Shown one piece after another: positions 1-64,000 of a DNA stretch of 64,000 nucleotides (position 1 is its first letter; each line of letters starts with the position of its first letter). This DNA comes from Herbidospora galbida (GTDB lineage: Bacteria > Actinomycetota > Actinomycetes > Streptosporangiales > Streptosporangiaceae). The position numbers were made by a program, and so were the translations under genes. The notes beneath the pieces are model-generated. The model saw only the letters and a list, made by a program, of their open reading frames with translations, ran no database searches and was not told the DNA's origin. Where the stretch lies: contig NZ_SZQA01000008.1 in the NCBI RefSeq assembly GCF_005233835.1, positions 1-64,000 of the forward strand. The letters are read 5' to 3'.

Positions 1-113
1 ACACCCACCGCGCCGACGCCCTGCAACCATGGATGGAGCACTACAACACCCGACGACGTCACAGCGCACTGGACGGTCACCCTCCGATCAGCCGACTGTC
101 ACCAACGTCATGA
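1..113 (+). pseudogene. IS481-type transposase, C-terminal fragment
   Basis: Reading from base 3, the frame encodes the last 36 residues of a DDE transposase. The segment WMEHYNTRRRHSAL followed by GHPPISRL is the typical C-terminal end of the integrase catalytic core in IS481-type elements. The upstream part lies outside the window, so the catalytic residues cannot be checked. The frame stops at a TGA at 111-113. The next frame from base 98 would read VTNVMTEYS and stop at a TAG at 125-127, which looks like the more usual end, so a small frameshift near the 3' end is likely. That second stop overlaps the stop of the convergent dehydrogenase gene. Family assignment is fairly firm; whether the copy is intact cannot be seen. 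Confidence 0.75.
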
Positions 114-123
114 CCGAGTACAG

Positions 124-1074
124 CTAGGCCTGGCGGGACAGGACGCGCGGGTCCACCTCGTACCTGAGGGGGACGCCGCGCGTCAGCCGTGCCACCTCGT
201 CGAGCGCCGCCTGCCCCAGCCGCCCGACCTCCCCGCCCAGCGCCCCCGCGACGTGCGGGGTCAGCACCACGTTGGGCAGTTCCCAGAGCGGCGAGCCGGG
301 CGCGGGGGGTTCGGGGTCGGTGACGTCCAGGATCGCGAAGATCCGTCCCGTGCGGAGCTCCTCGACGAGCGCTTCCTCGTCCACGAGGGAGCCCCGCGCG
401 GTGTTGATGAGGGTCGCGCCGTCCTTCATCGCCCGCAGGCGCTCCGCGCCGATGAGCCGGTACGTCTCCGGCGTGGCCGGGGCGTGGATCGACACCACGT
501 CGCTGCGGCCGATCACCTCGTCGAGGTCGTGGGTGACCAGGTCGTCGGCGTAGGGGTCGGCGACCAGCACCTCCAGGTCGAAAGGCCGCAGGAGTTCGAT
601 GACCCGCCTGCCGACCCGGGACGCCCCGACGACGCCCACGGTCCTGCGGTAGTTGCCGAGGTCGTTGTCCTGCGTGAGCAGGCCCAGGTCCCGCCGCGCC
701 GCGCCGTATTCGCGGGCGAGCCGGAACACGGCCTTGTTGGCCAGCAGGATCATCGCGAGCGTGAACTCCGCGACCGGGATCGCGTTGGCGTCGGCGGCCG
801 AGCTGACCACGACGCCGCGCGCGAACACCTCGGGCGTGACGTGCCCCTTGATGCTCCCGGCGGCGTGGACGACGGCCTTCAGGTTCGGCGCGGCGTCGAG
901 CGCCCCGCCGTCGAGGACGGGGCACCCCCAGCCGGTCACCAGGATCTCGGTCCTGGCCAGCCGCGCCCGCGCCGCCGGGCTGTGGAACTCGGTCAGCGGC
1001 GGCTCGGGCGTGTCGAAGAGCCGGGCCGTGAGCTCCGGGTACATCGCGTAGTCGACGATCACCGCCGGGTCCAT
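124..1074 (-). CDS. D-isomer-specific 2-hydroxyacid dehydrogenase family protein
   Basis: A 316-residue NAD-dependent dehydrogenase predicted to interconvert a 2-hydroxyacid and a 2-oxoacid in the cytoplasm. The nucleotide-binding loop is VGVVGASRVGRR (about 146-157), a variant of the usual GxGxxG. The family catalytic triad is visible as Arg227 (NTARG), Glu255 (DPEPP) and His274 (TPHVAG). The ATG at 1074 lies inside the 3' end of the aldehyde dehydrogenase gene, a 16-nt overlap that implies translational coupling. The same frame stays open far upstream, but that is a shadow of the neighbour. The substrate is not predictable; pairing with an aldehyde dehydrogenase suggests a small catabolic operon. 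The stop codon abuts the IS481 remnant. Confidence 0.88.
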   Translation of the reverse strand: MDPAVIVDYAMYPELTARLFDTPEPPLTEFHSPAARARLARTEILVTGWGCPVLDGGALDAAPNLKAVVHAAGSIKGHVTPEVFARGVVVSSAADANAIPVAEFTLAMILLANKAVFRLAREYGAARRDLGLLTQDNDLGNYRRTVGVVGASRVGRRVIELLRPFDLEVLVADPYADDLVTHDLDEVIGRSDVVSIHAPATPETYRLIGAERLRAMKDGATLINTARGSLVDEEALVEELRTGRIFAILDVTDPEPPAPGSPLWELPNVVLTPHVAGALGGEVGRLGQAALDEVARLTRGVPLRYEVDPRVLSRQA

Positions 1075-2447
1075 CCGGGCAGGTCGAGCGGCCCGCGCTG
1101 CACCCCGATCCACTGACGGCGGGTGAAGCCGGGCATCTGGTTCTCGGCGCCGTGCCGGGCGTGTGCGTCGTTGACGTGCACCTCGCCCGCGTTGAGCCGT
1201 TCGGCGACGGCCAGGCCGCGCATCAGGTCCCGGCTGAAGACCGAGTTCATCAGCATCGGATAGCCGTTGACCAGCTCGATCGCCTCCTCCTCCGTCGCCG
1301 CGACGGTGACCGGCAGCACCGGCCCGAAGATCTCCTCGGCGAACGCCGGCATGTCGGGGGTGACCCCGGTGAGCACGGTCGGCCGGTAGAACAGCCCGTC
1401 GTAGGTGGCGCCGGTGGCGACGACGGCCCCCTTCGCGACCGACGGCAGCACGATCCGCTCGTGCACGCGGTCGCGCTGCACCTCGCTGATCAGCGGCCCG
1501 AGGTCGCTGGCGGGATCGAACGGATCCCCGACCTTGAGCGCCTCGACCTTGCGGGTGAGCGCCGCGACGTAGGCGTCGGCGACCGGTTCGAGCACGATGT
1601 GCCGGCTCGCGCTGATGCACGTCTGCCCCTGGAACTCCAGCGACGCGATCAGCGCGCACGACGCGGCCAGTTCGACGTCGGCGTCGTCGAGCACCACGAA
1701 CGCGTTGCTGCCGCCGAGTTCCAGCCGCACCGGCCGCAGGTCCCGGGCGGCCGACAGCGCGATGGCCGTGCCGACCTCCCGCGACCCGGTGAAGTCGAGC
1801 AGGTCGAGCCCCCGGTGCTCGGCCAGCGCGTGCCCCGCCTCGGGCCCGTCGCCCTCGACGACGTTGAAGACGCCGGGCGGCAGCCCCGCCGCGTGGGCGG
1901 CCTCGGCCAGCACCTGCCCGCCGATGATCGGCGTGAGCTCGGCCGGCTTGAGCACGATCGTGTTCCCGAACGCCAGCCCCGGCGCGACCGCCCGCATGGC
2001 CAGGTTGACCGGATAGTTCCAGGGCGTGATGATCCCGAGCACCCCGAGCGGCACCGCCCGGGAGAGCGACAGCTTTCCTGCCTTGTACGGCTGCAGGACC
2101 TCCCCCGCCGTCCCGCACGCCTCCACGGCGGAGATGGCCAGCTGCTTCAGCCCCGCCGACACCTCGTCGACGGCCTTGGCCCGGACTCCCCCGGTCTCCC
2201 GCATGGACAGCTCGACGAGCTCGTCGTAGCGCGACCGCAGCTGGTCGGCGAACGCCGTCAGGTAGGCGGCCCTCTCGGGCGCCCCGAGGGCGGCCCATCC
2301 CGGCTGGGCGCGGCGGGCGGCCTCGACGGCCCGGTCGACGTCGGCGGCGGTGCCGAGGGCGTAGCGCCCGATCTCGGCCCCGGTGGCCTTCTCCCGTACG
2401 GGAGCGGTGTGAACGGCCGGGACGAAAGCCCCATCGATGTAGTGCAT
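1059..2447 (-). CDS. Aldehyde dehydrogenase family protein
   Basis: A 462-residue NAD(P)-dependent aldehyde dehydrogenase of ordinary length. Catalytic features are complete: Asn144 in TPWNYP, Lys167 in LKPAE, Glu243 in LELGG and the nucleophile Cys277 in FQGQTC. Sequence style resembles benzaldehyde/vanillin-type dehydrogenases, but the substrate is inference. It is the first gene of a two-gene minus-strand operon with the hydroxyacid dehydrogenase and diverges from the DUF2264 gene across a short AT-rich spacer. A TAGAAT -10-like box lies 7 nt before the ATG (2460-2455), so the mRNA is probably leaderless. Confidence 0.92.
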   Translation of the reverse strand: MHYIDGAFVPAVHTAPVREKATGAEIGRYALGTAADVDRAVEAARRAQPGWAALGAPERAAYLTAFADQLRSRYDELVELSMRETGGVRAKAVDEVSAGLKQLAISAVEACGTAGEVLQPYKAGKLSLSRAVPLGVLGIITPWNYPVNLAMRAVAPGLAFGNTIVLKPAELTPIIGGQVLAEAAHAAGLPPGVFNVVEGDGPEAGHALAEHRGLDLLDFTGSREVGTAIALSAARDLRPVRLELGGSNAFVVLDDADVELAASCALIASLEFQGQTCISASRHIVLEPVADAYVAALTRKVEALKVGDPFDPASDLGPLISEVQRDRVHERIVLPSVAKGAVVATGATYDGLFYRPTVLTGVTPDMPAFAEEIFGPVLPVTVAATEEEAIELVNGYPMLMNSVFSRDLMRGLAVAERLNAGEVHVNDAHARHGAENQMPGFTRRQWIGVQRGPLDLPGWTRR

Positions 2448-2502
2448 AGGCTATATTCTATACTTAAGCGTATATATAAAAATAAGTATTGACAGGAGCG
2501 AG
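2448..2502. promoter_or_regulatory. AT-rich divergent promoter with inverted repeat
   Basis: This 55-bp spacer is strikingly AT-rich against its surroundings. It holds an inverted repeat, TATAC-N6-GTATA, at 2459-2474, between the divergent aldehyde dehydrogenase and DUF2264 genes. The repeat touches the -10-like box of the minus-strand gene, which suits a repressor site, perhaps for a GntR-type regulator (inference). No regulator gene is adjacent. AGGAG at 2493-2497 is the ribosome binding site of the plus-strand gene. Confidence 0.5.
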
Positions 2503-4179
2503 ATGGCAGCGGATCGTGCGTCGATGGCCCAGCTCGTCCGGGATCTCGTCACCCCGCTGCACCCGTTCTTCAGCCCCGGCCGCGCCCGTCTGCGACTCGG
2601 CGTCAACACCGCCCACTACGACGACGCGGCGGCCGAACTGGAGGCCTTCGCCCGCCCCCTGTGGGGCCTGGCCCCCCTGGGCGAGGGCCTGGACCCGTGG
2701 CGCGAGGGCCTGGCGACCGGCACCGACCCCGGGCACCCCGAATACTGGGGCGACATCGCCGAGGTCGACCAGCGCCTGGTCGAGACGGCCGCGCTCGGCT
2801 TCGCCCTCGCCCTGGCACCCGAGCAGTTGTGGGACGGTCTGAGCGGAATCGAGCGCGATCGGGTGGCGACGTGGCTGTCGCAGGCCCTCGCCCGGTCGGG
2901 CGTCGACAACAACTGGCAGTTCTTCCCCGTCCTGGTCGCCCTCGGCCTGCGCAGGGTCGGCGTACCCGTCGACGCGTCGGTGGAGGCCCGGCTCGACCGG
3001 CTGGAGTCCTTCGCCCTCGGCCGAGGCTGGTATTCCGACGGCCCGACCGCCCAGCGCGACTACTACGTGCCGTTCGCGATGCACTACTACGGCCTCATCT
3101 ACGCCGGTCTGAGCGACGACGCCCGAGCCGAGCGCTTCCGTGCCCGCGCGGGCCAGTTCGCCCTCGACTTCCGCCACTGGTTCGCCGCCGACGGCGCGGC
3201 CGTCCCCTTCGGCCGGTCGATGACCTACCGCCACGCGCAGGCCGCGTTCTGGGGCGCGATGGCGTTCGCCGAGGTCGACGCGCTGCCGTGGGGCGAGACC
3301 AAGGGCTACCTGCTCCGGCACCTGCGCTGGTGGCAGAGCCGTGACGTCGCCACCCGCGACGGGGTGCTGACGGTCGGCTACGCCTACCCGCAGCCGCTCC
3401 TCGCGGAGCAGTACAACGCCCCCGGGTCGCCCTACTGGGCCATGAAGGCGTTCCTCCCCCTGGCCCTGGCGGAGGACCACCCCTTCTGGACCACCCCCGA
3501 GACGCCCGCGCCGCCGACCGACGGAGTCGTCCGCCAGCCCGAGGCCGGGGTGGCCGTGATCCGGTCGGACGAAGGCCGCCACGTGGTCCTGCTGAGCACC
3601 GCGCAGCACAACACGTGGGCCCGCGGCGGCCCGGCCAAGTACGCCAAGTTCGCCTACTCAACCGTCTTCGGCTTCAGCGTCCCCGCCGGGAGCTACGGCC
3701 TGGACCAGGGTGCCTTCGACAGCACCCTGGCGCTGAGCGACGACGGCCTGCACTGGCGCTGCTGCGAGGTCCCCGAGGCGGTTGGAGACCTCCACCTGCG
3801 CTGGTCACCGTGGGACGACGTCCAGATCGAGACGTGGCTGATCCCCCGCGCCCCCGACCACCTGCGCGTCCACCGCATCGTGTCGGCCCGCCGCCTGTTC
3901 ACCGCCGAAGCGGCCTTCGCGGTCAACCGCGACACCGAGACCGGCCGCGGCACCGGCGACGGCTACGCGTGGGCGACCTCCGACCAGGGCCTGTCCCGCA
4001 TCGAAGACGTGACCGACTCCGACTGGCCGACGGGGGTCCGGCGGGACGGGGAGGTCGTGCAGCCGCACCCGGGGACGAACGTCCTGGTGCCGCGCACGAT
4101 CCTCCCCACCCTGCGGGGGGAGCACGATCCGGGCGAATACTGGCTGGTGGCCAGGGTCACCGGCTCGCCCGGTCGATGA
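2503..4179 (+). CDS. DUF2264 domain-containing protein
   Basis: A 558-residue protein that matches the DUF2264 family in layout: an N-terminal alpha-helical toroid-like region with aromatic-rich segments (NNWQFFPVL, DYYVPFAMHYYG, about 140-200), then a beta-rich second half. Families with this fold often act on or near unsaturated uronic acids or other polysaccharide fragments, but no activity is established for this one. There is no signal peptide. The ATG at 2503 has a good AGGAG at -6. The gene diverges from the dehydrogenase pair, hinting at joint control of a sugar-acid catabolic route (inference). Its last 23 bases overlap the convergent ATPase gene. Confidence 0.8.
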   Translation: MAADRASMAQLVRDLVTPLHPFFSPGRARLRLGVNTAHYDDAAAELEAFARPLWGLAPLGEGLDPWREGLATGTDPGHPEYWGDIAEVDQRLVETAALGFALALAPEQLWDGLSGIERDRVATWLSQALARSGVDNNWQFFPVLVALGLRRVGVPVDASVEARLDRLESFALGRGWYSDGPTAQRDYYVPFAMHYYGLIYAGLSDDARAERFRARAGQFALDFRHWFAADGAAVPFGRSMTYRHAQAAFWGAMAFAEVDALPWGETKGYLLRHLRWWQSRDVATRDGVLTVGYAYPQPLLAEQYNAPGSPYWAMKAFLPLALAEDHPFWTTPETPAPPTDGVVRQPEAGVAVIRSDEGRHVVLLSTAQHNTWARGGPAKYAKFAYSTVFGFSVPAGSYGLDQGAFDSTLALSDDGLHWRCCEVPEAVGDLHLRWSPWDDVQIETWLIPRAPDHLRVHRIVSARRLFTAEAAFAVNRDTETGRGTGDGYAWATSDQGLSRIEDVTDSDWPTGVRRDGEVVQPHPGTNVLVPRTILPTLRGEHDPGEYWLVARVTGSPGR

Positions 4180-7100
4180 CCTCCTCGGTCGTCAACGGCG
4201 CACGGGGGTGGTGGCTGAGGCAGAGAGGCGTACGCACCTTCGCGAACCCCGCCCCCTCGGGTGCGACGTAGAACTGACCGCTGCGAAGCGCCCCGATGTC
4301 GTCGGCGCTGCCGCCCTTGACCCGGGCCATCTCCTTGGCCGCCTCGATCTGCACCTGCGCGTTGAGCAGCCCGTAGAACTGGGTGGCCGCGTTGCCGGGG
4401 ATCCGGTTGTGCAGGCCCTTGGGCGCCTGCGTGGCGAACACCAGCCCGAGCCCGTACTTCCTGGCCTGGGAGGCGAGCGCCAGCGTGCTCTGCGTGCACA
4501 CGGTCGTGGCACCCGAAGGGGCGAAGTTCTGCGCCTCGTCCATCACGAACAGCCCGCCCAGAGGCCGGTCGCCCGCCGGGTTCTTCTTGATCCAGGCGAA
4601 GAGCGCCATCTGCAGCTGGTTCACGAACGACTGCCGCTCGGAGTCGCTCTGCAGCCCCACGAACGAGATGACCGAGACACGGGCCCGCTTGCCGGCGGCC
4701 GGGGTGAGCAGCCGGCCGGGATCGACCGGCTGCCCCTCGCCGCCGAACAGCGGGTCGTTGACCATCGCCGCCCGGAGCACCTGCGCGAGCCCGTCTGCGA
4801 TCTTGACAGCGCCGCTGATCTGGCTGATGTCCTCGGGGAAGTCGGCGAGCAGCCCGATGAGCCCGTTGAGGCCGCCGCTCTTGTACCTCCCGAAGTGGAC
4901 GACGGCCTCCTTGAGCACCGCCCGCGACACCGCGGCCTTGCTGGTGTTCCCCTCGGCCTTGGCCCTCGGCACCAGCGCGGCCACGGCTGCGTCGACGGCC
5001 TCGTTGAACTCGTCGACGTCGTTCCGGACGCTCGTGAAGTCGGGCAACGGCTGGAACGCCAGCGGCCGGCCCTTCTCCCTGCGCGGCGTCCACACGACGA
5101 CGTCGGTGTCGGCGATGTAGCGAGCCGCCCGCGCGGCGTCACCGGGCCCCCAGGCCGAGGGCTCCTCGGGCCACGCGTCACCGAGACGGGCGAGGTCGTT
5201 GTTGGTGTCGAGCACGATCGAGGAGACGCCCTGCAGCGCGCACTCTTCGATGATCCGCCTGATCAGGACGGTCTTGCCCGAGCCTGAACCGGCGAAGATC
5301 GCGGTGTGCTTGCGCAGCGCCTCGAGTTCGACCGAGACCGGGAGCCCGCGCTCGTAGGATCGGCCGACGATCAGGGTGGGCGCCTTGGCGGGCAGGACGA
5401 CGGGTTCTATCAAGGTCACCGGCGAGTGCCCCGAGGAACCCGCCTCGCGGGTCGGCAGTGCGGGCGGCTCCTCGAGGATGTCGCCCTCAGGTGCTTTTGG
5501 GACGTGCGGCACCTGCGGAGCGGCGGCCTGCGGCTCGTCGGACCAGTCCTCGAGGACGTCCCTGAGCAGCTTGATCGCACTCGCCGGCCGCTTGAGGACC
5601 AGCCATTTGTTGAGGCTGGGCGGGTTCTGCGCCATCAGGTCGCGCAGGGCGCTGAGGCTCTTAAGGTCGTCCTCGTCGACCGTGACGATCCGCCCGCCCC
5701 TCGCCCGGAAGTCGGCCAGGGCCTGCTGGGTCTTGGGCCCGGCCGCCCACGGAACGTTCCTGAGGACGATGAGCCTGCGCTTGGGCGTCTCGGCTTCGAG
5801 GCCCGCCGCGATGGCCGCCCTCTTGAGCCGGGTCAGCGCCGCGTTCGGATGCTTGGCGCTGATGCCGCGGATCGCCCAGTGGATCTCGTCCTCCCTGGCC
5901 TCGTCGAGGACCTGGCGGAGGCGCGCGTGCAGGGAGGTCTTCTGGCCGAAGGTCGGGTCGACCTTGTAGGTCGTCGTGTCGTCGCCCTTCTCGATGGCCC
6001 AGGCCTGCAGCCCGGCGGCGAGCAGGCCGGGGAGGACGGCGTCCTCCTGCGTCGCGTCGAGGGCCCCGGTGACGTGCGCGGCGTCTTCGAGCAGGGCGAA
6101 CTTCGTCTCGATGCCGTGGACTTCGCTGAGCGTCGTCTGGATCGCGGTGACCGGTTCGACCTGGTGCGTCTCGACTCCGTCGAAACGGAAGAGCTCCTTG
6201 ACCTCGCCCCGCGCGACGCAGGCCTTGATGTGCTCGGTGAGCGCCCGAAGAATCACTCGCGGCGTGTAGAACGGGGCCTCGGCGAAGGCTTCCGGCCGGA
6301 CCGGCCAGGTGGGATAGGGCGGCTCGAAGCCGATGCCCTTGAAATGCTCGGCCAGCCGTCGGATCACGAGCTCCTGGCCGACCTCGGGAGAGGGAACGCG
6401 CTTGAGGATCGTGGTCTGCTCGAACCGGTCCTTGAAGCTCGTCACCGACAACTGCCTGAGCAGAATCCACGTGTCCGGCAGGCAGGAGACAACGGACAAG
6501 GTCCTGCTCGTCACCTCACGCAGCGAGGTCAGCCCATGGGCGATCTGCAGCGCGGTGGCCCGGGTCCGAGGGTCGACCACGCCGTCCCCGAACAGCGCCA
6601 TGGAGCTGATGAGCGGGTCGAGTTGGTCGAAGGCCATGACGCTCGGGCCGGTCAGCGCCAGCAGGCCCGAGATGTCCCTGACCAACTCCTGCGGAGTCCG
6701 CATGGCCTGGCGGAATCCCCATTCGCGGCGATCGCCCTCGAAATCCTCCAGGCCGTACATGTAACTGTCGCCCAGGCTGGCCAGGTTGTAGTCGTTCGCC
6801 GCCAGCAGGACCAGCGCACGGGCCGTGTCCTGAGCCTGCATGAACAACTTGGAGTCTCGCTTGTACAGCCCCTGCAGGAACTCCTTGAGGTGCTCCTTCT
6901 CCAGTGGCTGGTTGCCGATGACGGCCTGTTGCGTCCGGCGGGGCAGTGACATCGGCTCGGTCAGATTGCGGAGGAAGCGCTTGAGCTGGCTCTCCTCGTC
7001 CGCCCCGACCCGGGCGAGACCATCCTGGATGGACACCAGGGCGCTCTCCCAGAAGTTGCGCGCGTCGAGCACGCTCATCAGGAAGAAGTAGCCGTCACGC

Positions 7101-7351
7101 CGGATGACCTGCTCGCGCAGCCAGCTCATCAGATGCGTCTTGCCGCTTCCGGCCGTCCCCTCGAGGACGACCCCGATCGGACTGGAAGTGCCCACGCTCC
7201 GGGCGGCCGCCTCCAGCCCCGACGTCAGCGCCTGCGACGCCTGGGGGTGCAACCCCTCGACATGGAAGGGCACCGGACGCCAGACGTCTTCCCCGCCGTT
7301 GACCGTCGAGATGACGTTCAGGGAGCTGAGCGCGTACCAGTCCGTGATCAT
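4157..7351 (-). CDS. Dual P-loop ATPase: N-terminal AAA/STAND-like, C-terminal HerA/VirB4-like
   Basis: A 1064-residue protein with two P-loop NTPase domains. The first has Walker A EGTAGSGKT (64-72) and an acidic strand SVMAFDQLD (237-245), like AAA/STAND or Orc-type ATPases. Residues about 450-640 include a helix-rich stretch and a Pro-rich linker. The second has Walker A AGSGSGKT (687-694), Walker B GLFVMDEAQ (933-941) and a motif ATQAPKGLHNRIPGNAATQF (973-992), the pattern of HerA/FtsK/VirB4 DNA translocases (DUF87-like). It is the last gene of a three-gene operon; its ATG shares one base with the upstream stop (TGATG). The likely role is ATP-driven DNA translocation or sensing together with the nuclease encoded first. 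I know no named system with exactly this composition. Confidence 0.85.
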   Translation of the reverse strand: MITDWYALSSLNVISTVNGGEDVWRPVPFHVEGLHPQASQALTSGLEAAARSVGTSSPIGVVLEGTAGSGKTHLMSWLREQVIRRDGYFFLMSVLDARNFWESALVSIQDGLARVGADEESQLKRFLRNLTEPMSLPRRTQQAVIGNQPLEKEHLKEFLQGLYKRDSKLFMQAQDTARALVLLAANDYNLASLGDSYMYGLEDFEGDRREWGFRQAMRTPQELVRDISGLLALTGPSVMAFDQLDPLISSMALFGDGVVDPRTRATALQIAHGLTSLREVTSRTLSVVSCLPDTWILLRQLSVTSFKDRFEQTTILKRVPSPEVGQELVIRRLAEHFKGIGFEPPYPTWPVRPEAFAEAPFYTPRVILRALTEHIKACVARGEVKELFRFDGVETHQVEPVTAIQTTLSEVHGIETKFALLEDAAHVTGALDATQEDAVLPGLLAAGLQAWAIEKGDDTTTYKVDPTFGQKTSLHARLRQVLDEAREDEIHWAIRGISAKHPNAALTRLKRAAIAAGLEAETPKRRLIVLRNVPWAAGPKTQQALADFRARGGRIVTVDEDDLKSLSALRDLMAQNPPSLNKWLVLKRPASAIKLLRDVLEDWSDEPQAAAPQVPHVPKAPEGDILEEPPALPTREAGSSGHSPVTLIEPVVLPAKAPTLIVGRSYERGLPVSVELEALRKHTAIFAGSGSGKTVLIRRIIEECALQGVSSIVLDTNNDLARLGDAWPEEPSAWGPGDAARAARYIADTDVVVWTPRREKGRPLAFQPLPDFTSVRNDVDEFNEAVDAAVAALVPRAKAEGNTSKAAVSRAVLKEAVVHFGRYKSGGLNGLIGLLADFPEDISQISGAVKIADGLAQVLRAAMVNDPLFGGEGQPVDPGRLLTPAAGKRARVSVISFVGLQSDSERQSFVNQLQMALFAWIKKNPAGDRPLGGLFVMDEAQNFAPSGATTVCTQSTLALASQARKYGLGLVFATQAPKGLHNRIPGNAATQFYGLLNAQVQIEAAKEMARVKGGSADDIGALRSGQFYVAPEGAGFAKVRTPLCLSHHPRAPLTTEEVIDRASR

Positions 7352-8004
7352 CAGCGGGCCCCGATTCGAAGCTGGTGGTTGGGCTCGCTGCCGATCACGA
7401 CGGCGGCCGCGTGGTCCTCCGGCGACAGGTTGCCGGGAATCGACGCGGCGAGGATGTGTACCTCAGGGGAGTTCAGCAACATCCGGCGCAGCGCGTTGTC
7501 CTGCTCCGACCGGTCGATGTCATCGAGCAAGGGCCGCAACCTGGTCAGGGTGACCCACTCCCCCACACCAGGGGTGATCTTCGCGTAGGCCTCACGGATG
7601 CGGTCTTCGACCTCGTCGCCACCGAGGGCGACCGGAACCGCCGCCGGCTCCGGCGCCGCCTCCGGCTCGGGCGCCACCTCCTCGGCCGCCGGCACCGCGG
7701 GCCCCAAGAGCGTGCGCAGGTAGAGCAACGCCAGAGTCTTGCCCGACCGCGAGGTCACCGCGACACCCTTCTGAACCTCTTCCAGTGCCCTCTCCTCACC
7801 GGCGGGCGTGACCAGATACCAGATGGTTCCGCGCTCCCGCTTCTCCGACTCGATCAGCTTGCCGTCCACCAACCCGGCCCGGTTCTTGGTGTCGAGGTCC
7901 AAGCCCCAGTTGTCCCGCAAATCCTTGTGGCCAACAGCCGTTCCCAGCTCCTTGAGGACAAGGAGGGCCGCAACCTGCCGGTATGTGAGTTTTTCTTCGG
8001 ACAT
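7351..8004 (-). CDS. Winged-helix-like linker protein of the nuclease/ATPase operon
   Basis: A 217-residue protein with no family I can name. Residues about 5-75 look like a winged helix (LTYRQVAALLVLKEL, then GTIWYLVTPAGEERALEEV). A Pro/Ala/Glu-rich linker follows (about 105-128), then a second compact domain (about 130-205) with GVGEWVTLTRLRPLLDDID, possibly another winged helix. It overlaps both neighbours by one base (TGATG junctions at 8004 and 7351), so the three products are probably made in fixed ratio and may form a complex. A DNA-binding or adaptor role is inference from fold appearance and context. Third-position A/T is more common here than in flanking housekeeping genes. Confidence 0.7.
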   Translation of the reverse strand: MSEEKLTYRQVAALLVLKELGTAVGHKDLRDNWGLDLDTKNRAGLVDGKLIESEKRERGTIWYLVTPAGEERALEEVQKGVAVTSRSGKTLALLYLRTLLGPAVPAAEEVAPEPEAAPEPAAVPVALGGDEVEDRIREAYAKITPGVGEWVTLTRLRPLLDDIDRSEQDNALRRMLLNSPEVHILAASIPGNLSPEDHAAAVVIGSEPNHQLRIGAR

Positions 8005-9209
8005 CAGACTGCTCCTTCGCTCAGCCCGAGGCGTCGCCCCAGGAGGAATTTCTTGATCCGGCGGAGCACCGCCGGCAGATCGTCGAGCACCTGCTCGTTG
8101 GTGAAGCGCAGCACGGTGAAACCGTCACGGTCCAAATGCCGATCCCGAAGTCGGTCCATTTCGGCTTTGGCCGCCGTCAGGTGCTCGGGTCCGTCGAGTT
8201 CCACGACGCACTTCTCGTGCGCCCACATCAGATCGGTGCGGATCGTCACGAACAGCGCGTCGTTCGACGGGTAAGTCTGGTTCCATTCGCGCCCGTGGGC
8301 CCAGGGACACTCGAGCAGCGCCTTCTCCACGGCCTGCTCGACCTCGCTGTAGCGAGCGGGTTCTCCCCGGAGCGGCGGCCACCGGAGGACGGCGGCAGGC
8401 GGCTCGGACGGCGGAAGCCCCGCGGCCAGCAGGGCGACCGCCTTCGGGACCTTGAGATGGACGGTCTCGACCCGTCTGACCTCGGGGCCGACCAGCCAGA
8501 CGCCCATCCCGCTCTGATGTGCGAGCCATTCGCATCCGGCCACGAGCACGGTCTCGCCGTGCGAACTCAGCTTCTCCGGCACATAGACGACGAGCGCCAC
8601 CTCGTGCCGCCGGTAGGCGGCCGCGACGACCCGGGCCAGCCCGGCCGCGCGGACCTCGGCGGGAAAGGCACGGCCCCGGGTGGGCCTGAGGGTGAACGAG
8701 TCCCGGTGCTGAATCGCGTGGGCGGCGAGTTCGGCCAGGAACGGTCCGAAATGGCGGGCGCCCGTGGCCATGCGCATCGCGAGAACGCGCGCCGCCGCCA
8801 TTCCGGCGCCACCCGGGCCGTCGAGCTTCTCGCCTTCGGGCAGCCAGGCGGGAAAGAGGCCGACGGCCAGCGTCTCCAGTTCCCGGAGGATCGATCCGAC
8901 CAGTTCAGGGACCGAGTCGCACTCCGCGGCCGCGTAGGTGACGACGGCCGGGCCGGTCTCCGGTAAAGGGTCCAGCAACAATTCCATGACATTGGCGTCA
9001 ATGCTGGAATCGACTCCGGCAATGCGGAGCACCCTCCCCACCGGGAGATCGCCCCACGAGAATGGCATGCCGGTTCCCTCGGACACTCTTCTGAAAACGT
9101 GACGCCGCAGAGGGTATAGGGCACACCGCATGATGCGCAGGAATTCTAGAGATAACTCCGTTTCCGGAGTAACAAAACCGTCGAAACAGTCATCCTGACA
9201 ATCATTCAA
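8004..9209 (-). CDS. Predicted DUF559/Vsr-like endonuclease with N-terminal domain of unknown function
   Basis: A 401-residue protein, first gene of the nuclease/winged-helix/ATPase operon. The C-terminal domain (about 285-390) carries the DUF559/Vsr-type PD-(D/E)XK pattern: Asp326 in RTDLMW, then CVVELDGPEH with Glu337, Asp339 and His343, then RDRHL and GFTVLRFTNEQVL. Residues about 85-270 have alternating helices and strands (VALVVYV, GMGVWLVG) like a nucleotide-binding fold, but I see no Walker A, so it may be an inactivated STAND-like module (inference). The open frame starts at a TTG (9209), with a GATATA/TATATC box just upstream. An ATG 26 codons later (MRCALYP) is the alternative start. 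Likely role: DNA cleavage in defence or DNA repair. Confidence 0.78.
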   Translation of the reverse strand: MNDCQDDCFDGFVTPETELSLEFLRIMRCALYPLRRHVFRRVSEGTGMPFSWGDLPVGRVLRIAGVDSSIDANVMELLLDPLPETGPAVVTYAAAECDSVPELVGSILRELETLAVGLFPAWLPEGEKLDGPGGAGMAAARVLAMRMATGARHFGPFLAELAAHAIQHRDSFTLRPTRGRAFPAEVRAAGLARVVAAAYRRHEVALVVYVPEKLSSHGETVLVAGCEWLAHQSGMGVWLVGPEVRRVETVHLKVPKAVALLAAGLPPSEPPAAVLRWPPLRGEPARYSEVEQAVEKALLECPWAHGREWNQTYPSNDALFVTIRTDLMWAHEKCVVELDGPEHLTAAKAEMDRLRDRHLDRDGFTVLRFTNEQVLDDLPAVLRRIKKFLLGRRLGLSEGAV

Positions 9210-9358
9210 ATCCCGATATATCCGAACTTATCCGGGTCACTCCGTACAGGAAAAGACTGCGCCACCCCTGCCGCCATCAGATCCGACCTATGTCCGGTTT
9301 CAAGGCACTCGAACGGTCGCTTTGTCACGTTCCCGTGCCTATACATCCAACCTATCTG

Positions 9359-9387
9359 TTGACGACAAAGACCTGTCAGCTTAATCT
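9359..9387 (+). promoter_or_regulatory. Sigma-70 promoter of the SGNH hydrolase gene
   Basis: TTGACG at 9359-9364, a 17-bp spacer and TAATCT at 9382-9387 form a near-consensus vegetative promoter. It predicts a start near 9394 and a leader of about 37 nt ending in GAAGGAC before the ATG at 9431. Confidence 0.7.
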
Positions 9388-9430
9388 CGGCCTGATCACG
9401 AGCGTGGTCTCGTACAGGCAGAAGGACACG

Positions 9431-10990
9431 ATGCAACGGTTAATCCGGGCGCTCGTCGCCGCCCTCGTCGCGGTTCTCGTCGCGGCGAACCTCCCCGCTC
9501 CGGCCTCCGCCGCCACCTGGCTCGGCACGTGGGCGGCCTCGCCCCAGAGCGGGAGCCGCGAGTTCAGCAACCAGACCCTGCGCCAGATCGTCCGCACCAG
9601 CATCGGCGGGACGGCCGTGCGGGTGCAGCTCTCCAACGCCTTCGGCAACCGGGCCCTCACGGTCTCGAACGTGCACGTCGCGCGGCGGGCCAGCGGGTCG
9701 TCGATCGATCCGGCGACCGACCGCGTGATCACGTTCGGCGGGCAGCAGTCGGTGACGATCCCCGTCGGGGGGCTGGCCGTCAGCGACGCGGCGAGTGTGC
9801 CGGTCGCGGCCTCCTCCGACCTGGCGGTGAGTTTCCACCTGCCGTCGGCGACCGGGCCGGCGACCTATCACCAGACGGCGCTGCAGACCAGCTACATCGC
9901 CGCCGGCAACGTCGCGGGCCACGCGACCATCACGCCTACCGGGGAGACGGGGGACACCTTCATCCTGTCCGGGGTGGACGTCGACAACGCCGCCGGGACC
10001 GGCACCGTCGTGGCGCTGGGCGCGTCGATCGTCGACGGGGTCGCCTCCAGTCACAACGCCAACCGGCGCTGGCCGAACCTGCTGTCGAACCGGCTCAACG
10101 CGTCGGGGCGGACCGTGGGGGTCGTCAACCAGGGCATCAGCGGCAACCAGCTGCTGCGCGACGGCGCGGGGCAGAGCGCCATCAACCGGTTCGAGCGTGA
10201 CGTGCTCAACCAGACCGGGGTGAAGTGGGTCGTCTTCGCCGACAATCCCATCAACGACGTCGGGTCGAACCGGCCCGTGCCCACGGCGCAGCAGCTCATC
10301 ACCGGCGCGCAGAACCTCATCACCCGGGCGCACGCCCGGGGCATCCAGTTCATCTGCGCCACGCTCACGCCGTTCCAGGGCGCGAACTACTGGACGCAGG
10401 AGGGCGAGAACAGCCGCGCCGCCTACAACGCGTGGGTGCGCGGCGCGGGCAGCGGCTGCGACCGGGTCGTCGACTTCGACGCCGCCACGCGTGACCCCGC
10501 CAACCCGACCCGGTTCCTGCCCGCCTACGACCCGGGCGACCACCTCCACCCGAACGACGCCGGGTTCCAGGCCATGGCCAACGCGTTCGACCTCGCCTGG
10601 TTCGGGGCCACGAGCGGGACGCCGGGCATCCGGCTCCGCTCGCGCGCCAACAACCAGTTCGTCAACGCCGGGCCGACCCTGGTCGCCAACGGCAACGCGA
10701 CCACGTTCGACCGCGTCGACCTGGGCAACGGGAACATCGCCCTGCGCTCACGCGCCAACAACATGTACGTCGCCGCCGAGGCCGCCGGAGCCCAGCCGCT
10801 CATCGCCAACCGGACCGCCGCCGGGCCGTGGGAGACCTTCCAGGTCGTCGACAATCCCAACGGCACGATCAGCCTCCGTGCCCAGGCCAACGGCAACCTG
10901 GTCTGCGCCGACGGCGGGGGCGCGCAGCCGCTCATCGCCAACCGGACCGCCGTCGGGCCCTGGGAGCAGTTCGACGTGGTGAACGTCTGA
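9431..10990 (+). CDS. Secreted SGNH/GDSL-type hydrolase with fascin/ricin-like C-terminal domain
   Basis: A 519-residue exported esterase-like protein. Residues 1-27 are a Sec signal peptide ending PAPASA. The SGNH blocks are visible: VVALGASIVDG (block I, Ser199), NQGISGNQ (block II), NPIND (block III, Asn275) and DPGDHLHP (block V, Asp370/His373). Block I reads GAS instead of the usual GDS. From about residue 398 come three beta-trefoil-like repeats (IRLRSRANNQFV, IALRSRANNMYV, ISLRAQANGNLV), a fascin/ricin-type carbohydrate-binding module. The likely role is deacetylation of extracellular polysaccharide. The ATG at 9431 is chosen because it starts the signal peptide and has GAAGGAC upstream; the frame is open 47 codons earlier. 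Confidence 0.88.
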   Translation: MQRLIRALVAALVAVLVAANLPAPASAATWLGTWAASPQSGSREFSNQTLRQIVRTSIGGTAVRVQLSNAFGNRALTVSNVHVARRASGSSIDPATDRVITFGGQQSVTIPVGGLAVSDAASVPVAASSDLAVSFHLPSATGPATYHQTALQTSYIAAGNVAGHATITPTGETGDTFILSGVDVDNAAGTGTVVALGASIVDGVASSHNANRRWPNLLSNRLNASGRTVGVVNQGISGNQLLRDGAGQSAINRFERDVLNQTGVKWVVFADNPINDVGSNRPVPTAQQLITGAQNLITRAHARGIQFICATLTPFQGANYWTQEGENSRAAYNAWVRGAGSGCDRVVDFDAATRDPANPTRFLPAYDPGDHLHPNDAGFQAMANAFDLAWFGATSGTPGIRLRSRANNQFVNAGPTLVANGNATTFDRVDLGNGNIALRSRANNMYVAAEAAGAQPLIANRTAAGPWETFQVVDNPNGTISLRAQANGNLVCADGGGAQPLIANRTAVGPWEQFDVVNV

Positions 10991-11012
10991 GCCCAGTGGG
11001 CACAATCGGGCC

Positions 11013-11516
11013 ATGCGGATCATCGTGGTCAAGGGTGACATCACCGATCAGCGGGCCGACGCGATCGTCAACGCCGCCAACTCCTCGTTGCTGGGAGGGG
11101 GCGGCGTCGACGGCGCGATCCACCGGAAGGGCGGCAGCGAGATCCTGGAGGCGTGCCGCCGGCTGCGGGCCTCCGCCTACGGCAGGGGGCTGGACGCGGG
11201 CCAGGCGGTGGCCACCACGGCGGGGCGCCTGCCGGCGAAGTGGGTGATCCACACCGTCGGTCCGGTGCACAGCAGGAGCGAAGACCGGTCGAAGACGCTG
11301 GCGTCGTGTTACCGCGAGTCGCTGCGGGTGGCCGACGAGCTGGGGGCCTCGACGGTCGCCTTCCCGGCGGTGTCGGCGGGCATCTACGGCTGGCCGATGG
11401 ACGACGCGGCGCGGATCGCCGTCGAGACCGTCAGGGCCACCCCCACCAAGGTGGAGGAGGTGCGCTTCGTGCTGTTCACCGACGAGGCGTACGAGCACTT
11501 CCAGGCTCAGATGTGA
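11013..11516 (+). CDS. Macro domain protein (O-acetyl-ADP-ribose deacetylase type)
   Basis: A 167-residue single macro domain that should bind ADP-ribose and remove acyl or ADP-ribosyl groups, as YmdB-type enzymes do. Diagnostic motifs are GDITDQRADAIVNAANSSL with GGGGVDGAIH (about 8-38), and PAVSAGIYGWP (about 121-131). A CACAAT box at 11001-11006 lies 6 nt before the ATG, so the mRNA may be leaderless. It is convergent with the thioredoxin gene and overlaps it by 10 bases. Function in the cell (stress, ADP-ribosylation reversal) is inference. Confidence 0.9.
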   Translation: MRIIVVKGDITDQRADAIVNAANSSLLGGGGVDGAIHRKGGSEILEACRRLRASAYGRGLDAGQAVATTAGRLPAKWVIHTVGPVHSRSEDRSKTLASCYRESLRVADELGASTVAFPAVSAGIYGWPMDDAARIAVETVRATPTKVEEVRFVLFTDEAYEHFQAQM

Positions 11517-11821
11517 GGGGCGATCCCGTCGACGATGGCCCGCTTGGGGCGGGCGCCCTTGATCTGGTGGACGACCTCGCCGTCGCGGTAGAGGTTCAGG
11601 GTGGGCAGGCCGATGACGTCGTAGCGGAGCGCGATCGACGGGTGCTCGTCGACGTCGATCTTGGCGATGACGACCTTGTCGCCGTACTCGCGGTCGATCT
11701 CCTCCAGGATGGGGGAGATCATCTTGCACGGCGGGCACCACTCGGCCCAGAAGTCGAGCAGCACCGGGCGGTCGCTGCCCAGCACGTCGCGCTCGAACGT
11801 CTCCGCGGTGACCTCGATCAT
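11507..11821 (-). CDS. trxA: Thioredoxin
   Basis: A 104-residue thioredoxin of normal length, a cytoplasmic disulfide reductant. The active site reads WCPPC (Cys29, Cys32), with Pro in place of the common Gly; the cis-proline strand IGLPTLNLY is present. The ATG overlaps the stop of the upstream MerR gene by four bases (ATGA), so the two are translationally coupled. This suggests that the thioredoxin is induced by whatever the MerR regulator senses. WCPPC thioredoxins of this kind are common accessory copies rather than the main trxA, so the symbol is used loosely. Confidence 0.92.
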   Translation of the reverse strand: MIEVTAETFERDVLGSDRPVLLDFWAEWCPPCKMISPILEEIDREYGDKVVIAKIDVDEHPSIALRYDVIGLPTLNLYRDGEVVHQIKGARPKRAIVDGIAPHI

Positions 11822-12156
11822 GTGTTCCTCCGTAGCATCTCGTCGCGGCGGGCCATCAGGTCCCGGATCTCGGTGTCGATCTCGGTGAGCTTGCGGCGGA
11901 CGACGTCGACCGACTCGGGGCAGACGCCGCCCGACTCGTTGCCGGCGCGCAGGCAGGCGACGAACGGGCGGGCGTCCTCCAGGGTGAAGCCGACGGCCAT
12001 CAGCGCCCGGATCTCCTGGACGAGCCGCACGTCGGCCTCGTCGTACTCGCGGTATCCGTTGGCGCCCCGGCGGGCGGCCAGCAGGCCCTTCTCCTCGTAA
12101 TGGCGCAGCGCGCGGGTGCTCACACCCGAGCGCCGTGCCAGCTCACCGATCCGCAT
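11818..12156 (-). CDS. MerR family transcriptional regulator
   Basis: A 112-residue regulator with the N-terminal MerR winged helix (MRIGELARRSGVSTRALRHY) and a short dimerisation helix. Cys68 (VACLRAG) and Cys79 (GGVCPES) could sense redox state or a metal, which would fit the coupled thioredoxin, but this is inference. The promoter has the elongated spacer typical of MerR targets, with an 8-bp-arm inverted repeat inside it, so the operon is probably autoregulated. A TAGCCT -10 ends 6 nt before the ATG, predicting a leaderless mRNA. Confidence 0.9.
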   Translation of the reverse strand: MRIGELARRSGVSTRALRHYEEKGLLAARRGANGYREYDEADVRLVQEIRALMAVGFTLEDARPFVACLRAGNESGGVCPESVDVVRRKLTEIDTEIRDLMARRDEMLRRNT

Positions 12157-12162
12157 GTCCGC

Positions 12163-12194
12163 AGGCTAAACCTTCACATCAGCGTGAAGGTCAA
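12163..12194 (-). promoter_or_regulatory. MerR-type promoter and operator
   Basis: On the minus strand, TTGACC (12194-12189) and TAGCCT (12168-12163) are separated by 20 bp, longer than the 17 bp of ordinary promoters. Between them lies a perfect inverted repeat, ACCTTCAC-N6-GTGAAGGT (12170-12191). MerR activators are known to untwist such over-long spacers. The -10 ends 6 nt before the ATG. Confidence 0.8.
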
Positions 12195-12246
12195 GCGAGA
12201 CGCGGACGGCCGCAGGCCCGGACGTGGCTCGCGTCATGAATCTGCC
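12195..12246. repeat. Dispersed hairpin repeat, copy A
   Basis: One of four related elements in the window. The 38-bp core (12195-12232) is an imperfect hairpin bounded by GCGAG and CTCGC. The conserved flank GGCAGATTCA (minus strand, 12246-12237) lies beside it. Here the flank covers the last codons and stop of the methyltransferase gene, and the core touches the -35 of the MerR promoter. Confidence 0.75.
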
Positions 12247-13028
12247 TCAAGAGACGCGCAGAGCACTTCGCCGTGCACGATCGTCAGGAACCCGTCGGGG
12301 TCGGCGGCCCAGGTCAGCCAGCCGTCGGCGATGCGCCGCAGATCCTCCGGCGTGGCCAGCCCCGCGTCCACGGCCTGGCGGCCCAGCGACGACCTCACCA
12401 CCCGGTCGGCCCACATGCCGCCCCAGAACGCCCGGTCGTCGGGGGTGGCGAAGCACCAGGTGGAGGTGGAGACCTCGATGTCGGTGAACCCGGCCGCGCG
12501 GGCCCACGAGAGCATCCGCCGGCCCGCGTCGGGCTCGCCGTCGTTGCGCCGGGCCACGGCGTAGTAGAGCGCGAGCCACTCGTCGAGTTCCGGCAGCGCC
12601 GGATACCAGGTGAACGCGCCGTAGTCGCTGTCGCGGGCGGCGACCAGCCGGGCCACCCGCCCCAGTTCCCGTAGCGCCCGCACCGGGTCGGCGACGTGCT
12701 GCAGGACCTGGTGGGCGTGCGCGACGTCGAAAGCCTTGTCTCCGTACGGCAGCGCGTGCACGTCGGCCACCTCGAAGGCGATGTTCGGCGTCCCCCGTCG
12801 CTCCGCCTCGGCGCGGGCGAGGTCGAGCTCGTCGGGGCCGATCTCGGTGGCGGTGACGTGGGCGACCCGCGCCGCCAGGTCGGCGGTGATGGTGCCGGGG
12901 CCGCAGCCCACGTCGAGCAGGGTGGTGTCGGGGGTCAGGTGCGGCAGCAGGTGGGCCGCGGAGTTCTCGGCGGTGCGCCAGCGGTGGGACCGCAGCACGC
13001 TCTCATGGTGCCCATGCGTGTAGTGCAT
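12234..13028 (-). CDS. Class I SAM-dependent methyltransferase (UbiE-like)
   Basis: A 264-residue methyltransferase. Motif I is LLDVGCGPGTIT (about 38-49) and the later acidic residue is in VTATEIGPD. The post-motif region HQVLQHVADPVRALREL fits UbiE/Methyltransf_11 proteins. The C-terminal part with DSDYGAFTWYP and AGFTDIEVSTSTW is shared by an actinobacterial subgroup of unknown substrate. The start ATG at 13028 (MHYTHGHHESV) is where family members usually begin; the frame is open further upstream. The segment VARLVAARDSD lacks the Pro-Gly-Gly normally found there (RPGG), an apparent three-residue loss in a surface turn. The 3' end runs into a dispersed repeat. Confidence 0.88.
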   Translation of the reverse strand: MHYTHGHHESVLRSHRWRTAENSAAHLLPHLTPDTTLLDVGCGPGTITADLAARVAHVTATEIGPDELDLARAEAERRGTPNIAFEVADVHALPYGDKAFDVAHAHQVLQHVADPVRALRELGRVARLVAARDSDYGAFTWYPALPELDEWLALYYAVARRNDGEPDAGRRMLSWARAAGFTDIEVSTSTWCFATPDDRAFWGGMWADRVVRSSLGRQAVDAGLATPEDLRRIADGWLTWAADPDGFLTIVHGEVLCASLEADS

Positions 13029-13109
13029 GGGCACGAGAGTACGCCTCGTCTCGCGATACGAGAGGATCCGTATCAGATAATGAGACCTGTCTAAGAAGGA
13101 TCTCCCCAC

Positions 13110-13146
13110 GCGAGCCACGGCCGGCCTTCGGCCGTCCGCGTCTCGC
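13110..13146. repeat. Dispersed hairpin repeat, copy B
   Basis: A 37-bp imperfect hairpin: 14 of 17 positions pair around a TTC loop, with outer arms GCGAG/CTCGC. It begins at the stop codon of the DUF4236 gene and could end its transcript, although no T run follows. Unlike the other copies it lacks the GGCAGATTCA flank. Confidence 0.75.
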
Positions 13147-13322
13147 TAGAACGTCTTGCCGATGTGGAACCCGCCGGGCAGCCGCACGGTCACGTGGCGG
13201 CGTCCGTCAGGGGTGCGATAGACGTGGAAACGACGGCCCCCGTAGCTGCGGGAGACGCCGTGACGTGAGAGGTGAAAGCGCAGCGGTCCGACTTTTACCG
13301 ACTTCCGGTAGTCCCATCCCAT
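13146..13322 (-). CDS. DUF4236 domain-containing small protein
   Basis: A 58-residue protein beginning MGWDYRKSVKVGPLRFHLS and followed by RHGVSRSYGG, the signature opening of DUF4236 proteins (usually GFRFRRSIKIGPGxRxNLS). The family is widespread and of unknown function, often found as a module in stress or regulatory proteins. This one is a free-standing domain. The start is an ATG at 13322 without a strong ribosome binding site; the stop TAG touches hairpin repeat copy B. It lies 34 bp downstream of pgeF on the same strand and may be co-transcribed. Confidence 0.8.
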   Translation of the reverse strand: MGWDYRKSVKVGPLRFHLSRHGVSRSYGGRRFHVYRTPDGRRHVTVRLPGGFHIGKTF

Positions 13323-13356
13323 GCCCGGAGAACGAGCGGAATCGGGGGGAAAGTTC

Positions 13357-14076
13357 CTAGCCGAGCCAGATATAGGCCCCGAAGCGCCCGGTCTGCCCTT
13401 CACGGCGATATGAGTAGAGATCGCCGGTTTCGATGGTGCAGCGGGCGTCGTGCCGGACGTCGTCCACCCCGGCCCGGGAGAGCTGCGCCGCGATGGCCGC
13501 CCGCAGGTCGACCGAGGGGGTGTCGCGCGAGGTGGTCGCCCAGGCCTCGGGGACGACGGCGGCGACCTCGTCGCGCATCTCGGCGGGCACCTCGTAGCAC
13601 CGCCCGCAGGCGGCCGGCCCGACCAGCGCGACCATCCGGCCCGGGTCTGCCCCGCGCCCGGCCATGGCCTCGACCAGCGCGGGCACCACCCCGGCGAGGG
13701 TGCCGGGCCGCCCCGAGTGGGCGGCGCCGACGAGCCGGGCGACCGGATCGGCCACCAGCACCTGGGCGCAGTCGGCGGCCAGCGAGACCAGCGCGAGCCC
13801 CTCTTCGGCGGTGAAGATCGCGTCGAGGCCGGGCGGCTCGTCGCCGAACGGCCGGTCGACGTAGGCGACGTCGCGCCCGTGGACCTGCCGCATGAGCACC
13901 ACACGGGCGGGGTCGACGCCGAACTCCAGGGCGGTCATCCGCCGGTTGGCCGCCACGTTTTCGGGGTCGTCGCCGACGGCCCCGCCGAGGTTCCGGCCGC
14001 CGAAGGGGGCCGGGCTCACGCCGCCATGACGATCGGTGATCACGGCGTGTACGCCCTCGGCCAGCAGCACCCTCAC
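13357..14076 (-). CDS. pgeF: Laccase-domain purine nucleosidase/peptidoglycan editing factor (YfiH family)
   Basis: A 239-residue YfiH/DUF152 protein. Family members phosphorolyse or deaminate purine nucleosides and, in E. coli, prevent wrong residues in peptidoglycan stems. Zinc ligands are recognisable: His in RQVHGRDV, Cys in AADCAQVLV and His in GAAHSGRPG. C-terminal CTIETGDLYSYRREGQTGRF is the usual family ending. In most actinobacteria the gene sits beside ftsZ; here it is with a PLP enzyme gene instead. The GTG start at 14076 overlaps the upstream stop by 4 nt, so translation is coupled. Confidence 0.88.
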   Translation of the reverse strand: MRVLLAEGVHAVITDRHGGVSPAPFGGRNLGGAVGDDPENVAANRRMTALEFGVDPARVVLMRQVHGRDVAYVDRPFGDEPPGLDAIFTAEEGLALVSLAADCAQVLVADPVARLVGAAHSGRPGTLAGVVPALVEAMAGRGADPGRMVALVGPAACGRCYEVPAEMRDEVAAVVPEAWATTSRDTPSVDLRAAIAAQLSRAGVDDVRHDARCTIETGDLYSYRREGQTGRFGAYIWLG

Positions 14077-14864
14077 ACCCTACCGGTGATCACCGCGACG
14101 ACCGTGGGACCGAGCGCGAGGGCGCGGATGCCGTACATCATCTTGGCCGTGTAGACGTGGTCGAGCCGGAGCCCGTGCCGGGTCTCGAAATCACGGATGT
14201 ACGCGCTCAGCTCCGGAGTGGTGCGGGCATAGCCCCCGAAATGGAACCCGGTCTCGATGCGCCAGTTGGGCGTGACGTGGCCGAGCGCCTCGGTCTGGAG
14301 CCGGGCGACCTCGTCGTGCAGGAACGAGCCGCCCTTGAGTACGGAGAACCCGACGGCCGTGAACCCGGGCGGCAACCCGGCGGCGAGCCCGGCCAGCGTG
14401 CCCCCGGTCCCGACCGGGCAGCACACGACCGCCTCGCCCAGATGGGCCAGTTCGGGCCCGATCTCCATGCACCCGCGCACCGCCTCGGCGTTCGAGCCGC
14501 CCTCGGGGATCACGCGGTGACCGGGGAACTCCTCGCGCACGAGCCGCAGCACCTCGGGCGAGGCCTTGGCCCGGTAGCGCGCGCGGTCGAGGAACATGAG
14601 CCGCATCCCGCAGGCGACCGCGAAGTCGAGCACCTCGTTCCTGACCGGTTCGCCGCGGATCACCCCGCCGGTCGGGAACCCGAACTCGCGCCCGGCCGCC
14701 GCGACGGCCCTGATGTGGTTGGAGTAGGCCCCGCCGAAGGTCACGATCGGCTCGCCGGTGAGGTTGTACTTGAGCTTGCGCCACTTGTTGCCGGGGATGT
14801 CGGGATGAAGAAGATCGTCGCGCTTCAGCAGGACCCCGTCGGCGCGGGTGAGAGGCGAGACCAC
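14073..14864 (-). CDS. PLP-dependent 1-aminocyclopropane-1-carboxylate deaminase/D-cysteine desulfhydrase-like
   Basis: A 263-residue fold-type II PLP enzyme, short for a group usually around 300-340 residues. The Schiff-base lysine is Lys27 in PGNKWRKLKYNL; GGAYSNHIRAVAAAG is the substrate-carboxylate loop and VGTGGTLAGLAAG the phosphate-binding loop. The true substrate (ACC, D-cysteine or another) is not clear from sequence. The GTG start lies 6 nt after a TAGGTT -10 box that overlaps the galK -10 box, so both divergent mRNAs seem leaderless. Downstream pgeF is coupled by a 4-nt overlap. Confidence 0.83.
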   Translation of the reverse strand: MVSPLTRADGVLLKRDDLLHPDIPGNKWRKLKYNLTGEPIVTFGGAYSNHIRAVAAAGREFGFPTGGVIRGEPVRNEVLDFAVACGMRLMFLDRARYRAKASPEVLRLVREEFPGHRVIPEGGSNAEAVRGCMEIGPELAHLGEAVVCCPVGTGGTLAGLAAGLPPGFTAVGFSVLKGGSFLHDEVARLQTEALGHVTPNWRIETGFHFGGYARTTPELSAYIRDFETRHGLRLDHVYTAKMMYGIRALALGPTVVAVITGRV

Positions 14865-14882
14865 AGCGATAACCTAACGGTC
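14865..14882. promoter_or_regulatory. 18-bp bidirectional leaderless promoter core
   Basis: The whole spacer between the divergent starts (GTG at 14864, ATG at 14883) is 18 bp. TAACCT on the plus strand (14870-14875) and TAGGTT on the minus strand (14876-14871) overlap almost completely, giving one symmetric -10 used in both directions, with 7 and 6 nt to the start codons. No clear -35 is seen on either side. Confidence 0.65.
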
Positions 14883-15989
14883 ATGCGGGTCGTTTCCTCC
14901 TTTGAGACCGCCTTCGGCGGCACACCCGAGGGCGTCTGGCACGCCCCCGGCCGGGTCAACCTGATCGGCGAGCACACCGACTACAACGACGGCCTGGTGC
15001 TTCCCTTCGCGGTGCCCTGGGGCGTCACGGCGGCGGTCGCCCGGCGGTCCGACGACCGCGTGCGGGTCGTGTCGGCGCAGGCGGGCGGCGGCCCGGTCGA
15101 GGAGGTCGCCGGCTGGGCGGCCTATCCGATCGGCGTGGCCCTGACCATGCGCGAGGCCGGTCTCCCGGTCGGCGGCGCCGACATCGCGATCGACGGCGAC
15201 ATCCCCCGGGGCGCGGGCCTGTCGTCGAGCGCGGCCCTGGAGGTCTCCGTCGCGCTGGCGCTCAACGACCTCTACGACCTCGGCCAGACCCCGCTCGACC
15301 TGGCCCGGCTGGGCCAGCGGGCCGAGAACGAGGTCGTCGGCATGCCCTGCGGCATCATGGACCAGGCCGCCTCGGCCCTGTCGAAGGAGGGCCACGTCCT
15401 CCTGCTCGACTGCCGCACCCTGGGCAGCCGCGCGATCCCCTTCGACCTGCCCTCCCACGGCCTCGACCTGGTCATCATCGACACCGGCGTGCACCACGAA
15501 CTGGCCGACGGCCAGTACGCCAAGCGCCGGGCCGACTGCGAGAGCGCCGCCGCCAAGCTCGGCGTGCCGGCCCTGCGCGACGTCACCGACCTCGCCGGCG
15601 CCCTGTCCAGACTGAGCGGAGACGAGCGGAAACGCACCCAGCACGTCGTCACCGAGAACCACCGCGTCGAAGCCGTCGTCGGCCTCCTGCGGGCCGGCGC
15701 GGTGGCCGAGATCGGCGCGCTCCTGAACGCCTCCCACCTGTCGCTGCGCGACGAGTTCGAGGTGAGCTGCCCCGAGCTCGACGTGGCCGTCGAGTCGGCG
15801 ATCAGGGGCGGCGCGCGGGGCGCCCGCATGACCGGCGGCGGCTTCGGCGGCTCGGCCATCGCCCTGGTCGCGACCGACCGCGCCGAGGCCATGCGGCGGA
15901 CGGTGGCGGAGGCCTACGAGGCGAAGGGCTGGAAGCCGCCGGTCTTCCGCACCGCCACCCCCTCGGCCGGAGCCCGCAGGCTCAGCTAG
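14883..15989 (+). CDS. galK: Galactokinase
   Basis: A 368-residue GHMP-family sugar kinase that phosphorylates galactose for the Leloir pathway. GRVNLIGEHTDYNDGLVLP (about 23-41) is the galactokinase signature, IPRGAGLSSSAALEVSVALA the ATP-binding GHMP motif, and GGGFGGSAIALV motif 3. Length is normal. The ATG at 14883 is chosen because the family starts here; the longer open frame is a shadow of the divergent gene. No galT or galE is adjacent, so galK stands alone. It overlaps the convergent WYL regulator by 8 bases. Confidence 0.94.
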   Translation: MRVVSSFETAFGGTPEGVWHAPGRVNLIGEHTDYNDGLVLPFAVPWGVTAAVARRSDDRVRVVSAQAGGGPVEEVAGWAAYPIGVALTMREAGLPVGGADIAIDGDIPRGAGLSSSAALEVSVALALNDLYDLGQTPLDLARLGQRAENEVVGMPCGIMDQAASALSKEGHVLLLDCRTLGSRAIPFDLPSHGLDLVIIDTGVHHELADGQYAKRRADCESAAAKLGVPALRDVTDLAGALSRLSGDERKRTQHVVTENHRVEAVVGLLRAGAVAEIGALLNASHLSLRDEFEVSCPELDVAVESAIRGGARGARMTGGGFGGSAIALVATDRAEAMRRTVAEAYEAKGWKPPVFRTATPSAGARRLS

Positions 15990-16953
15990 CGGCGGGGTCG
16001 TCCGGCGCCGCCCGCCGGTAGCGGTCGGCCAGCACCCGGATCCGCGCGAGGAGCTCGGGCGGCCCGGTCACCTCGAAGTCGGCGTCGAGCATGCCGAGAT
16101 AGCAGGCCAGCAGGTGCGGGGAGTCCGAGCCGACCTCGGCCACGCAGGCGTCGTCGCCCAGGGGCTCCACCGGCACACCCGACGGCAGCCGGGCGCGCAC
16201 GTGCCCGGCCGGCGCGTGGACCGTCACCCGCGCCCGGTACTGCCAGGTCGCGGTGGCCAGGCCGGTGGCGACGTGACCGGCGAGGTCGCCGCCGGGGTCC
16301 TCGCGCGGGGTGAACCGCGGGCCGTTCGGCGTCCGCAGCCGCAGCCGGTCGACCCGGAACGTGCGCCAGTCGGATCTGGCGACGTCCCAGCCGACCAGGT
16401 ACCAGCGGCCCCGGCTGTGCGCGAGCCGGTGCGGCTCGACCTCCCGGCGGCCGGCCGACCTGTCATGACCGGTGTAGTCGAACCGGAGCCGCTCGTGGTC
16501 GCGCGCGGCCGCCGCGATCGCGGTGAGCGTGTCGGCGTCCACGCGGGGGCCCGGGTGCGGCAGCGGGGCCAGGGAGGCCCGCAGCCCGTGGACGCGACGG
16601 CGCAGCCGCGAGGGCAGCATCTGTTCCAGCTTGGTCAGGGCCCGCAGCGCCGCCTCCTCGATCCCGGTCACCGCGCCCTGGGTCGCGCCCACCCGCAGCC
16701 CGACCGCGACGGCGACCGCCTCGTCGTCGTCGAGCAGCAGCGGCGGCAGCTCCGCCCCCGGACCGAGCCGGTAGCCGCCGGTGACGCCCCTGATCCCCTC
16801 GACCGGATAGCCGAGGCCGCGCAGGCGTTCCACGTCGTTGCGCACGGTGCGGCCGGTGACGCCGAGCCGCTCGGCCAGCTCGGGCCCGCTCCAGTCGCGC
16901 GGCGTCTGCAACAGGGAGAGCAGTCGCAGCAGTCGTTGTGCCGTGTCGGACAT
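15982..16953 (-). CDS. HTH/WYL-domain transcriptional regulator (YafY/DeoR-like)
   Basis: A 323-residue regulator with an N-terminal HTH_11-type helix-turn-helix (SGPELAERLGVTGRTVRNDVERL, split by a short turn), a linker, and a WYL domain (about 150-230; RGRWYLVGWDVARSDWRTFRVDR). A C-terminal WCX-like part follows. WYL domains bind nucleic acids or ligands. The gene diverges from an epoxide hydrolase across a 62-bp spacer that holds a perfect 11-bp-arm inverted repeat, so it most likely controls that enzyme and itself. A CAGAAT box lies 7 nt before the ATG. Confidence 0.9.
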   Translation of the reverse strand: MSDTAQRLLRLLSLLQTPRDWSGPELAERLGVTGRTVRNDVERLRGLGYPVEGIRGVTGGYRLGPGAELPPLLLDDDEAVAVAVGLRVGATQGAVTGIEEAALRALTKLEQMLPSRLRRRVHGLRASLAPLPHPGPRVDADTLTAIAAAARDHERLRFDYTGHDRSAGRREVEPHRLAHSRGRWYLVGWDVARSDWRTFRVDRLRLRTPNGPRFTPREDPGGDLAGHVATGLATATWQYRARVTVHAPAGHVRARLPSGVPVEPLGDDACVAEVGSDSPHLLACYLGMLDADFEVTGPPELLARIRVLADRYRRAAPDDPAAS

Positions 16954-16969
16954 GAATCAGATTCTGCCC

Positions 16970-16998
16970 GGATACAGGAACGGAACCTTCCTGTATCC
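16970..16998. promoter_or_regulatory. Inverted-repeat operator between WYL regulator and epoxide hydrolase
   Basis: GGATACAGGAA-N7-TTCCTGTATCC is a perfect inverted repeat with 11-bp arms, centred between the divergent starts. A TAGGTT box at 17003-17008, 7 nt before the epoxide hydrolase ATG, suggests that the site covers the -35 region of that leaderless gene. Confidence 0.85.
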
Positions 16999-17015
16999 CT
17001 CATAGGTTCTCCGGT

Positions 17016-18206
17016 ATGGACGACAACACCGAGATCCGCCCGTTCCGCGTCGACATCCCCCAGCCCGAACTGGACGACCTGCGCGACCGCCTCACCCGCG
17101 CCCGCTGGCCCCGGCAGACCGGCGGAACCGGCTGGGAGCGCGGCGTCCCCGTCGACTACCTGAAGGAACTGGCGGCCTACTGGGCCGACGGCTTCGACTG
17201 GCGGGCGCAGGAGAAGGCGCTCAACGAGCACCCGCAGTTCGTGACCACGATCGACGGCCAGGACATCCACTTCCTGCACGTCCGCTCACCCGAACCCGGC
17301 GCGCTGCCGCTGATCCTCTCCCACGGCTGGCCGGGCTCGTTCGTCGACTTCCTCGACGTGATCGGACCGCTGACCGACCCCCGCGCGCACGGCGGCGACC
17401 CGGCCGACGCCTTCCACGTCGTGATCCCGTCGCTGCCCGGCTTCGGGTTCTCCAACCCGGTGCGGGAACCGGGCTGGGGCAACCTGTTCCGGGTGGCCGC
17501 CGCGTTCGGCGAGCTGATGCGCCGCCTCGGCTACGAGCGGTTCGCCGCGCAGGGCGGCGACATCGGGGGCGGGGTGACCGCCCTGCTGCCCATGGCCGCC
17601 CCGGGCCGCGTGCTCGCCACCCACGTCAACGGCCCGTCGCCCTACCCGCTCGGCCCGGCCGTCGAGCTCGACGGTCTGCCCGACGCCGACCGGGCCCGCG
17701 CCGAGCGCTTCAACGCCGCCCGCGACGACGGCCTCGGCTACCTGCACCTGCAGTCGACCCGCCCGCAGACCCTGGCCTACGCGCTGAACGACTCACCGGT
17801 CGGCCAGCTCGCGTGGATCGCGGAGAAGTTCCGCGAGTGGACCGACCCCGCCGCCGACCTGCCCGAGGACGCCGTCGACCGCGACCGGCTGCTCACCAAC
17901 GTGAGCCTCTACTGGTTCACCGGCTCCGGCGCGTCGTCGGCCGGCATCCTCTACGAGGGCATGCGGGCCTACCGCGAGATGGCCGCCGCCGCGCCGTCCG
18001 GCGACCAGGGCGGCTGGCCGTCCGCGCCGGCCCCGCCGCAGGGGGTCGCGGTGTTCGCGGCGGACACGACGATCCGGGCCCTCGCCGACCCGGTCGGCGC
18101 CGTGGGCCACTGGTCGGAGTTCGACCGGGGCGGCCACTTCCCGGCGATGGAGACGCCCGACCTGCTGGTCGGCGACCTGCGCGCGTTCTTCCGCGTCGCG
18201 CGGTGA
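17016..18206 (+). CDS. Epoxide hydrolase (EHN-domain family)
   Basis: A 396-residue alpha/beta hydrolase with the N-terminal EHN extension typical of microsomal-type epoxide hydrolases ([20 protein letters not shown]). The oxyanion motif is HGWPGS (103-108), the nucleophile Asp182 in AAQGGDIGG and the catalytic His374 in [13 protein letters not shown]. It opens epoxides to diols; the substrate is unknown. Expression is probably controlled by the divergent WYL regulator through the 29-bp inverted repeat. Length and motifs are complete. Confidence 0.92.
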
Positions 18207-18231
18207 AACGCGGAGGCGGCATCATGTCCTG

Positions 18232-18981
18232 ATGTTCCGTGACCTGCTCGGCCACGACGACTGGACGCCCGTCGGCCACGGCGAATCGGGCGCCCGCGTG
18301 TTCCGCTCGGCCGACGGCGCCCGCTACGCCAAGTGCGGGCCCGCAGCCGAGCTGACGGCCGAGCGCGACCGCCTCGCGTGGCTGGCCGGGCACGACGTGC
18401 CGGGCCAGCGCGTGCTCGACTGGCGGACCGCCGGAGACCGGGCCTGCCTGGTGACCTCGGCCGTCGACGGCGTCCCCGCCCATCAGGTGTCCCCCGGCGA
18501 GCTGGAGAGGGCCTGGCAGCCCATCGCCGAGGCGGTACGCCGCCTCCACGGCCTCCCCGGCTGCCCCTTCTCCCGCGACCTCGACTGGATGCTCGCGCGG
18601 GCCGAAGACGTCGTCGCGCGCGGCGCGGTCAACCCCGACTTCCTGCCCGAGGAGCAGGTCGGCACCCCGCCACCCGAGCTCCTGGCCCGTCTGAGACCGG
18701 AACTGGACCTGCGCCGGGAGCAGGAGGCCCGCGACGGGGTCGTCTGCCACGGCGACCTGACCCTGCCCAACGTCATCCTCGACCCCGAGTCGCTGACGGT
18801 CGCGGGCTTCGTCGACGTGGGCAGGCTGGGCCGGGCCGATCCCCACGCCGATCTCGTGCTGCTGTTCGCCACCGCCGACGAGATCCGGCCCGGTCTGCCG
18901 CGGGAGGGCCTGTTCGGCCTCGATCCCGATCCCGGCAGGCTCCGGTTCTACCTGCACCTCGATCCGCTCACCTGGGGCTGA
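18232..18981 (+). CDS. Aminoglycoside 3'-phosphotransferase-like kinase
   Basis: A 249-residue protein of the APH/ChoK kinase fold. Lys34 (RYAKCG) is the likely ATP lysine, CHGDLTLPNVIL carries the catalytic Asp175 and Asn180, and GFVDVGRLGRADPHADLVL carries the metal Asp195. The HGDxxLPN and DVGRxGxADxxxDL patterns are those of APH(3') enzymes, so it may phosphorylate an aminoglycoside, but many actinobacterial members have no proven drug substrate. It starts 25 bp after the epoxide hydrolase stop and overlaps the convergent hydrolase by 14 bases. Confidence 0.85.
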   Translation: MFRDLLGHDDWTPVGHGESGARVFRSADGARYAKCGPAAELTAERDRLAWLAGHDVPGQRVLDWRTAGDRACLVTSAVDGVPAHQVSPGELERAWQPIAEAVRRLHGLPGCPFSRDLDWMLARAEDVVARGAVNPDFLPEEQVGTPPPELLARLRPELDLRREQEARDGVVCHGDLTLPNVILDPESLTVAGFVDVGRLGRADPHADLVLLFATADEIRPGLPREGLFGLDPDPGRLRFYLHLDPLTWG

Positions 18982-19852
18982 CGGTCTTCCACGTCCGGTC
19001 GAGGAAGGCGGCGATCAGCGGGGCGATCTCCGGCAGGTACTCCTCCAGGGCGAAGTGGCCCGTCGGGTAGACGTGCAGTTCCGCGTCCGGGACGTCGCGC
19101 AGGTAGGCGTGCGCGCCCGGCTCGGGGAAGAACATGTCGTTGGCCCCCCAGGTGATCAGCGTCGGCGGGCGGCGGGTCCGGAGCCACTCCTGCCATTCCG
19201 GATAGTGGCCGAGGTTGGCGTGGTAGTTCAGCAGCAGGTCGAGCTGCGGCCGGGCCCGTTCGGGCCGGTCGAGGAAGTACTGGTCGAGCACCCAGCTGTC
19301 CGGCGACACCAGCTGGACGTCGCCCGTGCCCGACTCGTACTGCTTGCGGGTGACCGGGAGGGTCAGCATCTCCCGGGCCGCCTGCTCGCCCTCGTGGCTG
19401 GGCCGCAGGGCGACCAGGCCGCGCATGGTCTCGCCGAGGCCCTCCTCGTAGGCGTTGCCGTTCTGGATCACCAGGCCGGCGATCCGTTCAGGGTAACGCA
19501 GGGCCAGGCGGAAGCCGACCGGGGCGCCGTAGTCGAAGACGTACAGGACGAAGTGATCGAGGCGGAGCCGCTCGACGAAGCCCGCCATGACCTCGCCCAG
19601 CCGGTCGAAGGTCAGCGGGCTGCCCGGGACGTCGCTGTGGCCGAAGCCCGGCAGGTCGGGCGCGATCAGCCGGTAGTGGGCGCCGAGGGCGTCAATGAGC
19701 CGCCGGTACTGGTGCGAGGCCGACGGGAAGCCGTGCAGCAGGAGCAGCACGGGCGCCTGGTCGGTCTCGGGTACGGATTCGCGGTAGAAGACCCGGAGGC
19801 CGTCGATGTCGATGTGACGGTGCAGGGTCCGTGTGACGATCGGGAACGCCAT
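18968..19852 (-). CDS. Alpha/beta hydrolase (haloalkane dehalogenase/epoxide hydrolase-like)
   Basis: A 294-residue alpha/beta hydrolase. HGFPSAS (40-46) forms the oxyanion region; the nucleophile elbow YVFDYGAPVG has Asp107 rather than Ser, and His266 in PTGHFALEEY completes the triad. Asp nucleophiles mark haloalkane dehalogenases, epoxide hydrolases and fluoroacetate dehalogenases; the exact reaction is not predictable. The ATG at 19852 has GAGGTGATG upstream. It follows the enoyl-CoA hydratase on the same strand by 23 bp and may be in one operon with it. Confidence 0.88.
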   Translation of the reverse strand: MAFPIVTRTLHRHIDIDGLRVFYRESVPETDQAPVLLLLHGFPSASHQYRRLIDALGAHYRLIAPDLPGFGHSDVPGSPLTFDRLGEVMAGFVERLRLDHFVLYVFDYGAPVGFRLALRYPERIAGLVIQNGNAYEEGLGETMRGLVALRPSHEGEQAAREMLTLPVTRKQYESGTGDVQLVSPDSWVLDQYFLDRPERARPQLDLLLNYHANLGHYPEWQEWLRTRRPPTLITWGANDMFFPEPGAHAYLRDVPDAELHVYPTGHFALEEYLPEIAPLIAAFLDRTWKTVSPR

Positions 19853-19875
19853 TTCGCATCACCTCGCCACAGGCC

Positions 19876-20655
19876 CTACCCAGTGAAGGGCGGGAACTCC
19901 GGCGGGCGTTTCTCCAGGAAGCAGGCCACGCCCTCGGCGAAGTCGGCCCGGCCGAACGACTCGGCCATCAGCCTCTCGGCCTTGGTCCGGGAGGCGTCCA
20001 GGTCCAGGTCCCAGTCGCCCCAGACCTGCCGCTTGATCACCGCCATCGAGGTGGGCGAGCTCATGACGGCCAGCTCCCGGGCGTAGGCGCCGACCTCGTC
20101 GAGCAGCGCCTCGGCGGGCACGGCGCGCAAAGCCAGCCCCATGCCGGCCGCCTCCTCCCCCGTGAAGGTGCGGCCGGACAGCAGCAGGTCGAGGGCGCGG
20201 GCCTGGCCGACAAGCTTGGGCAGCACCCACGCGAGGCCGTATTCGGCGACGAGGCCCCGCCGGGAGAAGGCGGTCGTCCACTTCGCCTCGGCGGCCGTGA
20301 ACACGAGATCGCAGACGAGGGCGTGCACCATGCCCAGCCCGGCGCAGGCGCCGTTCACGGCCGCGATGATCGGCTTCCGGATCGTCGTGGGCAGGGTGTG
20401 CGGCCGGGGGTCGACGGCACGTTCGAACGTGCCCTCCTGAAGGGCCGTGAGCGTCTGGAAGTCGGCCCCGGCGCAGAAGCCCCTCCCGGCCCCGGTCACC
20501 ACGATCACCCGCACCGCCGGGTTGGCCTCGGCCTCGGTGAGCAGGTCGAAATAGCGCCTCCCGAGCTCGTCGGTCCACGCGTTGAGCCGCTCGGGGCGGT
20601 TGAAGGTCAGCGTCAGGACGCCCTCGGCGAGCTCGCTCAGCACCAGATCACTCAC
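19876..20655 (-). CDS. Enoyl-CoA hydratase/isomerase family protein
   Basis: A 259-residue crotonase-fold enzyme of usual length. The oxyanion-hole segments are GRGFCAGADF (about 57-66) and NGACAGLGM (about 101-109); residues further on follow the hydratase pattern. It probably acts on an enoyl-CoA in fatty-acid or aromatic breakdown, but crotonases are diverse. The GTG start at 20655 follows a TAGAAC box by 7 nt, overlapping the tandem stop codons of the nos gene just upstream, so it may have its own leaderless transcript. Confidence 0.9.
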   Translation of the reverse strand: MSDLVLSELAEGVLTLTFNRPERLNAWTDELGRRYFDLLTEAEANPAVRVIVVTGAGRGFCAGADFQTLTALQEGTFERAVDPRPHTLPTTIRKPIIAAVNGACAGLGMVHALVCDLVFTAAEAKWTTAFSRRGLVAEYGLAWVLPKLVGQARALDLLLSGRTFTGEEAAGMGLALRAVPAEALLDEVGAYARELAVMSSPTSMAVIKRQVWGDWDLDLDASRTKAERLMAESFGRADFAEGVACFLEKRPPEFPPFTG

Positions 20656-20668
20656 GAATATTGTTCTA

Positions 20669-21781
20669 CTACAGCCCCCTGTGGTGGGTGAAGGACGGCC
20701 GCAGCGCCACGTCGTCGTAGTAGCGGTGGAACACCGGCGTCAGCGCCCCCGACAGCGGCGGGACGATCCACGACCAGTCGGCCGGGCAGACCCGGCCCGA
20801 ACGCTCCTCCTTCTCCAGGTGGGTCATGAACCGCCTCGCCTCGGTGTGGTGGTCGGTCATGGTCACCCCGGCCTCGGCGAAGGAGTGCAGCACGGCCACG
20901 TTGAGCTCGACGAGCGTGTGGTCGCGCCAGAGAGTGCGGTCGCTGGAGGTGTCCATGCCGAGCCGCCGGGCGATCACCGGGAGCTGGTCGTAGCGGCCGG
21001 CGTCGGCGAGGTTGCGGGCGCCGATCTCGGTTCCCATGTACCACCCGTTGAACGGCGCCGCCGGATAGCAGACGCCGCCGATCTCCAGGCACATGCCGGA
21101 GATCGCCGGGACGGCGTGCCAGCGCAGCCCCAGCTCCGCGAACCACGGGTAGTGGGGGTGGGTGATCGGCACCTCCAGGATCGCGTCGGGCGGCAGCTCG
21201 CGCATCTCCACGCGGTCTTTCACCTCGATCAGCAGCGGCAGCACGTCGAACCGGCCGCCGCGGCCTTCCCAGCCGAGCGCCCGGGCCTCCCGCGTCAGCG
21301 CCAGGTGCGACGGGTCGCCGACGACCTCGCCGTCGCGCTCGTAGCCGGCGTACCGGACGAGCTGGTCGTTGCGGATCCGGGCGGCACGCCGCCCGGGGCG
21401 GTCGGGGGCGAACACGGTGATCGTCGGCCGGATGCGGCCGCCGTTGGTCGCCTCACGCAGATGGGCGACGCACTCCTCGGCGATCGCGTCGGCCGTGTCG
21501 ACCTCACGCCGGTCGCGGACGCGCAGCGACTGCCAGTAGAGCCGGCCGATGCACCGGCCGCTGTTGCGCCAGGCCACGCGCGCGCCGAACGTCAGTTCGT
21601 CGAGCGTGTGGGTGTAGCTGCCGGTCTGCTCGATCTCGGCCGCGATCTCCCACAGCCGCCCCTCGACGGGCCCGGCCGAGGGCACCTCGGCATGGTGCAG
21701 CCGGACGAATTCCTCCGCCTCCCGCCAGTCGACCTCCTCGCCGCTTCTTACCTCGTCGGTTCTCTTCCACCACGTCCGCAT
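20669..21781 (-). CDS. nos: Bacterial nitric oxide synthase oxygenase
   Basis: A 370-residue heme oxygenase that makes NO and citrulline from arginine. The heme-ligand Cys77 is in WRNSGRCIGRLYWQSLRVRD; the substrate/heme pocket region is PFNGWYMGTEIGARN, and the C-terminal aromatic segment DWSWIVPPLSG is typical. There is no reductase domain, as in other bacterial NOS. The ATG at 21781 (MRTWWKRTDEV) has GAGGGG upstream; the frame is open 48 codons earlier with low-complexity Arg/Pro codons. It ends in tandem stops. No nitration or biosynthetic cluster is adjacent. Confidence 0.95.
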   Translation of the reverse strand: MRTWWKRTDEVRSGEEVDWREAEEFVRLHHAEVPSAGPVEGRLWEIAAEIEQTGSYTHTLDELTFGARVAWRNSGRCIGRLYWQSLRVRDRREVDTADAIAEECVAHLREATNGGRIRPTITVFAPDRPGRRAARIRNDQLVRYAGYERDGEVVGDPSHLALTREARALGWEGRGGRFDVLPLLIEVKDRVEMRELPPDAILEVPITHPHYPWFAELGLRWHAVPAISGMCLEIGGVCYPAAPFNGWYMGTEIGARNLADAGRYDQLPVIARRLGMDTSSDRTLWRDHTLVELNVAVLHSFAEAGVTMTDHHTEARRFMTHLEKEERSGRVCPADWSWIVPPLSGALTPVFHRYYDDVALRPSFTHHRGL

Positions 21782-22014
21782 CGCGACTTTCCCCTCGCGG
21801 ATCGCCGGTGGCCGTTCCGGGCGGCGACGACGACCCTCGTGCGGTGGCCCTCTCCCCACCGCCGGTGCGTAGTTTGGTCCGCGGCGACCACGCCTGCTGT
21901 CAGGCACATGCACAGCGCGGATCACATTTTCTGCGCTTGCACCGGATTTGTCATCTATATCTGTGCATCACCGGCCACGGAGCGTCAGAAAACCGGAAGT
22001 GTACGCACACACGA

Positions 22015-22050
22015 AGAAGCCCCGGTCTGATCTCTCAGACCGGGGCTTCT
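22015..22050 (-). terminator. Rho-independent-type hairpin after tRNA-Asn
   Basis: A perfect 16-bp stem (22015-22030 with 22035-22050) around TCTC, GC-rich in the middle and ending AGAAG/CTTCT. It lies 6 nt beyond the 3' end of the minus-strand tRNA gene, the right place to end its transcript; only a short TTCTTC follows. Confidence 0.8.
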
Positions 22051-22055
22051 GGCAG

Positions 22056-22128
22056 CTCCCGCGATAGGACTCGAACCTATAACCTGCCGGTTAACAGCCG
22101 GCTGCTCTGCCGATTGAGCTACACGGGA
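22056..22128 (-). tRNA. tRNA-Asn (GTT)
   Basis: The minus strand folds into a full 73-nt cloverleaf. The acceptor stem is TCCCGTG/CGCGGGA with one G-T pair, the anticodon loop CTGTTAA reads GTT (Asn), and the T arm contains GGTTCGAGTCC. The CCA end is not encoded. A promoter-like pair lies upstream and a strong hairpin downstream, so it seems to be a single-gene transcript. Confidence 0.95.
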
Positions 22129-22175
22129 TCGTGCTGTGCTCCGCTGCCTTGCGGCTTTCCTTGCGGCGCGGAACT

Positions 22176-22206
22176 AGATTAGCGCACTCAGGGGGTGGTC
22201 TGTCAC
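22176..22206 (-). promoter_or_regulatory. Putative promoter of tRNA-Asn
   Basis: Minus-strand GTGACA (22206-22201), a 19-bp spacer and TAATCT (22181-22176) lie about 50 bp before the tRNA 5' end. The spacer is long, so support is moderate. Confidence 0.4.
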
Positions 22207-22296
22207 ATCCATTGGCGTGCCCTTTGGCGGAGCCCGGTTTGGATAGATGCACACCCATTGGGTAGGGGCGGGAGTAGCGAAGCGCGGAGGTGGAAG

Positions 22297-22578
22297 ATGC
22301 GGTACAAGGTGATGTTCGCCGCCGGGCTGGGTCTTGGATACGTCCTGGGCACCCGCGCCGGGCGTGAGCGCTACGAGCAGATCGTGCGAGCCACGAAGAG
22401 GGTGTCCGACAGCCCCGCCGTCCAGGAGGCGGCCGGTCTGGTGGGCGCCCGTGTGTCGAAGATGACCGTGGCGGCCAAGGACAGGGTCCCGTTCCTGCGT
22501 AAGCCTGACCCCTGGGACGGGGAGACCACAGCCGGCCCGACAGGCTGGCCAGATCCAGAGGTCAACCGGATCACCTGA
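22297..22578 (+). CDS. Small YtxH-like protein
   Basis: A 93-residue protein with a single N-terminal hydrophobic segment (MRYKVMFAAGLGLGYVLGTR) followed by a basic amphipathic helix (AGRERYEQIVRATKRV). This resembles the YtxH/GvpP-like small membrane-associated proteins of unknown role that are common in actinobacteria. The ATG at 22297 has a strong GGAGGTGG site. A terminator hairpin follows its stop. Confidence 0.75.
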   Translation: MRYKVMFAAGLGLGYVLGTRAGRERYEQIVRATKRVSDSPAVQEAAGLVGARVSKMTVAAKDRVPFLRKPDPWDGETTAGPTGWPDPEVNRIT

Positions 22579-22590
22579 CGACGAGACGGC

Positions 22591-22622
22591 GAAGGCCCGC
22601 CCCTGCAGAGGGGCGGCCCTTC
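22591..22622. terminator. Hairpin between convergent genes
   Basis: Arms of 14 nt (22591-22604 and 22609-22622, GAAGG outer ends, GCCCCT core) pair around GCAG with one mismatch. It sits between the YtxH-like gene and the convergent hypothetical gene, so it can serve both strands. There is no T run. Confidence 0.65.
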
Positions 22623-22629
22623 GTGACGT

Positions 22630-23100
22630 TCAGACGCCGAGGCTTCTGCGGACCTGCTCCAGAGCCTGTTCGGCGGCGGCCAGCACGCCGGGATCACTGC
22701 CGTCGAGGCCGTCGTCGAACGCCAGTTCCCATTCGATGGTGTCGGTTCCGGCGATCCGCCGGGCGATGAAGCGGACGCCCGCCTCCGCGGTGAGTTTCAC
22801 ATAGCGGTTGGCGACGATGGAGTTCTGCACCCTTTCCCGGATGGTTTCCGGCAAGAAGCCGGGCTCCTCGATATCCACCCGATAAACGCCGCCCGTCACT
22901 GTCGTAATGTTCATCCCGGTTTCGTCCCAGGACGCCTTGTCGACGGTGTGCCAGGGCACCCGTTCCCCGCCGGGAAGGTGCAGCGCCACGAAGGTCGCGA
23001 CGGCATAGCCGCCGGACGGCGCGGGGGCGAAACTCAGCACCCGCTCCCCCGACAGACGGGTGCGGATGTCGGCGGGCAAGCGATTCCCGAACAGAGCCAT
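22630..23100 (-). CDS. Conserved hypothetical protein
   Basis: A 156-residue soluble protein that I cannot assign to a named family. It starts MALFGNRLPADIRTRLSG and has a beta-rich middle (GGYAVATFVALHLPGG, YVKLTAEAGVRFIARRI) and a helical end (AAAEQALEQVRRSLG), the look of a PH-like or similar small domain common in actinobacteria. A TACATT box lies 7 nt before the ATG, so the mRNA is probably leaderless. It is downstream of and on the same strand as the sigma-factor gene, separated by a strong hairpin in between. Confidence 0.75.
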   Translation of the reverse strand: MALFGNRLPADIRTRLSGERVLSFAPAPSGGYAVATFVALHLPGGERVPWHTVDKASWDETGMNITTVTGGVYRVDIEEPGFLPETIRERVQNSIVANRYVKLTAEAGVRFIARRIAGTDTIEWELAFDDGLDGSDPGVLAAAEQALEQVRRSLGV

Positions 23101-23120
23101 ATCAGGGAATGTACAAGCGG

Positions 23121-23154
23121 ACGGCCCGTGCCCCGGTTGGGGGGCACGGGCCGT
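23121..23154 (-). terminator. Strong hairpin after the sigma-factor gene
   Basis: A perfect 14-bp, very GC-rich stem (23121-23134 with 23141-23154) around GGTTGG, 13 bp past the stop of the sigma gene. No T run follows. It lies just upstream of the -10 of the next gene. Confidence 0.75.
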
Positions 23155-23167
23155 GATCCGATGACGG

Positions 23168-24319
<1,152 letters not shown>

Positions 24320-24452
24320 GGAACACAGTCTGCGGTATAACCACAACAAAACGGCAGGCCTATTTTTGTCACCGAAGGTTAGATCCGCGTCATTACCGAA
24401 TCGATATCAAACCCGTGTTTCGCCTCTGTGAGGGGCGGAAAGGAATTGATAT

Positions 24453-26291
24453 TCACGCCCCGGCGGCGCGTTCTCTCAACACGCGTCGCTGCTGTTCGAG
24501 CGCCACCAGTTCGGCGAACATCCGGTTGTAGTCGCCCTGTTCGTCGATCGGGTTGAGCCGCTGCATCCGCGCCTTCAGCGCGTCGAGCTGACGACCCACC
24601 GTGACCTCTTGCAGCTTGGCCAGAACCGCCGTGCCGTAGCGCTCCTCGCTGCTCGTCTCGACCTTCACCGGGTCGACCGCGAGACGGGTGAGGAGCTGCC
24701 TGAGATCGTCGGAGACGGCCGCGAGGAGGATCTCGACCCACTCGCGCCCGCCCGGGCCCCCGGCGGCCGTGCCGCCACAGGAGGCGATCAGCTGGAACAG
24801 GGCCGCGTGGTCGGCGACGCCGAAGGCGCCGGGGCCCAGGGCGTCGAACTCCGGGCCGAGCAGGGCCGGGCGCTGGACGGCCAGCTTCAGCGCCTCCAGC
24901 TCCAGCCGGGCGAGCGGATCGAGCGGGGCCTGCTTCTTCTTCCCCGGCTCGCTGCGCGTCTCGGCCGGCCGGGCGGCGATCTCGGTGACCCGTTCGACGA
25001 CCAGGCGCTCGTTCATGAAGCCGAGCCAGCGGTCGAGGTCGACGGCGTACATGTGGCGCAGGGCCTTGTCTTTGATCGAGGCGACCACGGGGGCGGCGGC
25101 GTCGAGCGCCGACAGGCGGCCCTCGTTGGTGCTCGTGTCGTAGCGGCCGATCATGCTGCGGATGGCGAAGGCGAACAGCGGCTCGCGGCTGGCCACCAGG
25201 TCGCGGACGGCCGCGTCGCCCTTCTGGACCCGCAGGTCACAGGGGTCGAGCCCGTCGGGCTGCACGGCCACGAAGGTCTGGGTGACGAACTTCTGCTCGT
25301 CCTGGAAGGCTCGCAGGGCGGCCTTCTGCCCGGCCGAGTCGCCGTCGAAGGTGAAGATGACCTCGCCCTGGCCCTGGTCGAACAGGATGCGGCGCAGCAC
25401 CTTGATGTGGTCTTCGCCGAAGGCGGTGCCGCAGGTGGCCACGGCGGTCGGCACCCCGGCCAGGTGGAGGGCCATCACGTCGGTGTAGCCCTCGACCACG
25501 ACCGCCTGGGACCGCTTGGAGATCTCGCGTTTGGCCAGGTCGATGCCGTAGAGGACGGAGCTCTTGTGGTAGATCGGGCTCTCGGGGGTGTTCAGGTATT
25601 TGGGGCCGTCGTCGGCCTCGATGAGCTTGCGGGCGCCGAACCCGATGACGTCGCCGGTGATGTCGCGGATCGGCCAGATCAGCCGCCCCCGGAACCGGTC
25701 GATCGGCCCTCGGCGGCCCTCCCGCGCCAGCCCGCCCTTGATCAGCTCCTGGACGGTGAAACCCCGCCCCATCAGGTGGCGCGACAGCGCCTCCCACTCG
25801 TTGGGGGCGTAACCCACCCCGAAGTGGTCGGCGTCGGCCCGCTCGAACCCGCGCTCCGACAGGAACCGCCGGGCGACCGCGGCCTCAGGCGTGGTCAGGT
25901 TGGAGACGTAGAACTCGGCGGCGGCCCGGTGGGCCTCGATCAGCCGCGAGCGCTCCCCCTGCTGCCGGCCGGGCACGTAGCCGCCCTGCTCGTAGCGGAG
26001 CTGGATGCCCGCCCGCCCCGCCAGCCGCTCGACCGACTCGGCGAAGGTCAGCGCGTCGATCTTCTGGAGGAAGGAGATGACGTCGCCGCCCTCGGAGCAG
26101 CCGAAGCAGTAGTACATCCCCCGCGCGGGGGTCACGTTGAACGAGGGCGACTTCTCGTCGTGGAACGGGCACAGGCCCTTGAGGTTGCCGCCCCCGGCGT
26201 TGCGGAGCTGGACGTATTCGCCGATCACGTCGGCGATCGGGGAACGCTCCCTGACGAGGGCGATGTCGTCATCGCTGATCCGGCCTGCCAC
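24453..26291 (-). CDS. dnaG: DNA primase
   Basis: A 612-residue primase that lays RNA primers at the replication fork. The CHC2 zinc finger uses Cys41, His44, Cys62 and Cys65 (GLCPFHDEKSPSF and YYCFGCSEGG). The TOPRIM domain shows VVVEGYTDVMAL and IFTFDGDSAGQKAA, and the DnaB-binding C-terminal region is helical. Length is normal. The GTG start lies 6 nt after TAGACT, whose TAG is also the stop codon of the upstream lipoprotein gene, so dnaG probably has its own leaderless transcript inside the cluster. Confidence 0.96.
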   Translation of the reverse strand: MAGRISDDDIALVRERSPIADVIGEYVQLRNAGGGNLKGLCPFHDEKSPSFNVTPARGMYYCFGCSEGGDVISFLQKIDALTFAESVERLAGRAGIQLRYEQGGYVPGRQQGERSRLIEAHRAAAEFYVSNLTTPEAAVARRFLSERGFERADADHFGVGYAPNEWEALSRHLMGRGFTVQELIKGGLAREGRRGPIDRFRGRLIWPIRDITGDVIGFGARKLIEADDGPKYLNTPESPIYHKSSVLYGIDLAKREISKRSQAVVVEGYTDVMALHLAGVPTAVATCGTAFGEDHIKVLRRILFDQGQGEVIFTFDGDSAGQKAALRAFQDEQKFVTQTFVAVQPDGLDPCDLRVQKGDAAVRDLVASREPLFAFAIRSMIGRYDTSTNEGRLSALDAAAPVVASIKDKALRHMYAVDLDRWLGFMNERLVVERVTEIAARPAETRSEPGKKKQAPLDPLARLELEALKLAVQRPALLGPEFDALGPGAFGVADHAALFQLIASCGGTAAGGPGGREWVEILLAAVSDDLRQLLTRLAVDPVKVETSSEERYGTAVLAKLQEVTVGRQLDALKARMQRLNPIDEQGDYNRMFAELVALEQQRRVLRERAAGA

Positions 26292-26300
26292 GCCGTGAGT

Positions 26301-27167
26301 CTAGTCACCCACGCCGGGCACCTCGACGCCCAGCGGCCCCACCTCGACGGGCTGCACGGGCTTGCGGGTCGGCTGCGGCCGCTGCGGCCGCTCGACGCCC
26401 TTCACCTCGGGCTTGGCCGAGCAGGCGACCGAGCACGCCGGGAGCGGCCCGGTCTTTTTCCGGACCGCCTTCATCTCCTGCGCCGGAGAGTAGGTGCGGT
26501 TGCCGTTGCGCCAGGCGTCGAGGTAGTCCCACGGCTCGACCATGCCGCGCCTGATCCACCACTCGTTGGCGTCGGTCTTCCAGGTCATCGCGAAGTAGAG
26601 GTTGCTGGCGGTGTCGCGGGCGTTGCCGGTGTTCCCGACCGTGCCGAGCGTCTGCCCCGCCTTCACCTTCGTGCCCGGGGCGATCCCCTCGGCCACGGTG
26701 TCGAGGTGCCCGCCCAGGTAGAGCACGCCGTCGTCGCCGAGCAGCGTGACGTAGCGCCCCTCGCGGTCGCCGCCCCGGTCGGTGGAGGGCACCCACCGGT
26801 TCTGCACGTTCACCTCACGGACCGTGCCGGAGACGGGTGCCACGAACGCGCACCCCTTGTCGGCCCAGATGGTCGTCTTGGGCAGCACGAGGAGCTTGCG
26901 CGCGTAGGAGACCTTGCACCCCTTGACGGGGAAGGTGTACTCGAACTTCGACAGCTTCGGCGGCGGCAGCAGCACCGGCTCGTCGCCGGTGGGCGGCACG
27001 GCCGCCGAGATGAACGCGGGCTCGGGGGTCGAACCCGCGTCGTCGAGCGGCGTGCCGGCCATGGGCGCGGCGGGTGGGTGGGTGCTGACGCCCGCGACAC
27101 CCGCCGGACCGCTGCAGGCGGCGGTCAGAAAGGCCAGCACGAGGAGGGTCGAGGTCCCCGGTCGCAT
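26301..27167 (-). CDS. M23/LytM-like lipoprotein with degenerate metal site
   Basis: A 288-residue predicted lipoprotein. Residues 1-18 are a signal peptide ending LTAAC (Cys18). About 95-195 follow the M23/LytM fold: ADKGCAFVAPVSGTVREVN, GGHLDTVAEGIAPG and GQTLGTVGNTGNARD. The zinc ligands are mostly gone: the expected HHDYPATD-type segment reads KLLVLPKTT (91-99) and the HLHF motif reads NLYF (189-192); only His154 remains. It is therefore probably not an active endopeptidase but a regulator or binding protein, as with EnvC/NlpD-type domains (inference). A Pro/Gln-rich tail follows. The ATG at 27167 has GGTGGAGA upstream. Confidence 0.82.
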   Translation of the reverse strand: MRPGTSTLLVLAFLTAACSGPAGVAGVSTHPPAAPMAGTPLDDAGSTPEPAFISAAVPPTGDEPVLLPPPKLSKFEYTFPVKGCKVSYARKLLVLPKTTIWADKGCAFVAPVSGTVREVNVQNRWVPSTDRGGDREGRYVTLLGDDGVLYLGGHLDTVAEGIAPGTKVKAGQTLGTVGNTGNARDTASNLYFAMTWKTDANEWWIRRGMVEPWDYLDAWRNGNRTYSPAQEMKAVRKKTGPLPACSVACSAKPEVKGVERPQRPQPTRKPVQPVEVGPLGVEVPGVGD

Positions 27168-27234
27168 GATCTCCACCCTGGTGACGTTATCTGACGTGAC
27201 ATGACCCAACGGCCGGTTTGGACCGAAGGTGAGG

Positions 27235-28428
27235 TCATCCTGCCAGTGGGGTCTCAGGGTCGGCCAGTCTCTTCGGGTCGACGGTCTCACCGTTTCTGAT
27301 CAGTTTCTGGATGTCGCCGACCACGTCCCACACGTTGACGTTCATGCCCGCGATGACCCTGCCCTCGCGGAGCCAGAAGGCGATGAACTCCAGGTCGGAG
27401 CCGCGGATGACCAGGTCGTCGGCGCCGGCGATGTCGCCGGAGAACTCCATGCCGATCTCGAACTGGTCGGTGTAGAAGTAGGGGACGCGGTCGTAGACGA
27501 CGTCCTGGCCGAGCATCGCCTTTGCGGCCACCGGGCCCTGGTTGAGGGCGTTGGCCCAGTGCTCGACCCTGATCCGGCGGTTCAGCAGGGGGTTGAAGGC
27601 CTCGGCGACGTCGCCGGCGGCGTGGATGTCGGGGTCGCTCGACCGCAGGGCGGCGTCCACGAGGATGCCCGAGCCGATCTCCAGGCCGGCGTCGCGGGCC
27701 AGTTCGACGTTGGGGGCGGCGCCGATGCCGCCGATCACCTCGTCGGCGGCGATGGCCTCGCCGCTCTCCAGGACCACCTCCCGCACGTGCCCGTCGCCGG
27801 CCAGCCGGGCGACCTTGGCGCCGAGGCGCAGGTCGACGCCGTTGCGGCGGTGGACGCCCGCGAAGACCTCGCCCATCTCGGCGCCCAGCGTCCGGTGGAG
27901 AGGCGTCGGCTCGGGCTCGACGACGGTCACGTCGCAGCCGGCCTTGCGGGCCGCGGCGGCGGTCTCCAGGCCGATCCAGCCGCCGCCGATCACCACGACA
28001 TTGCCGCCGTGGGCGAAGGCGGCCTTGAGCGCCTGGCTGTCGGCGACGGTGCGCAGGTAGTGGACGCCGTCGAGGTCGGCGCCCTCGAAGGGCAGCGGGC
28101 GCGGGGTGGCGCCGGTCGCGATCAGGAGCTTCTCGTACGCCACCCGCTCGCCGGTCCCCAGGACCACCTCGCGCGAGGGCCGGTCGATCGCGGTGGCCGC
28201 CGTGCCGAGGCGCAGGTCGACGTCGTTGTCGCGGTACCAGCCCTCGGGGTGGACGTACACCTTCTCGAGTTCCGAGGAGCCCTGGAGGTAGCCCTTCGAC
28301 AGCGGCGGGCGCTCGTAGGGGCGTTCGTGCTCGGCGCCGATGAGCGTGACGCCGCCCCGGTAGCCCTCCTCGCGGAGGGCGGCGGCGGCTTTGGCTCCGG
28401 CCAGGCCGGCTCCGATGATGACGAACAT
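27235..28428 (-). CDS. FAD-dependent ferredoxin/rubredoxin reductase-like oxidoreductase
   Basis: A 397-residue pyridine nucleotide-disulfide oxidoreductase fold. FAD-binding VIIGAGLAGAKAAAALR (3-19), NAD-binding VVVIGGGWIGLETAAAARK and the second FAD motif DIHAAGDVAEAFN are clear. There is no CxxxxC redox pair, so it fits ferredoxin or putidaredoxin reductases that feed electrons to P450s or Rieske oxygenases. No partner gene is adjacent. An AGGAG precedes the ATG. It lies 10 bp downstream of dgt on the same strand. Confidence 0.9.
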   Translation of the reverse strand: MFVIIGAGLAGAKAAAALREEGYRGGVTLIGAEHERPYERPPLSKGYLQGSSELEKVYVHPEGWYRDNDVDLRLGTAATAIDRPSREVVLGTGERVAYEKLLIATGATPRPLPFEGADLDGVHYLRTVADSQALKAAFAHGGNVVVIGGGWIGLETAAAARKAGCDVTVVEPEPTPLHRTLGAEMGEVFAGVHRRNGVDLRLGAKVARLAGDGHVREVVLESGEAIAADEVIGGIGAAPNVELARDAGLEIGSGILVDAALRSSDPDIHAAGDVAEAFNPLLNRRIRVEHWANALNQGPVAAKAMLGQDVVYDRVPYFYTDQFEIGMEFSGDIAGADDLVIRGSDLEFIAFWLREGRVIAGMNVNVWDVVGDIQKLIRNGETVDPKRLADPETPLAG

Positions 28429-28438
28429 GCGTGCTCCT

Positions 28439-29671
28439 TTACGCGCTCCGGGCGGACAGCATCCGGTGCATCGCAGTCGCGGACGCGTCGGTCAGCGACG
28501 CGATCTGGTCGATCACCGCCCGCAGCCGTCCGGCGTCGTCCCTGGCGTTCTCGAAGGCCGGGCGCAGGGCGGGCTGGAGCGTGTGCGGGGCGCCCAGCAT
28601 GGTGAGCGAGGTCAGCTCGGCCAGGAGTTCGCGCTGCCGGGCCCGGACCGTCTGGTTGTCGGCCTCCCCGATCACGAACCGGACGGTCACCCCCTTGAGC
28701 AGGGCGCACTCCAGGCGGGTGACGTGCGGGACGATCAGGTCTGCGTCGTGGCGGCCGGCCTCATCGAGGACGTAGGCCTCCCGGGTGGCGTCCTGGGCGC
28801 GGCGGCAGAAGCGGCCGATGAGCGTGCTGGTGAGCTGCTTCAGCGCGGCCAGGTCGGGGAAACCGCCGTCGAAGCGGCCGGGCCACAGGGGCTCGCCGAT
28901 CAGACGGGTGAAGGTCTCCTCGAGCTCGTTAAGGTCGGCGTCGGGCAGGTACCACTCCTGGGTGAGCTTGCAGACCTCCAGGCGCTCGGCCGGGTCACGG
29001 AGCATGCCGGGAGTGACGTAGCCGCTGTGCAGCGCGTCTTCGAGGTCGTGGACGGAGTAGGCGACGTCGTCGGCCCAGTCCATGATCTGGGCCTCGAAGC
29101 TCACCGAGCCGGGCGGGGCGCCCTGGCGGACCCAGTCGAAGACCTCCATGTCGTCGGGGTAGACGCAGAACTTCTCCCCGCACGAGCGGTCCCACGGGTA
29201 TTTGATCGCGGCGTCGAGGGTGGCCCTGGTCAGGTTGAGGCCGGCGTTGACGCCGTCCTCGGTGATGACCTTGGCCTCCAGCCGCGACAGCAGCCGGAGG
29301 CTCTGGGCGTTGCCCTCGAAGCCGCCCGCGCGTTCGGCGATCTGGTTCAGCGCGAACTCGCCGTTGTGGCCGAACGGCGGGTGGCCCAGGTCGTGGGCGA
29401 GGCAGGCGGTCTCCACCAGGTCGGGGTCGCGGTTCAGGGCCTTGCCCATCTCGCGGCCGATCTGGGCGCACTCCAGGGAATGGGTCAGGCGGGTGCGCGG
29501 ACTGTGCATCATCTGGTCGACCGGCGCCACCACCTGGGTTTTGCTGGCCAGCCTGCGCAGGGCGTCGCTGTGGAGCACCCGGGCGCGGTCGCGTTCGAAC
29601 GGGCTGCGTTCCGGATTCCCCGGCGGCTCGGGAACCCAGCGTGCCTCGTCGTGCTGGTCATATGGCCTCAC
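28439..29671 (-). CDS. dgt: Deoxyguanosinetriphosphate triphosphohydrolase-like protein
   Basis: A 410-residue HD-domain hydrolase that removes triphosphate from dNTPs and so tunes dNTP pools. Metal ligands follow the HD pattern: His in RTRLTHSLEC, the His-Asp pair in LAHDLGHPPFGHNGE and Asp in MDWADDVAYSVHD. The GTG at 29671 (RPYDQHDEARW) has GGGGGAG upstream; a start 15 codons earlier is possible but less likely. The gene is grouped with dnaG and a sigma factor, as in many actinobacteria. Confidence 0.93.
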   Translation of the reverse strand: MRPYDQHDEARWVPEPPGNPERSPFERDRARVLHSDALRRLASKTQVVAPVDQMMHSPRTRLTHSLECAQIGREMGKALNRDPDLVETACLAHDLGHPPFGHNGEFALNQIAERAGGFEGNAQSLRLLSRLEAKVITEDGVNAGLNLTRATLDAAIKYPWDRSCGEKFCVYPDDMEVFDWVRQGAPPGSVSFEAQIMDWADDVAYSVHDLEDALHSGYVTPGMLRDPAERLEVCKLTQEWYLPDADLNELEETFTRLIGEPLWPGRFDGGFPDLAALKQLTSTLIGRFCRRAQDATREAYVLDEAGRHDADLIVPHVTRLECALLKGVTVRFVIGEADNQTVRARQRELLAELTSLTMLGAPHTLQPALRPAFENARDDAGRLRAVIDQIASLTDASATAMHRMLSARSA

Positions 29672-29776
29672 GGCTCCCCCTTTCGTCGCGGCGAGGGAGC
29701 TAGAAGGTACCCGCAAATATCGACCTTCACGACAAACGCGCTGGAAACATCTGATTGCCTGAGTCGCCGGGGCATG

Positions 29777-32374
<2,598 letters not shown>

Positions 32375-32557
32375 GGCAGTCTCCTCCAGGGGCCCAATTA
32401 ATCGCGGAACCACCCCGCGAGCGGGACTCTACCGATTAAGCAGAGCATGAAACCTCACGGCTGTCACACATAAGTGTTCCCGCAGGTAGGGAGGGTAGAA
32501 CCGGTCTAATCCAATTCCCCCGAACGTAAAGAACGGCCGTTTTTTCACAAGACCATG

Positions 32558-32573
32558 ATTGGTCTGAACCAAT
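32558..32573. promoter_or_regulatory. GntR/HutC-type operator 1
   Basis: ATTGGTCTGAACCAAT is a perfect inverted repeat around CTGA. It resembles DasR-responsive elements (TGGTCTAGACCA core) known from Streptomyces. No GntR gene is in the window. Confidence 0.7.
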
Positions 32574-32604
32574 TCGTCTGCGCGCATTGTTCCGACCCCC
32601 GGCA

Positions 32605-32620
32605 ATTGGTAGAGACCAAT
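32605..32620. promoter_or_regulatory. GntR/HutC-type operator 2
   Basis: ATTGGTAGAGACCAAT has the same arms as operator 1 around AGAG and lies over the likely -35 of the peptidase gene, fitting repression. Confidence 0.7.
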
Positions 32621-32674
32621 GCCCTGTTATCGTGGAAACACCCTCCGACAAGATCCCATTCCGGAGGGTGACGA

Positions 32675-34099
32675 ATGAGCCGAGCGAAGTTGGTCGGGAT
32701 CGCCCTGGTGGCGATGACCGGGGTCGGCGGAGGCGGGCCGGTCGAGCCGGCCGGCCTGAAGTGGGCGGCGTGCGCCGAGGCGCCACTGGCGCCCTTCCAG
32801 TGCGCGACGCTGACGGTGCCCCTCGACTACGCCGACCCGGGTAAGGGCACCCTCGACCTGGCCGTGGTCCGCAGCAAGGCGACCGGGCCGAGGATCGGGT
32901 CGCTGGTGTTCAACTTCGGCGGCCCCGGCGGTTCAGGGGTGACCACCCTGCTCGCCTCGGGCACCGCGTTCGGGTCCCTGAACCGGAGCTACGACCTGGT
33001 CAGCTTCGACCCGCGCGGGGTCGACCGCAGCAGCGGCATCCAGTGCCTGCCGCCCAAGGAGTTCGAGGAGTTCCTGGAGGCCGAGCCGTCGCTCGACGAG
33101 GCCACCGAGCGCGACCTGTCGGTGGAGTTCGTGCAGGGCTGCCAGAAGAACGCCGGGCGCATCCTGCCCTACGTCGGCACCGTGAACGCCGCCAAGGACA
33201 TGGAGGCCCTCCGGCAGGCCCTCGGCGACCCGAAGCTCAACTACCTGGGCTTCTCCTACGGCACCCACCTGGGCGCCACCTACGCCACGCTCTATCCGCA
33301 GAAGACGGGCCGGATGGTGCTCGACGCGGCCCTCGACCCGACGGTCGGCCTGCTCGACCAGTCGCGGACGCAGGTGCTGGGCTTCCAGAAGGCGTACGAG
33401 AACTATCTGGCCGACTGCAAGAAGCAGCCGCAGGGATGCCCGTTCGGCGGGAACGCCGAGGTGGTGGGCCTGCTCGACCGGCTCGACACGACGCCGCTGG
33501 TGGTGAACGGCCGGAAGGTGACCGACGACACCGTCAGGGCGGCCATCGGCGAGGCGCTCTACAGCAAGCTGAGCTGGCCCCTGCTGACCGAGGCGCTGAC
33601 CGCCGCGATCAAGGGCGACGGCACCGGCGTGCAGGCCCTGGCCGACCAGTACGCCGGCCGCCAGCCCGACGGCACCTACAACACCCTGCTGTCGTCGCTG
33701 AACGCGGTGCTCTGCGCCGACACCACCGAACGGCCGACCTTCGCGCAGGCGGAGGCGCTGGCCAAGGACCTGTCGAAGGTCTCGCCGATCTTCGGCCCGG
33801 ACGCCGCCAGCGCCGGCATCTGCAGCGTGTGGCCGACGCCGGGCGAGGACAGCAACAAGCGGGTCAGCTCGCGGGGCACCCAGTATCCGGTGCTGGTCGT
33901 CGGGGCGATCAACGACCCGGCCACGCCCTACGTGTGGGCCCCGAAGCTCACCTCGGAACTCGGCAACGCGGTGCTGCTCACGTTCGAGGGCGAGGGCCAC
34001 GGGGCCTACGGCCAGACGCTCTGCGTGACCGGGATCGTGGACGCCTATCTGCTCAACGGGACGGTGCCCGCGAAGGGCACCGTCTGTCCGGCGGCCTAG
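32675..34099 (+). CDS. Secreted alpha/beta hydrolase, TAP-type tripeptidyl aminopeptidase family
   Basis: A 474-residue exported hydrolase. The N-terminus (MSRAKLVGIALVAMTGVGGG) is a short signal-like hydrophobic segment. The oxyanion motif is NFGGPGGSG, the nucleophile elbow GFSYGTHLG (Ser), an Asp lies in GAINDPATP and the His in EGEGHGAYG. The TAP C-terminal domain and paired cysteines (CVTGIVDAYL to CPAA) fit the Streptomyces tripeptidyl aminopeptidase group that trims peptides outside the cell. The ATG at 32675 follows GGAGGGTGACG. Control by the GntR-type sites is inference. Confidence 0.88.
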   Translation: MSRAKLVGIALVAMTGVGGGGPVEPAGLKWAACAEAPLAPFQCATLTVPLDYADPGKGTLDLAVVRSKATGPRIGSLVFNFGGPGGSGVTTLLASGTAFGSLNRSYDLVSFDPRGVDRSSGIQCLPPKEFEEFLEAEPSLDEATERDLSVEFVQGCQKNAGRILPYVGTVNAAKDMEALRQALGDPKLNYLGFSYGTHLGATYATLYPQKTGRMVLDAALDPTVGLLDQSRTQVLGFQKAYENYLADCKKQPQGCPFGGNAEVVGLLDRLDTTPLVVNGRKVTDDTVRAAIGEALYSKLSWPLLTEALTAAIKGDGTGVQALADQYAGRQPDGTYNTLLSSLNAVLCADTTERPTFAQAEALAKDLSKVSPIFGPDAASAGICSVWPTPGEDSNKRVSSRGTQYPVLVVGAINDPATPYVWAPKLTSELGNAVLLTFEGEGHGAYGQTLCVTGIVDAYLLNGTVPAKGTVCPAA

Positions 34100-34105
34100 C
34101 CGTCT

Positions 34106-35488
<1,383 letters not shown>

Positions 35489-35553
35489 GAGTAGTGCTCC
35501 ATCCGGCTGGGTGTCGGCGATGGGAAAACGGGAATGGCGCAAGCTTAGTGGCC

Positions 35554-35835
35554 TCAGCCCTTGGGGTAGACCTGCTCGAACGCCCCGGGCTCGTTGATCA
35601 TCAAGGTCATCAGCGGATACATCGTCATGCGGGCCGCCGACAGGGCGCGGCGGTAGAACCCGGCGCCCTCCCACTCGCTGACCAGCGCCCACAGGTTGGG
35701 CTCGTCGACCGAGCGGCCGACCTGGCCGCGCAGGAAGCCGCTCTGCGCCGAGAAGAGGTCGATCACCTCGCGGGCGTGCAGTTCGAACTCCTCGGCCCTG
35801 GCTTCGGGCACCGAATAGCGGATCACGGCCAGCAT
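35554..35835 (-). CDS. Antibiotic biosynthesis monooxygenase-like (ABM) domain protein
   Basis: A 93-residue single-domain protein with the dimeric alpha+beta barrel pattern: [20 protein letters not shown], then [25 protein letters not shown]. The family includes heme-degrading and quinone-forming monooxygenases and many members of unknown role. It lies upstream of glyS on the same strand, 65 bp away. No further function can be read from it. Confidence 0.8.
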
Positions 35836-35888
35836 GAGCCCAGCATGCCATCAGCGGGGGGTCTTCCACCTGCGAGTAACCTCGACGG

Positions 35889-36272
35889 GTGGCCAACCGT
35901 CGACCCCGCCATCCTCTCGCCCAGCCCCAGAAGGCCAAGAAGGCCCCTCGGCCGCTGCCTCCCGGCGAGCAGTTCTTCACGCCCGGCGCGACCGGGCTGC
36001 GCAAGACCGTCGAGACCCGCAGCGCGCCGCTGCTCGTCTACCTCTACCAGATGCCGAAGTGGCTGCTGCCGGTCGTGCTGGTGGCCTTCTTCATCGGCGG
36101 GTTCGCCCTCCCCGACTGGCGCGGCGGGCTGTGCATGCTGCCGGTGATCGCCTTCACGGGCTGGCTCGCCTACCTGTCGTGGCCCTCGCTGCGCGTCGGC
36201 GCGCGGGTGCTGCGGCTGGCGCTCCTCGCGTTCCTGCTGGCAGTGGCGGTGACCCGCTTCGGTGGCCTCTGA
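35889..36272 (+). CDS. Small two-to-three-helix membrane protein (DUF6703-like)
   Basis: A 127-residue membrane protein conserved in actinomycetes. A basic, Pro-rich cytoplasmic N-terminus (about 1-45) precedes hydrophobic helices ([50 protein letters not shown]). Function is unknown; the DUF number is from memory and less certain. The GTG at 35889 lies 6 nt after TAACCT (35877-35882), so the mRNA looks leaderless. Confidence 0.75.
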
Positions 36273-36278
36273 ACCGTT

Positions 36279-36308
36279 TTGACAATCATTTTCATTTCCT
36301 GGCACACT
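36279..36308 (+). promoter_or_regulatory. Zur box over the znuA promoter
   Basis: TGACAATCATTTTCA (36280-36294) matches the Zur-box pattern TGAAAATCATTTTCA with one change. It overlaps a consensus -35 TTGACA (36279-36284). With an 18-bp spacer the -10 is CACACT (36303-36308), 7 nt before the GTG at 36316. Zinc-loaded Zur would block this promoter. Confidence 0.85.
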
Positions 36309-36315
36309 CTGTTGG

Positions 36316-37230
36316 GTGATGCCCGGAAATGTTGTGCGTTTCATCGCCGGATCCGCCCTTGTCCTTACCGCCGCCTGTGGAGGCACCACGGCGGCCGAAT
36401 CGGGCAAACCGGTGGTGGACGCGGCGTTCTTCCCTCTTCAGTGGCTGGTCGAGAAGGTCGGCGGCCCCGACGTGACCGTCGAGGGCCTGACCAAGCCCGG
36501 GGTCGAACCCCACGACCTCGAACTCACCCCGCAGCAGGTGGCCGGAGTGGGCAAAGCCTCTCTGGTCGTGTACGTCAAGGGCGTGCAGCCCGCCGTCGAC
36601 GAGGCGGTGGCCCAGCACGCGGCCGACCGCGGGTTCGACGCGGCGAGCGCGGTCCCGAAGATCGACGCGCCCCACGACGAGCACGCCGAGGAGGAGGAGC
36701 ACGGCCACGAGGAGCTCTTCTACGACCCGCACATCTGGCTCGACCCCTCGCGGATGGCCACCCTCGCGACCGCGCTGGGAGGACGGCTCGCCGAGATCGA
36801 TCCGGCGCATGAGGCGGCGTACAAGGAACGGGCCAAGAAGACCGCCGCCGAACTGGGCGACCTCGACTTCAAGATGGCCACCGGCCTGATGCGCTGCGCG
36901 AACCGGACGATCGTCACCGCCCACACCGCGTTCGGATACCTGGCGAACCGCTACAAGCTCGAACAGGTCGGCATCGGCGGCATCGACCCCGACGCTGAGC
37001 CGTCTCCTGCCCGTTTGGCCGAGGCTGCCCGGATCGCGAAGGAGAAGAAGGTGACTACCATTTTCACCGAGGAGCTCGTCAGCCCGAAGGTCGCCGAGGT
37101 CCTCGCGAGCGAGGTCGGGGCCAAGACGGCGGTTCTCAATCCGCTGGAGAGCCCTCCCCAGGGCGGTGACTACATCTCCGGCATGACCGCCAACCTCACC
37201 GAGCTCCGCACCGCACTCGGCTGCCAGTGA
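36316..37230 (+). CDS. znuA: Zinc ABC transporter substrate-binding lipoprotein
   Basis: A 304-residue cluster A-I solute-binding protein that captures Zn2+ outside the membrane. The signal peptide ends LTAAC (lipobox). Metal ligands are expected at the His in GVEPHDLELTP, the His in FYDPHIWLDP, the His in TAHTAFGYLA and a late acidic residue. A His/acid-rich loop (PHDEHAEEEEHGHEE, about 119-133) is typical of zinc rather than manganese carriers. The start is either GTG 36316 or ATG 36319; the promoter geometry favours a leaderless GTG. First gene of the Zur-controlled znuA-znuC-znuB-zur operon. Confidence 0.93.
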   Translation: MMPGNVVRFIAGSALVLTAACGGTTAAESGKPVVDAAFFPLQWLVEKVGGPDVTVEGLTKPGVEPHDLELTPQQVAGVGKASLVVYVKGVQPAVDEAVAQHAADRGFDAASAVPKIDAPHDEHAEEEEHGHEELFYDPHIWLDPSRMATLATALGGRLAEIDPAHEAAYKERAKKTAAELGDLDFKMATGLMRCANRTIVTAHTAFGYLANRYKLEQVGIGGIDPDAEPSPARLAEAARIAKEKKVTTIFTEELVSPKVAEVLASEVGAKTAVLNPLESPPQGGDYISGMTANLTELRTALGCQ

Positions 37231-37244
37231 CCGGAAGGCGACCC

Positions 37245-38027
37245 ATGAGCACGGCTTTCGACATGACCGCCGGTCAGGTGACGATCGACGGCAGGAAGAT
37301 CCTGCGCGGCGTCGACCTGACCGTCGACGACGGCGAGGTCGTGGCCGTGCTCGGCGCCAACGGCTCCGGTAAGTCGACGCTGGTCCGCGCCCTGCTCGGG
37401 GTCCAGCCGCTCTCCGGCGGCACCACGCTCCTCTACGGCCGCCCGCCCGCCCGCTTCCGGGAGTGGTGGCGGATCGGCTACGTGCCCCAGCGGCTGTCGG
37501 TCGGCGGCGGGGTGCCGGCGACGGTCCGCGAGGTGGTCGCCTCGGGACGCATCGCCCGCCAGCGGCGCGGCCGCTTCACCAGCTCGGCCGACCGCCAGGC
37601 GGTCGCGGCGGCCCTGAACGAGGTCGGCCTCTCTGACCGCGCGGGCGACCCCGTGTCGTCGCTGTCGGGCGGCCAGCAGCAGCGGGTGCTGATCGCCCGG
37701 GCGCTGGCCGGCGAGCCCGACGCGTTCGTCCTCGACGAACCGACGGCCGGCGTCGACGCGGGCAGCCAGCAGATGCTCGCCCAGACCCTGTCCGACCTGG
37801 TCGGACGCGGCAAGACGGTGGTCCTGGTGGCCCACGAGCTGGGCCCGCTCGAACCGCTGGTCAGCAGGGCTGTGGTGCTCAACCAGGGCTGCAAGGTCCA
37901 CGACGGCGCCCCGCCGACGGCCGTCGGCGCCCACGCGCTCCCGGGTCACGACCACGTCCACCCCCACGAGCCCGAGCCCGCCGAGAGCAGCCTCCCGAGC
38001 TGGGTGCTGGCGCAGGAGAAGGCATGA
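37245..38027 (+). CDS. znuC: Zinc ABC transporter ATP-binding protein
   Basis: A 260-residue ABC ATPase powering zinc import. Walker A is GANGSGKST, the signature LSGGQQQR and Walker B AFVLDEPTAG. The C-terminal tail HALPGHDHVHPHEPEP is His-rich and may bind zinc. The ATG at 37245 has GGAAGG upstream; an in-frame GTG at 37227 overlaps the znuA stop but gives a less typical start. The 3' end overlaps znuB by 4 nt. Confidence 0.94.
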   Translation: MSTAFDMTAGQVTIDGRKILRGVDLTVDDGEVVAVLGANGSGKSTLVRALLGVQPLSGGTTLLYGRPPARFREWWRIGYVPQRLSVGGGVPATVREVVASGRIARQRRGRFTSSADRQAVAAALNEVGLSDRAGDPVSSLSGGQQQRVLIARALAGEPDAFVLDEPTAGVDAGSQQMLAQTLSDLVGRGKTVVLVAHELGPLEPLVSRAVVLNQGCKVHDGAPPTAVGAHALPGHDHVHPHEPEPAESSLPSWVLAQEKA

Positions 38028-38854
38028 CCATCCTCGACCTCGACTTCATGCGGTACGCCCTGGTGGCCGCCGTCATGGTCGGCCTCACCGCGCCCGCCGT
38101 CGGCACGTTCATCGTGCAGCGGCGGCTGGCCCTGCTCGGCGACGGCATCGGCCACGTGGCGCTGACGGGGGTGGCGCTCGGCTTCCTCACCGGCACCGCC
38201 CCGGTCGCGACCGCCGTCGTGGTGGCCGCGCTGGGCGCGGTGGCGATCGAGATGGTCCGGGCCCGCGGCAAGACCAGCGGCGACGTCGCGCTGGCCCTGC
38301 TGTTCTACGGCGGCCTGGCCGGCGGCGTGATGATCATCTACCTGACGCCCGGCGAGAGCACCGCGTCCCTGAACTCCTACCTGTTCGGCGCGATCACCAG
38401 CGTCGACTCGACCGACCTGTGGGTCATCGCGGGCCTCGCGGTGACCGTTCTGGCGTTGCTGGCGGTCTTCGGCCGCGAGCTCTTCGTGCTCTGCCAGGAC
38501 GAGGAGGTGGCCAGGGCCAGCGGCCTGCCGGTGAGGTTCCTCGGCCTGCTCATCGCCGTGATCGCGTCGGTGACGGTGGTCGTCGCCATGCGGGCCGTCG
38601 GCCTCCTGCTCGTCAGCGCGCTTATGGTTGTGCCGGTGGCCACCTCACAGCAGCTCACCCGGAGCTTCCGGACCACCATGGCGCTGTCGATGGTCTTCGG
38701 TGTGCTCGCCACCGTGGGCGGTCTGACGTCGTCGTTCTACCTCGACGTCCCTTCGGGGGCGACGATCGTGCTGCTCGCCCTCGCCGGGTTCGCGGTCGCG
38801 CTCGGGATCGGTAGATTCGTGAGGCGGAGCCGTACAGGGGAGTCGACAGCATGA
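38024..38854 (+). CDS. znuB: Zinc ABC transporter permease
   Basis: A 276-residue ABC-3 family permease with about eight hydrophobic helices. The stretch RRLALLGDGIGHVALTGVALG carries the conserved cytoplasmic loop of the family (shown here as GDGIGHVALTGVALG). Its start overlaps znuC by 4 nt and its end overlaps zur by 4 nt, so the operon is fully coupled. It forms the membrane channel for the ZnuA/ZnuC pair. Confidence 0.94.
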   Translation: MTILDLDFMRYALVAAVMVGLTAPAVGTFIVQRRLALLGDGIGHVALTGVALGFLTGTAPVATAVVVAALGAVAIEMVRARGKTSGDVALALLFYGGLAGGVMIIYLTPGESTASLNSYLFGAITSVDSTDLWVIAGLAVTVLALLAVFGRELFVLCQDEEVARASGLPVRFLGLLIAVIASVTVVVAMRAVGLLLVSALMVVPVATSQQLTRSFRTTMALSMVFGVLATVGGLTSSFYLDVPSGATIVLLALAGFAVALGIGRFVRRSRTGESTA

Positions 38855-39228
38855 GCAGAAGCCGCGACGCGGTGCACGAGATCCTTCGGCAGAGCGCCGC
38901 GTTCCGCAGCGCGCAGGACATCTTCACCGAGATGCGCGCCGACGGCTCGAAGATCGGGCTCACCACCATCTACCGCGCCCTCCAGGCCCTCAACGACGAC
39001 GGCCGGGTCGACGTGCTCCGCACCGACGACGGCGAGGCCGTCTACCGCGCCTGCGCCACCTCCGCCCACCACCATCACCTGGTCTGCCGCACCTGCGGCC
39101 TGACGGTCGAGGTCGACGGCCCCGACGTCGAGGTGTGGGCCGACCGGGTCGGCGCCGAGCACGGCTTCACCGCCATCACCCACACCGTCGAGGTGTTCGG
39201 CACCTGCGGGGCGTGCGCGAAGGGTTAG
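38851..39228 (+). CDS. zur: Zinc uptake regulator, Fur family
   Basis: A 125-residue Fur-family repressor. The winged helix (RSAQDIFTEMRADGSKIGLT, TIYRALQAL) is followed by the metal domain with SAHHHHLVCRTCG, giving the His-rich regulatory site and the first CxxC, and CGACAKG, giving the second CxxC structural site. Being last in the zinc importer operon, it is identified as Zur rather than Fur or Nur. It probably represses its own operon through the box upstream of znuA. Confidence 0.93.
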   Translation: MSRSRDAVHEILRQSAAFRSAQDIFTEMRADGSKIGLTTIYRALQALNDDGRVDVLRTDDGEAVYRACATSAHHHHLVCRTCGLTVEVDGPDVEVWADRVGAEHGFTAITHTVEVFGTCGACAKG

Positions 39229-39258
39229 AGTTCCTGGACACGCGACACAGGAGCTGCG

Positions 39259-39783
39259 ATGCCGTTCAGTCACGACATGGTGCACTCTCTGGCCACTGTG
39301 GTCGATCTGGTCAACTCCCCACCCGGTGACCTCGAGGAACTCGGGGCGCTGGTGCTCCGGCGCCAGGTGAGCGGCGTCGAGTTCGTCAACGCCACCGACC
39401 TGGCCGAGGTCCAGACCCTCTCGGCCGCCTTCCACGAGGTCTTCACCTCCCCCGACGAAGACGTGGCGGTCACCCGCCTGAACACCCTCCTCGGCCGCAC
39501 CCGCATCACTCCGAGCCTGACCAGGCACGACGGCTTCGCCCTGCACGTCCACTACTTCGCGCCGGGCGCGTCCCTGGCCGAACACCTGGCGGCCGACTGC
39601 GGCGTGGCCCTGGCCCACGTGCTGGTCGAGGGCGAGTGGGAACGCCTGCGCACCTGCTCGGCCCCCGACTGCGCCAACGTGTTCGTCGACGAGTCACGCA
39701 ACCGGTCGCGGGTCTACTGCGACTCACGCACCTGCGGCAACCGCATGCACGTGGCCGCCTACCGGGCCCGCAGGCGGGCCTAG
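39259..39783 (+). CDS. CGNR zinc finger (ABATE-domain) protein
   Basis: A 174-residue regulator-like protein. The N-terminal ABATE/RuBR-like domain (about 1-120) is followed by a CGNR zinc finger: [20 protein letters not shown], then [20 protein letters not shown]. These proteins are thought to be stress-related transcription factors. The ATG at 39259 has CAGGAG upstream, and a TAGAGT box lies just after the zur stop, giving it a separate promoter. Its stop overlaps the uppS stop in a shared CTAG. Confidence 0.88.
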
Positions 39784-40550
39784 ACGGGGTTCGGGACCGC
39801 CCCGCCGTAGCGGCGGTCACGGCTGGCGTAGATCTCGCACGCCTGCCACAGGTCCCGCCGGTCGAAGTCGGGCCACAGGCGGTTGAGGAAGACCATCTCC
39901 GCGTACGCCGACTGCCAGAGCAGGAAGTTGCTGGTCCGCTGCTCGCCCGACGACCGGATGAACAGGTCGACGTCGGGGATCTCCGGCTGGTGGAGATAGC
40001 GGGCGAAGGTCTTCTCGTTGACCTTCCCAGGCTTGATCTTGCCGGCCTCGATGTCGGCCGCCAGCTTGAGCGCGGCGTCGACGATCTCGGCCCGCCCGCC
40101 GTAGTTGACGCAGAACTGCAGCGTCAGCGTGGAGTTTCCCCGCGTCATGACCTCGGCGTCGGACAACTCCTGGATGACCGACTTCCACAACCGCCCCGGC
40201 CGCCCCGACCACCGCACCCGGACGCCCATGGCGTTGAGCTCGTCACGGCGACGGCGGATGACGTCACGGTTGAACCCCATCAGGAACCGGACCTCGTCGG
40301 GCGACCGCTTCCAGTTCTCCGTCGAGAAGGCGTAGGCCGAAAGGTAGGGGATGCCCATCTCGATGGCGCCCTCGATGACGTCGAACAGCGACGCCTCCCC
40401 CATCTCGTGCCCCTTGGTGCGCGGCAGGCCGCGCTGCTTGGCCCAGCGGCCGTTGCCGTCCATGACGATCGCGACGTGACGGGGGACCAGGTCCGCGGGC
40501 AGGGCGGGCGGAGTGGCCCCGGAAGGGTGGGGCGTCGGGGGTCGAACCAT
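39780..40550 (-). CDS. uppS: Isoprenyl transferase (polyprenyl diphosphate synthase, cis type)
   Basis: A 256-residue cis-prenyltransferase that makes the C50-C55 lipid carrier diphosphate for cell-wall synthesis. The catalytic region [20 protein letters not shown] (Asp-Gly-Asn-Gly-Arg) and the C-terminal [20 protein letters not shown] are diagnostic. Length is normal. The start ATG at 40550 follows TACGCT by 8 nt. In related actinobacteria uppS directly follows recO; here another gene lies between them. Confidence 0.95.
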
Positions 40551-40592
40551 GGTCCCTGAGCGTATTCGGTCCCGGACGGTCCTCGTTCCGCC

Positions 40593-42089
40593 TCAGTTGC
40601 GGTTGAACAGTCGCATCAGGCCCGCGATCACGGCGGTGCCCAGGCCCCAGCCGAACTGCCAGTAGGGCTCCTGTTTCAGGTCGGCGACCGGGAGGAGCAG
40701 ATCGAGGGTGTAGACGACCGGCTCGAAGTGGCGTGGCGTCTTCGGGTCGACGGCGATGGGCGGCCACACGGAGAAGATCGTGGCGCCGGTCGCCAGCAGC
40801 GCGGCCAGCCAGATCCCCGCCAGCCAACTGCGATAGCCGAACCCGGGCGTCAGGGTCCTGCGGCGGCGTCGGTGGCGTTCGAGCGCGACCCGGCGGGCGG
40901 CGGCCTCGTCGCCCCGGGCGCGGTACATGGCGCTGAGCTGTTCGAAGGGCTGCGGCGAGAAGCCGCCCGCGTCTCGATCAAGCCATTTCAGCCGATCGCG
41001 GAGGCCGATCTTGCCGTCGTCCTTGATCGCACCGTAGGTACAGCCCTCCAGTCGCACGTCGCGGGGCCACGCGTCGCGGTCGTCCTGGATGACGCCGAAC
41101 GTCGCGCCTTCGAGATTCATCGAGTCGGGCGGTACCGCGAATCTGACCCTCACCGTTCTCACGTCGGCAAACGACAAGTCGACGGACGTGCCTTCGGCGA
41201 AAACCGTCTTGTCAAGGTCGATGTCGCCGCCGACTCGCGAACCCTTCGCGTTGAAGCCGCCGTTCAGGTCGGCACCATGGAAATGCACGTTGCGCCCGAT
41301 CGCGGCGCGGGTGATATTGATGCTCTCATCGGTCGTTCCGGCGATCCGGCCGCGCTGGGCCCCGATTCCTCCGCCGATCTCCGCGTGACGCAGATAGATC
41401 CGCCCGGTCGAGCGGAATCCCCGGTCGATGAATACGCTCTCTCCCACTTTCGCTCGTTCCGCCTGAATCGCCGACACCTTCTCCGGCCGGAAATCCGATC
41501 CCCGCGCGGTGAACAATCCGCCGACGTGCGCACTGATCATGCGGAGCTGGCCGCAGACCAACGAGTCCCGGACGAACAATCCGCCGTCGATTCTGGCCCG
41601 GCTGAGGTAGACCGCCGTCTTCTCGCCGGGGTGCAGATGAACCTTCGACAATCGCAGGTCACCGCCGATCCGGGCGCCCTGCAAATCGATCGCGCCCATT
41701 ACCGCCGAGCCGTCGGTGATCTCGAAGTCTCCCTGTGTGCGCAGGTCAGAGCCGTACAGGACAGCGATTCTGCAGTCGTGAAGGCGAATGGTGACGGCGG
41801 TGGCGTCGGCCAGGTTCACGCCGGATTCGAAGTCGCACCCGGTCATTGCGACGGGCGCGGCGATGGCGCCGGCTTCGAGCACGAGTTCTTCGGTGATCCG
41901 GGCGCCGGTGACGCGTAATGCGGGACGCGCTCCCCGCGGAAGGTCACACGCGCCGAAAAGCACCGCGGCGATGACGTCGGCGCGCACCCGACGGTCGGGA
42001 AGCCGCGTGAGATCGACGGGCGCTCCCACGGGAAATGCGGCGACGATCCTCTGTTCGGCGATGTTCAGATCGGCGGGGAGTAGCTCCAC
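40593..42089 (-). CDS. Predicted beta-helix protein with two C-terminal membrane helices
   Basis: A 498-residue protein of unknown function. Residues about 60-370 are built of short beta-strand repeats (GARIGGDLRLSKVHL, RARIDGGLFVRDSLVCGQLR, RAAIGRNVHFHGADLNGGFN) like a right-handed beta-helix/pentapeptide or bactofilin fold. A charged helical segment (about 390-430) precedes two hydrophobic helices (LAGIWLAALLATGATIFSVW; WQFGWGLGTAVIAGLMRLF). The GTG at 42089 is chosen: TAGATT, including the recO stop TAG, lies 7 nt upstream. A TTG at 42134 would lengthen it by 15 codons and overlap recO. Composition is less GC-rich than its neighbours, and it separates recO from uppS. Confidence 0.75.
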   Translation of the reverse strand: MELLPADLNIAEQRIVAAFPVGAPVDLTRLPDRRVRADVIAAVLFGACDLPRGARPALRVTGARITEELVLEAGAIAAPVAMTGCDFESGVNLADATAVTIRLHDCRIAVLYGSDLRTQGDFEITDGSAVMGAIDLQGARIGGDLRLSKVHLHPGEKTAVYLSRARIDGGLFVRDSLVCGQLRMISAHVGGLFTARGSDFRPEKVSAIQAERAKVGESVFIDRGFRSTGRIYLRHAEIGGGIGAQRGRIAGTTDESINITRAAIGRNVHFHGADLNGGFNAKGSRVGGDIDLDKTVFAEGTSVDLSFADVRTVRVRFAVPPDSMNLEGATFGVIQDDRDAWPRDVRLEGCTYGAIKDDGKIGLRDRLKWLDRDAGGFSPQPFEQLSAMYRARGDEAAARRVALERHRRRRRTLTPGFGYRSWLAGIWLAALLATGATIFSVWPPIAVDPKTPRHFEPVVYTLDLLLPVADLKQEPYWQFGWGLGTAVIAGLMRLFNRN

Positions 42090-42099
42090 CGCCCGCAAT

Positions 42100-42849
42100 C
42101 TAACGGAATTCAGACGGCGCGACGCCGCGTTCAACGTGCTTCAGTGAACGGATTCCGTGTTCCAGGTGCCACTGCAGATAAGCCGCCACCAGCCCGCTGC
42201 ACTCCACCCGGTTCCGCGCCTCCGACGCGTCCGCCGCCTCCCAGTCCCCCCGCAGCAGCGCGATCATCAACGCGATCGTCTCCGCCGCCGGGACCGCCGC
42301 CCCCGAAGGCCGGCAGTTCCCGCACACCACTCCTCCCGCCACGATCGCGAACGCCCGGACCGCCTCCGCGCCGCACCGGGCGCACTCGGAGAGGGCAGGG
42401 GCGTACCCGGCCACCGCCAGGGAGCGCAGGAAGAAGGCGTCCAGGACCAGCCGGGGCTCGTGGGAGCCGTCGACCAGGGTCCGCAGGCCGCCGACCAGCA
42501 GGAGGAACTGGCGGAGCGCGGGTTCCTTCTCCCCCAGGGTCAACCGGTCGGCGGTTTCCAGCATGGCCGTGCCGGCCGTGTAGCGGGGGTAGTCGGAGAC
42601 CAGCGGTTCGCCGTAGGGGCGGATGGTCTCGCACTGGGTGACCATGTCGAGGGAGCGGCCCGTGTGGAACTGGACGTCGACGTGGGTGAAGGGTTCCAGG
42701 CGGGCGCCGAAGCGGGACTTGGTCTTGCGGACGCCCTTGGCGACCGCTCTGACCTTGCCGGTGCGGCGGGTCAGGATCGTGATGATGCGGTCGGCCTCGC
42801 CCAGTTTGTGGGTGCGCAGGACGACGCCCTCGTCACGGTAGAGACTCAC
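42100..42849 (-). CDS. recO: DNA repair protein RecO
   Basis: A 249-residue RecO: N-terminal OB fold (LYRDEGVVLRTHKLGEADRI, then RFGARLEPFTHVDVQFHTG), a helical middle, and a zinc finger (CARCGAEAV and VCGNCRPSG). It loads RecA onto gapped DNA with RecR. The GTG start lies 6 nt after TAGGCT (42861-42856), so the transcript is probably leaderless. The stop TAG appears to form part of the -10 of the next gene. Confidence 0.94.
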   Translation of the reverse strand: MSLYRDEGVVLRTHKLGEADRIITILTRRTGKVRAVAKGVRKTKSRFGARLEPFTHVDVQFHTGRSLDMVTQCETIRPYGEPLVSDYPRYTAGTAMLETADRLTLGEKEPALRQFLLLVGGLRTLVDGSHEPRLVLDAFFLRSLAVAGYAPALSECARCGAEAVRAFAIVAGGVVCGNCRPSGAAVPAAETIALMIALLRGDWEAADASEARNRVECSGLVAAYLQWHLEHGIRSLKHVERGVAPSEFR

Positions 42850-43018
42850 GGCGTCAGCCTACTCGGGGTCACGTTTGGTGAAATTTAGGTAAGTAACCTC
42901 GTGGCGCCGTCTATACGTCCGGTAAACCTGTGGTGCGACGGGTTAACCGAAAGGTCACTAAGCTTTGGCCTCTGCGTGGGTTTCCTCCGCCCGCCGCATG
43001 AACCAGAGAAAGGGTGCC

Positions 43019-44554
43019 ATGACCCGCGTGGTGCTGCTGGGCTCCGAAAACGGAGCGCCCCCGCTGCCGCTCACCGGCCTGCCGGGCTCCCCCATGGCCT
43101 TCCAGCGGCTGATCGACCAGGCCGTGCCTTACGACCCCGAGCCGGTCGTGATCATTCGGCCAGGTCAAGCCGCATATTACCCAGGCGCCCGGACGGTGGA
43201 GAGCGCCGACCGGGCCGGGGACCTCCGGGTGATCGCCGAGGTGGCCGCGGGGCTGGAAGAGGACCTGCTGGTCCTCCCGGCCGATTCGCTGATCCACGAC
43301 GAGCTGATCTACCAGCTCGTGAAGTCCAAGCGGGGCGCCGTCGCGCTGGTCGTCCGTGAAGAGCGCGACCCCGACGCCCCCGAGCCGCCGCCCATCGAGG
43401 AGGCGGTGCCCGAGATCGGGATGAACATCCTGGAAGGGCGTCCCCAGCGGGCCCGCATCAGCAAGACCCGGGTGATCTCGCAGGGCAGCGCCTACCACCA
43501 GGTGACCCGGCCCAACGCGGCGCTCCTCGGGCCGCTGCACCTCAAGGCGAGCCAGGTGGCCAACCTGGCCGAGGCGGCCCGCGACCTGGCCGAGTTCGCC
43601 TCGCTCACCGGGCCCGAAGACGGCGTGACCGAGCTGCTGGTGCTGGGGCTGGTCCGGCGCGGGGTGTCGGTCGGCATCCGGGGCCGCCGTGACCTGTTCT
43701 ACCGGCAGGTGAACGCCGGGAACGCGCACGAGTCGGTCCAGGAGTTCCTGACCTTCGACGAAGACCGGGCCCGGCTCGACAACGCCGTGAAGGGCGCCGA
43801 CGGGTTCTTCACGACCTACTTCGTCAGCACCTACTCGCGGTTCATCGCGCGGTGGGCGGCGCGGCGGGGGCTGACCCCCAACCAGGTCACGCTGATCTCG
43901 ATCGCGCTGGGGCTGCTGGCCGCGGGCGCGTTCGCGACCGGCGGGCGGCCCGGTTATGTCGCCGGCGGCGTGCTGATCTACTTCGCGTTCGTGTTCGACT
44001 GCGTCGACGGGCAGGTCGCCCGGTACGCCCGCAAGTTCGGGGTCCTCGGGGCCTGGCTCGACGCGACGTTCGACCGGTTCAAGGAGTACGCCGTCTTCGT
44101 CGGCCTGGCCGTCGGGGCCACGGTCTCCGGGCAGTTCGGCGACGGCGAGGAGATCTGGACGCTGGCCCTGATCGCGCTGGCGCTCCAGTCGGTCAAGCAC
44201 CTGCTCGACTTCTCCTTCGGCGCGGCCAACCGCCGCAAGCCGCCGAACCCGCTGCCGACGCTCGACCTGGCCGTGGCCGACGACCGGCCGCTGCGCGACG
44301 CCCTCGAGGTGCGCAAGGCCACCAGCGGCGGCACGGTCAAGAACCTGCTGCGCTTGTGGACGAAGGCCGGGAAGTTCCGGACCGTCCACTGGGCCCGCAA
44401 GATGATCGTCTTCCCCATCGGCGAGCGGTTCGCCGCCATCGCCATCGTCACCGCGTTCTTCGACCCCCGAGTCACGTTCCTGGTGCTGATCACCTGGGGC
44501 GGCATCGCGGCCACGTACACCCTGACCGGACGTCTTCTGAGGTCGATGGCATGA
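43019..44554 (+). CDS. CDP-alcohol phosphatidyltransferase with N-terminal nucleotidyltransferase-like domain
   Basis: A 511-residue protein. Residues about 1-250 resemble a sugar-nucleotidyltransferase fold (TRVVLLGSENGAPPLPLTG), without clear catalytic residues. From about 270 comes a membrane CDP-OH phosphatidyltransferase domain with the motif FDCVDGQVARYARKFGVLG continuing WLDATFDRF, the complete DxxDGxxAR-x8-GxxxDxxxD pattern. It probably makes a phosphodiester lipid or polyol from a CDP-activated donor; fused enzymes of this kind make inositol phosphodiesters in other organisms. It overlaps the DUF5941 gene by 4 nt. In many actinobacteria I believe the two parts form one protein, which would make this a split version. 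Confidence 0.85.
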   Translation: MTRVVLLGSENGAPPLPLTGLPGSPMAFQRLIDQAVPYDPEPVVIIRPGQAAYYPGARTVESADRAGDLRVIAEVAAGLEEDLLVLPADSLIHDELIYQLVKSKRGAVALVVREERDPDAPEPPPIEEAVPEIGMNILEGRPQRARISKTRVISQGSAYHQVTRPNAALLGPLHLKASQVANLAEAARDLAEFASLTGPEDGVTELLVLGLVRRGVSVGIRGRRDLFYRQVNAGNAHESVQEFLTFDEDRARLDNAVKGADGFFTTYFVSTYSRFIARWAARRGLTPNQVTLISIALGLLAAGAFATGGRPGYVAGGVLIYFAFVFDCVDGQVARYARKFGVLGAWLDATFDRFKEYAVFVGLAVGATVSGQFGDGEEIWTLALIALALQSVKHLLDFSFGAANRRKPPNPLPTLDLAVADDRPLRDALEVRKATSGGTVKNLLRLWTKAGKFRTVHWARKMIVFPIGERFAAIAIVTAFFDPRVTFLVLITWGGIAATYTLTGRLLRSMA

Positions 44555-45267
44555 TCACGCACCCCCAGCCCGAGCCCGAGGTCGTCGACCCCCACCTGGA
44601 GCGGCAGCGGGTGCAGACCGCGCGCCTGGTGGCCTACCGCGACGACGGTCCGCTGGTCACGCTGCTGAAGCCCCGGCTGGGCCGAGGCCTGCCGCCGGTG
44701 CCGATGGCGCTGGCGGCGCTGCTGGCGATCGTCGCGCTGGCAGTGACCGGGTCGCTGACCGAGGGCCCGATCCTGCTCGCGCCCGCCGTGGTGCTCACCC
44801 TGCTGGTGCTGCCGACCGCCTCGCACAACCATCTGGGGCGGTTCGACTGGCTGACGCCGCCGCTGCTCCGGGCGGCCGAGTTCCTGACGATCATCCTGAT
44901 CGGCCTGGCCGCCGACACCCCCAAGTGGCTGCTGTTCGTGCTGCTCTACATCGTCGGCTACCACACCTACGACACCGTCTACCGGACCCGGCAGAGCATC
45001 TGGCCCCCGGCGTGGATCTTCCAGGCGGGTCTCGGCTGGGAGGTGCGGCTGCTCCTGCTCGGCGCGGGCGCGGCCACCGGCACGCTGACCTGGGTGGCGG
45101 GCGCGCTCACCCTCTACCTGGTGGTGCTGTTCTCGGTCGAGAGCGTCAACAGCTGGGTGCGGCTCGACAAGCAGTCGGCGCTGGCGGTGGCCAACGCCGA
45201 GCAGGACCTCGAGGCGAGCCCCGAGGACGCGGTCGAGGCCGCCACCGGCGACGCCGAGCCCAACTAG
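44551..45267 (+). CDS. DUF5941-type membrane protein
   Basis: A 238-residue integral membrane protein with about five hydrophobic helices. The opening LERQRVQTARLVAYRDDGPL is the DUF5941 type, and the acidic C-terminal tail is cytoplasmic by charge. It is coupled by an ATGA overlap to the CDP-alcohol transferase gene and probably acts with it. Reaction unknown. Its stop shares CTAG with the stop of the convergent hemerythrin gene. Confidence 0.8.
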   Translation: MITHPQPEPEVVDPHLERQRVQTARLVAYRDDGPLVTLLKPRLGRGLPPVPMALAALLAIVALAVTGSLTEGPILLAPAVVLTLLVLPTASHNHLGRFDWLTPPLLRAAEFLTIILIGLAADTPKWLLFVLLYIVGYHTYDTVYRTRQSIWPPAWIFQAGLGWEVRLLLLGAGAATGTLTWVAGALTLYLVVLFSVESVNSWVRLDKQSALAVANAEQDLEASPEDAVEAATGDAEPN

Positions 45268-45920
45268 CCGCGCACCAGCGCCCTGCGCCTGGCGTAGAAG
45301 CGCTTCCCCGCCAGGTTCCACGCGATCTTGGCGGGGACGGGCAGGTTGCCCATGAAGTGGGCGCGTTCCTCGGGGGTGGCGTCCTCCAGGATCGCGCCCA
45401 GCACGATCAGCTGCTGCTTCAGCGAGCCGCCCGACGCCTCCTTGACGCCGCGCTCCCCCATCTCGTTCCACTCGGCGACCGTGATGTGCTCGGTGACCAG
45501 CGGCAGGATGTGCGTCTCCTCCTCCCGCAGGTGCTCGTCGAGGGCCTGGTGGTGGTCGGTGAGCAGGTCGGCGAGGCGGTCGCGCAGCACCGGGTCGGCG
45601 GTGCGCTCGAACTCGGGCAGCAGGTCGCCGATGCGGTGGATGGTGTCGGCGATGTACTCGTGCTGGTGCTCCATCCGGTTGACCAGGTCGGCCTCCAGGG
45701 TGACCCGGGCCAGCAGTTTCGGCCAGAGGAGGTCGTCCTCGCCGGTGTGGTGGGTGTGCAGGCCGTCGGCGTAGCCCCGGTAGTGCTCCGCCATGAGGGC
45801 GGCGCGGGCGACGTCGCCGGCCCTGACCCGGCGGAACAGCTCGGGCATCATCTTCGACTCGCGCCGGAAGACCCGGTGGATCATGACCATCTCTTGGACG
45901 TAAGGGCGTTCGTTCGTCAT
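45264..45920 (-). CDS. Hemerythrin-like domain protein 1
   Basis: A 218-residue protein with a four-helix hemerythrin/HHE domain. Diiron ligands are suggested by MIHRVFRRESKMM, HTHHTGEDDLLWPKL, RMEHQHEYI and LLTDHHQALDEHLREEETHIL. It may bind O2 or NO or store iron. The ATG at 45920 has GGAGCGC upstream; a longer open frame is spurious. A closely related gene lies 38 bp upstream, so this is a tandem duplication. Confidence 0.9.
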   Translation of the reverse strand: MTNERPYVQEMVMIHRVFRRESKMMPELFRRVRAGDVARAALMAEHYRGYADGLHTHHTGEDDLLWPKLLARVTLEADLVNRMEHQHEYIADTIHRIGDLLPEFERTADPVLRDRLADLLTDHHQALDEHLREEETHILPLVTEHITVAEWNEMGERGVKEASGGSLKQQLIVLGAILEDATPEERAHFMGNLPVPAKIAWNLAGKRFYARRRALVRG

Positions 45921-45958
45921 GCGCTCCAGGGTGGGACGGGGTACTTGGAGATGATTGG

Positions 45959-46618
45959 TCACCCTCTTGAAGCCCCGCGTACCAGCGCCACGCGCCGCGC
46001 GTAGCGGCGCCGGCCCACCAGGAGCCAGGCCAGCCGGGCGACCAGGGGCAGGCTGCCGAGCAGGTGGGCGCGTTCGGCCGGGGTGGCCTCCTCCAGCATC
46101 GCGCCGAGGAACAGCAGCAGCTTGTCGTCGGGGGTCGCGGTGGCGAACCGGGCCCCGGCGGCGGCGTACTCGGCGACCGTGAGGTGCTCCTCGATCAGGG
46201 TCAGGACGTGCTTCTCCTCGTCGTCGAGGTGTTCGAGCAGGGCGGCCCGGTGGTCGGCGAACAGGCCGGCCAGGTGGTCGCGCAGGCCGGGGTCGGCGGT
46301 GCGCTCCCATTCGGGCAGCGCCGCGGCGATGCGGTCGAGGCCGGCCTGGACGCGCTCGTGCTGGTGCTCCATGCGGATCACCATGTCGGCCTCCAGGTCG
46401 ACCCTGGCCAGCAGTTTGGGCCAGATGAGGTCGTCCTCGCCGGTGTGGTGGTGGTGCAGGCCCATGGCGTAGTCGCGGTGGTGGGCGGCCAGGATCCCGG
46501 CGCGGACGACGTCGCCGGCGGCGACGGTGGGCACGAGTTCCGCGAGCACCCGGGACTCGCGGCGGAACACCCGGTGGACCACGAGCATGTCGTGGGTGTC
46601 GGGCCGATCGGCAGACAT
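45959..46618 (-). CDS. Hemerythrin-like domain protein 2
   Basis: A 219-residue paralogue of the downstream gene, with the same ligand pattern (VVHRVFRRESRVL, HHHHTGEDDLIWPKL, RMEHQHERV, FADHRAALLEHLDDEEKHVL) and the same C-terminal segment (ATPAERAHLLGSLPLVARLAW). The two were presumably produced by local duplication and are likely co-transcribed. Upstream lies dispersed repeat copy C and the divergent BTAD regulator. Confidence 0.9.
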   Translation of the reverse strand: MSADRPDTHDMLVVHRVFRRESRVLAELVPTVAAGDVVRAGILAAHHRDYAMGLHHHHTGEDDLIWPKLLARVDLEADMVIRMEHQHERVQAGLDRIAAALPEWERTADPGLRDHLAGLFADHRAALLEHLDDEEKHVLTLIEEHLTVAEYAAAGARFATATPDDKLLLFLGAMLEEATPAERAHLLGSLPLVARLAWLLVGRRRYARRVALVRGASRG

Positions 46619-46641
46619 GATCCTCTTCAGCCTTTCTTCGC

Positions 46642-46692
46642 GGCGGATTCATGGCGCGAGCCACGGCCGGCCTTCGGCCGCCCGCATCTCGC
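46642..46692. repeat. Dispersed hairpin repeat, copy C
   Basis: The 37-bp core (46656-46692) has GCGAG/CTCGC ends and the GGCCGGCCTTCGGCC centre. The flank GGCGGATTCATGGC (46642-46655) matches copies A and D. This copy lies in a divergent promoter region, not at a gene end, so the element is not simply a terminator. Confidence 0.75.
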
Positions 46693-46757
46693 TTTGTCGA
46701 GGTCAGGCATCGAATGTCCGCCATGCGGCTTGAAGGTCTCTTGGGATGTTCTGGGGG

Positions 46758-46765
46758 TATAACCT
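46758..46765 (+). promoter_or_regulatory. -10 box of leaderless BTAD regulator
   Basis: TATAACCT lies 6 nt before the GTG at 46772. No good -35 is visible at the usual distance, so an activator may be required (inference). Confidence 0.5.
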
Positions 46766-46771
46766 GGCCGC

Positions 46772-49700
46772 GTGACCGTTCGTGTACGGGTGCTTGGTCC
46801 CCTCCAAGCGGACGTCGACGGGCGTTCTGTGGCCCTCGGCGGCCCGAGGCAGCGCGCCGTGCTCGCCCTGCTGGTCGCCTCGCGCGGAGACGTCGTCTCC
46901 GTCGACCGCATGATCGAGGACCTGTGGCGCGGGGAACCCCCGGCCAAGGCGATCGCGTCACTCCAGTCCTACGTGGCCAACCTGCGCCGCCTCCTCGAAC
47001 CCGGCCGGCCGCCGCGCGCCCCCGCCTCGGTGCTGGTGAGCGCCGCCCCCGGGTACGCCGTCCGCCTCGACGCCGACGCCGTCGACGCCTGGCGGTTCGA
47101 ACGCTCCGCCGCCGAGGCCCGCGACCTGAGCGCCCGTGACCCCGCCGCCGCGCGCACGCTGCTGAGCGACGCCCTGGGCATCTGGCAGGGCGCGGCGTTC
47201 GCCGAGTTCGCCGACGAGGAATGGGCCGTCGCCGAAGCCGCCCGGCTGACCGAGGTCCGCCTGGTCGCCCAGGAACTGCTGGTCGAGACCACCCTGCGGT
47301 CGGCGCCGCCGGCCGACGCCGTACCGGCGGCCGAGATGCTGACGCGCCGCGAACCGCTGCGTGAGGAGGGCTGGCGGCTGCTGGCGCTGGCCCTGTGGGG
47401 CAGCGGACGCCAGGCCGACGCCCTCGCGGCGCTGCGCCGGGCCCGCACCACCCTCGTCGACGAACTGGGGCTCGACCCCGGCCCGGCGCTGACCGACCTC
47501 GAAGAGGCGGTGCTGGCGCAGCGGCTCGACCTGCTCCACGCCGCCACCCGCGCGCCCGGACCGGCCGGGACCGCGCCGGTCACGATCTCCGCGCCCCGCG
47601 CGGCCGAGAACTGGACCGATCCCACGGGCCCGCTGTTCGTCGGCCGCGACCTCGAACTGGCCGAGATCGCGGGCGTCGCCGCCCGCGCCGCCGCGGGCGA
47701 CGCGGGCGTGGTGCTGATCAGCGGCGAGCCGGGCGCCGGGAAGTCGACCCTGATGGCCCGCATCGCCGACGACCTCGACCCGGCGACCTGGCTGGTCGCG
47801 ACCGGGCGCTGCCCCGAGACCGAGGGCGCGCCGCCCGCCTGGGCGTGGATCGAGGCGCTGTCGCCGCTGACCCGGATCGCCCCGCTGAACGAGCACGCCG
47901 ACGCGCTGGCCCCGCTGCTCGGCGACGCGCGCCCGCCCTCCGACGAGGGCGCCGCCGGCCGGTTCCGCATGCACCGCGCCGCCTGCGCCTGGCTGCGCGC
48001 GCTGACCGGCGCCTCGGGGCGGGCCCTGGCGATCGTGCTCGACGACCTGCACCGGGCCGACGCCGAGACCCTCGGCCTGCTGGTCGCCGTGGCCGAGGAG
48101 CTGACCGCCGCCCGGGTGCTGCTGGTGGCCGCCTACCGGCCCTCCGACGTGACCGACGCCCAGGAAGACGCGCTGGCCGCGCTGGCCGGGCGCTCCCCCA
48201 CCCGGCTCCACCTCGACGGGCTGTCGGAGGGCGACGTCGAGCGGCTGGTGACCTCGGTCTGCGGACGCGGGGTCGAGGCCGGGACGGTCGCCTGGATCGC
48301 CGAGCGCACCGGCGGCAACCCCTTCTACGTACGCGAGAGCGCCCGCCTGCTGGCCTCGGAGGGCAGCCTGGCGGGGGTGGCCAGGAGCGTTCCCGAAGGG
48401 GTCCGCGACGTCCTGCGCCGGCGGCTGGCCCGGCTGCCCGCGCCCGCCGTCACCGTGCTCCGGCTCGCCGCCGCCGTCGGCCGGGAGGCCGAGGTCGAGG
48501 TGCTGGTCGGCGCCGCCGACGCCGACGAGGACGGCGTGCTCGACGCCCTGGAGGCGGGCGTGCTGACCGGCCTGCTCACCGAGCCGTCGCCGGGCCGGGT
48601 GCGGTTCACCCACGCGCTGGTCCGCGACACCCTCTACCACGATCTCTCGCAGGTGCGCCTGACCCGCATGCACGCCCGCGTCGCCGACGCGCTGGCCGCC
48701 CTGCACCCCGACGACCACACCGCGCTGGCCCACCACTACGCCCGCGCGGGCACCTCGGCGACCGCCGGGCGCGCCGTCGCCCATTCGGTCAAGGCCGCCG
48801 AGCTGGCCACCCGGCGCTACGCCTACGACACCGCCACCGAGCTCTACGAACAGGCCCTCGATGCCTTCGAGCGCCTGCCCGCCCAGGCGATGGCCGACCG
48901 CGACGCCGCCAAGGTCGAGCTGCTGGCCGCGCTGGTCCGCGCCCAGGTGCAGGACGGCGCGGTGGCGCACGCCCGGACGACCCGGCAGAAGGCGGTGGAG
49001 ATCGCCCAGGCGGCCGGCCGCGACGACCTGCTGATCGCCGCGTTCTCCTGCTGGACCGAGGCCACCCCGTGGCTCATCCGCCCCTACTCCTACGTCGACG
49101 AACGCACCGTCGGCCTGATCACCCGCCTGCTGAAGCGGGGCGACCTCGACCCGGTCGTGCGGTGCCGCCTGCTGGAGATGATCGTCTCCGAGCTCGAGAA
49201 CGAGGGCGACCCGCGCAGCGCCGCGGCCGCCGCCGAACTGGAGGAGCTGGCCGCCGCGCTCGACGACCCGGCGATGACGGCGCTGGCCCTCACGGTCCGG
49301 ATCAAGGAGACCCCGTTCGAGCTGAACCCGCGCCAGGTCCTCGACCTGTCCGTACGGCTGGCCGACCTGGCCCTCCGCCACGACCATCTGCTGCCCTACC
49401 GCTGGTACGGCATGTTCGTGGCCACCCGGGCGTGCTGGATGCTGGGTGATCTGCCCGGCATGCACCGGCACCTGAAGGCGGCCCACGACCTCGCGACGGC
49501 GTACCAGATGGTCGAGGCGCGGGAGGTGACCAACGTCGCCTACGCGACGCTCCGCCACGTGGCCGGCGACCTCGACGGCGCGCAGGCCGCCTACGCCGCC
49601 TCCTTCGGCCTGCTGCAGCGCAAGGGCTCGCTCAACGCCGAGGGCGCCCACGCGCTGGCGCTCTTCTCGATCAGGCTCACCCAGGACCGGCACGGCGAGT

Positions 49701-50140
49701 ACGCCGACGTCGCCTGGGCCCTGCACGAGGAGCACGGCGCGATCGTCAACGACCTGCTGGCGCTGGCGCTGAGCCGGGAGGGCCGGCTGAAGGAGGCCGC
49801 CGAGATCCGGTCCCAGCTGGCCCCGATCCGCCAGGACTTCTACTACTCGCTCTACCTGGGCCTGCGCGCCCTGGCGGTGGCTCAGGTGGGGTCGCCGGAG
49901 GAGGCCCGGCAGATCCGCGAGCAGCTGCTGCCGCTGCGCGACGGCATGCCGGGCGCGGCCTCGCTGTCGGTCTCGCTGCGACCGGTCGCCCACCTGCTGG
50001 GCGACCTCGCGGTCCGCCTGGGCGACCTCGACGAGGCGGCGGAGCACTACCGGCACGCCGCCGAGGTGGCCCGCCATCGGGGCGCGCCCATTTGGGCCGC
50101 CGACGCGGAGAAGGCGCTGGCCGGGCTCTCGGCCCGCTGA
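46772..50140 (+). CDS. Large BTAD-domain transcriptional regulator with AAA ATPase and TPR regions
   Basis: An 1122-residue AfsR/SARP-like regulator. Residues about 5-100 form an OmpR-type winged helix (LGGPRQRAVLALLVASRG, SLQSYVANLRRLLEP), about 105-250 the bacterial transcriptional activation domain (BTAD), and about 285-560 an AAA/STAND ATPase with Walker A ISGEPGAGKST (316-326) and Walker B LAIVLDDLHRAD. The remainder is helical repeats of TPR type. Such proteins integrate signals to switch on secondary metabolism or export. The GTG start is leaderless by geometry. The MMPL exporter 82 bp downstream is a likely target or partner. Confidence 0.9.
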   Translation: MTVRVRVLGPLQADVDGRSVALGGPRQRAVLALLVASRGDVVSVDRMIEDLWRGEPPAKAIASLQSYVANLRRLLEPGRPPRAPASVLVSAAPGYAVRLDADAVDAWRFERSAAEARDLSARDPAAARTLLSDALGIWQGAAFAEFADEEWAVAEAARLTEVRLVAQELLVETTLRSAPPADAVPAAEMLTRREPLREEGWRLLALALWGSGRQADALAALRRARTTLVDELGLDPGPALTDLEEAVLAQRLDLLHAATRAPGPAGTAPVTISAPRAAENWTDPTGPLFVGRDLELAEIAGVAARAAAGDAGVVLISGEPGAGKSTLMARIADDLDPATWLVATGRCPETEGAPPAWAWIEALSPLTRIAPLNEHADALAPLLGDARPPSDEGAAGRFRMHRAACAWLRALTGASGRALAIVLDDLHRADAETLGLLVAVAEELTAARVLLVAAYRPSDVTDAQEDALAALAGRSPTRLHLDGLSEGDVERLVTSVCGRGVEAGTVAWIAERTGGNPFYVRESARLLASEGSLAGVARSVPEGVRDVLRRRLARLPAPAVTVLRLAAAVGREAEVEVLVGAADADEDGVLDALEAGVLTGLLTEPSPGRVRFTHALVRDTLYHDLSQVRLTRMHARVADALAALHPDDHTALAHHYARAGTSATAGRAVAHSVKAAELATRRYAYDTATELYEQALDAFERLPAQAMADRDAAKVELLAALVRAQVQDGAVAHARTTRQKAVEIAQAAGRDDLLIAAFSCWTEATPWLIRPYSYVDERTVGLITRLLKRGDLDPVVRCRLLEMIVSELENEGDPRSAAAAAELEELAAALDDPAMTALALTVRIKETPFELNPRQVLDLSVRLADLALRHDHLLPYRWYGMFVATRACWMLGDLPGMHRHLKAAHDLATAYQMVEAREVTNVAYATLRHVAGDLDGAQAAYAASFGLLQRKGSLNAEGAHALALFSIRLTQDRHGEYADVAWALHEEHGAIVNDLLALALSREGRLKEAAEIRSQLAPIRQDFYYSLYLGLRALAVAQVGSPEEARQIREQLLPLRDGMPGAASLSVSLRPVAHLLGDLAVRLGDLDEAAEHYRHAAEVARHRGAPIWAADAEKALAGLSAR

Positions 50141-50222
50141 CCGGCTCCAAGCCCGGTCCAAGAGGCGACCAAGCGCCCGGGACGACCGTGGGGGTGTATC
50201 CGACCACGAGAGGACACCCCCG

Positions 50223-52325
50223 ATGTCACGCTTGCTCGGCCGCCTTGGTGGCGCGGCCGCCGCACATCCGTGGCGCACGCTCGCCGTCTGGCTGGTCGCG
50301 CTCGTCGCGGCGACCGGCCTGTCGACGGCCGCGGGCGGCACCACCCACGACGACTACGACGTGCCCGGCATTCCCTCGCAGGAGGGCACGGCCTTCCTGG
50401 AGGAGCACTTCCCCGCGATGGCCGGGGCCGGGTCCCGGGTCGTCGTCCACGGCGACGGCCGGGTGCCGTCCGACCTGCTGGCCACGCTGACCGACCGGCT
50501 CACGGCCATGCCCGACGTCTCCCGCGTCGCCCCGCCGCGCCTGTCGGCCGACGGCGACACGGCGCTGATCGAGGTCCGCTACTCGGTGCCGGTCACCGAC
50601 TTCACCGGCTCCGAGGCCGTGGACGCCTTCACCGAGGCCGCCGCCCCAGCCGGGCAGGCCGGCTTCACGGTCGCGTTCGGCGGCGAGGTGCCGGAGAACG
50701 TCTCCGCGCCGAGCGGCACCGCCGAGGTGGTCGGGATCGTCGCCGCCCTGCTCATCCTGATCGCCGGGCTCGGCTCGCTGGTCGCGGCCGGGCTGCCGAT
50801 CCTCGTCGCGCTGATGGGCCTGGGCGTCGGCACCGCGCTGGTCACGCTGCTGGCCGCGCTGACCGAGATCTCCACCATCGCCCCGACGATCGCCACGATG
50901 GTCGGCCTCGGGGTCGGCATCGACTACGCCCTGTTCCTGGTCAGCCGGCACGTCGAGGCGCTGCGGGCGGGCCTGTCGCCCCGGGAGGCGGCGGCCCACG
51001 CGACCGCGACCGCCGGGTCGTCGGTGCTGATGGCGGGCCTGACCGTGCTGGTCTCGCTGTTCGGGCTGAACCTGTCCACGCTGCCGGTCTACGCGTCGTT
51101 CGCGTACGCCACCTTCGCCACCGTCGGGGCGGTCATGATCGCCTCGATCACGCTGGTCCCGGCGATGCTGGGCCTGGCGGGCCGCCGGGTGCTGCCCCGC
51201 CGGGAGCGGCTCGGCCTGGTGAAGCCCGTGGTGCGGGCGCCGCGCACGGCCCGGTGGGCCGCGTGGGTGGGCGAGCGGCCGGTCCGGTCGGCGCTCGTGG
51301 CGGTCGTGGTGCTGCTGGCGCTGGCCGCGCCGACGCTGGGCATGCGCACCTGGCCGCAGGACGCCGGCACCCAGCCCGAGAGCAAGACCACCCGCGTCGC
51401 CTACGACCTCGTCGCCGCGGAGTTCGGCCCCGGCGCGAACGGCCCGATCGTGCTGGCCATGGACGCCTCGCTCGCCCCCGGCGTCGCCGCCCGGCTGGCG
51501 GCGGTGCCCGGCGTCACGGCGGTGGCCCCGCCGGTCACGCAGGGCCAGGCCGCCGTGATCACCGTCGAGCCCGCGACCGGGCCGCAGGACGAGCGGACCA
51601 CCGAGCTCGTCCGGCACCTGCGGGCGACCCTCCCCGACGGGGTCATGGTGACCGGCGTGGTGGCGGTGTTCGGCGACATCTCCGACCGCCTGGCCGAACG
51701 GCTCTGGGTGGTGGTCGCGTTCGTGGTGGCGCTGTCGCTGCTGCTGCTGACCGTGCTGTTCCGGGCGCCGGTCGTCGCCCTCAAGGCCGCGGTGATGAAC
51801 CTGCTGTCGGTCGGGGCGGCGTACGGGGTGATCACGGCGGTGTTCCAGACCGACGCCGGGGCCGCCCTGGTCGGCCTGCCGCACGGCGGCGCGGTGTCGA
51901 GCTGGGTGCCGATCCTGATGTTCACCGTGCTGTTCGGCCTGTCGATGGACTACGAGGTGTTCCTGCTGTCCCGGATCCGGGAGGACTACCTCGCCACCGG
52001 CGACGCCAAGGGCAGCGTGATCCGCGGCCTGTCCTCGACCGGCCGGGTGATCTCCAGCGCCGCCGCGATCATGGTGGCGGTGTTCGTCGGCTTCGCGCTC
52101 GACCCCGACGTGACCGTCAAGACGACCGGAGTGGGCATGGCGGCGGCCGTGCTGATCGACGCGACGCTCGTCCGGCTGGTGCTGGTCCCGGCCACGATGG
52201 CGCTGCTCGGGCGGGCCAACTGGTGGCTGCCGCGCTGGGTCGACCGGCTGCTGCCGGAGGTGCGCCACCACGACGCGGCCCTCATTGTCAGCCGGTCTAA
52301 CGAATCAGTACTAATCAACAAATAA
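50223..52325 (+). CDS. MMPL family RND-type transporter
   Basis: A 700-residue membrane transporter with two repeats of about six helices, each led by a large outside domain. Typical features are the first helix WRTLAVWLVALVAATGLSTA, VGLGVGIDYALFLVSRHVEA and, in the second half, VLFGLSMDYEVFLLSRIRED. It exports lipids, drugs or a metabolite using the proton gradient. The ATG has GAGAGGAC upstream at a rather long distance. The last roughly 14 codons (ending SNESVLINK) are AT-rich and lack similarity to the family, suggesting that the end was altered at a junction. Confidence 0.92.
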   Translation: MSRLLGRLGGAAAAHPWRTLAVWLVALVAATGLSTAAGGTTHDDYDVPGIPSQEGTAFLEEHFPAMAGAGSRVVVHGDGRVPSDLLATLTDRLTAMPDVSRVAPPRLSADGDTALIEVRYSVPVTDFTGSEAVDAFTEAAAPAGQAGFTVAFGGEVPENVSAPSGTAEVVGIVAALLILIAGLGSLVAAGLPILVALMGLGVGTALVTLLAALTEISTIAPTIATMVGLGVGIDYALFLVSRHVEALRAGLSPREAAAHATATAGSSVLMAGLTVLVSLFGLNLSTLPVYASFAYATFATVGAVMIASITLVPAMLGLAGRRVLPRRERLGLVKPVVRAPRTARWAAWVGERPVRSALVAVVVLLALAAPTLGMRTWPQDAGTQPESKTTRVAYDLVAAEFGPGANGPIVLAMDASLAPGVAARLAAVPGVTAVAPPVTQGQAAVITVEPATGPQDERTTELVRHLRATLPDGVMVTGVVAVFGDISDRLAERLWVVVAFVVALSLLLLTVLFRAPVVALKAAVMNLLSVGAAYGVITAVFQTDAGAALVGLPHGGAVSSWVPILMFTVLFGLSMDYEVFLLSRIREDYLATGDAKGSVIRGLSSTGRVISSAAAIMVAVFVGFALDPDVTVKTTGVGMAAAVLIDATLVRLVLVPATMALLGRANWWLPRWVDRLLPEVRHHDAALIVSRSNESVLINK

Positions 52326-52332
52326 TCGCATA

Positions 52333-52342
52333 TGCACGTGCA
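52333..52342. promoter_or_regulatory. TGCACGTGCA palindrome upstream of XRE regulator
   Basis: A perfect 10-bp palindrome within ATGCACGTGCAGGTG. The same word with one change occurs before the partner DUF397 gene (53362-53371). It is a likely operator of the XRE protein. Confidence 0.7.
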
Positions 52343-52463
52343 GGTGGCGGCTCTTGGCATTTTCCCATGAATGCTGCACTGTTTGCCAAGGGCCACTGAT
52401 GCGACAATGATGCACTGGTTAAGGAAATGCCCGACCTGTGACGTAACCCGTGTGGAGACAGTC

Positions 52464-53354
52464 GTGACCGCTGAACCGGCCCACCCCGGCGTGCTCTCGT
52501 ACTCCCGTGGTGGCCCCACGGTGCTGCGCATCCTCCTCGGCGCCCAGCTCCGGCGGCTCCGCCGGGCCAAGGGCATCTCGCCCGAGGACGCCGGTCACGT
52601 CATCCGGGCCTCCCACGCGAAGATCAGCCGCCTGGAGCTCGGCCGGGTCAGCTTCAAGGAACGCGACGTCGCCGACCTGCTCACCCTCTACGGCGTGACC
52701 AGCGCCGTCGACCGCGACGCGATGATCACCCTGGCCCGGCAGGCCAACTCGCCCGGCTGGTGGCACAAGTACAGCGACCTGCTCCCCTCCTGGTTCGAGA
52801 TGTACGTCGGCCTGGAGGAGGCCGCCTCGGTGATCCGGGCCTACGAGGTCCAGTTCGTCCACGGGCTCCTCCAGACCCCCGACTACGCCCGCGCGGTCAT
52901 CCTGCTCGCCAACGCCGGCGCCCCCGAGGAGGAGATCGACCGCCGCGTCGCCCTCCGGATGACCCGCCAGGCCCGCCTGGAGGGCCCCGACGCGGTCAAG
53001 CTCTGGACGGTCATCGACGAGGCCGCCCTGCGCCGCCCGCTCGGCGGCCGCGACGTGATGCGCGCCCAGATCGACCACCTGCTGGAGATGAGCGAGCACC
53101 CGAACATCACGCTCCAGATCGTGCCGTTCGACCGGGGCGGCCACGCGGCGGCCGGCGGGCCCTTCACGATCCTGCGCTTCGACGAGCGCGAACTGCCCGA
53201 CGTGGTCTACCTCGAACAGCTCACCAGCGCCCTCTACCTGGAGAAACTCGACGAGGTGGACCGTTACATGCAGGTCATGAACAGCCTGTGCGTGGAGGCC
53301 CACCAGGCCCGGCAGACACACGATCTCCTGACGGAGATTCGCACCTCTCTGTAA
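52464..53354 (+). CDS. XRE-family regulator with DUF5753 domain
   Basis: A 296-residue protein with an N-terminal helix-turn-helix (LGAQLRRLRRAKGISPEDAG, SHAKISRLELGRVSF, about 20-75) and a DUF5753 domain (about 100-285; YEVQFVHGLLQTPDYARAV, ITLQIVPFDRGGHAA). This architecture forms regulatory pairs with small DUF397 proteins in Streptomyces and relatives, often tied to development or antibiotic control. The GTG at 52464 has GGAGA upstream; the frame is open 31 codons earlier. The DUF397 partner follows after 60 bp. Confidence 0.93.
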   Translation: MTAEPAHPGVLSYSRGGPTVLRILLGAQLRRLRRAKGISPEDAGHVIRASHAKISRLELGRVSFKERDVADLLTLYGVTSAVDRDAMITLARQANSPGWWHKYSDLLPSWFEMYVGLEEAASVIRAYEVQFVHGLLQTPDYARAVILLANAGAPEEEIDRRVALRMTRQARLEGPDAVKLWTVIDEAALRRPLGGRDVMRAQIDHLLEMSEHPNITLQIVPFDRGGHAAAGGPFTILRFDERELPDVVYLEQLTSALYLEKLDEVDRYMQVMNSLCVEAHQARQTHDLLTEIRTSL

Positions 53355-53361
53355 TCTCCGA

Positions 53362-53371
53362 TGCACGTGCA
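53362..53371. promoter_or_regulatory. TGCACGTGCA palindrome upstream of DUF397 gene
   Basis: The second copy, within ATGCACGTGCAGATG, lies 43 bp before the DUF397 start. Its presence in front of both genes suggests coordinated control by the XRE regulator. Confidence 0.7.
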
Positions 53372-53414
53372 GATGACCTACTAGGGTGGCCCTCTGAACC
53401 AATGAGAGGGTGCG

Positions 53415-53642
53415 ATGGGATACGTTCCGAATTCCGGTCAGCTGCGGCATGTCGTCTGGAAGAAGAGCAGTCACAGCAACCCGAACGGCAGCTGCGTGGA
53501 GTTCGCCCGCCTTCCCGACGGCACCACGGCCCTGCGCAACTCCCGCGACCCGGAGGGCCCCGCGCTGCTCTTCGGCGCCGAGGCGCTGACCGCGATGCTC
53601 ACCGAGATCAAGTCGGGCCGCTTCGACCACCTGCTCGGTTAG
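53415..53642 (+). CDS. DUF397 domain-containing protein
   Basis: A 75-residue acidic-basic mixed protein with the DUF397 core: VVWKKSSHSNPNGSCVEFAR and LRNSRDPEGPALLFG. It is the small partner of the upstream XRE/DUF5753 regulator and probably binds or antagonises it. The ATG has GAGAGGG upstream. The stop overlaps the convergent permease stop by 4 bases. Confidence 0.93.
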   Translation: MGYVPNSGQLRHVVWKKSSHSNPNGSCVEFARLPDGTTALRNSRDPEGPALLFGAEALTAMLTEIKSGRFDHLLG

Positions 53643-54358
53643 GCGTTCTCGCGGCTGAACACGCGCGTCGCCAGGGGGAGCGCGACGGCGAGGAACAGCG
53701 CCACTCCCACCACCGCCTGCCCGACCCCTTCGGTCGACCCGGCGAAGAGTGACCGCAGGGCGTCCACGACGTGCCGGAACGGGGTGGCCTGCGAGGCGAC
53801 GTCCAGCCAGGCGGGGGCGCCCTCCATGGGGAGCAGCGCCCCCGACAGCAGCAGCAGGGGCACCACCGCCGTGCCGGCGACCGGCGGGAACAGCTCGTCG
53901 CCGAGCGTGAGGGCCGCCACGTACGAGAGCGCCGCGAGCCCCAGCGCCATGACGATCACCAGTGCGAGCCCGGCGACCATGCCCGGGACCGACGCCCGCA
54001 GCCCGAAGGCGGCGGCGAGCGCGAGCAGGACGGCCGCCTGCACCAGCAGCAGCACGGCGTCCTTGAGCACCCGGCCGACCAGCAGCGCGAACCTGCTCGC
54101 CGGGGTCACCCGGAGCCGTTCGAGCACCCCGAAGCGGTGGTCGAACACGATGTTGAACCCGGTGAGCCCGCAAGTGAGCAGCGCGAGCTGCATGAGCAGG
54201 CCGGGGACGAGGACGTCCCAGGTGCCGACGCCCGACCCGGTGAACACCGGCCCGAAGAAGACGAGATAGAGCCCGGGCTGGACCACTCCGAAAACGATCA
54301 CGAATCGGTTACGGAACGTTTCGCGCAGATAATGCGCCGCCACAACAAACGCAGTCAT
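53639..54358 (-). CDS. ABC-2 type transporter permease
   Basis: A 239-residue permease with six hydrophobic helices, of the DrrB/ABC-2 group; the cytoplasmic stretch VFDHRFGVLERLRVTPASRF is typical. It should pair with the ATPase encoded upstream on the same strand to export a hydrophobic or toxic compound. The ATG at 54358 has a perfect AAGGAGGT. The 146-bp gap to the ATPase gene contains small hairpins (for example CCCCG-CATT-CGGGG on the minus strand). Confidence 0.9.
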   Translation of the reverse strand: MTAFVVAAHYLRETFRNRFVIVFGVVQPGLYLVFFGPVFTGSGVGTWDVLVPGLLMQLALLTCGLTGFNIVFDHRFGVLERLRVTPASRFALLVGRVLKDAVLLLVQAAVLLALAAAFGLRASVPGMVAGLALVIVMALGLAALSYVAALTLGDELFPPVAGTAVVPLLLLSGALLPMEGAPAWLDVASQATPFRHVVDALRSLFAGSTEGVGQAVVGVALFLAVALPLATRVFSRENA

Positions 54359-54504
54359 CCGATGACCTCCTTCTTGTCACCCCGAATGCGGGGACGTTTC
54401 CCAACGAAGATCGTTTGGGTTGAGCGCACCCATCCGATGAAGGCATCCGGAAAAATCCGGACACATACTTCCGCACAAACACGGTGCTCATTTCTCGGCC
54501 CGGT

Positions 54505-55233
54505 TCACGCCGCCGTCTCCTCCATCGGGCGGCCCGTCACCGTCAGGAAGACCTCGTCGAGGGTCTTCGCCGCGTGGTCCCGCTTCAGGTCGGCCGGGGA
54601 CCCCGAGGCGACGATGCGGCCGCCGTCGATGATCAGCACGCGGTCACACAGGGCGTCGGCCTCGTCGAGGTAGTGGGTGCTGAGGAAGATCGTGGTCTTC
54701 AGGCCCCTGATGTACGTCCAGAGCTCGGCCCGCGCCCGGGGATCGAGCCCGTTGGTCGGTTCGTCGAGGAAGAGCACCTTGGGGGTGTGGATCAGCCCCA
54801 GCGCCAGGTCGGCCCGCCGGGCCTGGCCGCCCGACAGCGAGGCCGGGGTGCGTTGCTCGAAGCCGCCCAGGTCGAGCCGGTCGAGCACCTCCCCCGTCCG
54901 CCGCCGCGCCTCGCGGGCCGAGTGCCCGTAGAGCCGGGCCTGCAGCCGCAGTTCGTCCCCGATCCGGGAGAGCGGGGTGAACATGCCGCCCTGGGCGACG
55001 TAGCCGATGGATCCGCGCACCCCCGCCGGGTCGTCGACGAGGTCGTGGCCCGCCACGGTCGCGGCGCCGGACGTCGGCCTGAGGAGGGTGGTCAGCATCC
55101 GCAGCGTGGTCGTCTTCCCGGCCCCGTTCGGCCCGAGGAACCCGCAGATCTCTCCTTCGTAGACGTCGAGGTCGACGGCCCGCACGGCGGGCACGCCCTT
55201 GAAGGTCCTGGTCAGCGCTCTCGCGGTAATCAC
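54505..55233 (-). CDS. ABC transporter ATP-binding protein (DrrA-like)
   Basis: A 242-residue ABC ATPase: Walker A GPNGAGKTTT, Q-loop in GYVAQGGMF, signature LSGGQARRADLALGL, Walker B VLFLDEPTNGLDP. It pairs with the ABC-2 permease. The GTG start lies 6 nt after TACTCT (55245-55240), with TTGTAG 18 bp further up, so the transcript is probably leaderless. The divergent TetR gene and its repeat operator control it in all likelihood. Confidence 0.93.
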   Translation of the reverse strand: MITARALTRTFKGVPAVRAVDLDVYEGEICGFLGPNGAGKTTTLRMLTTLLRPTSGAATVAGHDLVDDPAGVRGSIGYVAQGGMFTPLSRIGDELRLQARLYGHSAREARRRTGEVLDRLDLGGFEQRTPASLSGGQARRADLALGLIHTPKVLFLDEPTNGLDPRARAELWTYIRGLKTTIFLSTHYLDEADALCDRVLIIDGGRIVASGSPADLKRDHAAKTLDEVFLTVTGRPMEETAA

Positions 55234-55239
55234 TTCGGT

Positions 55240-55281
55240 AGAGTAACCACAAATTTGGTGTCACTACAAGTTTGCTAGGAT
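55240..55281. promoter_or_regulatory. Divergent promoter and operator of ABC exporter and tetR
   Basis: Two near-identical 11-mers, ACAAATTTGGT (55249-55259) and ACAAGTTTGCT (55266-55276), lie 17 bp apart. They cover the -35 region and touch the -10 TAGGAT (55276-55281) of tetR, and fill the spacer of the minus-strand promoter (TTGTAG, 18 bp, TACTCT). The first contains the palindrome CAAATTTG. This fits TetR binding. Confidence 0.7.
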
Positions 55282-55288
55282 CCCCACC

Positions 55289-55933
55289 ATGGAGACCCTG
55301 CGCGAGCGCAAGAAGCGGGAGACCAGGCTCAAGATCTCGGACATCGCGATGAGCCTCTTCCTGCACCACGGCTTCGACAACGTGACCGTCGCCGAGGTCG
55401 CCAGGGTCGCCGACGTCTCGGTGAACACGGTCTTCAACTACTTCAAAACCAAAGAGGACCTCTGCCTCGACCGCCTCGACGAGGCCGAGCAGCTCCTCGC
55501 CATCGTGGTCCGCGACCGGCGGCCGGGCGAGTCGGCCGTCGAGGCCATCCGCCGCGACGTCCTCGACGCCGTCGACACCCGCGACTGGCGCTACGGCACC
55601 TCCGAGGGCAGCGAACTCGTGGCCAAGATGATCAACGACGCGCCGTCGCTGGTCTCCCGCATCCGGGAACTCCACGAGCGGCGCGAACAGGTCCTCGCCG
55701 AGACCCTCGCCGACGAGGCGGGCACCGAGCCCGGCGACATCACGCCCCAGATCATCGCCGCCGGGGTCTGCGCGGTGGTCCGCATCACGGCCTCGTCCTA
55801 CTTCGCCCGCCGCACCGCGGGCGAGACCCCGGAGACGATCCTGCCCGACCTCAGAAGAGAGGCGATCAGGGCCTTCGACCTGCTGGAACGCGCCGCCCCC
55901 GGCTTCGCCCGCGCTCCCCTCCCGCGCGACTGA
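55289..55933 (+). CDS. TetR family regulator
   Basis: A 214-residue TetR repressor. The HTH is VTVAEVARVADVSVNTVFNY (about 33-52), followed by FKTKEDL; the C-terminal half is an all-helical ligand domain. It diverges from the ABC exporter ATPase gene and most likely represses it. A TAGGAT box 7 nt before the ATG indicates a leaderless mRNA. Confidence 0.92.
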   Translation: METLRERKKRETRLKISDIAMSLFLHHGFDNVTVAEVARVADVSVNTVFNYFKTKEDLCLDRLDEAEQLLAIVVRDRRPGESAVEAIRRDVLDAVDTRDWRYGTSEGSELVAKMINDAPSLVSRIRELHERREQVLAETLADEAGTEPGDITPQIIAAGVCAVVRITASSYFARRTAGETPETILPDLRREAIRAFDLLERAAPGFARAPLPRD

Positions 55934-56291
55934 GCGATCCCGCACTCACGCGATGACGTGCGACGACGCCGCACTCGGCTCCCCTGACCGAGTTCGGCCA
56001 CACGCCGACCTGAGGCAGCGCCGACCGACCAGACCCGCCGCGCCCGGCCCGTGACGGACGGGCCCGGCGCGGCCGATGAACGCCTCACCCCTCCTCGTGA
56101 CGGGCGGGCCGGGCGCGGCCGATGAACGCCTCACCCCTCCTCGTGACGGGCGCGCCGGGCGCGGCCGAGGAGCGCCGGTCGCCCGCCGGACCGGGGGCGG
56201 TGGGCGGGGCCGGCCGGGCGGAGCCGTAACGGAGAGAAAAGAGGATCCGCGCGTCCCGCTCACGGGGGACGTGGTTTCAGGCGGTATACAG
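55934..56291. other. Intergenic region with short tandem repeat
   Basis: A 358-bp stretch with no convincing gene. It holds an inverted repeat ACTCGG-N9-CCGAGT (55973-55993) shortly after the tetR stop, possibly a terminator, then 2.5 copies of a 46-bp repeat, then GC-rich low-complexity DNA. An open frame runs through it into the Lrp gene, but its Arg/Gly/Pro-rich translation looks non-coding. TATACA at 56285-56290 is the likely -10 of the Lrp gene. Confidence 0.6.
56053..56171. repeat. 46-bp tandem repeat, about 2.5 copies
   Basis: Units at 56053-56098 and 56099-56144 differ at only two or three positions; each contains GCGGCCGATGAACGCCTCAC. A third, decaying unit runs from 56145 to about 56171. 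Non-coding. Confidence 0.85.
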
Positions 56292-56729
56292 ATGGTCGTG
56301 AAGCTGGACGAGCTAGACCGGGCGATCATCGGGGCCCTCGTGGACGATGCCCGGGCGACATATGCGGAAATCGGCGGGCAGGTCGGCCTGTCGGCGCCGG
56401 CGGTCAAGCGGCGGGTCGATCGGCTGGTCCAGCAGGGGGCGATCACCGGGTTCACCGCCCGGGTCGAGCCCGCCGCCCTCGGGTGGACCACCGAGGCCTA
56501 CGTCGAGCTGTTCTGCCGGGGCAAGACCTCTCCCGCCGAGATCGGGCTGGCCGTCTCCCGGCACCCCGAAGTGGTGTCGGCCTGCACCGTCACCGGCGAG
56601 GCGGACGCCCTGCTGCACATCCGCGCCACCGACGTCCGGCACGTCGAGCAGGTCATCGAGCGGATCGCCGCCGAGCCGTTCGTCACGAGGACCAAAAGTG
56701 CGATCGTGCTCACCCGGCTGATCACCTGA
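56292..56729 (+). CDS. Lrp/AsnC family regulator
   Basis: A 145-residue feast/famine regulator. The N-terminal HTH is LDELDRAIIGALVDDARATY and IGGQVGLSAPAVKRRVDRL; the C-terminal RAM domain (about 65-140) binds amino acids. The ATG at 56292 gives MVVKLDELD, but TATACA lies 7 nt before the GTG at 56298, so a leaderless start there (two residues shorter) is at least as likely. It precedes ddaH and rocD and presumably senses arginine or ornithine to control them. Confidence 0.9.
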   Translation: MVVKLDELDRAIIGALVDDARATYAEIGGQVGLSAPAVKRRVDRLVQQGAITGFTARVEPAALGWTTEAYVELFCRGKTSPAEIGLAVSRHPEVVSACTVTGEADALLHIRATDVRHVEQVIERIAAEPFVTRTKSAIVLTRLIT

Positions 56730-56860
56730 GCAACAAATCACCGCCTACCGCCCCAAGAACGCAAGAGACCGCGTTAAGGACGCAATGTCGCCGCATTGGA
56801 GCCCAGGTCGCCTGTTCCTAGTCTGAGAGCAGTTGCCCCAGCTCACCGCCGGAGACGTGC

Positions 56861-57703
56861 GTGAACACACCCGCTTACGAGATGACGACCACCACCCGCG
56901 AGCGGGTGGCCACGACGCGTCACTTCCTTATGTGCCGACCGGAATTCTTCGCCGTCACGTACGCGATCAACCCCTGGATGGATCCGGCCGCCGGCGCCAG
57001 CGCCGAGAAGGCGTTGGCGCAGTGGGAGGCCCTGAAGGCCGCATACGAGTCGCTGGGCCACCGGGTGAGCGTGATCGACCCCATCGACGGGCTGCCCGAC
57101 ATGGTGTTCGCCGCCAACGGCGCCCTCGTGGTCGACGCGCACGTCTACGGCGCGCGGTTCGCGCACGCCGAGCGGGCCGACGAGGGGCCCGCCTACGCCA
57201 AGTGGTTCGCCGAACTCGGCCTGCCGATCAAGGAGGCCGAGTTCACCAACGAGGGCGAGGGCGACTTCCTCACCCTCGACGAGGTGATCCTGGCCGGCAC
57301 CGGCTTCCGGACCGACGTCGCCGCCCACATGGAGGCGCAGGAGTTCCTGGGCCGCCCGGTCGTCACCCTGCGGCTGGTCGACCCCCGGTTCTACCACCTC
57401 GACACGGCGCTGTTCCCGCTCGACGGGCGCAACGTCGCCTACTACCCGGGCGCCTTCTCCGAGGGCAGCCTGCGGGTGCTGCGGCGGATGTTCCCCGACG
57501 CGATCATCGCCTCGGAGGAGGACGCGCTCGTGCTGGGGCTGAACGCCGTCTCCGACGGCAAGAATGTGATCGTCAACGCCGAGGCCACCGGGCTCAGCGC
57601 GGAACTGTCGCGCCACGGTTACTCGGTCATCCCGGTCGACCTGTCGGAACTGCGCAAGGCCGGCGGCGGCCCCAAGTGCTGCACCCTGGAGATCCGCCTT
57701 TGA
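56861..57703 (+). CDS. ddaH: Dimethylarginine dimethylaminohydrolase / arginine deiminase-like hydrolase
   Basis: A 280-residue amidinotransferase-fold enzyme. MCRPEFFAVTYAINPWM is the substrate-side N-terminal motif, FTNEGEGDFL and FYHLDTALFPL carry the acidic and His catalytic residues, and the nucleophile Cys is in GGGPKCCTLEIRL at the end. It should release citrulline from arginine or methylarginines, or act on a related guanidino compound. The GTG at 56861 has GGAGAC upstream; the ATG at 56882 is an alternative. It overlaps rocD by 4 nt. Confidence 0.88.
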   Translation: MNTPAYEMTTTTRERVATTRHFLMCRPEFFAVTYAINPWMDPAAGASAEKALAQWEALKAAYESLGHRVSVIDPIDGLPDMVFAANGALVVDAHVYGARFAHAERADEGPAYAKWFAELGLPIKEAEFTNEGEGDFLTLDEVILAGTGFRTDVAAHMEAQEFLGRPVVTLRLVDPRFYHLDTALFPLDGRNVAYYPGAFSEGSLRVLRRMFPDAIIASEEDALVLGLNAVSDGKNVIVNAEATGLSAELSRHGYSVIPVDLSELRKAGGGPKCCTLEIRL

Positions 57704-58917
57704 ACACGCGAGACATGATCGAGCTGGCCGAGAGCCGGAGCGCGCACAACTACCACCCGCTGCCCGTGGTGATCGCCTCCGCCGAGGGCGCCTGGGTCAC
57801 CGACGTCGAGGGCAGGCGTTACCTCGACTGCCTGGCCGGCTATTCGTCGCTGAACTTCGGCCACGGCAACCCCTTGATCCTGGCGGCCGCCCACGCCCAG
57901 CTCGACCGGGTCACCCTGACCAGCCGCGCCTTCTTCAACGACCGGTTCGGCGCGTTCGCCGCCGGGCTGGCGGAGCTGTGCGGCAAGGACATGATCCTGC
58001 CGATGAACACCGGCGCCGAGGCCGTCGAGACGGCGATCAAGGTCGCCCGCAAGTGGGGCCACGACGTGAAGGGCGTCACCGAGCCCAACATCGTCGTGAT
58101 GGAGGACAACTTCCACGGCCGCACCACCACGATCGTCAGCTTCTCCACCGACCCCGACGCGCACGACGGCTTCGGCCCCTACACGCCCGGGTTCCGGATC
58201 GTGAAGTACGGCTCCGCCGACGCGATCGCCGACGCGATGGACGAGAACACCGTGGCCGTGCTCCTGGAGCCGATCCAGGGCGAGGCCGGGGTGCTGGTCC
58301 CGCCGGACGGCTACCTCCGCCAGGTCAGGGAGCTGTGCACCGAGCGCGGCGTGCTGATGATCGCCGACGAGATCCAGTCGGGCCTGGGCCGCACCGGCGA
58401 CACCTTCGCCTGCGACCACGAGAACGTGGTCCCGGACATGTACGTCCTGGGCAAGGCGCTCGGCGGCGGAGTCGTCCCGGTGAGCGCGGTCGCGGCGAAC
58501 GCCGACGTGCTGGGCGTGATCAAGCCCGGCCAGCACGGATCGACGTTCGGCGGCAACCCGCTGGCCTGCGCCGTCGGCGAGACCGTGGTCAACCTGCTGA
58601 AGACCGGCGAATACCAGGCCCGAGCCCGCGAGCTCGAATCGGTCCTGTTCGAGGGCCTGCGGGCGCTGCCGGGGGTCACCGCCGTACGCGGCCGTGGCCT
58701 GTGGGCGGGGGTCGACATCGATCCGTCGCTGGCCACCGGCCGGCAGGTGTGCGAGCGCCTGATGGCGCGTGGCGTGCTGGCCAAGGACACCCACGGCAGC
58801 ACGATCAGGCTGGCCCCGCCCCTGGTGGTCGAGGCCCGCGAGATCGAGTGGGCGCTGGCGCAGCTGGAGGTAGTGCTCACCGGAAGCGAGCTGCGGACGG
58901 CCGAAGGCCGGCCGTAG
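57700..58917 (+). CDS. rocD: Ornithine--oxo-acid transaminase
   Basis: A 405-residue class III aminotransferase converting ornithine and 2-oxoglutarate to glutamate semialdehyde and glutamate. Diagnostic segments are CLAGYSSLNFGHGNP, MNTGAEAVETAIKVARKWG, the PLP region LMIADEIQSGLGRTG and the PLP lysine in LGKALGGGVVPVSA. The start is probably the TTG at 57700, which overlaps the ddaH stop (TTGA) with GGAG upstream; an ATG lies five codons later. The final residues (RTAEGRP) are encoded by hairpin repeat copy D, so the C-terminus may have been replaced by the repeat. Confidence 0.94.
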   Translation: MNTRDMIELAESRSAHNYHPLPVVIASAEGAWVTDVEGRRYLDCLAGYSSLNFGHGNPLILAAAHAQLDRVTLTSRAFFNDRFGAFAAGLAELCGKDMILPMNTGAEAVETAIKVARKWGHDVKGVTEPNIVVMEDNFHGRTTTIVSFSTDPDAHDGFGPYTPGFRIVKYGSADAIADAMDENTVAVLLEPIQGEAGVLVPPDGYLRQVRELCTERGVLMIADEIQSGLGRTGDTFACDHENVVPDMYVLGKALGGGVVPVSAVAANADVLGVIKPGQHGSTFGGNPLACAVGETVVNLLKTGEYQARARELESVLFEGLRALPGVTAVRGRGLWAGVDIDPSLATGRQVCERLMARGVLAKDTHGSTIRLAPPLVVEAREIEWALAQLEVVLTGSELRTAEGRP

Positions 58918-58936
58918 CTCGCGCTGTGAATCTGCC
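58886..58936. repeat. Dispersed hairpin repeat, copy D
   Basis: The core (58886-58922) has GCGAG/CTCGC ends and forms the last codons and stop of rocD. The flank (GGCAGATTCACAGC on the minus strand, 58936-58923) begins directly after the TAG stop of the convergent PhoD-like gene. It could terminate both. Confidence 0.8.
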
Positions 58937-60505
58937 CTAACGAATGGGAGTGAGCTCCACCCGGGCTACCTCTTTGAGTTTCGGTGGGTCGTCGAGGACG
59001 GTCGGCGTCTCCCACCGGACCACGTGCGTGCCGTCCTCCTGAGTGAGGGTGGCCAGCGCGTTGGGAAACCAGGGGCCGTCGGTGATGCGCCACCTCACCG
59101 GCGGCTTCGGTAGTTTCGCGGTCCGGGCGATCAGGCCGCCGAGCAGCGTGGCCACGCCGAACTGGGCGATCACGTTGGCCAGGCGCAGGGTGCGGCTGAG
59201 CGGGTTGCGGATCGGCGAGCAGACCAGCTGGTAGATCGGCAGGCCCTTGACCCGGGCGACGTAGGAGTAGTGCACGTCGCCCGACAGCAGCATGACTGTG
59301 GTGCCCGAGGCGGCCAGCATCTTCAGCAGCCGGTCGAAGGAGCGCCGGAAGGCCGCCCAGTGTTCCAGGTCGACGGCCTGGCGGGCCTTCTCCATCCACC
59401 GGGCCACCGTCTTGCCCCAGGCCCCGTCGGCCAGCGCCTCGTTCCAGGCCTCGATGTAGTGGATGCCGGCCGGGAGCAGGATCGGCACCGACGAGCCGAC
59501 CAGCACCCGCGCGGGCGGGTCGGCCAGCACCTCCTCCAGCCAGGCCCACTCGGTCGCGTCGAGCATCGACCGCTCCCGGGGCTCCAGATGGCGGGCGCAC
59601 CGCGAGTCGAGCATGATCAGCCGGGTGTCGCCGAAGTCGCGCGCGTAGCTCCACCGGCTGGTCGACGGGTCGGCGTCGGCCTGCTGGGCGAACGCGTCGA
59701 GCACCGCGGCTCCGTCGCCCTCGCCCGCGCGGAGCTTCGTGTAGACCTCGTCGGCGGCCCGTTCGGCCGGTGACAGGTTGCCCAGGTGCTGGTAGACCCA
59801 GTAGGCCCCCAGCCCAGCCACGACCCGGCGCGGCCACCACGGGACCCGGGCCATCTGGGCCCGCCAGTCCTTGCTGGTGTTCCAATCGTCGCGCAGGTCG
59901 TGGTCGTCGAAGATCATGGTCGTCGGTACGGTCGAGAGCAGCCACCGGATCTCCGGGTCGTTCCACGCCTGGCGGTAGAGCTCGGCGTACTCCTCGAAGT
60001 CGGCGATCTCGCCGATGGGCTCCTGGTCGCCCCGGCGGGATTTTATGTAGTCGAGCATCTCCTTGGACGGCTCGTCGGCGTACACCTGGTCGCCGAGCAT
60101 GATGAGCAGGTCGGGGAGCTCGTCGTGGACGGTCAGGGCGTGCCCAAAGGCGAAGAGGGTGTCCACGCCGTGGGTGATGGTGTGGGCCGTGTCATGGGGG
60201 ACGCTGGTCCGGCACGATCCGAACACGACCTTGTTCAGCCGGTCGACGGGGCGGATGACGCTGGGGTCCATCGTCTCCAGCGGCCACACCGCCTCGTCGC
60301 CGAGGTGGATCTGGTAGGGGACGGGTTCGCTCACGGGGACGTCCACGATCGCGTAGTGGTGTCCGTGCACCGTGAAGGTGCGCTCTGTCGACTGTTCGGC
60401 GCCCGCAGTGACGGTGACCGTGCAAGGGTCGCTGGTCTCCACCCAGATGGACGCGGTCGACGCGTCGACGTGGCGGAGGAGGGGGCCGATCACTAGTTGT
60501 GCCAC
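58937..60505 (-). CDS. PhoD-like alkaline phosphatase D family protein
   Basis: A 522-residue metallophosphoesterase of the PhoD type. Metal-site motifs are FGSCR, LGDQVYAD, FDDHDLRDDWNTSKDW and LSGDVHYSYVA. An N-terminal beta domain (about 1-95) resembles the Fn3/DUF7800 part of actinobacterial members. There is no Tat or Sec signal, so unlike classical PhoD it may be cytoplasmic. The GTG at 60505 is chosen because TATCAC lies 7 nt upstream; a GTG at 60493 is an alternative. The real substrate is unknown. Confidence 0.87.
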   Translation of the reverse strand: MAQLVIGPLLRHVDASTASIWVETSDPCTVTVTAGAEQSTERTFTVHGHHYAIVDVPVSEPVPYQIHLGDEAVWPLETMDPSVIRPVDRLNKVVFGSCRTSVPHDTAHTITHGVDTLFAFGHALTVHDELPDLLIMLGDQVYADEPSKEMLDYIKSRRGDQEPIGEIADFEEYAELYRQAWNDPEIRWLLSTVPTTMIFDDHDLRDDWNTSKDWRAQMARVPWWPRRVVAGLGAYWVYQHLGNLSPAERAADEVYTKLRAGEGDGAAVLDAFAQQADADPSTSRWSYARDFGDTRLIMLDSRCARHLEPRERSMLDATEWAWLEEVLADPPARVLVGSSVPILLPAGIHYIEAWNEALADGAWGKTVARWMEKARQAVDLEHWAAFRRSFDRLLKMLAASGTTVMLLSGDVHYSYVARVKGLPIYQLVCSPIRNPLSRTLRLANVIAQFGVATLLGGLIARTAKLPKPPVRWRITDGPWFPNALATLTQEDGTHVVRWETPTVLDDPPKLKEVARVELTPIR

Positions 60506-60522
60506 TCTCCTAGTGATACCGC

Positions 60523-61419
60523 TTATTTCAGGATGGATGCCACCAGGGCCTCGTCGATGGGCGTGGGGGCGACCCCGAAGGTCTTCTCGAAGTCGCTGGA
60601 ATCCAGCAGGAACGGGGCCTCGAACTGGTAGAGGGTCTCCCGCAACTCCCGCATCTTCGGCGAGCCCCAGCCCATGGCGTGGAAGGCCATCCTGGGCACC
60701 CGCACGATGCGCGGTCTCCGGGCGCCGGCCAGCGCGGCCGACCGTTCGGCGACCTCGCGGAAGGTCATCGCCTTCGAGGTCGGCACGTGCCAGGGCCGCC
60801 CCCAGGCCCGTTCGTCGGCGCCGGCGATCAGCAGGGCGCGGGCGACGTCGGGCAGGTAGGTCCAGGCGTGCGGGACGTCGGGGTCGCTCAGCACGACCAC
60901 GGGCCGGTTCTCGGCGGCGGGGCGGATGACCTGCGTGGTCAGGTAGGCCTCCCCGGTCGAGCCGGGGCCGAAGAAGTCGGAGCCGCGGATCTCGGTGGTC
61001 CGGATCCCGGCGGCCAGCGCCCGCTCCCACATCTCGGCCCGGACCCGGCCCTTGACGTGGGTGGCGGCCAGCGGGAGGTCCTCGGTCATCGGGCCGGAGA
61101 CGGGGCCGTAGGCGTACAGGTTCCCGAGCATCACCAGCACGGCGCCGGTCTCCTGAGCGGCGCGCAGCATCGCGGCGTGCATCGGCGGCCAGTCGAGGGG
61201 CCAGCGGTGGTAGGGCGGGTTGACGCAGTTGTAGATCACGTCGGCCCCTGCGCAGGCCCGGAGCAGCGCGTCGGCGTCCGCCGCGCTGGCGGCGATCTTC
61301 TCGGCCCCCGGGGCGCCCGACCCCGAACGGGAGACCTGGACGACCTGGTGTCCTTCGGCCAGCAGGAGTTCGGCGAGCTGCCCGCCGACCTGGCCGGCCC
61401 CGATGACGACGTGCCTCAT
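60523..61419 (-). CDS. NAD(P)-dependent epimerase/dehydratase-like protein
   Basis: A 298-residue Rossmann-fold protein with N-terminal MRHVVIGAGQVGGQLAELLL (GxGxxG) and an extended SDR body (LVMLGNLYAYGPVSGPMTED, EIRGSDFFGPG). The Tyr/Lys pair of active SDRs is not clearly in the usual YxxxK spacing, so it could be an atypical reductase or NmrA-like sensor. It overlaps the SRPBCC gene by 4 nt (ATGA) and is controlled with it by the divergent TetR. Confidence 0.87.
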   Translation of the reverse strand: MRHVVIGAGQVGGQLAELLLAEGHQVVQVSRSGSGAPGAEKIAASAADADALLRACAGADVIYNCVNPPYHRWPLDWPPMHAAMLRAAQETGAVLVMLGNLYAYGPVSGPMTEDLPLAATHVKGRVRAEMWERALAAGIRTTEIRGSDFFGPGSTGEAYLTTQVIRPAAENRPVVVLSDPDVPHAWTYLPDVARALLIAGADERAWGRPWHVPTSKAMTFREVAERSAALAGARRPRIVRVPRMAFHAMGWGSPKMRELRETLYQFEAPFLLDSSDFEKTFGVAPTPIDEALVASILK

Positions 61420-61877
61420 CTCTCGGCCTCCTTCTTGATCGCGTCGAGGAAACGTTCGTGTCCGGCGCGGAGCTTGGCGGCCGGGTAGAGCAGCCCGGCC
61501 AGCGGCCCGGCGAGCGATTCGGAGATGGTCATGCGGGTGCGCCCGCCGGGCAGCGGCTCGACGAGGTTGCGGTCGACCGCCCGGTAGAGCCCGAGCACCA
61601 CCCCGCTCCAGGTCAGCTCGCGGCCCTCGGTGACGACGGCGAAGCGGGAGCTGATCTTCACGCCGCCCAGCCGCCACCGGTACCGCTCGCCCGGGGCGAT
61701 CTCGCCCAGTTCGAGCACCTTGTGCTCGGGCCACCAGCGCTCCCAGCCCCGCAGGTCGGACAGCAGCGCCCAGACCTCGGCGGGTGAGGCGTCGATCTCG
61801 ATCGACGAGGTGTTCCGCACCGGCGCACGGTCGTCGATGCGGCCTTTCATCGCGTATTCGGTGTGCAGATCCTTCAT
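61416..61877 (-). CDS. SRPBCC family protein
   Basis: A 153-residue START-like domain protein: SSIEIDASPAEVWALLSDLR, GWERWWPEHKVLELGEIAPG, GRTRMTISESLAGPLAGLL. Such proteins bind hydrophobic ligands or act as polyketide cyclases. It is the first gene of the pair with the epimerase-like enzyme. The start is ATG 61877 or the inner ATG at 61850 (MKGRIDDRAP). Three GAGCANTGCTC-type palindromes lie upstream. Confidence 0.87.
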   Translation of the reverse strand: MKDLHTEYAMKGRIDDRAPVRNTSSIEIDASPAEVWALLSDLRGWERWWPEHKVLELGEIAPGERYRWRLGGVKISSRFAVVTEGRELTWSGVVLGLYRAVDRNLVEPLPGGRTRMTISESLAGPLAGLLYPAAKLRAGHERFLDAIKKEAER

Positions 61878-61879
61878 GT

Positions 61880-61926
61880 GAGCAATGCTCTCTCTTTAGA
61901 GCAGCGCTCGTCAAGAGCACTGCTCT
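61880..61926. promoter_or_regulatory. Triple palindrome operator for divergent TetR/SRPBCC genes
   Basis: Three related sites: GAGCAATGCTC (61880-61890), AGAGCAGCGCTC (61898-61909) and AGAGCACTGCTCT (61914-61926), with centres 19 and 16 bp apart. They lie between the SRPBCC start and the tetR -10 (TAAGCT, 61948-61953). Confidence 0.8.
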
Positions 61927-61959
61927 CTTTTCTGTACGCCGCTCTGTTAAGCTGCGGAA

Positions 61960-62628
61960 ATGAGCGCAGCGAGGACCGCGCGGGAGCGCGTGAGGGCCGA
62001 GATGGTCCGCGAGATCACCGACATCGCCCGCACCCACCTGGCCCGCGACGGCGCGGCCGGGCTGTCGCTGCGCGCGGTCGCCCGCGAGATGGGCATGGCC
62101 TCGTCGGCGATCCACCGCTATTTCCCGACCAAGGACGACCTGCTCACGGCCCTGATCATCGACGGCTACAACGCCATCGGCGACGCGGCCGAGGCGTCCC
62201 AGCAGGGCCAGGACCCCACCGGCCGCTGGCTGGCCCTCTGCCACGCCGTCCGCGACTTCGCGCTCGAACGCCCCCACGAGTACGCCCTGCTCTACGGCTC
62301 CCCCGTGCCGGGCTACCAGGCCCCCGCCGACACCATCGCCCCCGCCATGCGCACGACCCTCGTCTACGGCCGGATCATCAGCGACGCGCGGCCCGTCTCC
62401 CCGGTCGCCGTGCCCCCGCCGGCCGTGCTCGGGCCGGACGTCGAGGCGCTCCGGAGCGTCATGCCCGGCGTCTCCGACGAGGTCGTCACCCCGGCGCTCA
62501 CCGCCTGGACGGCCCTGTTCGGCGCCGTCAGCTTCGAACTGTTCGGCCAGTTCGGCGACACGATCACGCACCGCCGCGAGATCTTCGACCACGGAATGCG
62601 GTCGCTCGCGAGATACCTCGGTTTGTAA
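61960..62628 (+). CDS. TetR/AcrR family regulator
   Basis: A 222-residue TetR regulator. The HTH is LSLRAVAREMGMASSAIHRY (about 30-49), then FPTKDDL; the C-terminal domain ends with the WHG-type TALFGAVSFELFGQF. It diverges from the SRPBCC/epimerase pair and most likely represses it and itself through the triple palindrome. TAAGCT 6 nt before the ATG indicates a leaderless mRNA. Confidence 0.92.
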   Translation: MSAARTARERVRAEMVREITDIARTHLARDGAAGLSLRAVAREMGMASSAIHRYFPTKDDLLTALIIDGYNAIGDAAEASQQGQDPTGRWLALCHAVRDFALERPHEYALLYGSPVPGYQAPADTIAPAMRTTLVYGRIISDARPVSPVAVPPPAVLGPDVEALRSVMPGVSDEVVTPALTAWTALFGAVSFELFGQFGDTITHRREIFDHGMRSLARYLGL

Positions 62629-62689
62629 CACCCCGTTCACGATCAGTGACAAAACCGGTGCGATAGTGGACAGCAGGCTCCACGAAAAA

Positions 62690-62723
62690 ACGGCGACATG
62701 CCCGTAAAACGGGACATCGCCGT
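62690..62723 (-). terminator. Intrinsic terminator on the minus strand
   Basis: Read on the minus strand, a stem of ACGGCGA/TCGCCGT continuing as CCCGT/ACGGG is followed by six T, a textbook rho-independent terminator. No minus-strand gene ends here; the nearest upstream one ends at 63766. On the plus strand the same hairpin lies in the leader of the dehydrogenase gene. Confidence 0.75.
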
Positions 62724-62775
62724 GATCCAACATCACGACAATGGTGGACATCACCCGTCAATGGCGATGGGTGAT
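62722..62775 (+). promoter_or_regulatory. Structured leader of the dehydrogenase-like gene
   Basis: Two further hairpins follow in the plus-strand leader: GTGAT-N5-ATCAC (62722-62736) and ATCACCC-N12-GGGTGAT (62750-62775). The first shares two bases with the preceding terminator stem. The second ends 22 nt before the ATG. They could form an attenuator; no known riboswitch class is recognised. Confidence 0.45.
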
Positions 62776-62797
62776 CAATCCGAGAGGCACCACCACT

Positions 62798-63775
62798 ATG
62801 ACCGTCACGGACATCCCGACAGCGCCGTCGGCCCCGCTGGCCTCCGCCCAGCACCGCCTCGCCGAGGCCGCCCGCTTTCTCGCCCTCGACGAGGGCCTCC
62901 ATCAGTTGCTCGCCACCCCGCGCCGGTCGATGACCGTCTCGGTCCCGGTCCGCCGCGAAGACGGCCGGATCGACGTGATCGAGGGCTACCGGGTCCAGCA
63001 CAACCTGTCGCGCGGCCCGGCGAAGGGCGGCGTCCGGTTTCATCCCGCCACCGACCTCGACGAGGTCACCGCTTTGGCCATGGGCCTGACCTGGAAGTGC
63101 GCCCTGGCCGGGCTGCCCTACGGCGGCGCGAAGGGCGGCGTGGCCGTCGACCCGGCCGGGCTGACCGAGCGCGAGTTCGACCGGCTGACCCGCCGCTACA
63201 CCCACGAGATCCAGCCGCTGGTGGGCCGCGACATCCCGCTCACCTCGGCGCGGCCCGACCTGGCCGAGGCCGTGGCGCTCGGCGTACGGGTGCTGCTCGG
63301 CCCCGGCGAGGGCCGGACGGTCGCCGTCCACGGCTCCGGCGCGGTCGCGGCGCAGGTGACCGCCAAGCTGGCCGAGGCCCGGTTCGAGGTCGTCGGCGGC
63401 GGCCTGGGCACCGACGCCGACGTGCTCGTGCTCACGACCGGCCCGATCACCGCCCACGAGGCCGCCGAGATCCGGGCCCCGATGGTCGTCGAGGCCGCCA
63501 ACGGCCCGATCACCCCGGCCGGCGACCAGATCCTGGCCGGGCGGGGGTGCGTGGTGGTGCCCGACCTGCTCGGCAACGCCGGCGGCGCGATCGCCTCCCA
63601 CAGCGAGTGGACGATCGGCGATCTCGACTCCCGGCTGCGCGAGCACCTGCGGCCCGCCTACCGGCAGGTCGAAGCCCTGTCACGGGAGACGGGCCTGACC
63701 CTGCGTCAGGCCGCCCTGGTGATCGCCGTCGGCAGGGTGGCGGACGCGTGCCGGTCGAGAGGCGGCTACGCGTAG
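62798..63775 (+). CDS. Reduced Glu/Leu/Phe/Val dehydrogenase-like protein
   Basis: A 325-residue homologue of amino-acid dehydrogenases that normally have about 350-450 residues. The N-terminal domain is well kept: VQHNLSRGPAKGGVRFHP (Lys76), MGLTWKCALAGLPYGGAKGG (Lys100, Lys112). After GRDIPLTS the usual PAPDVxT segment with the catalytic Asp is missing, as is the following Gly-rich stretch. The Rossmann core starts VAVHGSGAVAAQ but jumps from FEVVGGG to DADVLVL, losing the adenine-binding half. VVEAANGPITP and VPDLLGNAGG follow normally. It is probably catalytically altered or regulatory. The ATG at 62798 has GAGAGG upstream. Confidence 0.83.
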   Translation: MTVTDIPTAPSAPLASAQHRLAEAARFLALDEGLHQLLATPRRSMTVSVPVRREDGRIDVIEGYRVQHNLSRGPAKGGVRFHPATDLDEVTALAMGLTWKCALAGLPYGGAKGGVAVDPAGLTEREFDRLTRRYTHEIQPLVGRDIPLTSARPDLAEAVALGVRVLLGPGEGRTVAVHGSGAVAAQVTAKLAEARFEVVGGGLGTDADVLVLTTGPITAHEAAEIRAPMVVEAANGPITPAGDQILAGRGCVVVPDLLGNAGGAIASHSEWTIGDLDSRLREHLRPAYRQVEALSRETGLTLRQAALVIAVGRVADACRSRGGYA

Positions 63776-64000
63776 ACCTCGTCGAGGATCCGCTCGCACA
63801 GGCGGTGCGTCTCCAGCGCGTCGCCCGCGTCGAGCAGCCTGCCCTCGCCGACCGCTTCGAGGAAGGCGAGGCAGGCGCCGCGGAAGCCGCGCTGCGTCCC
63901 GACGGGAACCCAGTCGGGACGCCGCCTGCGCACCTCGCCGGCCTCGGTGAAGGCGATCTCCTCGCCGAGGTCGAGCACCTTGCGCTTCTCGCCCCGCCCG
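63766..64000 (-). CDS. Gfo/Idh/MocA family oxidoreductase, C-terminal part
   Basis: The last 78 residues of a gene whose start lies beyond the window. The sequence GDALETHRLCERILDEVY at the end and EIAFTEAGEVRRRRP before it fit the C-terminal domain of Gfo/Idh/MocA sugar or inositol dehydrogenases. The NAD-binding domain is not in view, so the assignment is moderate. Its stop overlaps the convergent dehydrogenase-like gene by 10 bases. Confidence 0.6.
   Translation of the reverse strand, partial: GRGEKRKVLDLGEEIAFTEAGEVRRRRPDWVPVGTQRGFRGACLAFLEAVGEGRLLDAGDALETHRLCERILDEVYA

Follow-up and report, generated by a model that had tools for sequence, protein, structure and literature searches.

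A conserved three-gene operon of Herbidospora with an Orc/Cdc6-HerA double motor and an exchangeable nuclease: a candidate DNA-interception system

Introduction

The operon analysed here has its closest described relatives in the "HerA/FtsK capture systems", a prediction made by Rakesh, Aravind and Krishnan (2024; PMC10853773). These systems bring together an Orc/CDC6 AAA+ protein, an inactive and an active nuclease domain, a HerA/FtsK translocase and wHTH proteins, and are proposed to pump DNA to a restriction part (PMC10853773). The prediction is repeated in the text of a 2026 BREX paper (PMC12839542). DndH, the motor of a further comparable system, is described as having its own nuclease and several further domains (PMC10853773), and DUF4365 (DREN) serves as the nuclease effector of SPARDA (PMC12205087).

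The operon lies in a window of 64,000 nucleotides, the whole stretch of Herbidospora galbida DNA that was analysed (NZ_SZQA01000008.1), and comprises the following features:

Gene A, 8004..9068, minus strand: 354 aa, P-loop-NTPase-like domain followed by a DUF559/Vsr-type nuclease
Gene B, 7351..8004, minus strand: 217 aa, fast-evolving, Pro/Ala linker between two segments that look winged-helix-like by eye only
Gene C, 4157..7351, minus strand: 1064 aa, Orc/Cdc6-type AAA+, middle domain and HerA-type translocase
Intergenic region between A and a divergent GDSL-hydrolase gene, 9069..9430, no strand: presumed promoter region, from the gene map
3' overlap of the convergent genes C and DUF2264, 4157..4179, no strand: 23 bp, identical overlap in 6/6 congeners

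Results

Operon layout and gene starts

The three-gene operon A-B-C is real and conserved, and the sequence bears out the original prediction of three minus-strand genes joined by 1-base TGATG overlaps at 8004 and 7351. The operon end at 9209 had to be moved, since in four of the six congeners the alignment begins no earlier than residue 44 of the 401-aa reading frame, in the remaining two it runs across a stop, and an ATG at 9068 carries GAGGGA just upstream; A thus starts at 9068 and is 354 aa long. The raised third-position A/T use that had been noted is also recovered, with third-position G+C values of 0.83 (A), 0.86 (B) and 0.92 (C) against 0.93-0.98 in other genes of the first 1-14 kb. 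Elsewhere in the window, a gene for a pentapeptide-repeat protein (40593-41987, 464 aa) has a similarly low value of 0.83, a short DUF4236 reading frame (13149-13322) adjoins the gene at 13357-14070, and at 22055-26291 a tRNA-Asn and a dnaG primase gene are close neighbours of a sigma-70 gene that has regions 1.1 to 4 and a third-position G+C of 0.88.

Domain architecture of the three proteins

Fold matches identify in C an Orc/Cdc6-type AAA+ part (about residues 30-381) and a HerA-type translocase (about 656-1057), with a middle domain (about 404-601) between them. The motor is of HerA/DndH type, as the C-domain of DndH is its second best fold match; HerA-NurA structures are among the top matches of C, and VirB4/TrwB-type folds match the motor too. 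All 158 C proteins compared have both Walker A motifs, and 152 keep the DEAQ of the HerA motor, which agrees with the description of C as a 1064-residue protein with two P-loop domains, the second HerA-like. The helices and strands of the middle domain follow an order compatible with a REase core, albeit one without the conserved (D/E)xK on the expected strand, and a winged helix in its first half is a possible alternative reading. Within the best 80 of 296 confirmed matches, the closest named relative of C comes from Herbidospora solisilvae (94% identity).

The C-terminal domain of A (about residues 240-348) is, as had been claimed, a DUF559/Vsr-type nuclease by Pfam and fold match, and it has intact acidic residues; the nuclease motif is kept in 82 of 83 A proteins, and the exception retains both acidic residues. 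The N-terminal domain (about residues 1-213) resembles a P-loop NTPase in a weak fold match, lacks Walker A, and may be an inactive STAND/AAA-like domain. Foldseek returned no match for A at E up to 0.001, and the fold statements for A are based on VIA, Pfam and sequence.

For B, the Pro/Ala linker of the original prediction is visible by eye, and so are two winged-helix-like segments, which the searches did not confirm, no Pfam family being found at E up to 1. A calmodulin match (E about 2e-4) covers one helical stretch and was taken as an artefact. The mean dN of B, 0.248, is the highest among the genes compared; the thioredoxin gene, however, has a higher dN/dS (0.411, against 0.357 for B), and these values do not demonstrate selection on B.

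Comparison with known systems

The operon shares with the Orc/CDC6 branch of HerA/FtsK capture a HerA/FtsK motor, an Orc/Cdc6-type AAA+ domain, a nuclease and a small fast-evolving partner. The active REase, which in the prediction belongs to one of two stated families, may have its counterpart in the active-looking DUF559 nuclease of A; the fast-evolving wHTH protein may correspond to B, with the highest mean dN and winged helices seen by eye only; and for the inactive REase between the AAA+ core and a C-terminal wHTH, the candidate is the middle domain of C in its possible reading as a REase core. In contrast to the predicted systems, the AAA+ part, middle domain and HerA part of C form one polypeptide, and A fuses a P-loop-like domain to DUF559, with DUF4365 as an alternative. 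Searches of the main text of PMC10853773 found no "Vsr", its sections 22 and 26 name neither DUF559 nor DUF4365, and the lineage may appear in its figures or supplements. Taken together, the operon is probably an actinobacterial layout of the predicted HerA/FtsK capture kind, with exchangeable nucleases.

The original prediction called the trio undescribed, and this holds in part. No PADLOC model matches A or B (E up to 1), NCBIfam models stay below their cut-offs for all three proteins, and among the papers listed on DUF559 or DUF4365 with HerA, DUF87 or anti-phage defence, no listing mentions such a trio; the layout, however, is predicted in the text of PMC10853773.

Other systems fit less well. 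The operon differs from DndFGH in that neither A nor B has a DndF- or DndG-like match. Sir2-HerA (Nezha) and HerA-DUF4297 were rejected, neither Sir2 nor DUF4297 being found in A or B (Pfam, PADLOC, E up to 1); A belongs to another effector family, the AAA+ part is fused to HerA, and B is an extra protein. HerA-NurA shares the HerA motor plus nuclease, but the nuclease of A is Vsr/DUF559, and no NurA match was obtained in A or B at E up to 1. Two likenesses to MADS were noted: the PADLOC mad8 model matches the HerA part of C (E 2.5e-17), and a methyltransferase-like gene 3 kb away (12234-13034), probably a generic methyltransferase, matches 104/492 mad2 positions (E 9.1e-15). MADS was nevertheless set aside, since only the HerA part matches mad8 and nothing in A or B does; mad8 is moreover not specific, as it also matches 2/150 far neighbours of related loci. 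BREX and BREX-related capture were rejected as well, PglZ and BrxC-type genes being absent among the scanned neighbours and PADLOC matching neither A nor B.

Distribution and exchange of partners

Searches recovered C from 51 of 198 relatives (own genome counted, E at most 1e-10), from 6 of 396 genomes drawn evenly across the phylum (own counted, E at most 1e-60) and, within one mycobacterial genus, inferred to be Mycobacterium/Mycolicibacterium, from 38 of 148 genomes. After removal of two weak HerA-only matches (L080, L081) and two partial loci (L082, L083), 130 profile-scanned loci, some of which repeat one contig, and 40 further loci gave 170 C loci; these reduce to 158 distinct C proteins, the window included, when identical copies and L072 (under 900 aa) are dropped, 12 in all. 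The taxonomy label of L102 (Gloeocapsa) disagrees with its title, which says Rhodococcus. In 170/170 loci, C is immediately preceded by a co-directional B, at most 200 bp away.

The partner upstream of B varies. Among the 130 profile-scanned loci, A occurs in 82, a DUF4365 protein with a protein of about 365 aa in 12, a partial DUF4365 in one and neither in 35. For the 158 distinct C proteins, the corresponding counts are 83 with DUF559, 12 with DUF4365 plus the ~365-aa protein and 63 with neither (41 of them mycobacterial), shares that are biased toward closer relatives because the named relatives are the best 80 of 296 confirmed. Only 9 of 50 distinct mycobacterial loci have A, the other 41 consisting of B and C without A; outside the mycobacteria (n=108), 74 have DUF559, 12 DUF4365 and 22 neither. 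Placing the three partner states on a FastTree tree of C takes at least 19 changes, a raw count without shuffle control.

Two of the 12 DUF4365 proteins were scanned and Pfam confirmed the domain in each; a D..xVK-like motif is present in 10/12. The accompanying ~365-aa protein occurs in all 12 of these type II loci (e.g. L073, 5787-6884); Pfam gave nothing above cut-off in the three scanned, and hhalign found no relation to A (probability 0.1). In five loci (L099, L107, L124, L126, L130), A is replaced by a gene of 556-663 aa about 8-64 bp upstream of B; the two of these genes that were scanned have nothing beyond sub-threshold NTPase-like matches. A ParA-like/CATASP gene precedes B by about 40 bp in one locus, and in Lentzea sp. 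(L163, 760-13123) a co-directional pPIWI_RE cassette with PD-(D/E)XK nuclease, REase/Y, Z and PIWI genes lies about 166 bp upstream of B-C. Decayed pieces of A persist in L153 and possibly in L195, so that A was probably lost there.

In L108, L111, L116, L137 and L140, similar large genes stand upstream of B in divergent orientation; in L140, the one locus scanned, Pfam identifies them as Trypco1, known from predicted conflict systems (PMC7159879), and a WD40-repeat protein. These divergent genes were not counted as partners, since synteny alone could explain them, and a PIF1-type helicase cluster near six loci (Pfam in L149) was rejected on the same grounds.

In the 27 DUF559 loci with the gap measured, A and B are separated by -11 to 23 bp, and 45 B-C gaps comprise 40 overlaps of 1 or 4 bases, four gaps of 2 bp and one of 73 bp, lengths that are partly set by construction as A and B starts were picked near the preceding stop. 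Mantel correlations of the distances of A, B and C over 83 loci (A-C 0.88, B-C 0.85, A-B 0.76; reached by 0/500 permutations) show co-inheritance of the three rather than contact.

These patterns allow the tentative reading, which we would not put higher than a possibility, that B-C is a DNA-pumping chassis on which effectors are swapped, namely DUF559, DUF4365 with the ~365-aa protein, the weakly NTPase-like protein, ParA/CATASP and perhaps the pPIWI_RE cassette. In this reading, mycobacteria often retain the chassis with no nuclease next to it, and the action would fall to the pump or to a nuclease in trans. The 41/50 mycobacterial loci imply that A is not needed for retention there. The B-C pairs without A are the main loose end, for which a pump acting alone, a nuclease in trans or decaying systems are possible explanations.

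Genomic context and allele turnover

In 6/6 congeners the operon sits between identical flanking genes, and its dS is mostly higher than that of the flanks. In one congener (G001, locus L039), dS is 0.57 (A), 0.96 (B) and 0.57 (C), with flanks at 0.02-0.21 except for the adjacent GDSL gene (0.78); these values suggest allele replacement at a fixed Herbidospora site.

In mycobacteria the unit is patchy and occupies several neighbourhoods. One site, read by hand, has both flanks within 10 kb on one contig in 28 of 69 genomes. The flanks are 8-1041 bp apart in nine of the 28 (seven without a C match, two with C elsewhere); in 15, other sequence separates them by about 2.1-2.3 kb; C lies between the flanks at a spacing of about 3.9 kb in three and 8.9 kb in one. 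The expectation that the unit recurs in variable islands is thus met by a divided picture, the site being fixed in Herbidospora, while both between genera and inside the mycobacteria the unit has a patchy occurrence and several sites.

A trio is carried on a 1.57 Mb Methylobacterium plasmid, and another, in Tsukamurella, lies between rpsQ and rplN and adjoins a VapBC pair. Plasmid matches number 3 in 72,556 records, two of which look chromosomal (11.9 Mb; ribosomal protein genes). No match was found among 50,697 phage records, and none of 30 candidate stretches in viral contigs is a relative, so that a phage origin has no support from either collection. The scanned window neighbours include DUF2264, aldehyde dehydrogenase, GDSL hydrolase, Macro and thioredoxin genes, and no relaxase or transfer gene occurs among the scanned window genes, a minority of the window.

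Defence genes near related loci

Neighbours of 53 hand-chosen loci were scanned, limited to proteins no longer than 1400 aa. The near set, from the two preceding genes and the one that follows, covers 150 of 152 proteins; the far set, from positions five and six to either side, covers 150 of 160. With an E limit of 1e-10, the near set matches 84 PADLOC families and the far set 43 (n=150 each). The 25 listed of the 84 near families are mostly kinase-type models with at most three proteins each; the 25 listed of the 43 far families are mostly kinase-type too, with one protein each except mad3 (7) and mad8 (2), and include one Cas11e, the strongest match among these 25 being 4.7e-72. At E up to 1e-80, the near set retains seven models for PprPIWI, LmuB, Cas1 and AbiU with one protein each, a strength that none of the listed far families reaches; the PprPIWI match must be that of the Lentzea locus (L163). 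The strict near scan counts slightly for defence. Known defence genes are rare beside the relatives, and the neighbour pattern is a weak sign of a defence context and no test of it.

Discussion

Defence is the best-supported explanation of the operon, and we consider it rather likely that A-B-C would act as a restriction-like DNA-interception system. We infer that the three products form a complex directed at phage or plasmid DNA. C, probably a ring, would load on or recognise invading DNA through its Orc/Cdc6-type AAA+ part together with B, a presumed recognition or regulatory subunit that evolves fast; its HerA part would translocate the duplex toward the nuclease; and A, docked via its inactive NTPase-like domain, would cut that DNA with its Vsr/DUF559 domain. 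The nuclease would be exchangeable, as DUF559 or DUF4365, and could be lost. This model is supported by the folds, the intact Walker A, DEAQ and nuclease motifs, the swap to DUF4365, the patchy distribution with empty and filled sites, the trio on the Methylobacterium plasmid, the VapBC neighbour in Tsukamurella, the dS values of the divergent congener and the near PADLOC matches at 1e-80, and the same layout was independently predicted as counter-invader. Against it stand the small neighbour signal (four families with one match each among 150 near proteins), the mostly kinase-type matches of both near and far sets at the looser limit, the site fixed in all six congeners, and the retention of B and C without A in 41 of 50 mycobacterial loci; it is also weakened by the putative nature of the winged helices in B, of the inactive nuclease domain in C and of the N-terminal fold of A. 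The defence idea of the original prediction is kept as the best explanation, a judgement drawn only from comparison.

The fixed site in Herbidospora and the few defence neighbours would suit a chromosomal repair or end-processing machine, in which a HerA motor and a Vsr-like nuclease act on broken or mismatched DNA in the manner of HerA-NurA; HerA-NurA structures also rank at the top of the fold search, and the Vsr endonuclease itself acts in DNA repair. We regard such a role as unlikely, because the unit is patchy within one genus (38/148) with empty sites, its nuclease is exchanged or absent, and the high dN of B and the signs of allele replacement also argue against it.

A similarly doubtful alternative is an abortive-infection alarm, with C and B as a sensor built on a STAND/Orc-like ATPase and A as a suicide nuclease released on invasion, HerA remodelling the complex and pumping nothing. 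The Orc/STAND-type ATPase of C agrees with this, as does the inactive STAND/AAA-like domain that A possibly carries; besides, SPARDA, which uses a DUF4365-type nuclease, has collateral activity that leads to death or dormancy (PMC12205087), and a weakly NTPase-like gene replaces A in five loci. The motor motifs, however, are kept in nearly all C proteins, suggesting ATP-driven DNA work.

An anti-plasmid or anti-conjugation system, or a domesticated transfer or segregation module of mobile elements, is quite improbable, given that the VirB4/TrwB-type fold matches of the motor and the one Methylobacterium plasmid copy are set against the rarity of plasmid matches, most of them apparently chromosomal, and the lack of relaxase or transfer genes among the minority of window genes scanned.

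In the text of PMC10853773, the Orc/CDC6 branch of HerA/FtsK capture stands as a prediction with no experimental test reported there. The operon belongs to a compact three-gene lineage across many actinobacterial genera, with natural versions that have either of two nucleases or none, and this makes the idea of pumping DNA to a nuclease directly testable, including whether the pump alone protects. The operon therefore merits a phage test, though the idea is not wholly new, and its most interesting aspect is the exchange of nucleases on a constant pump.
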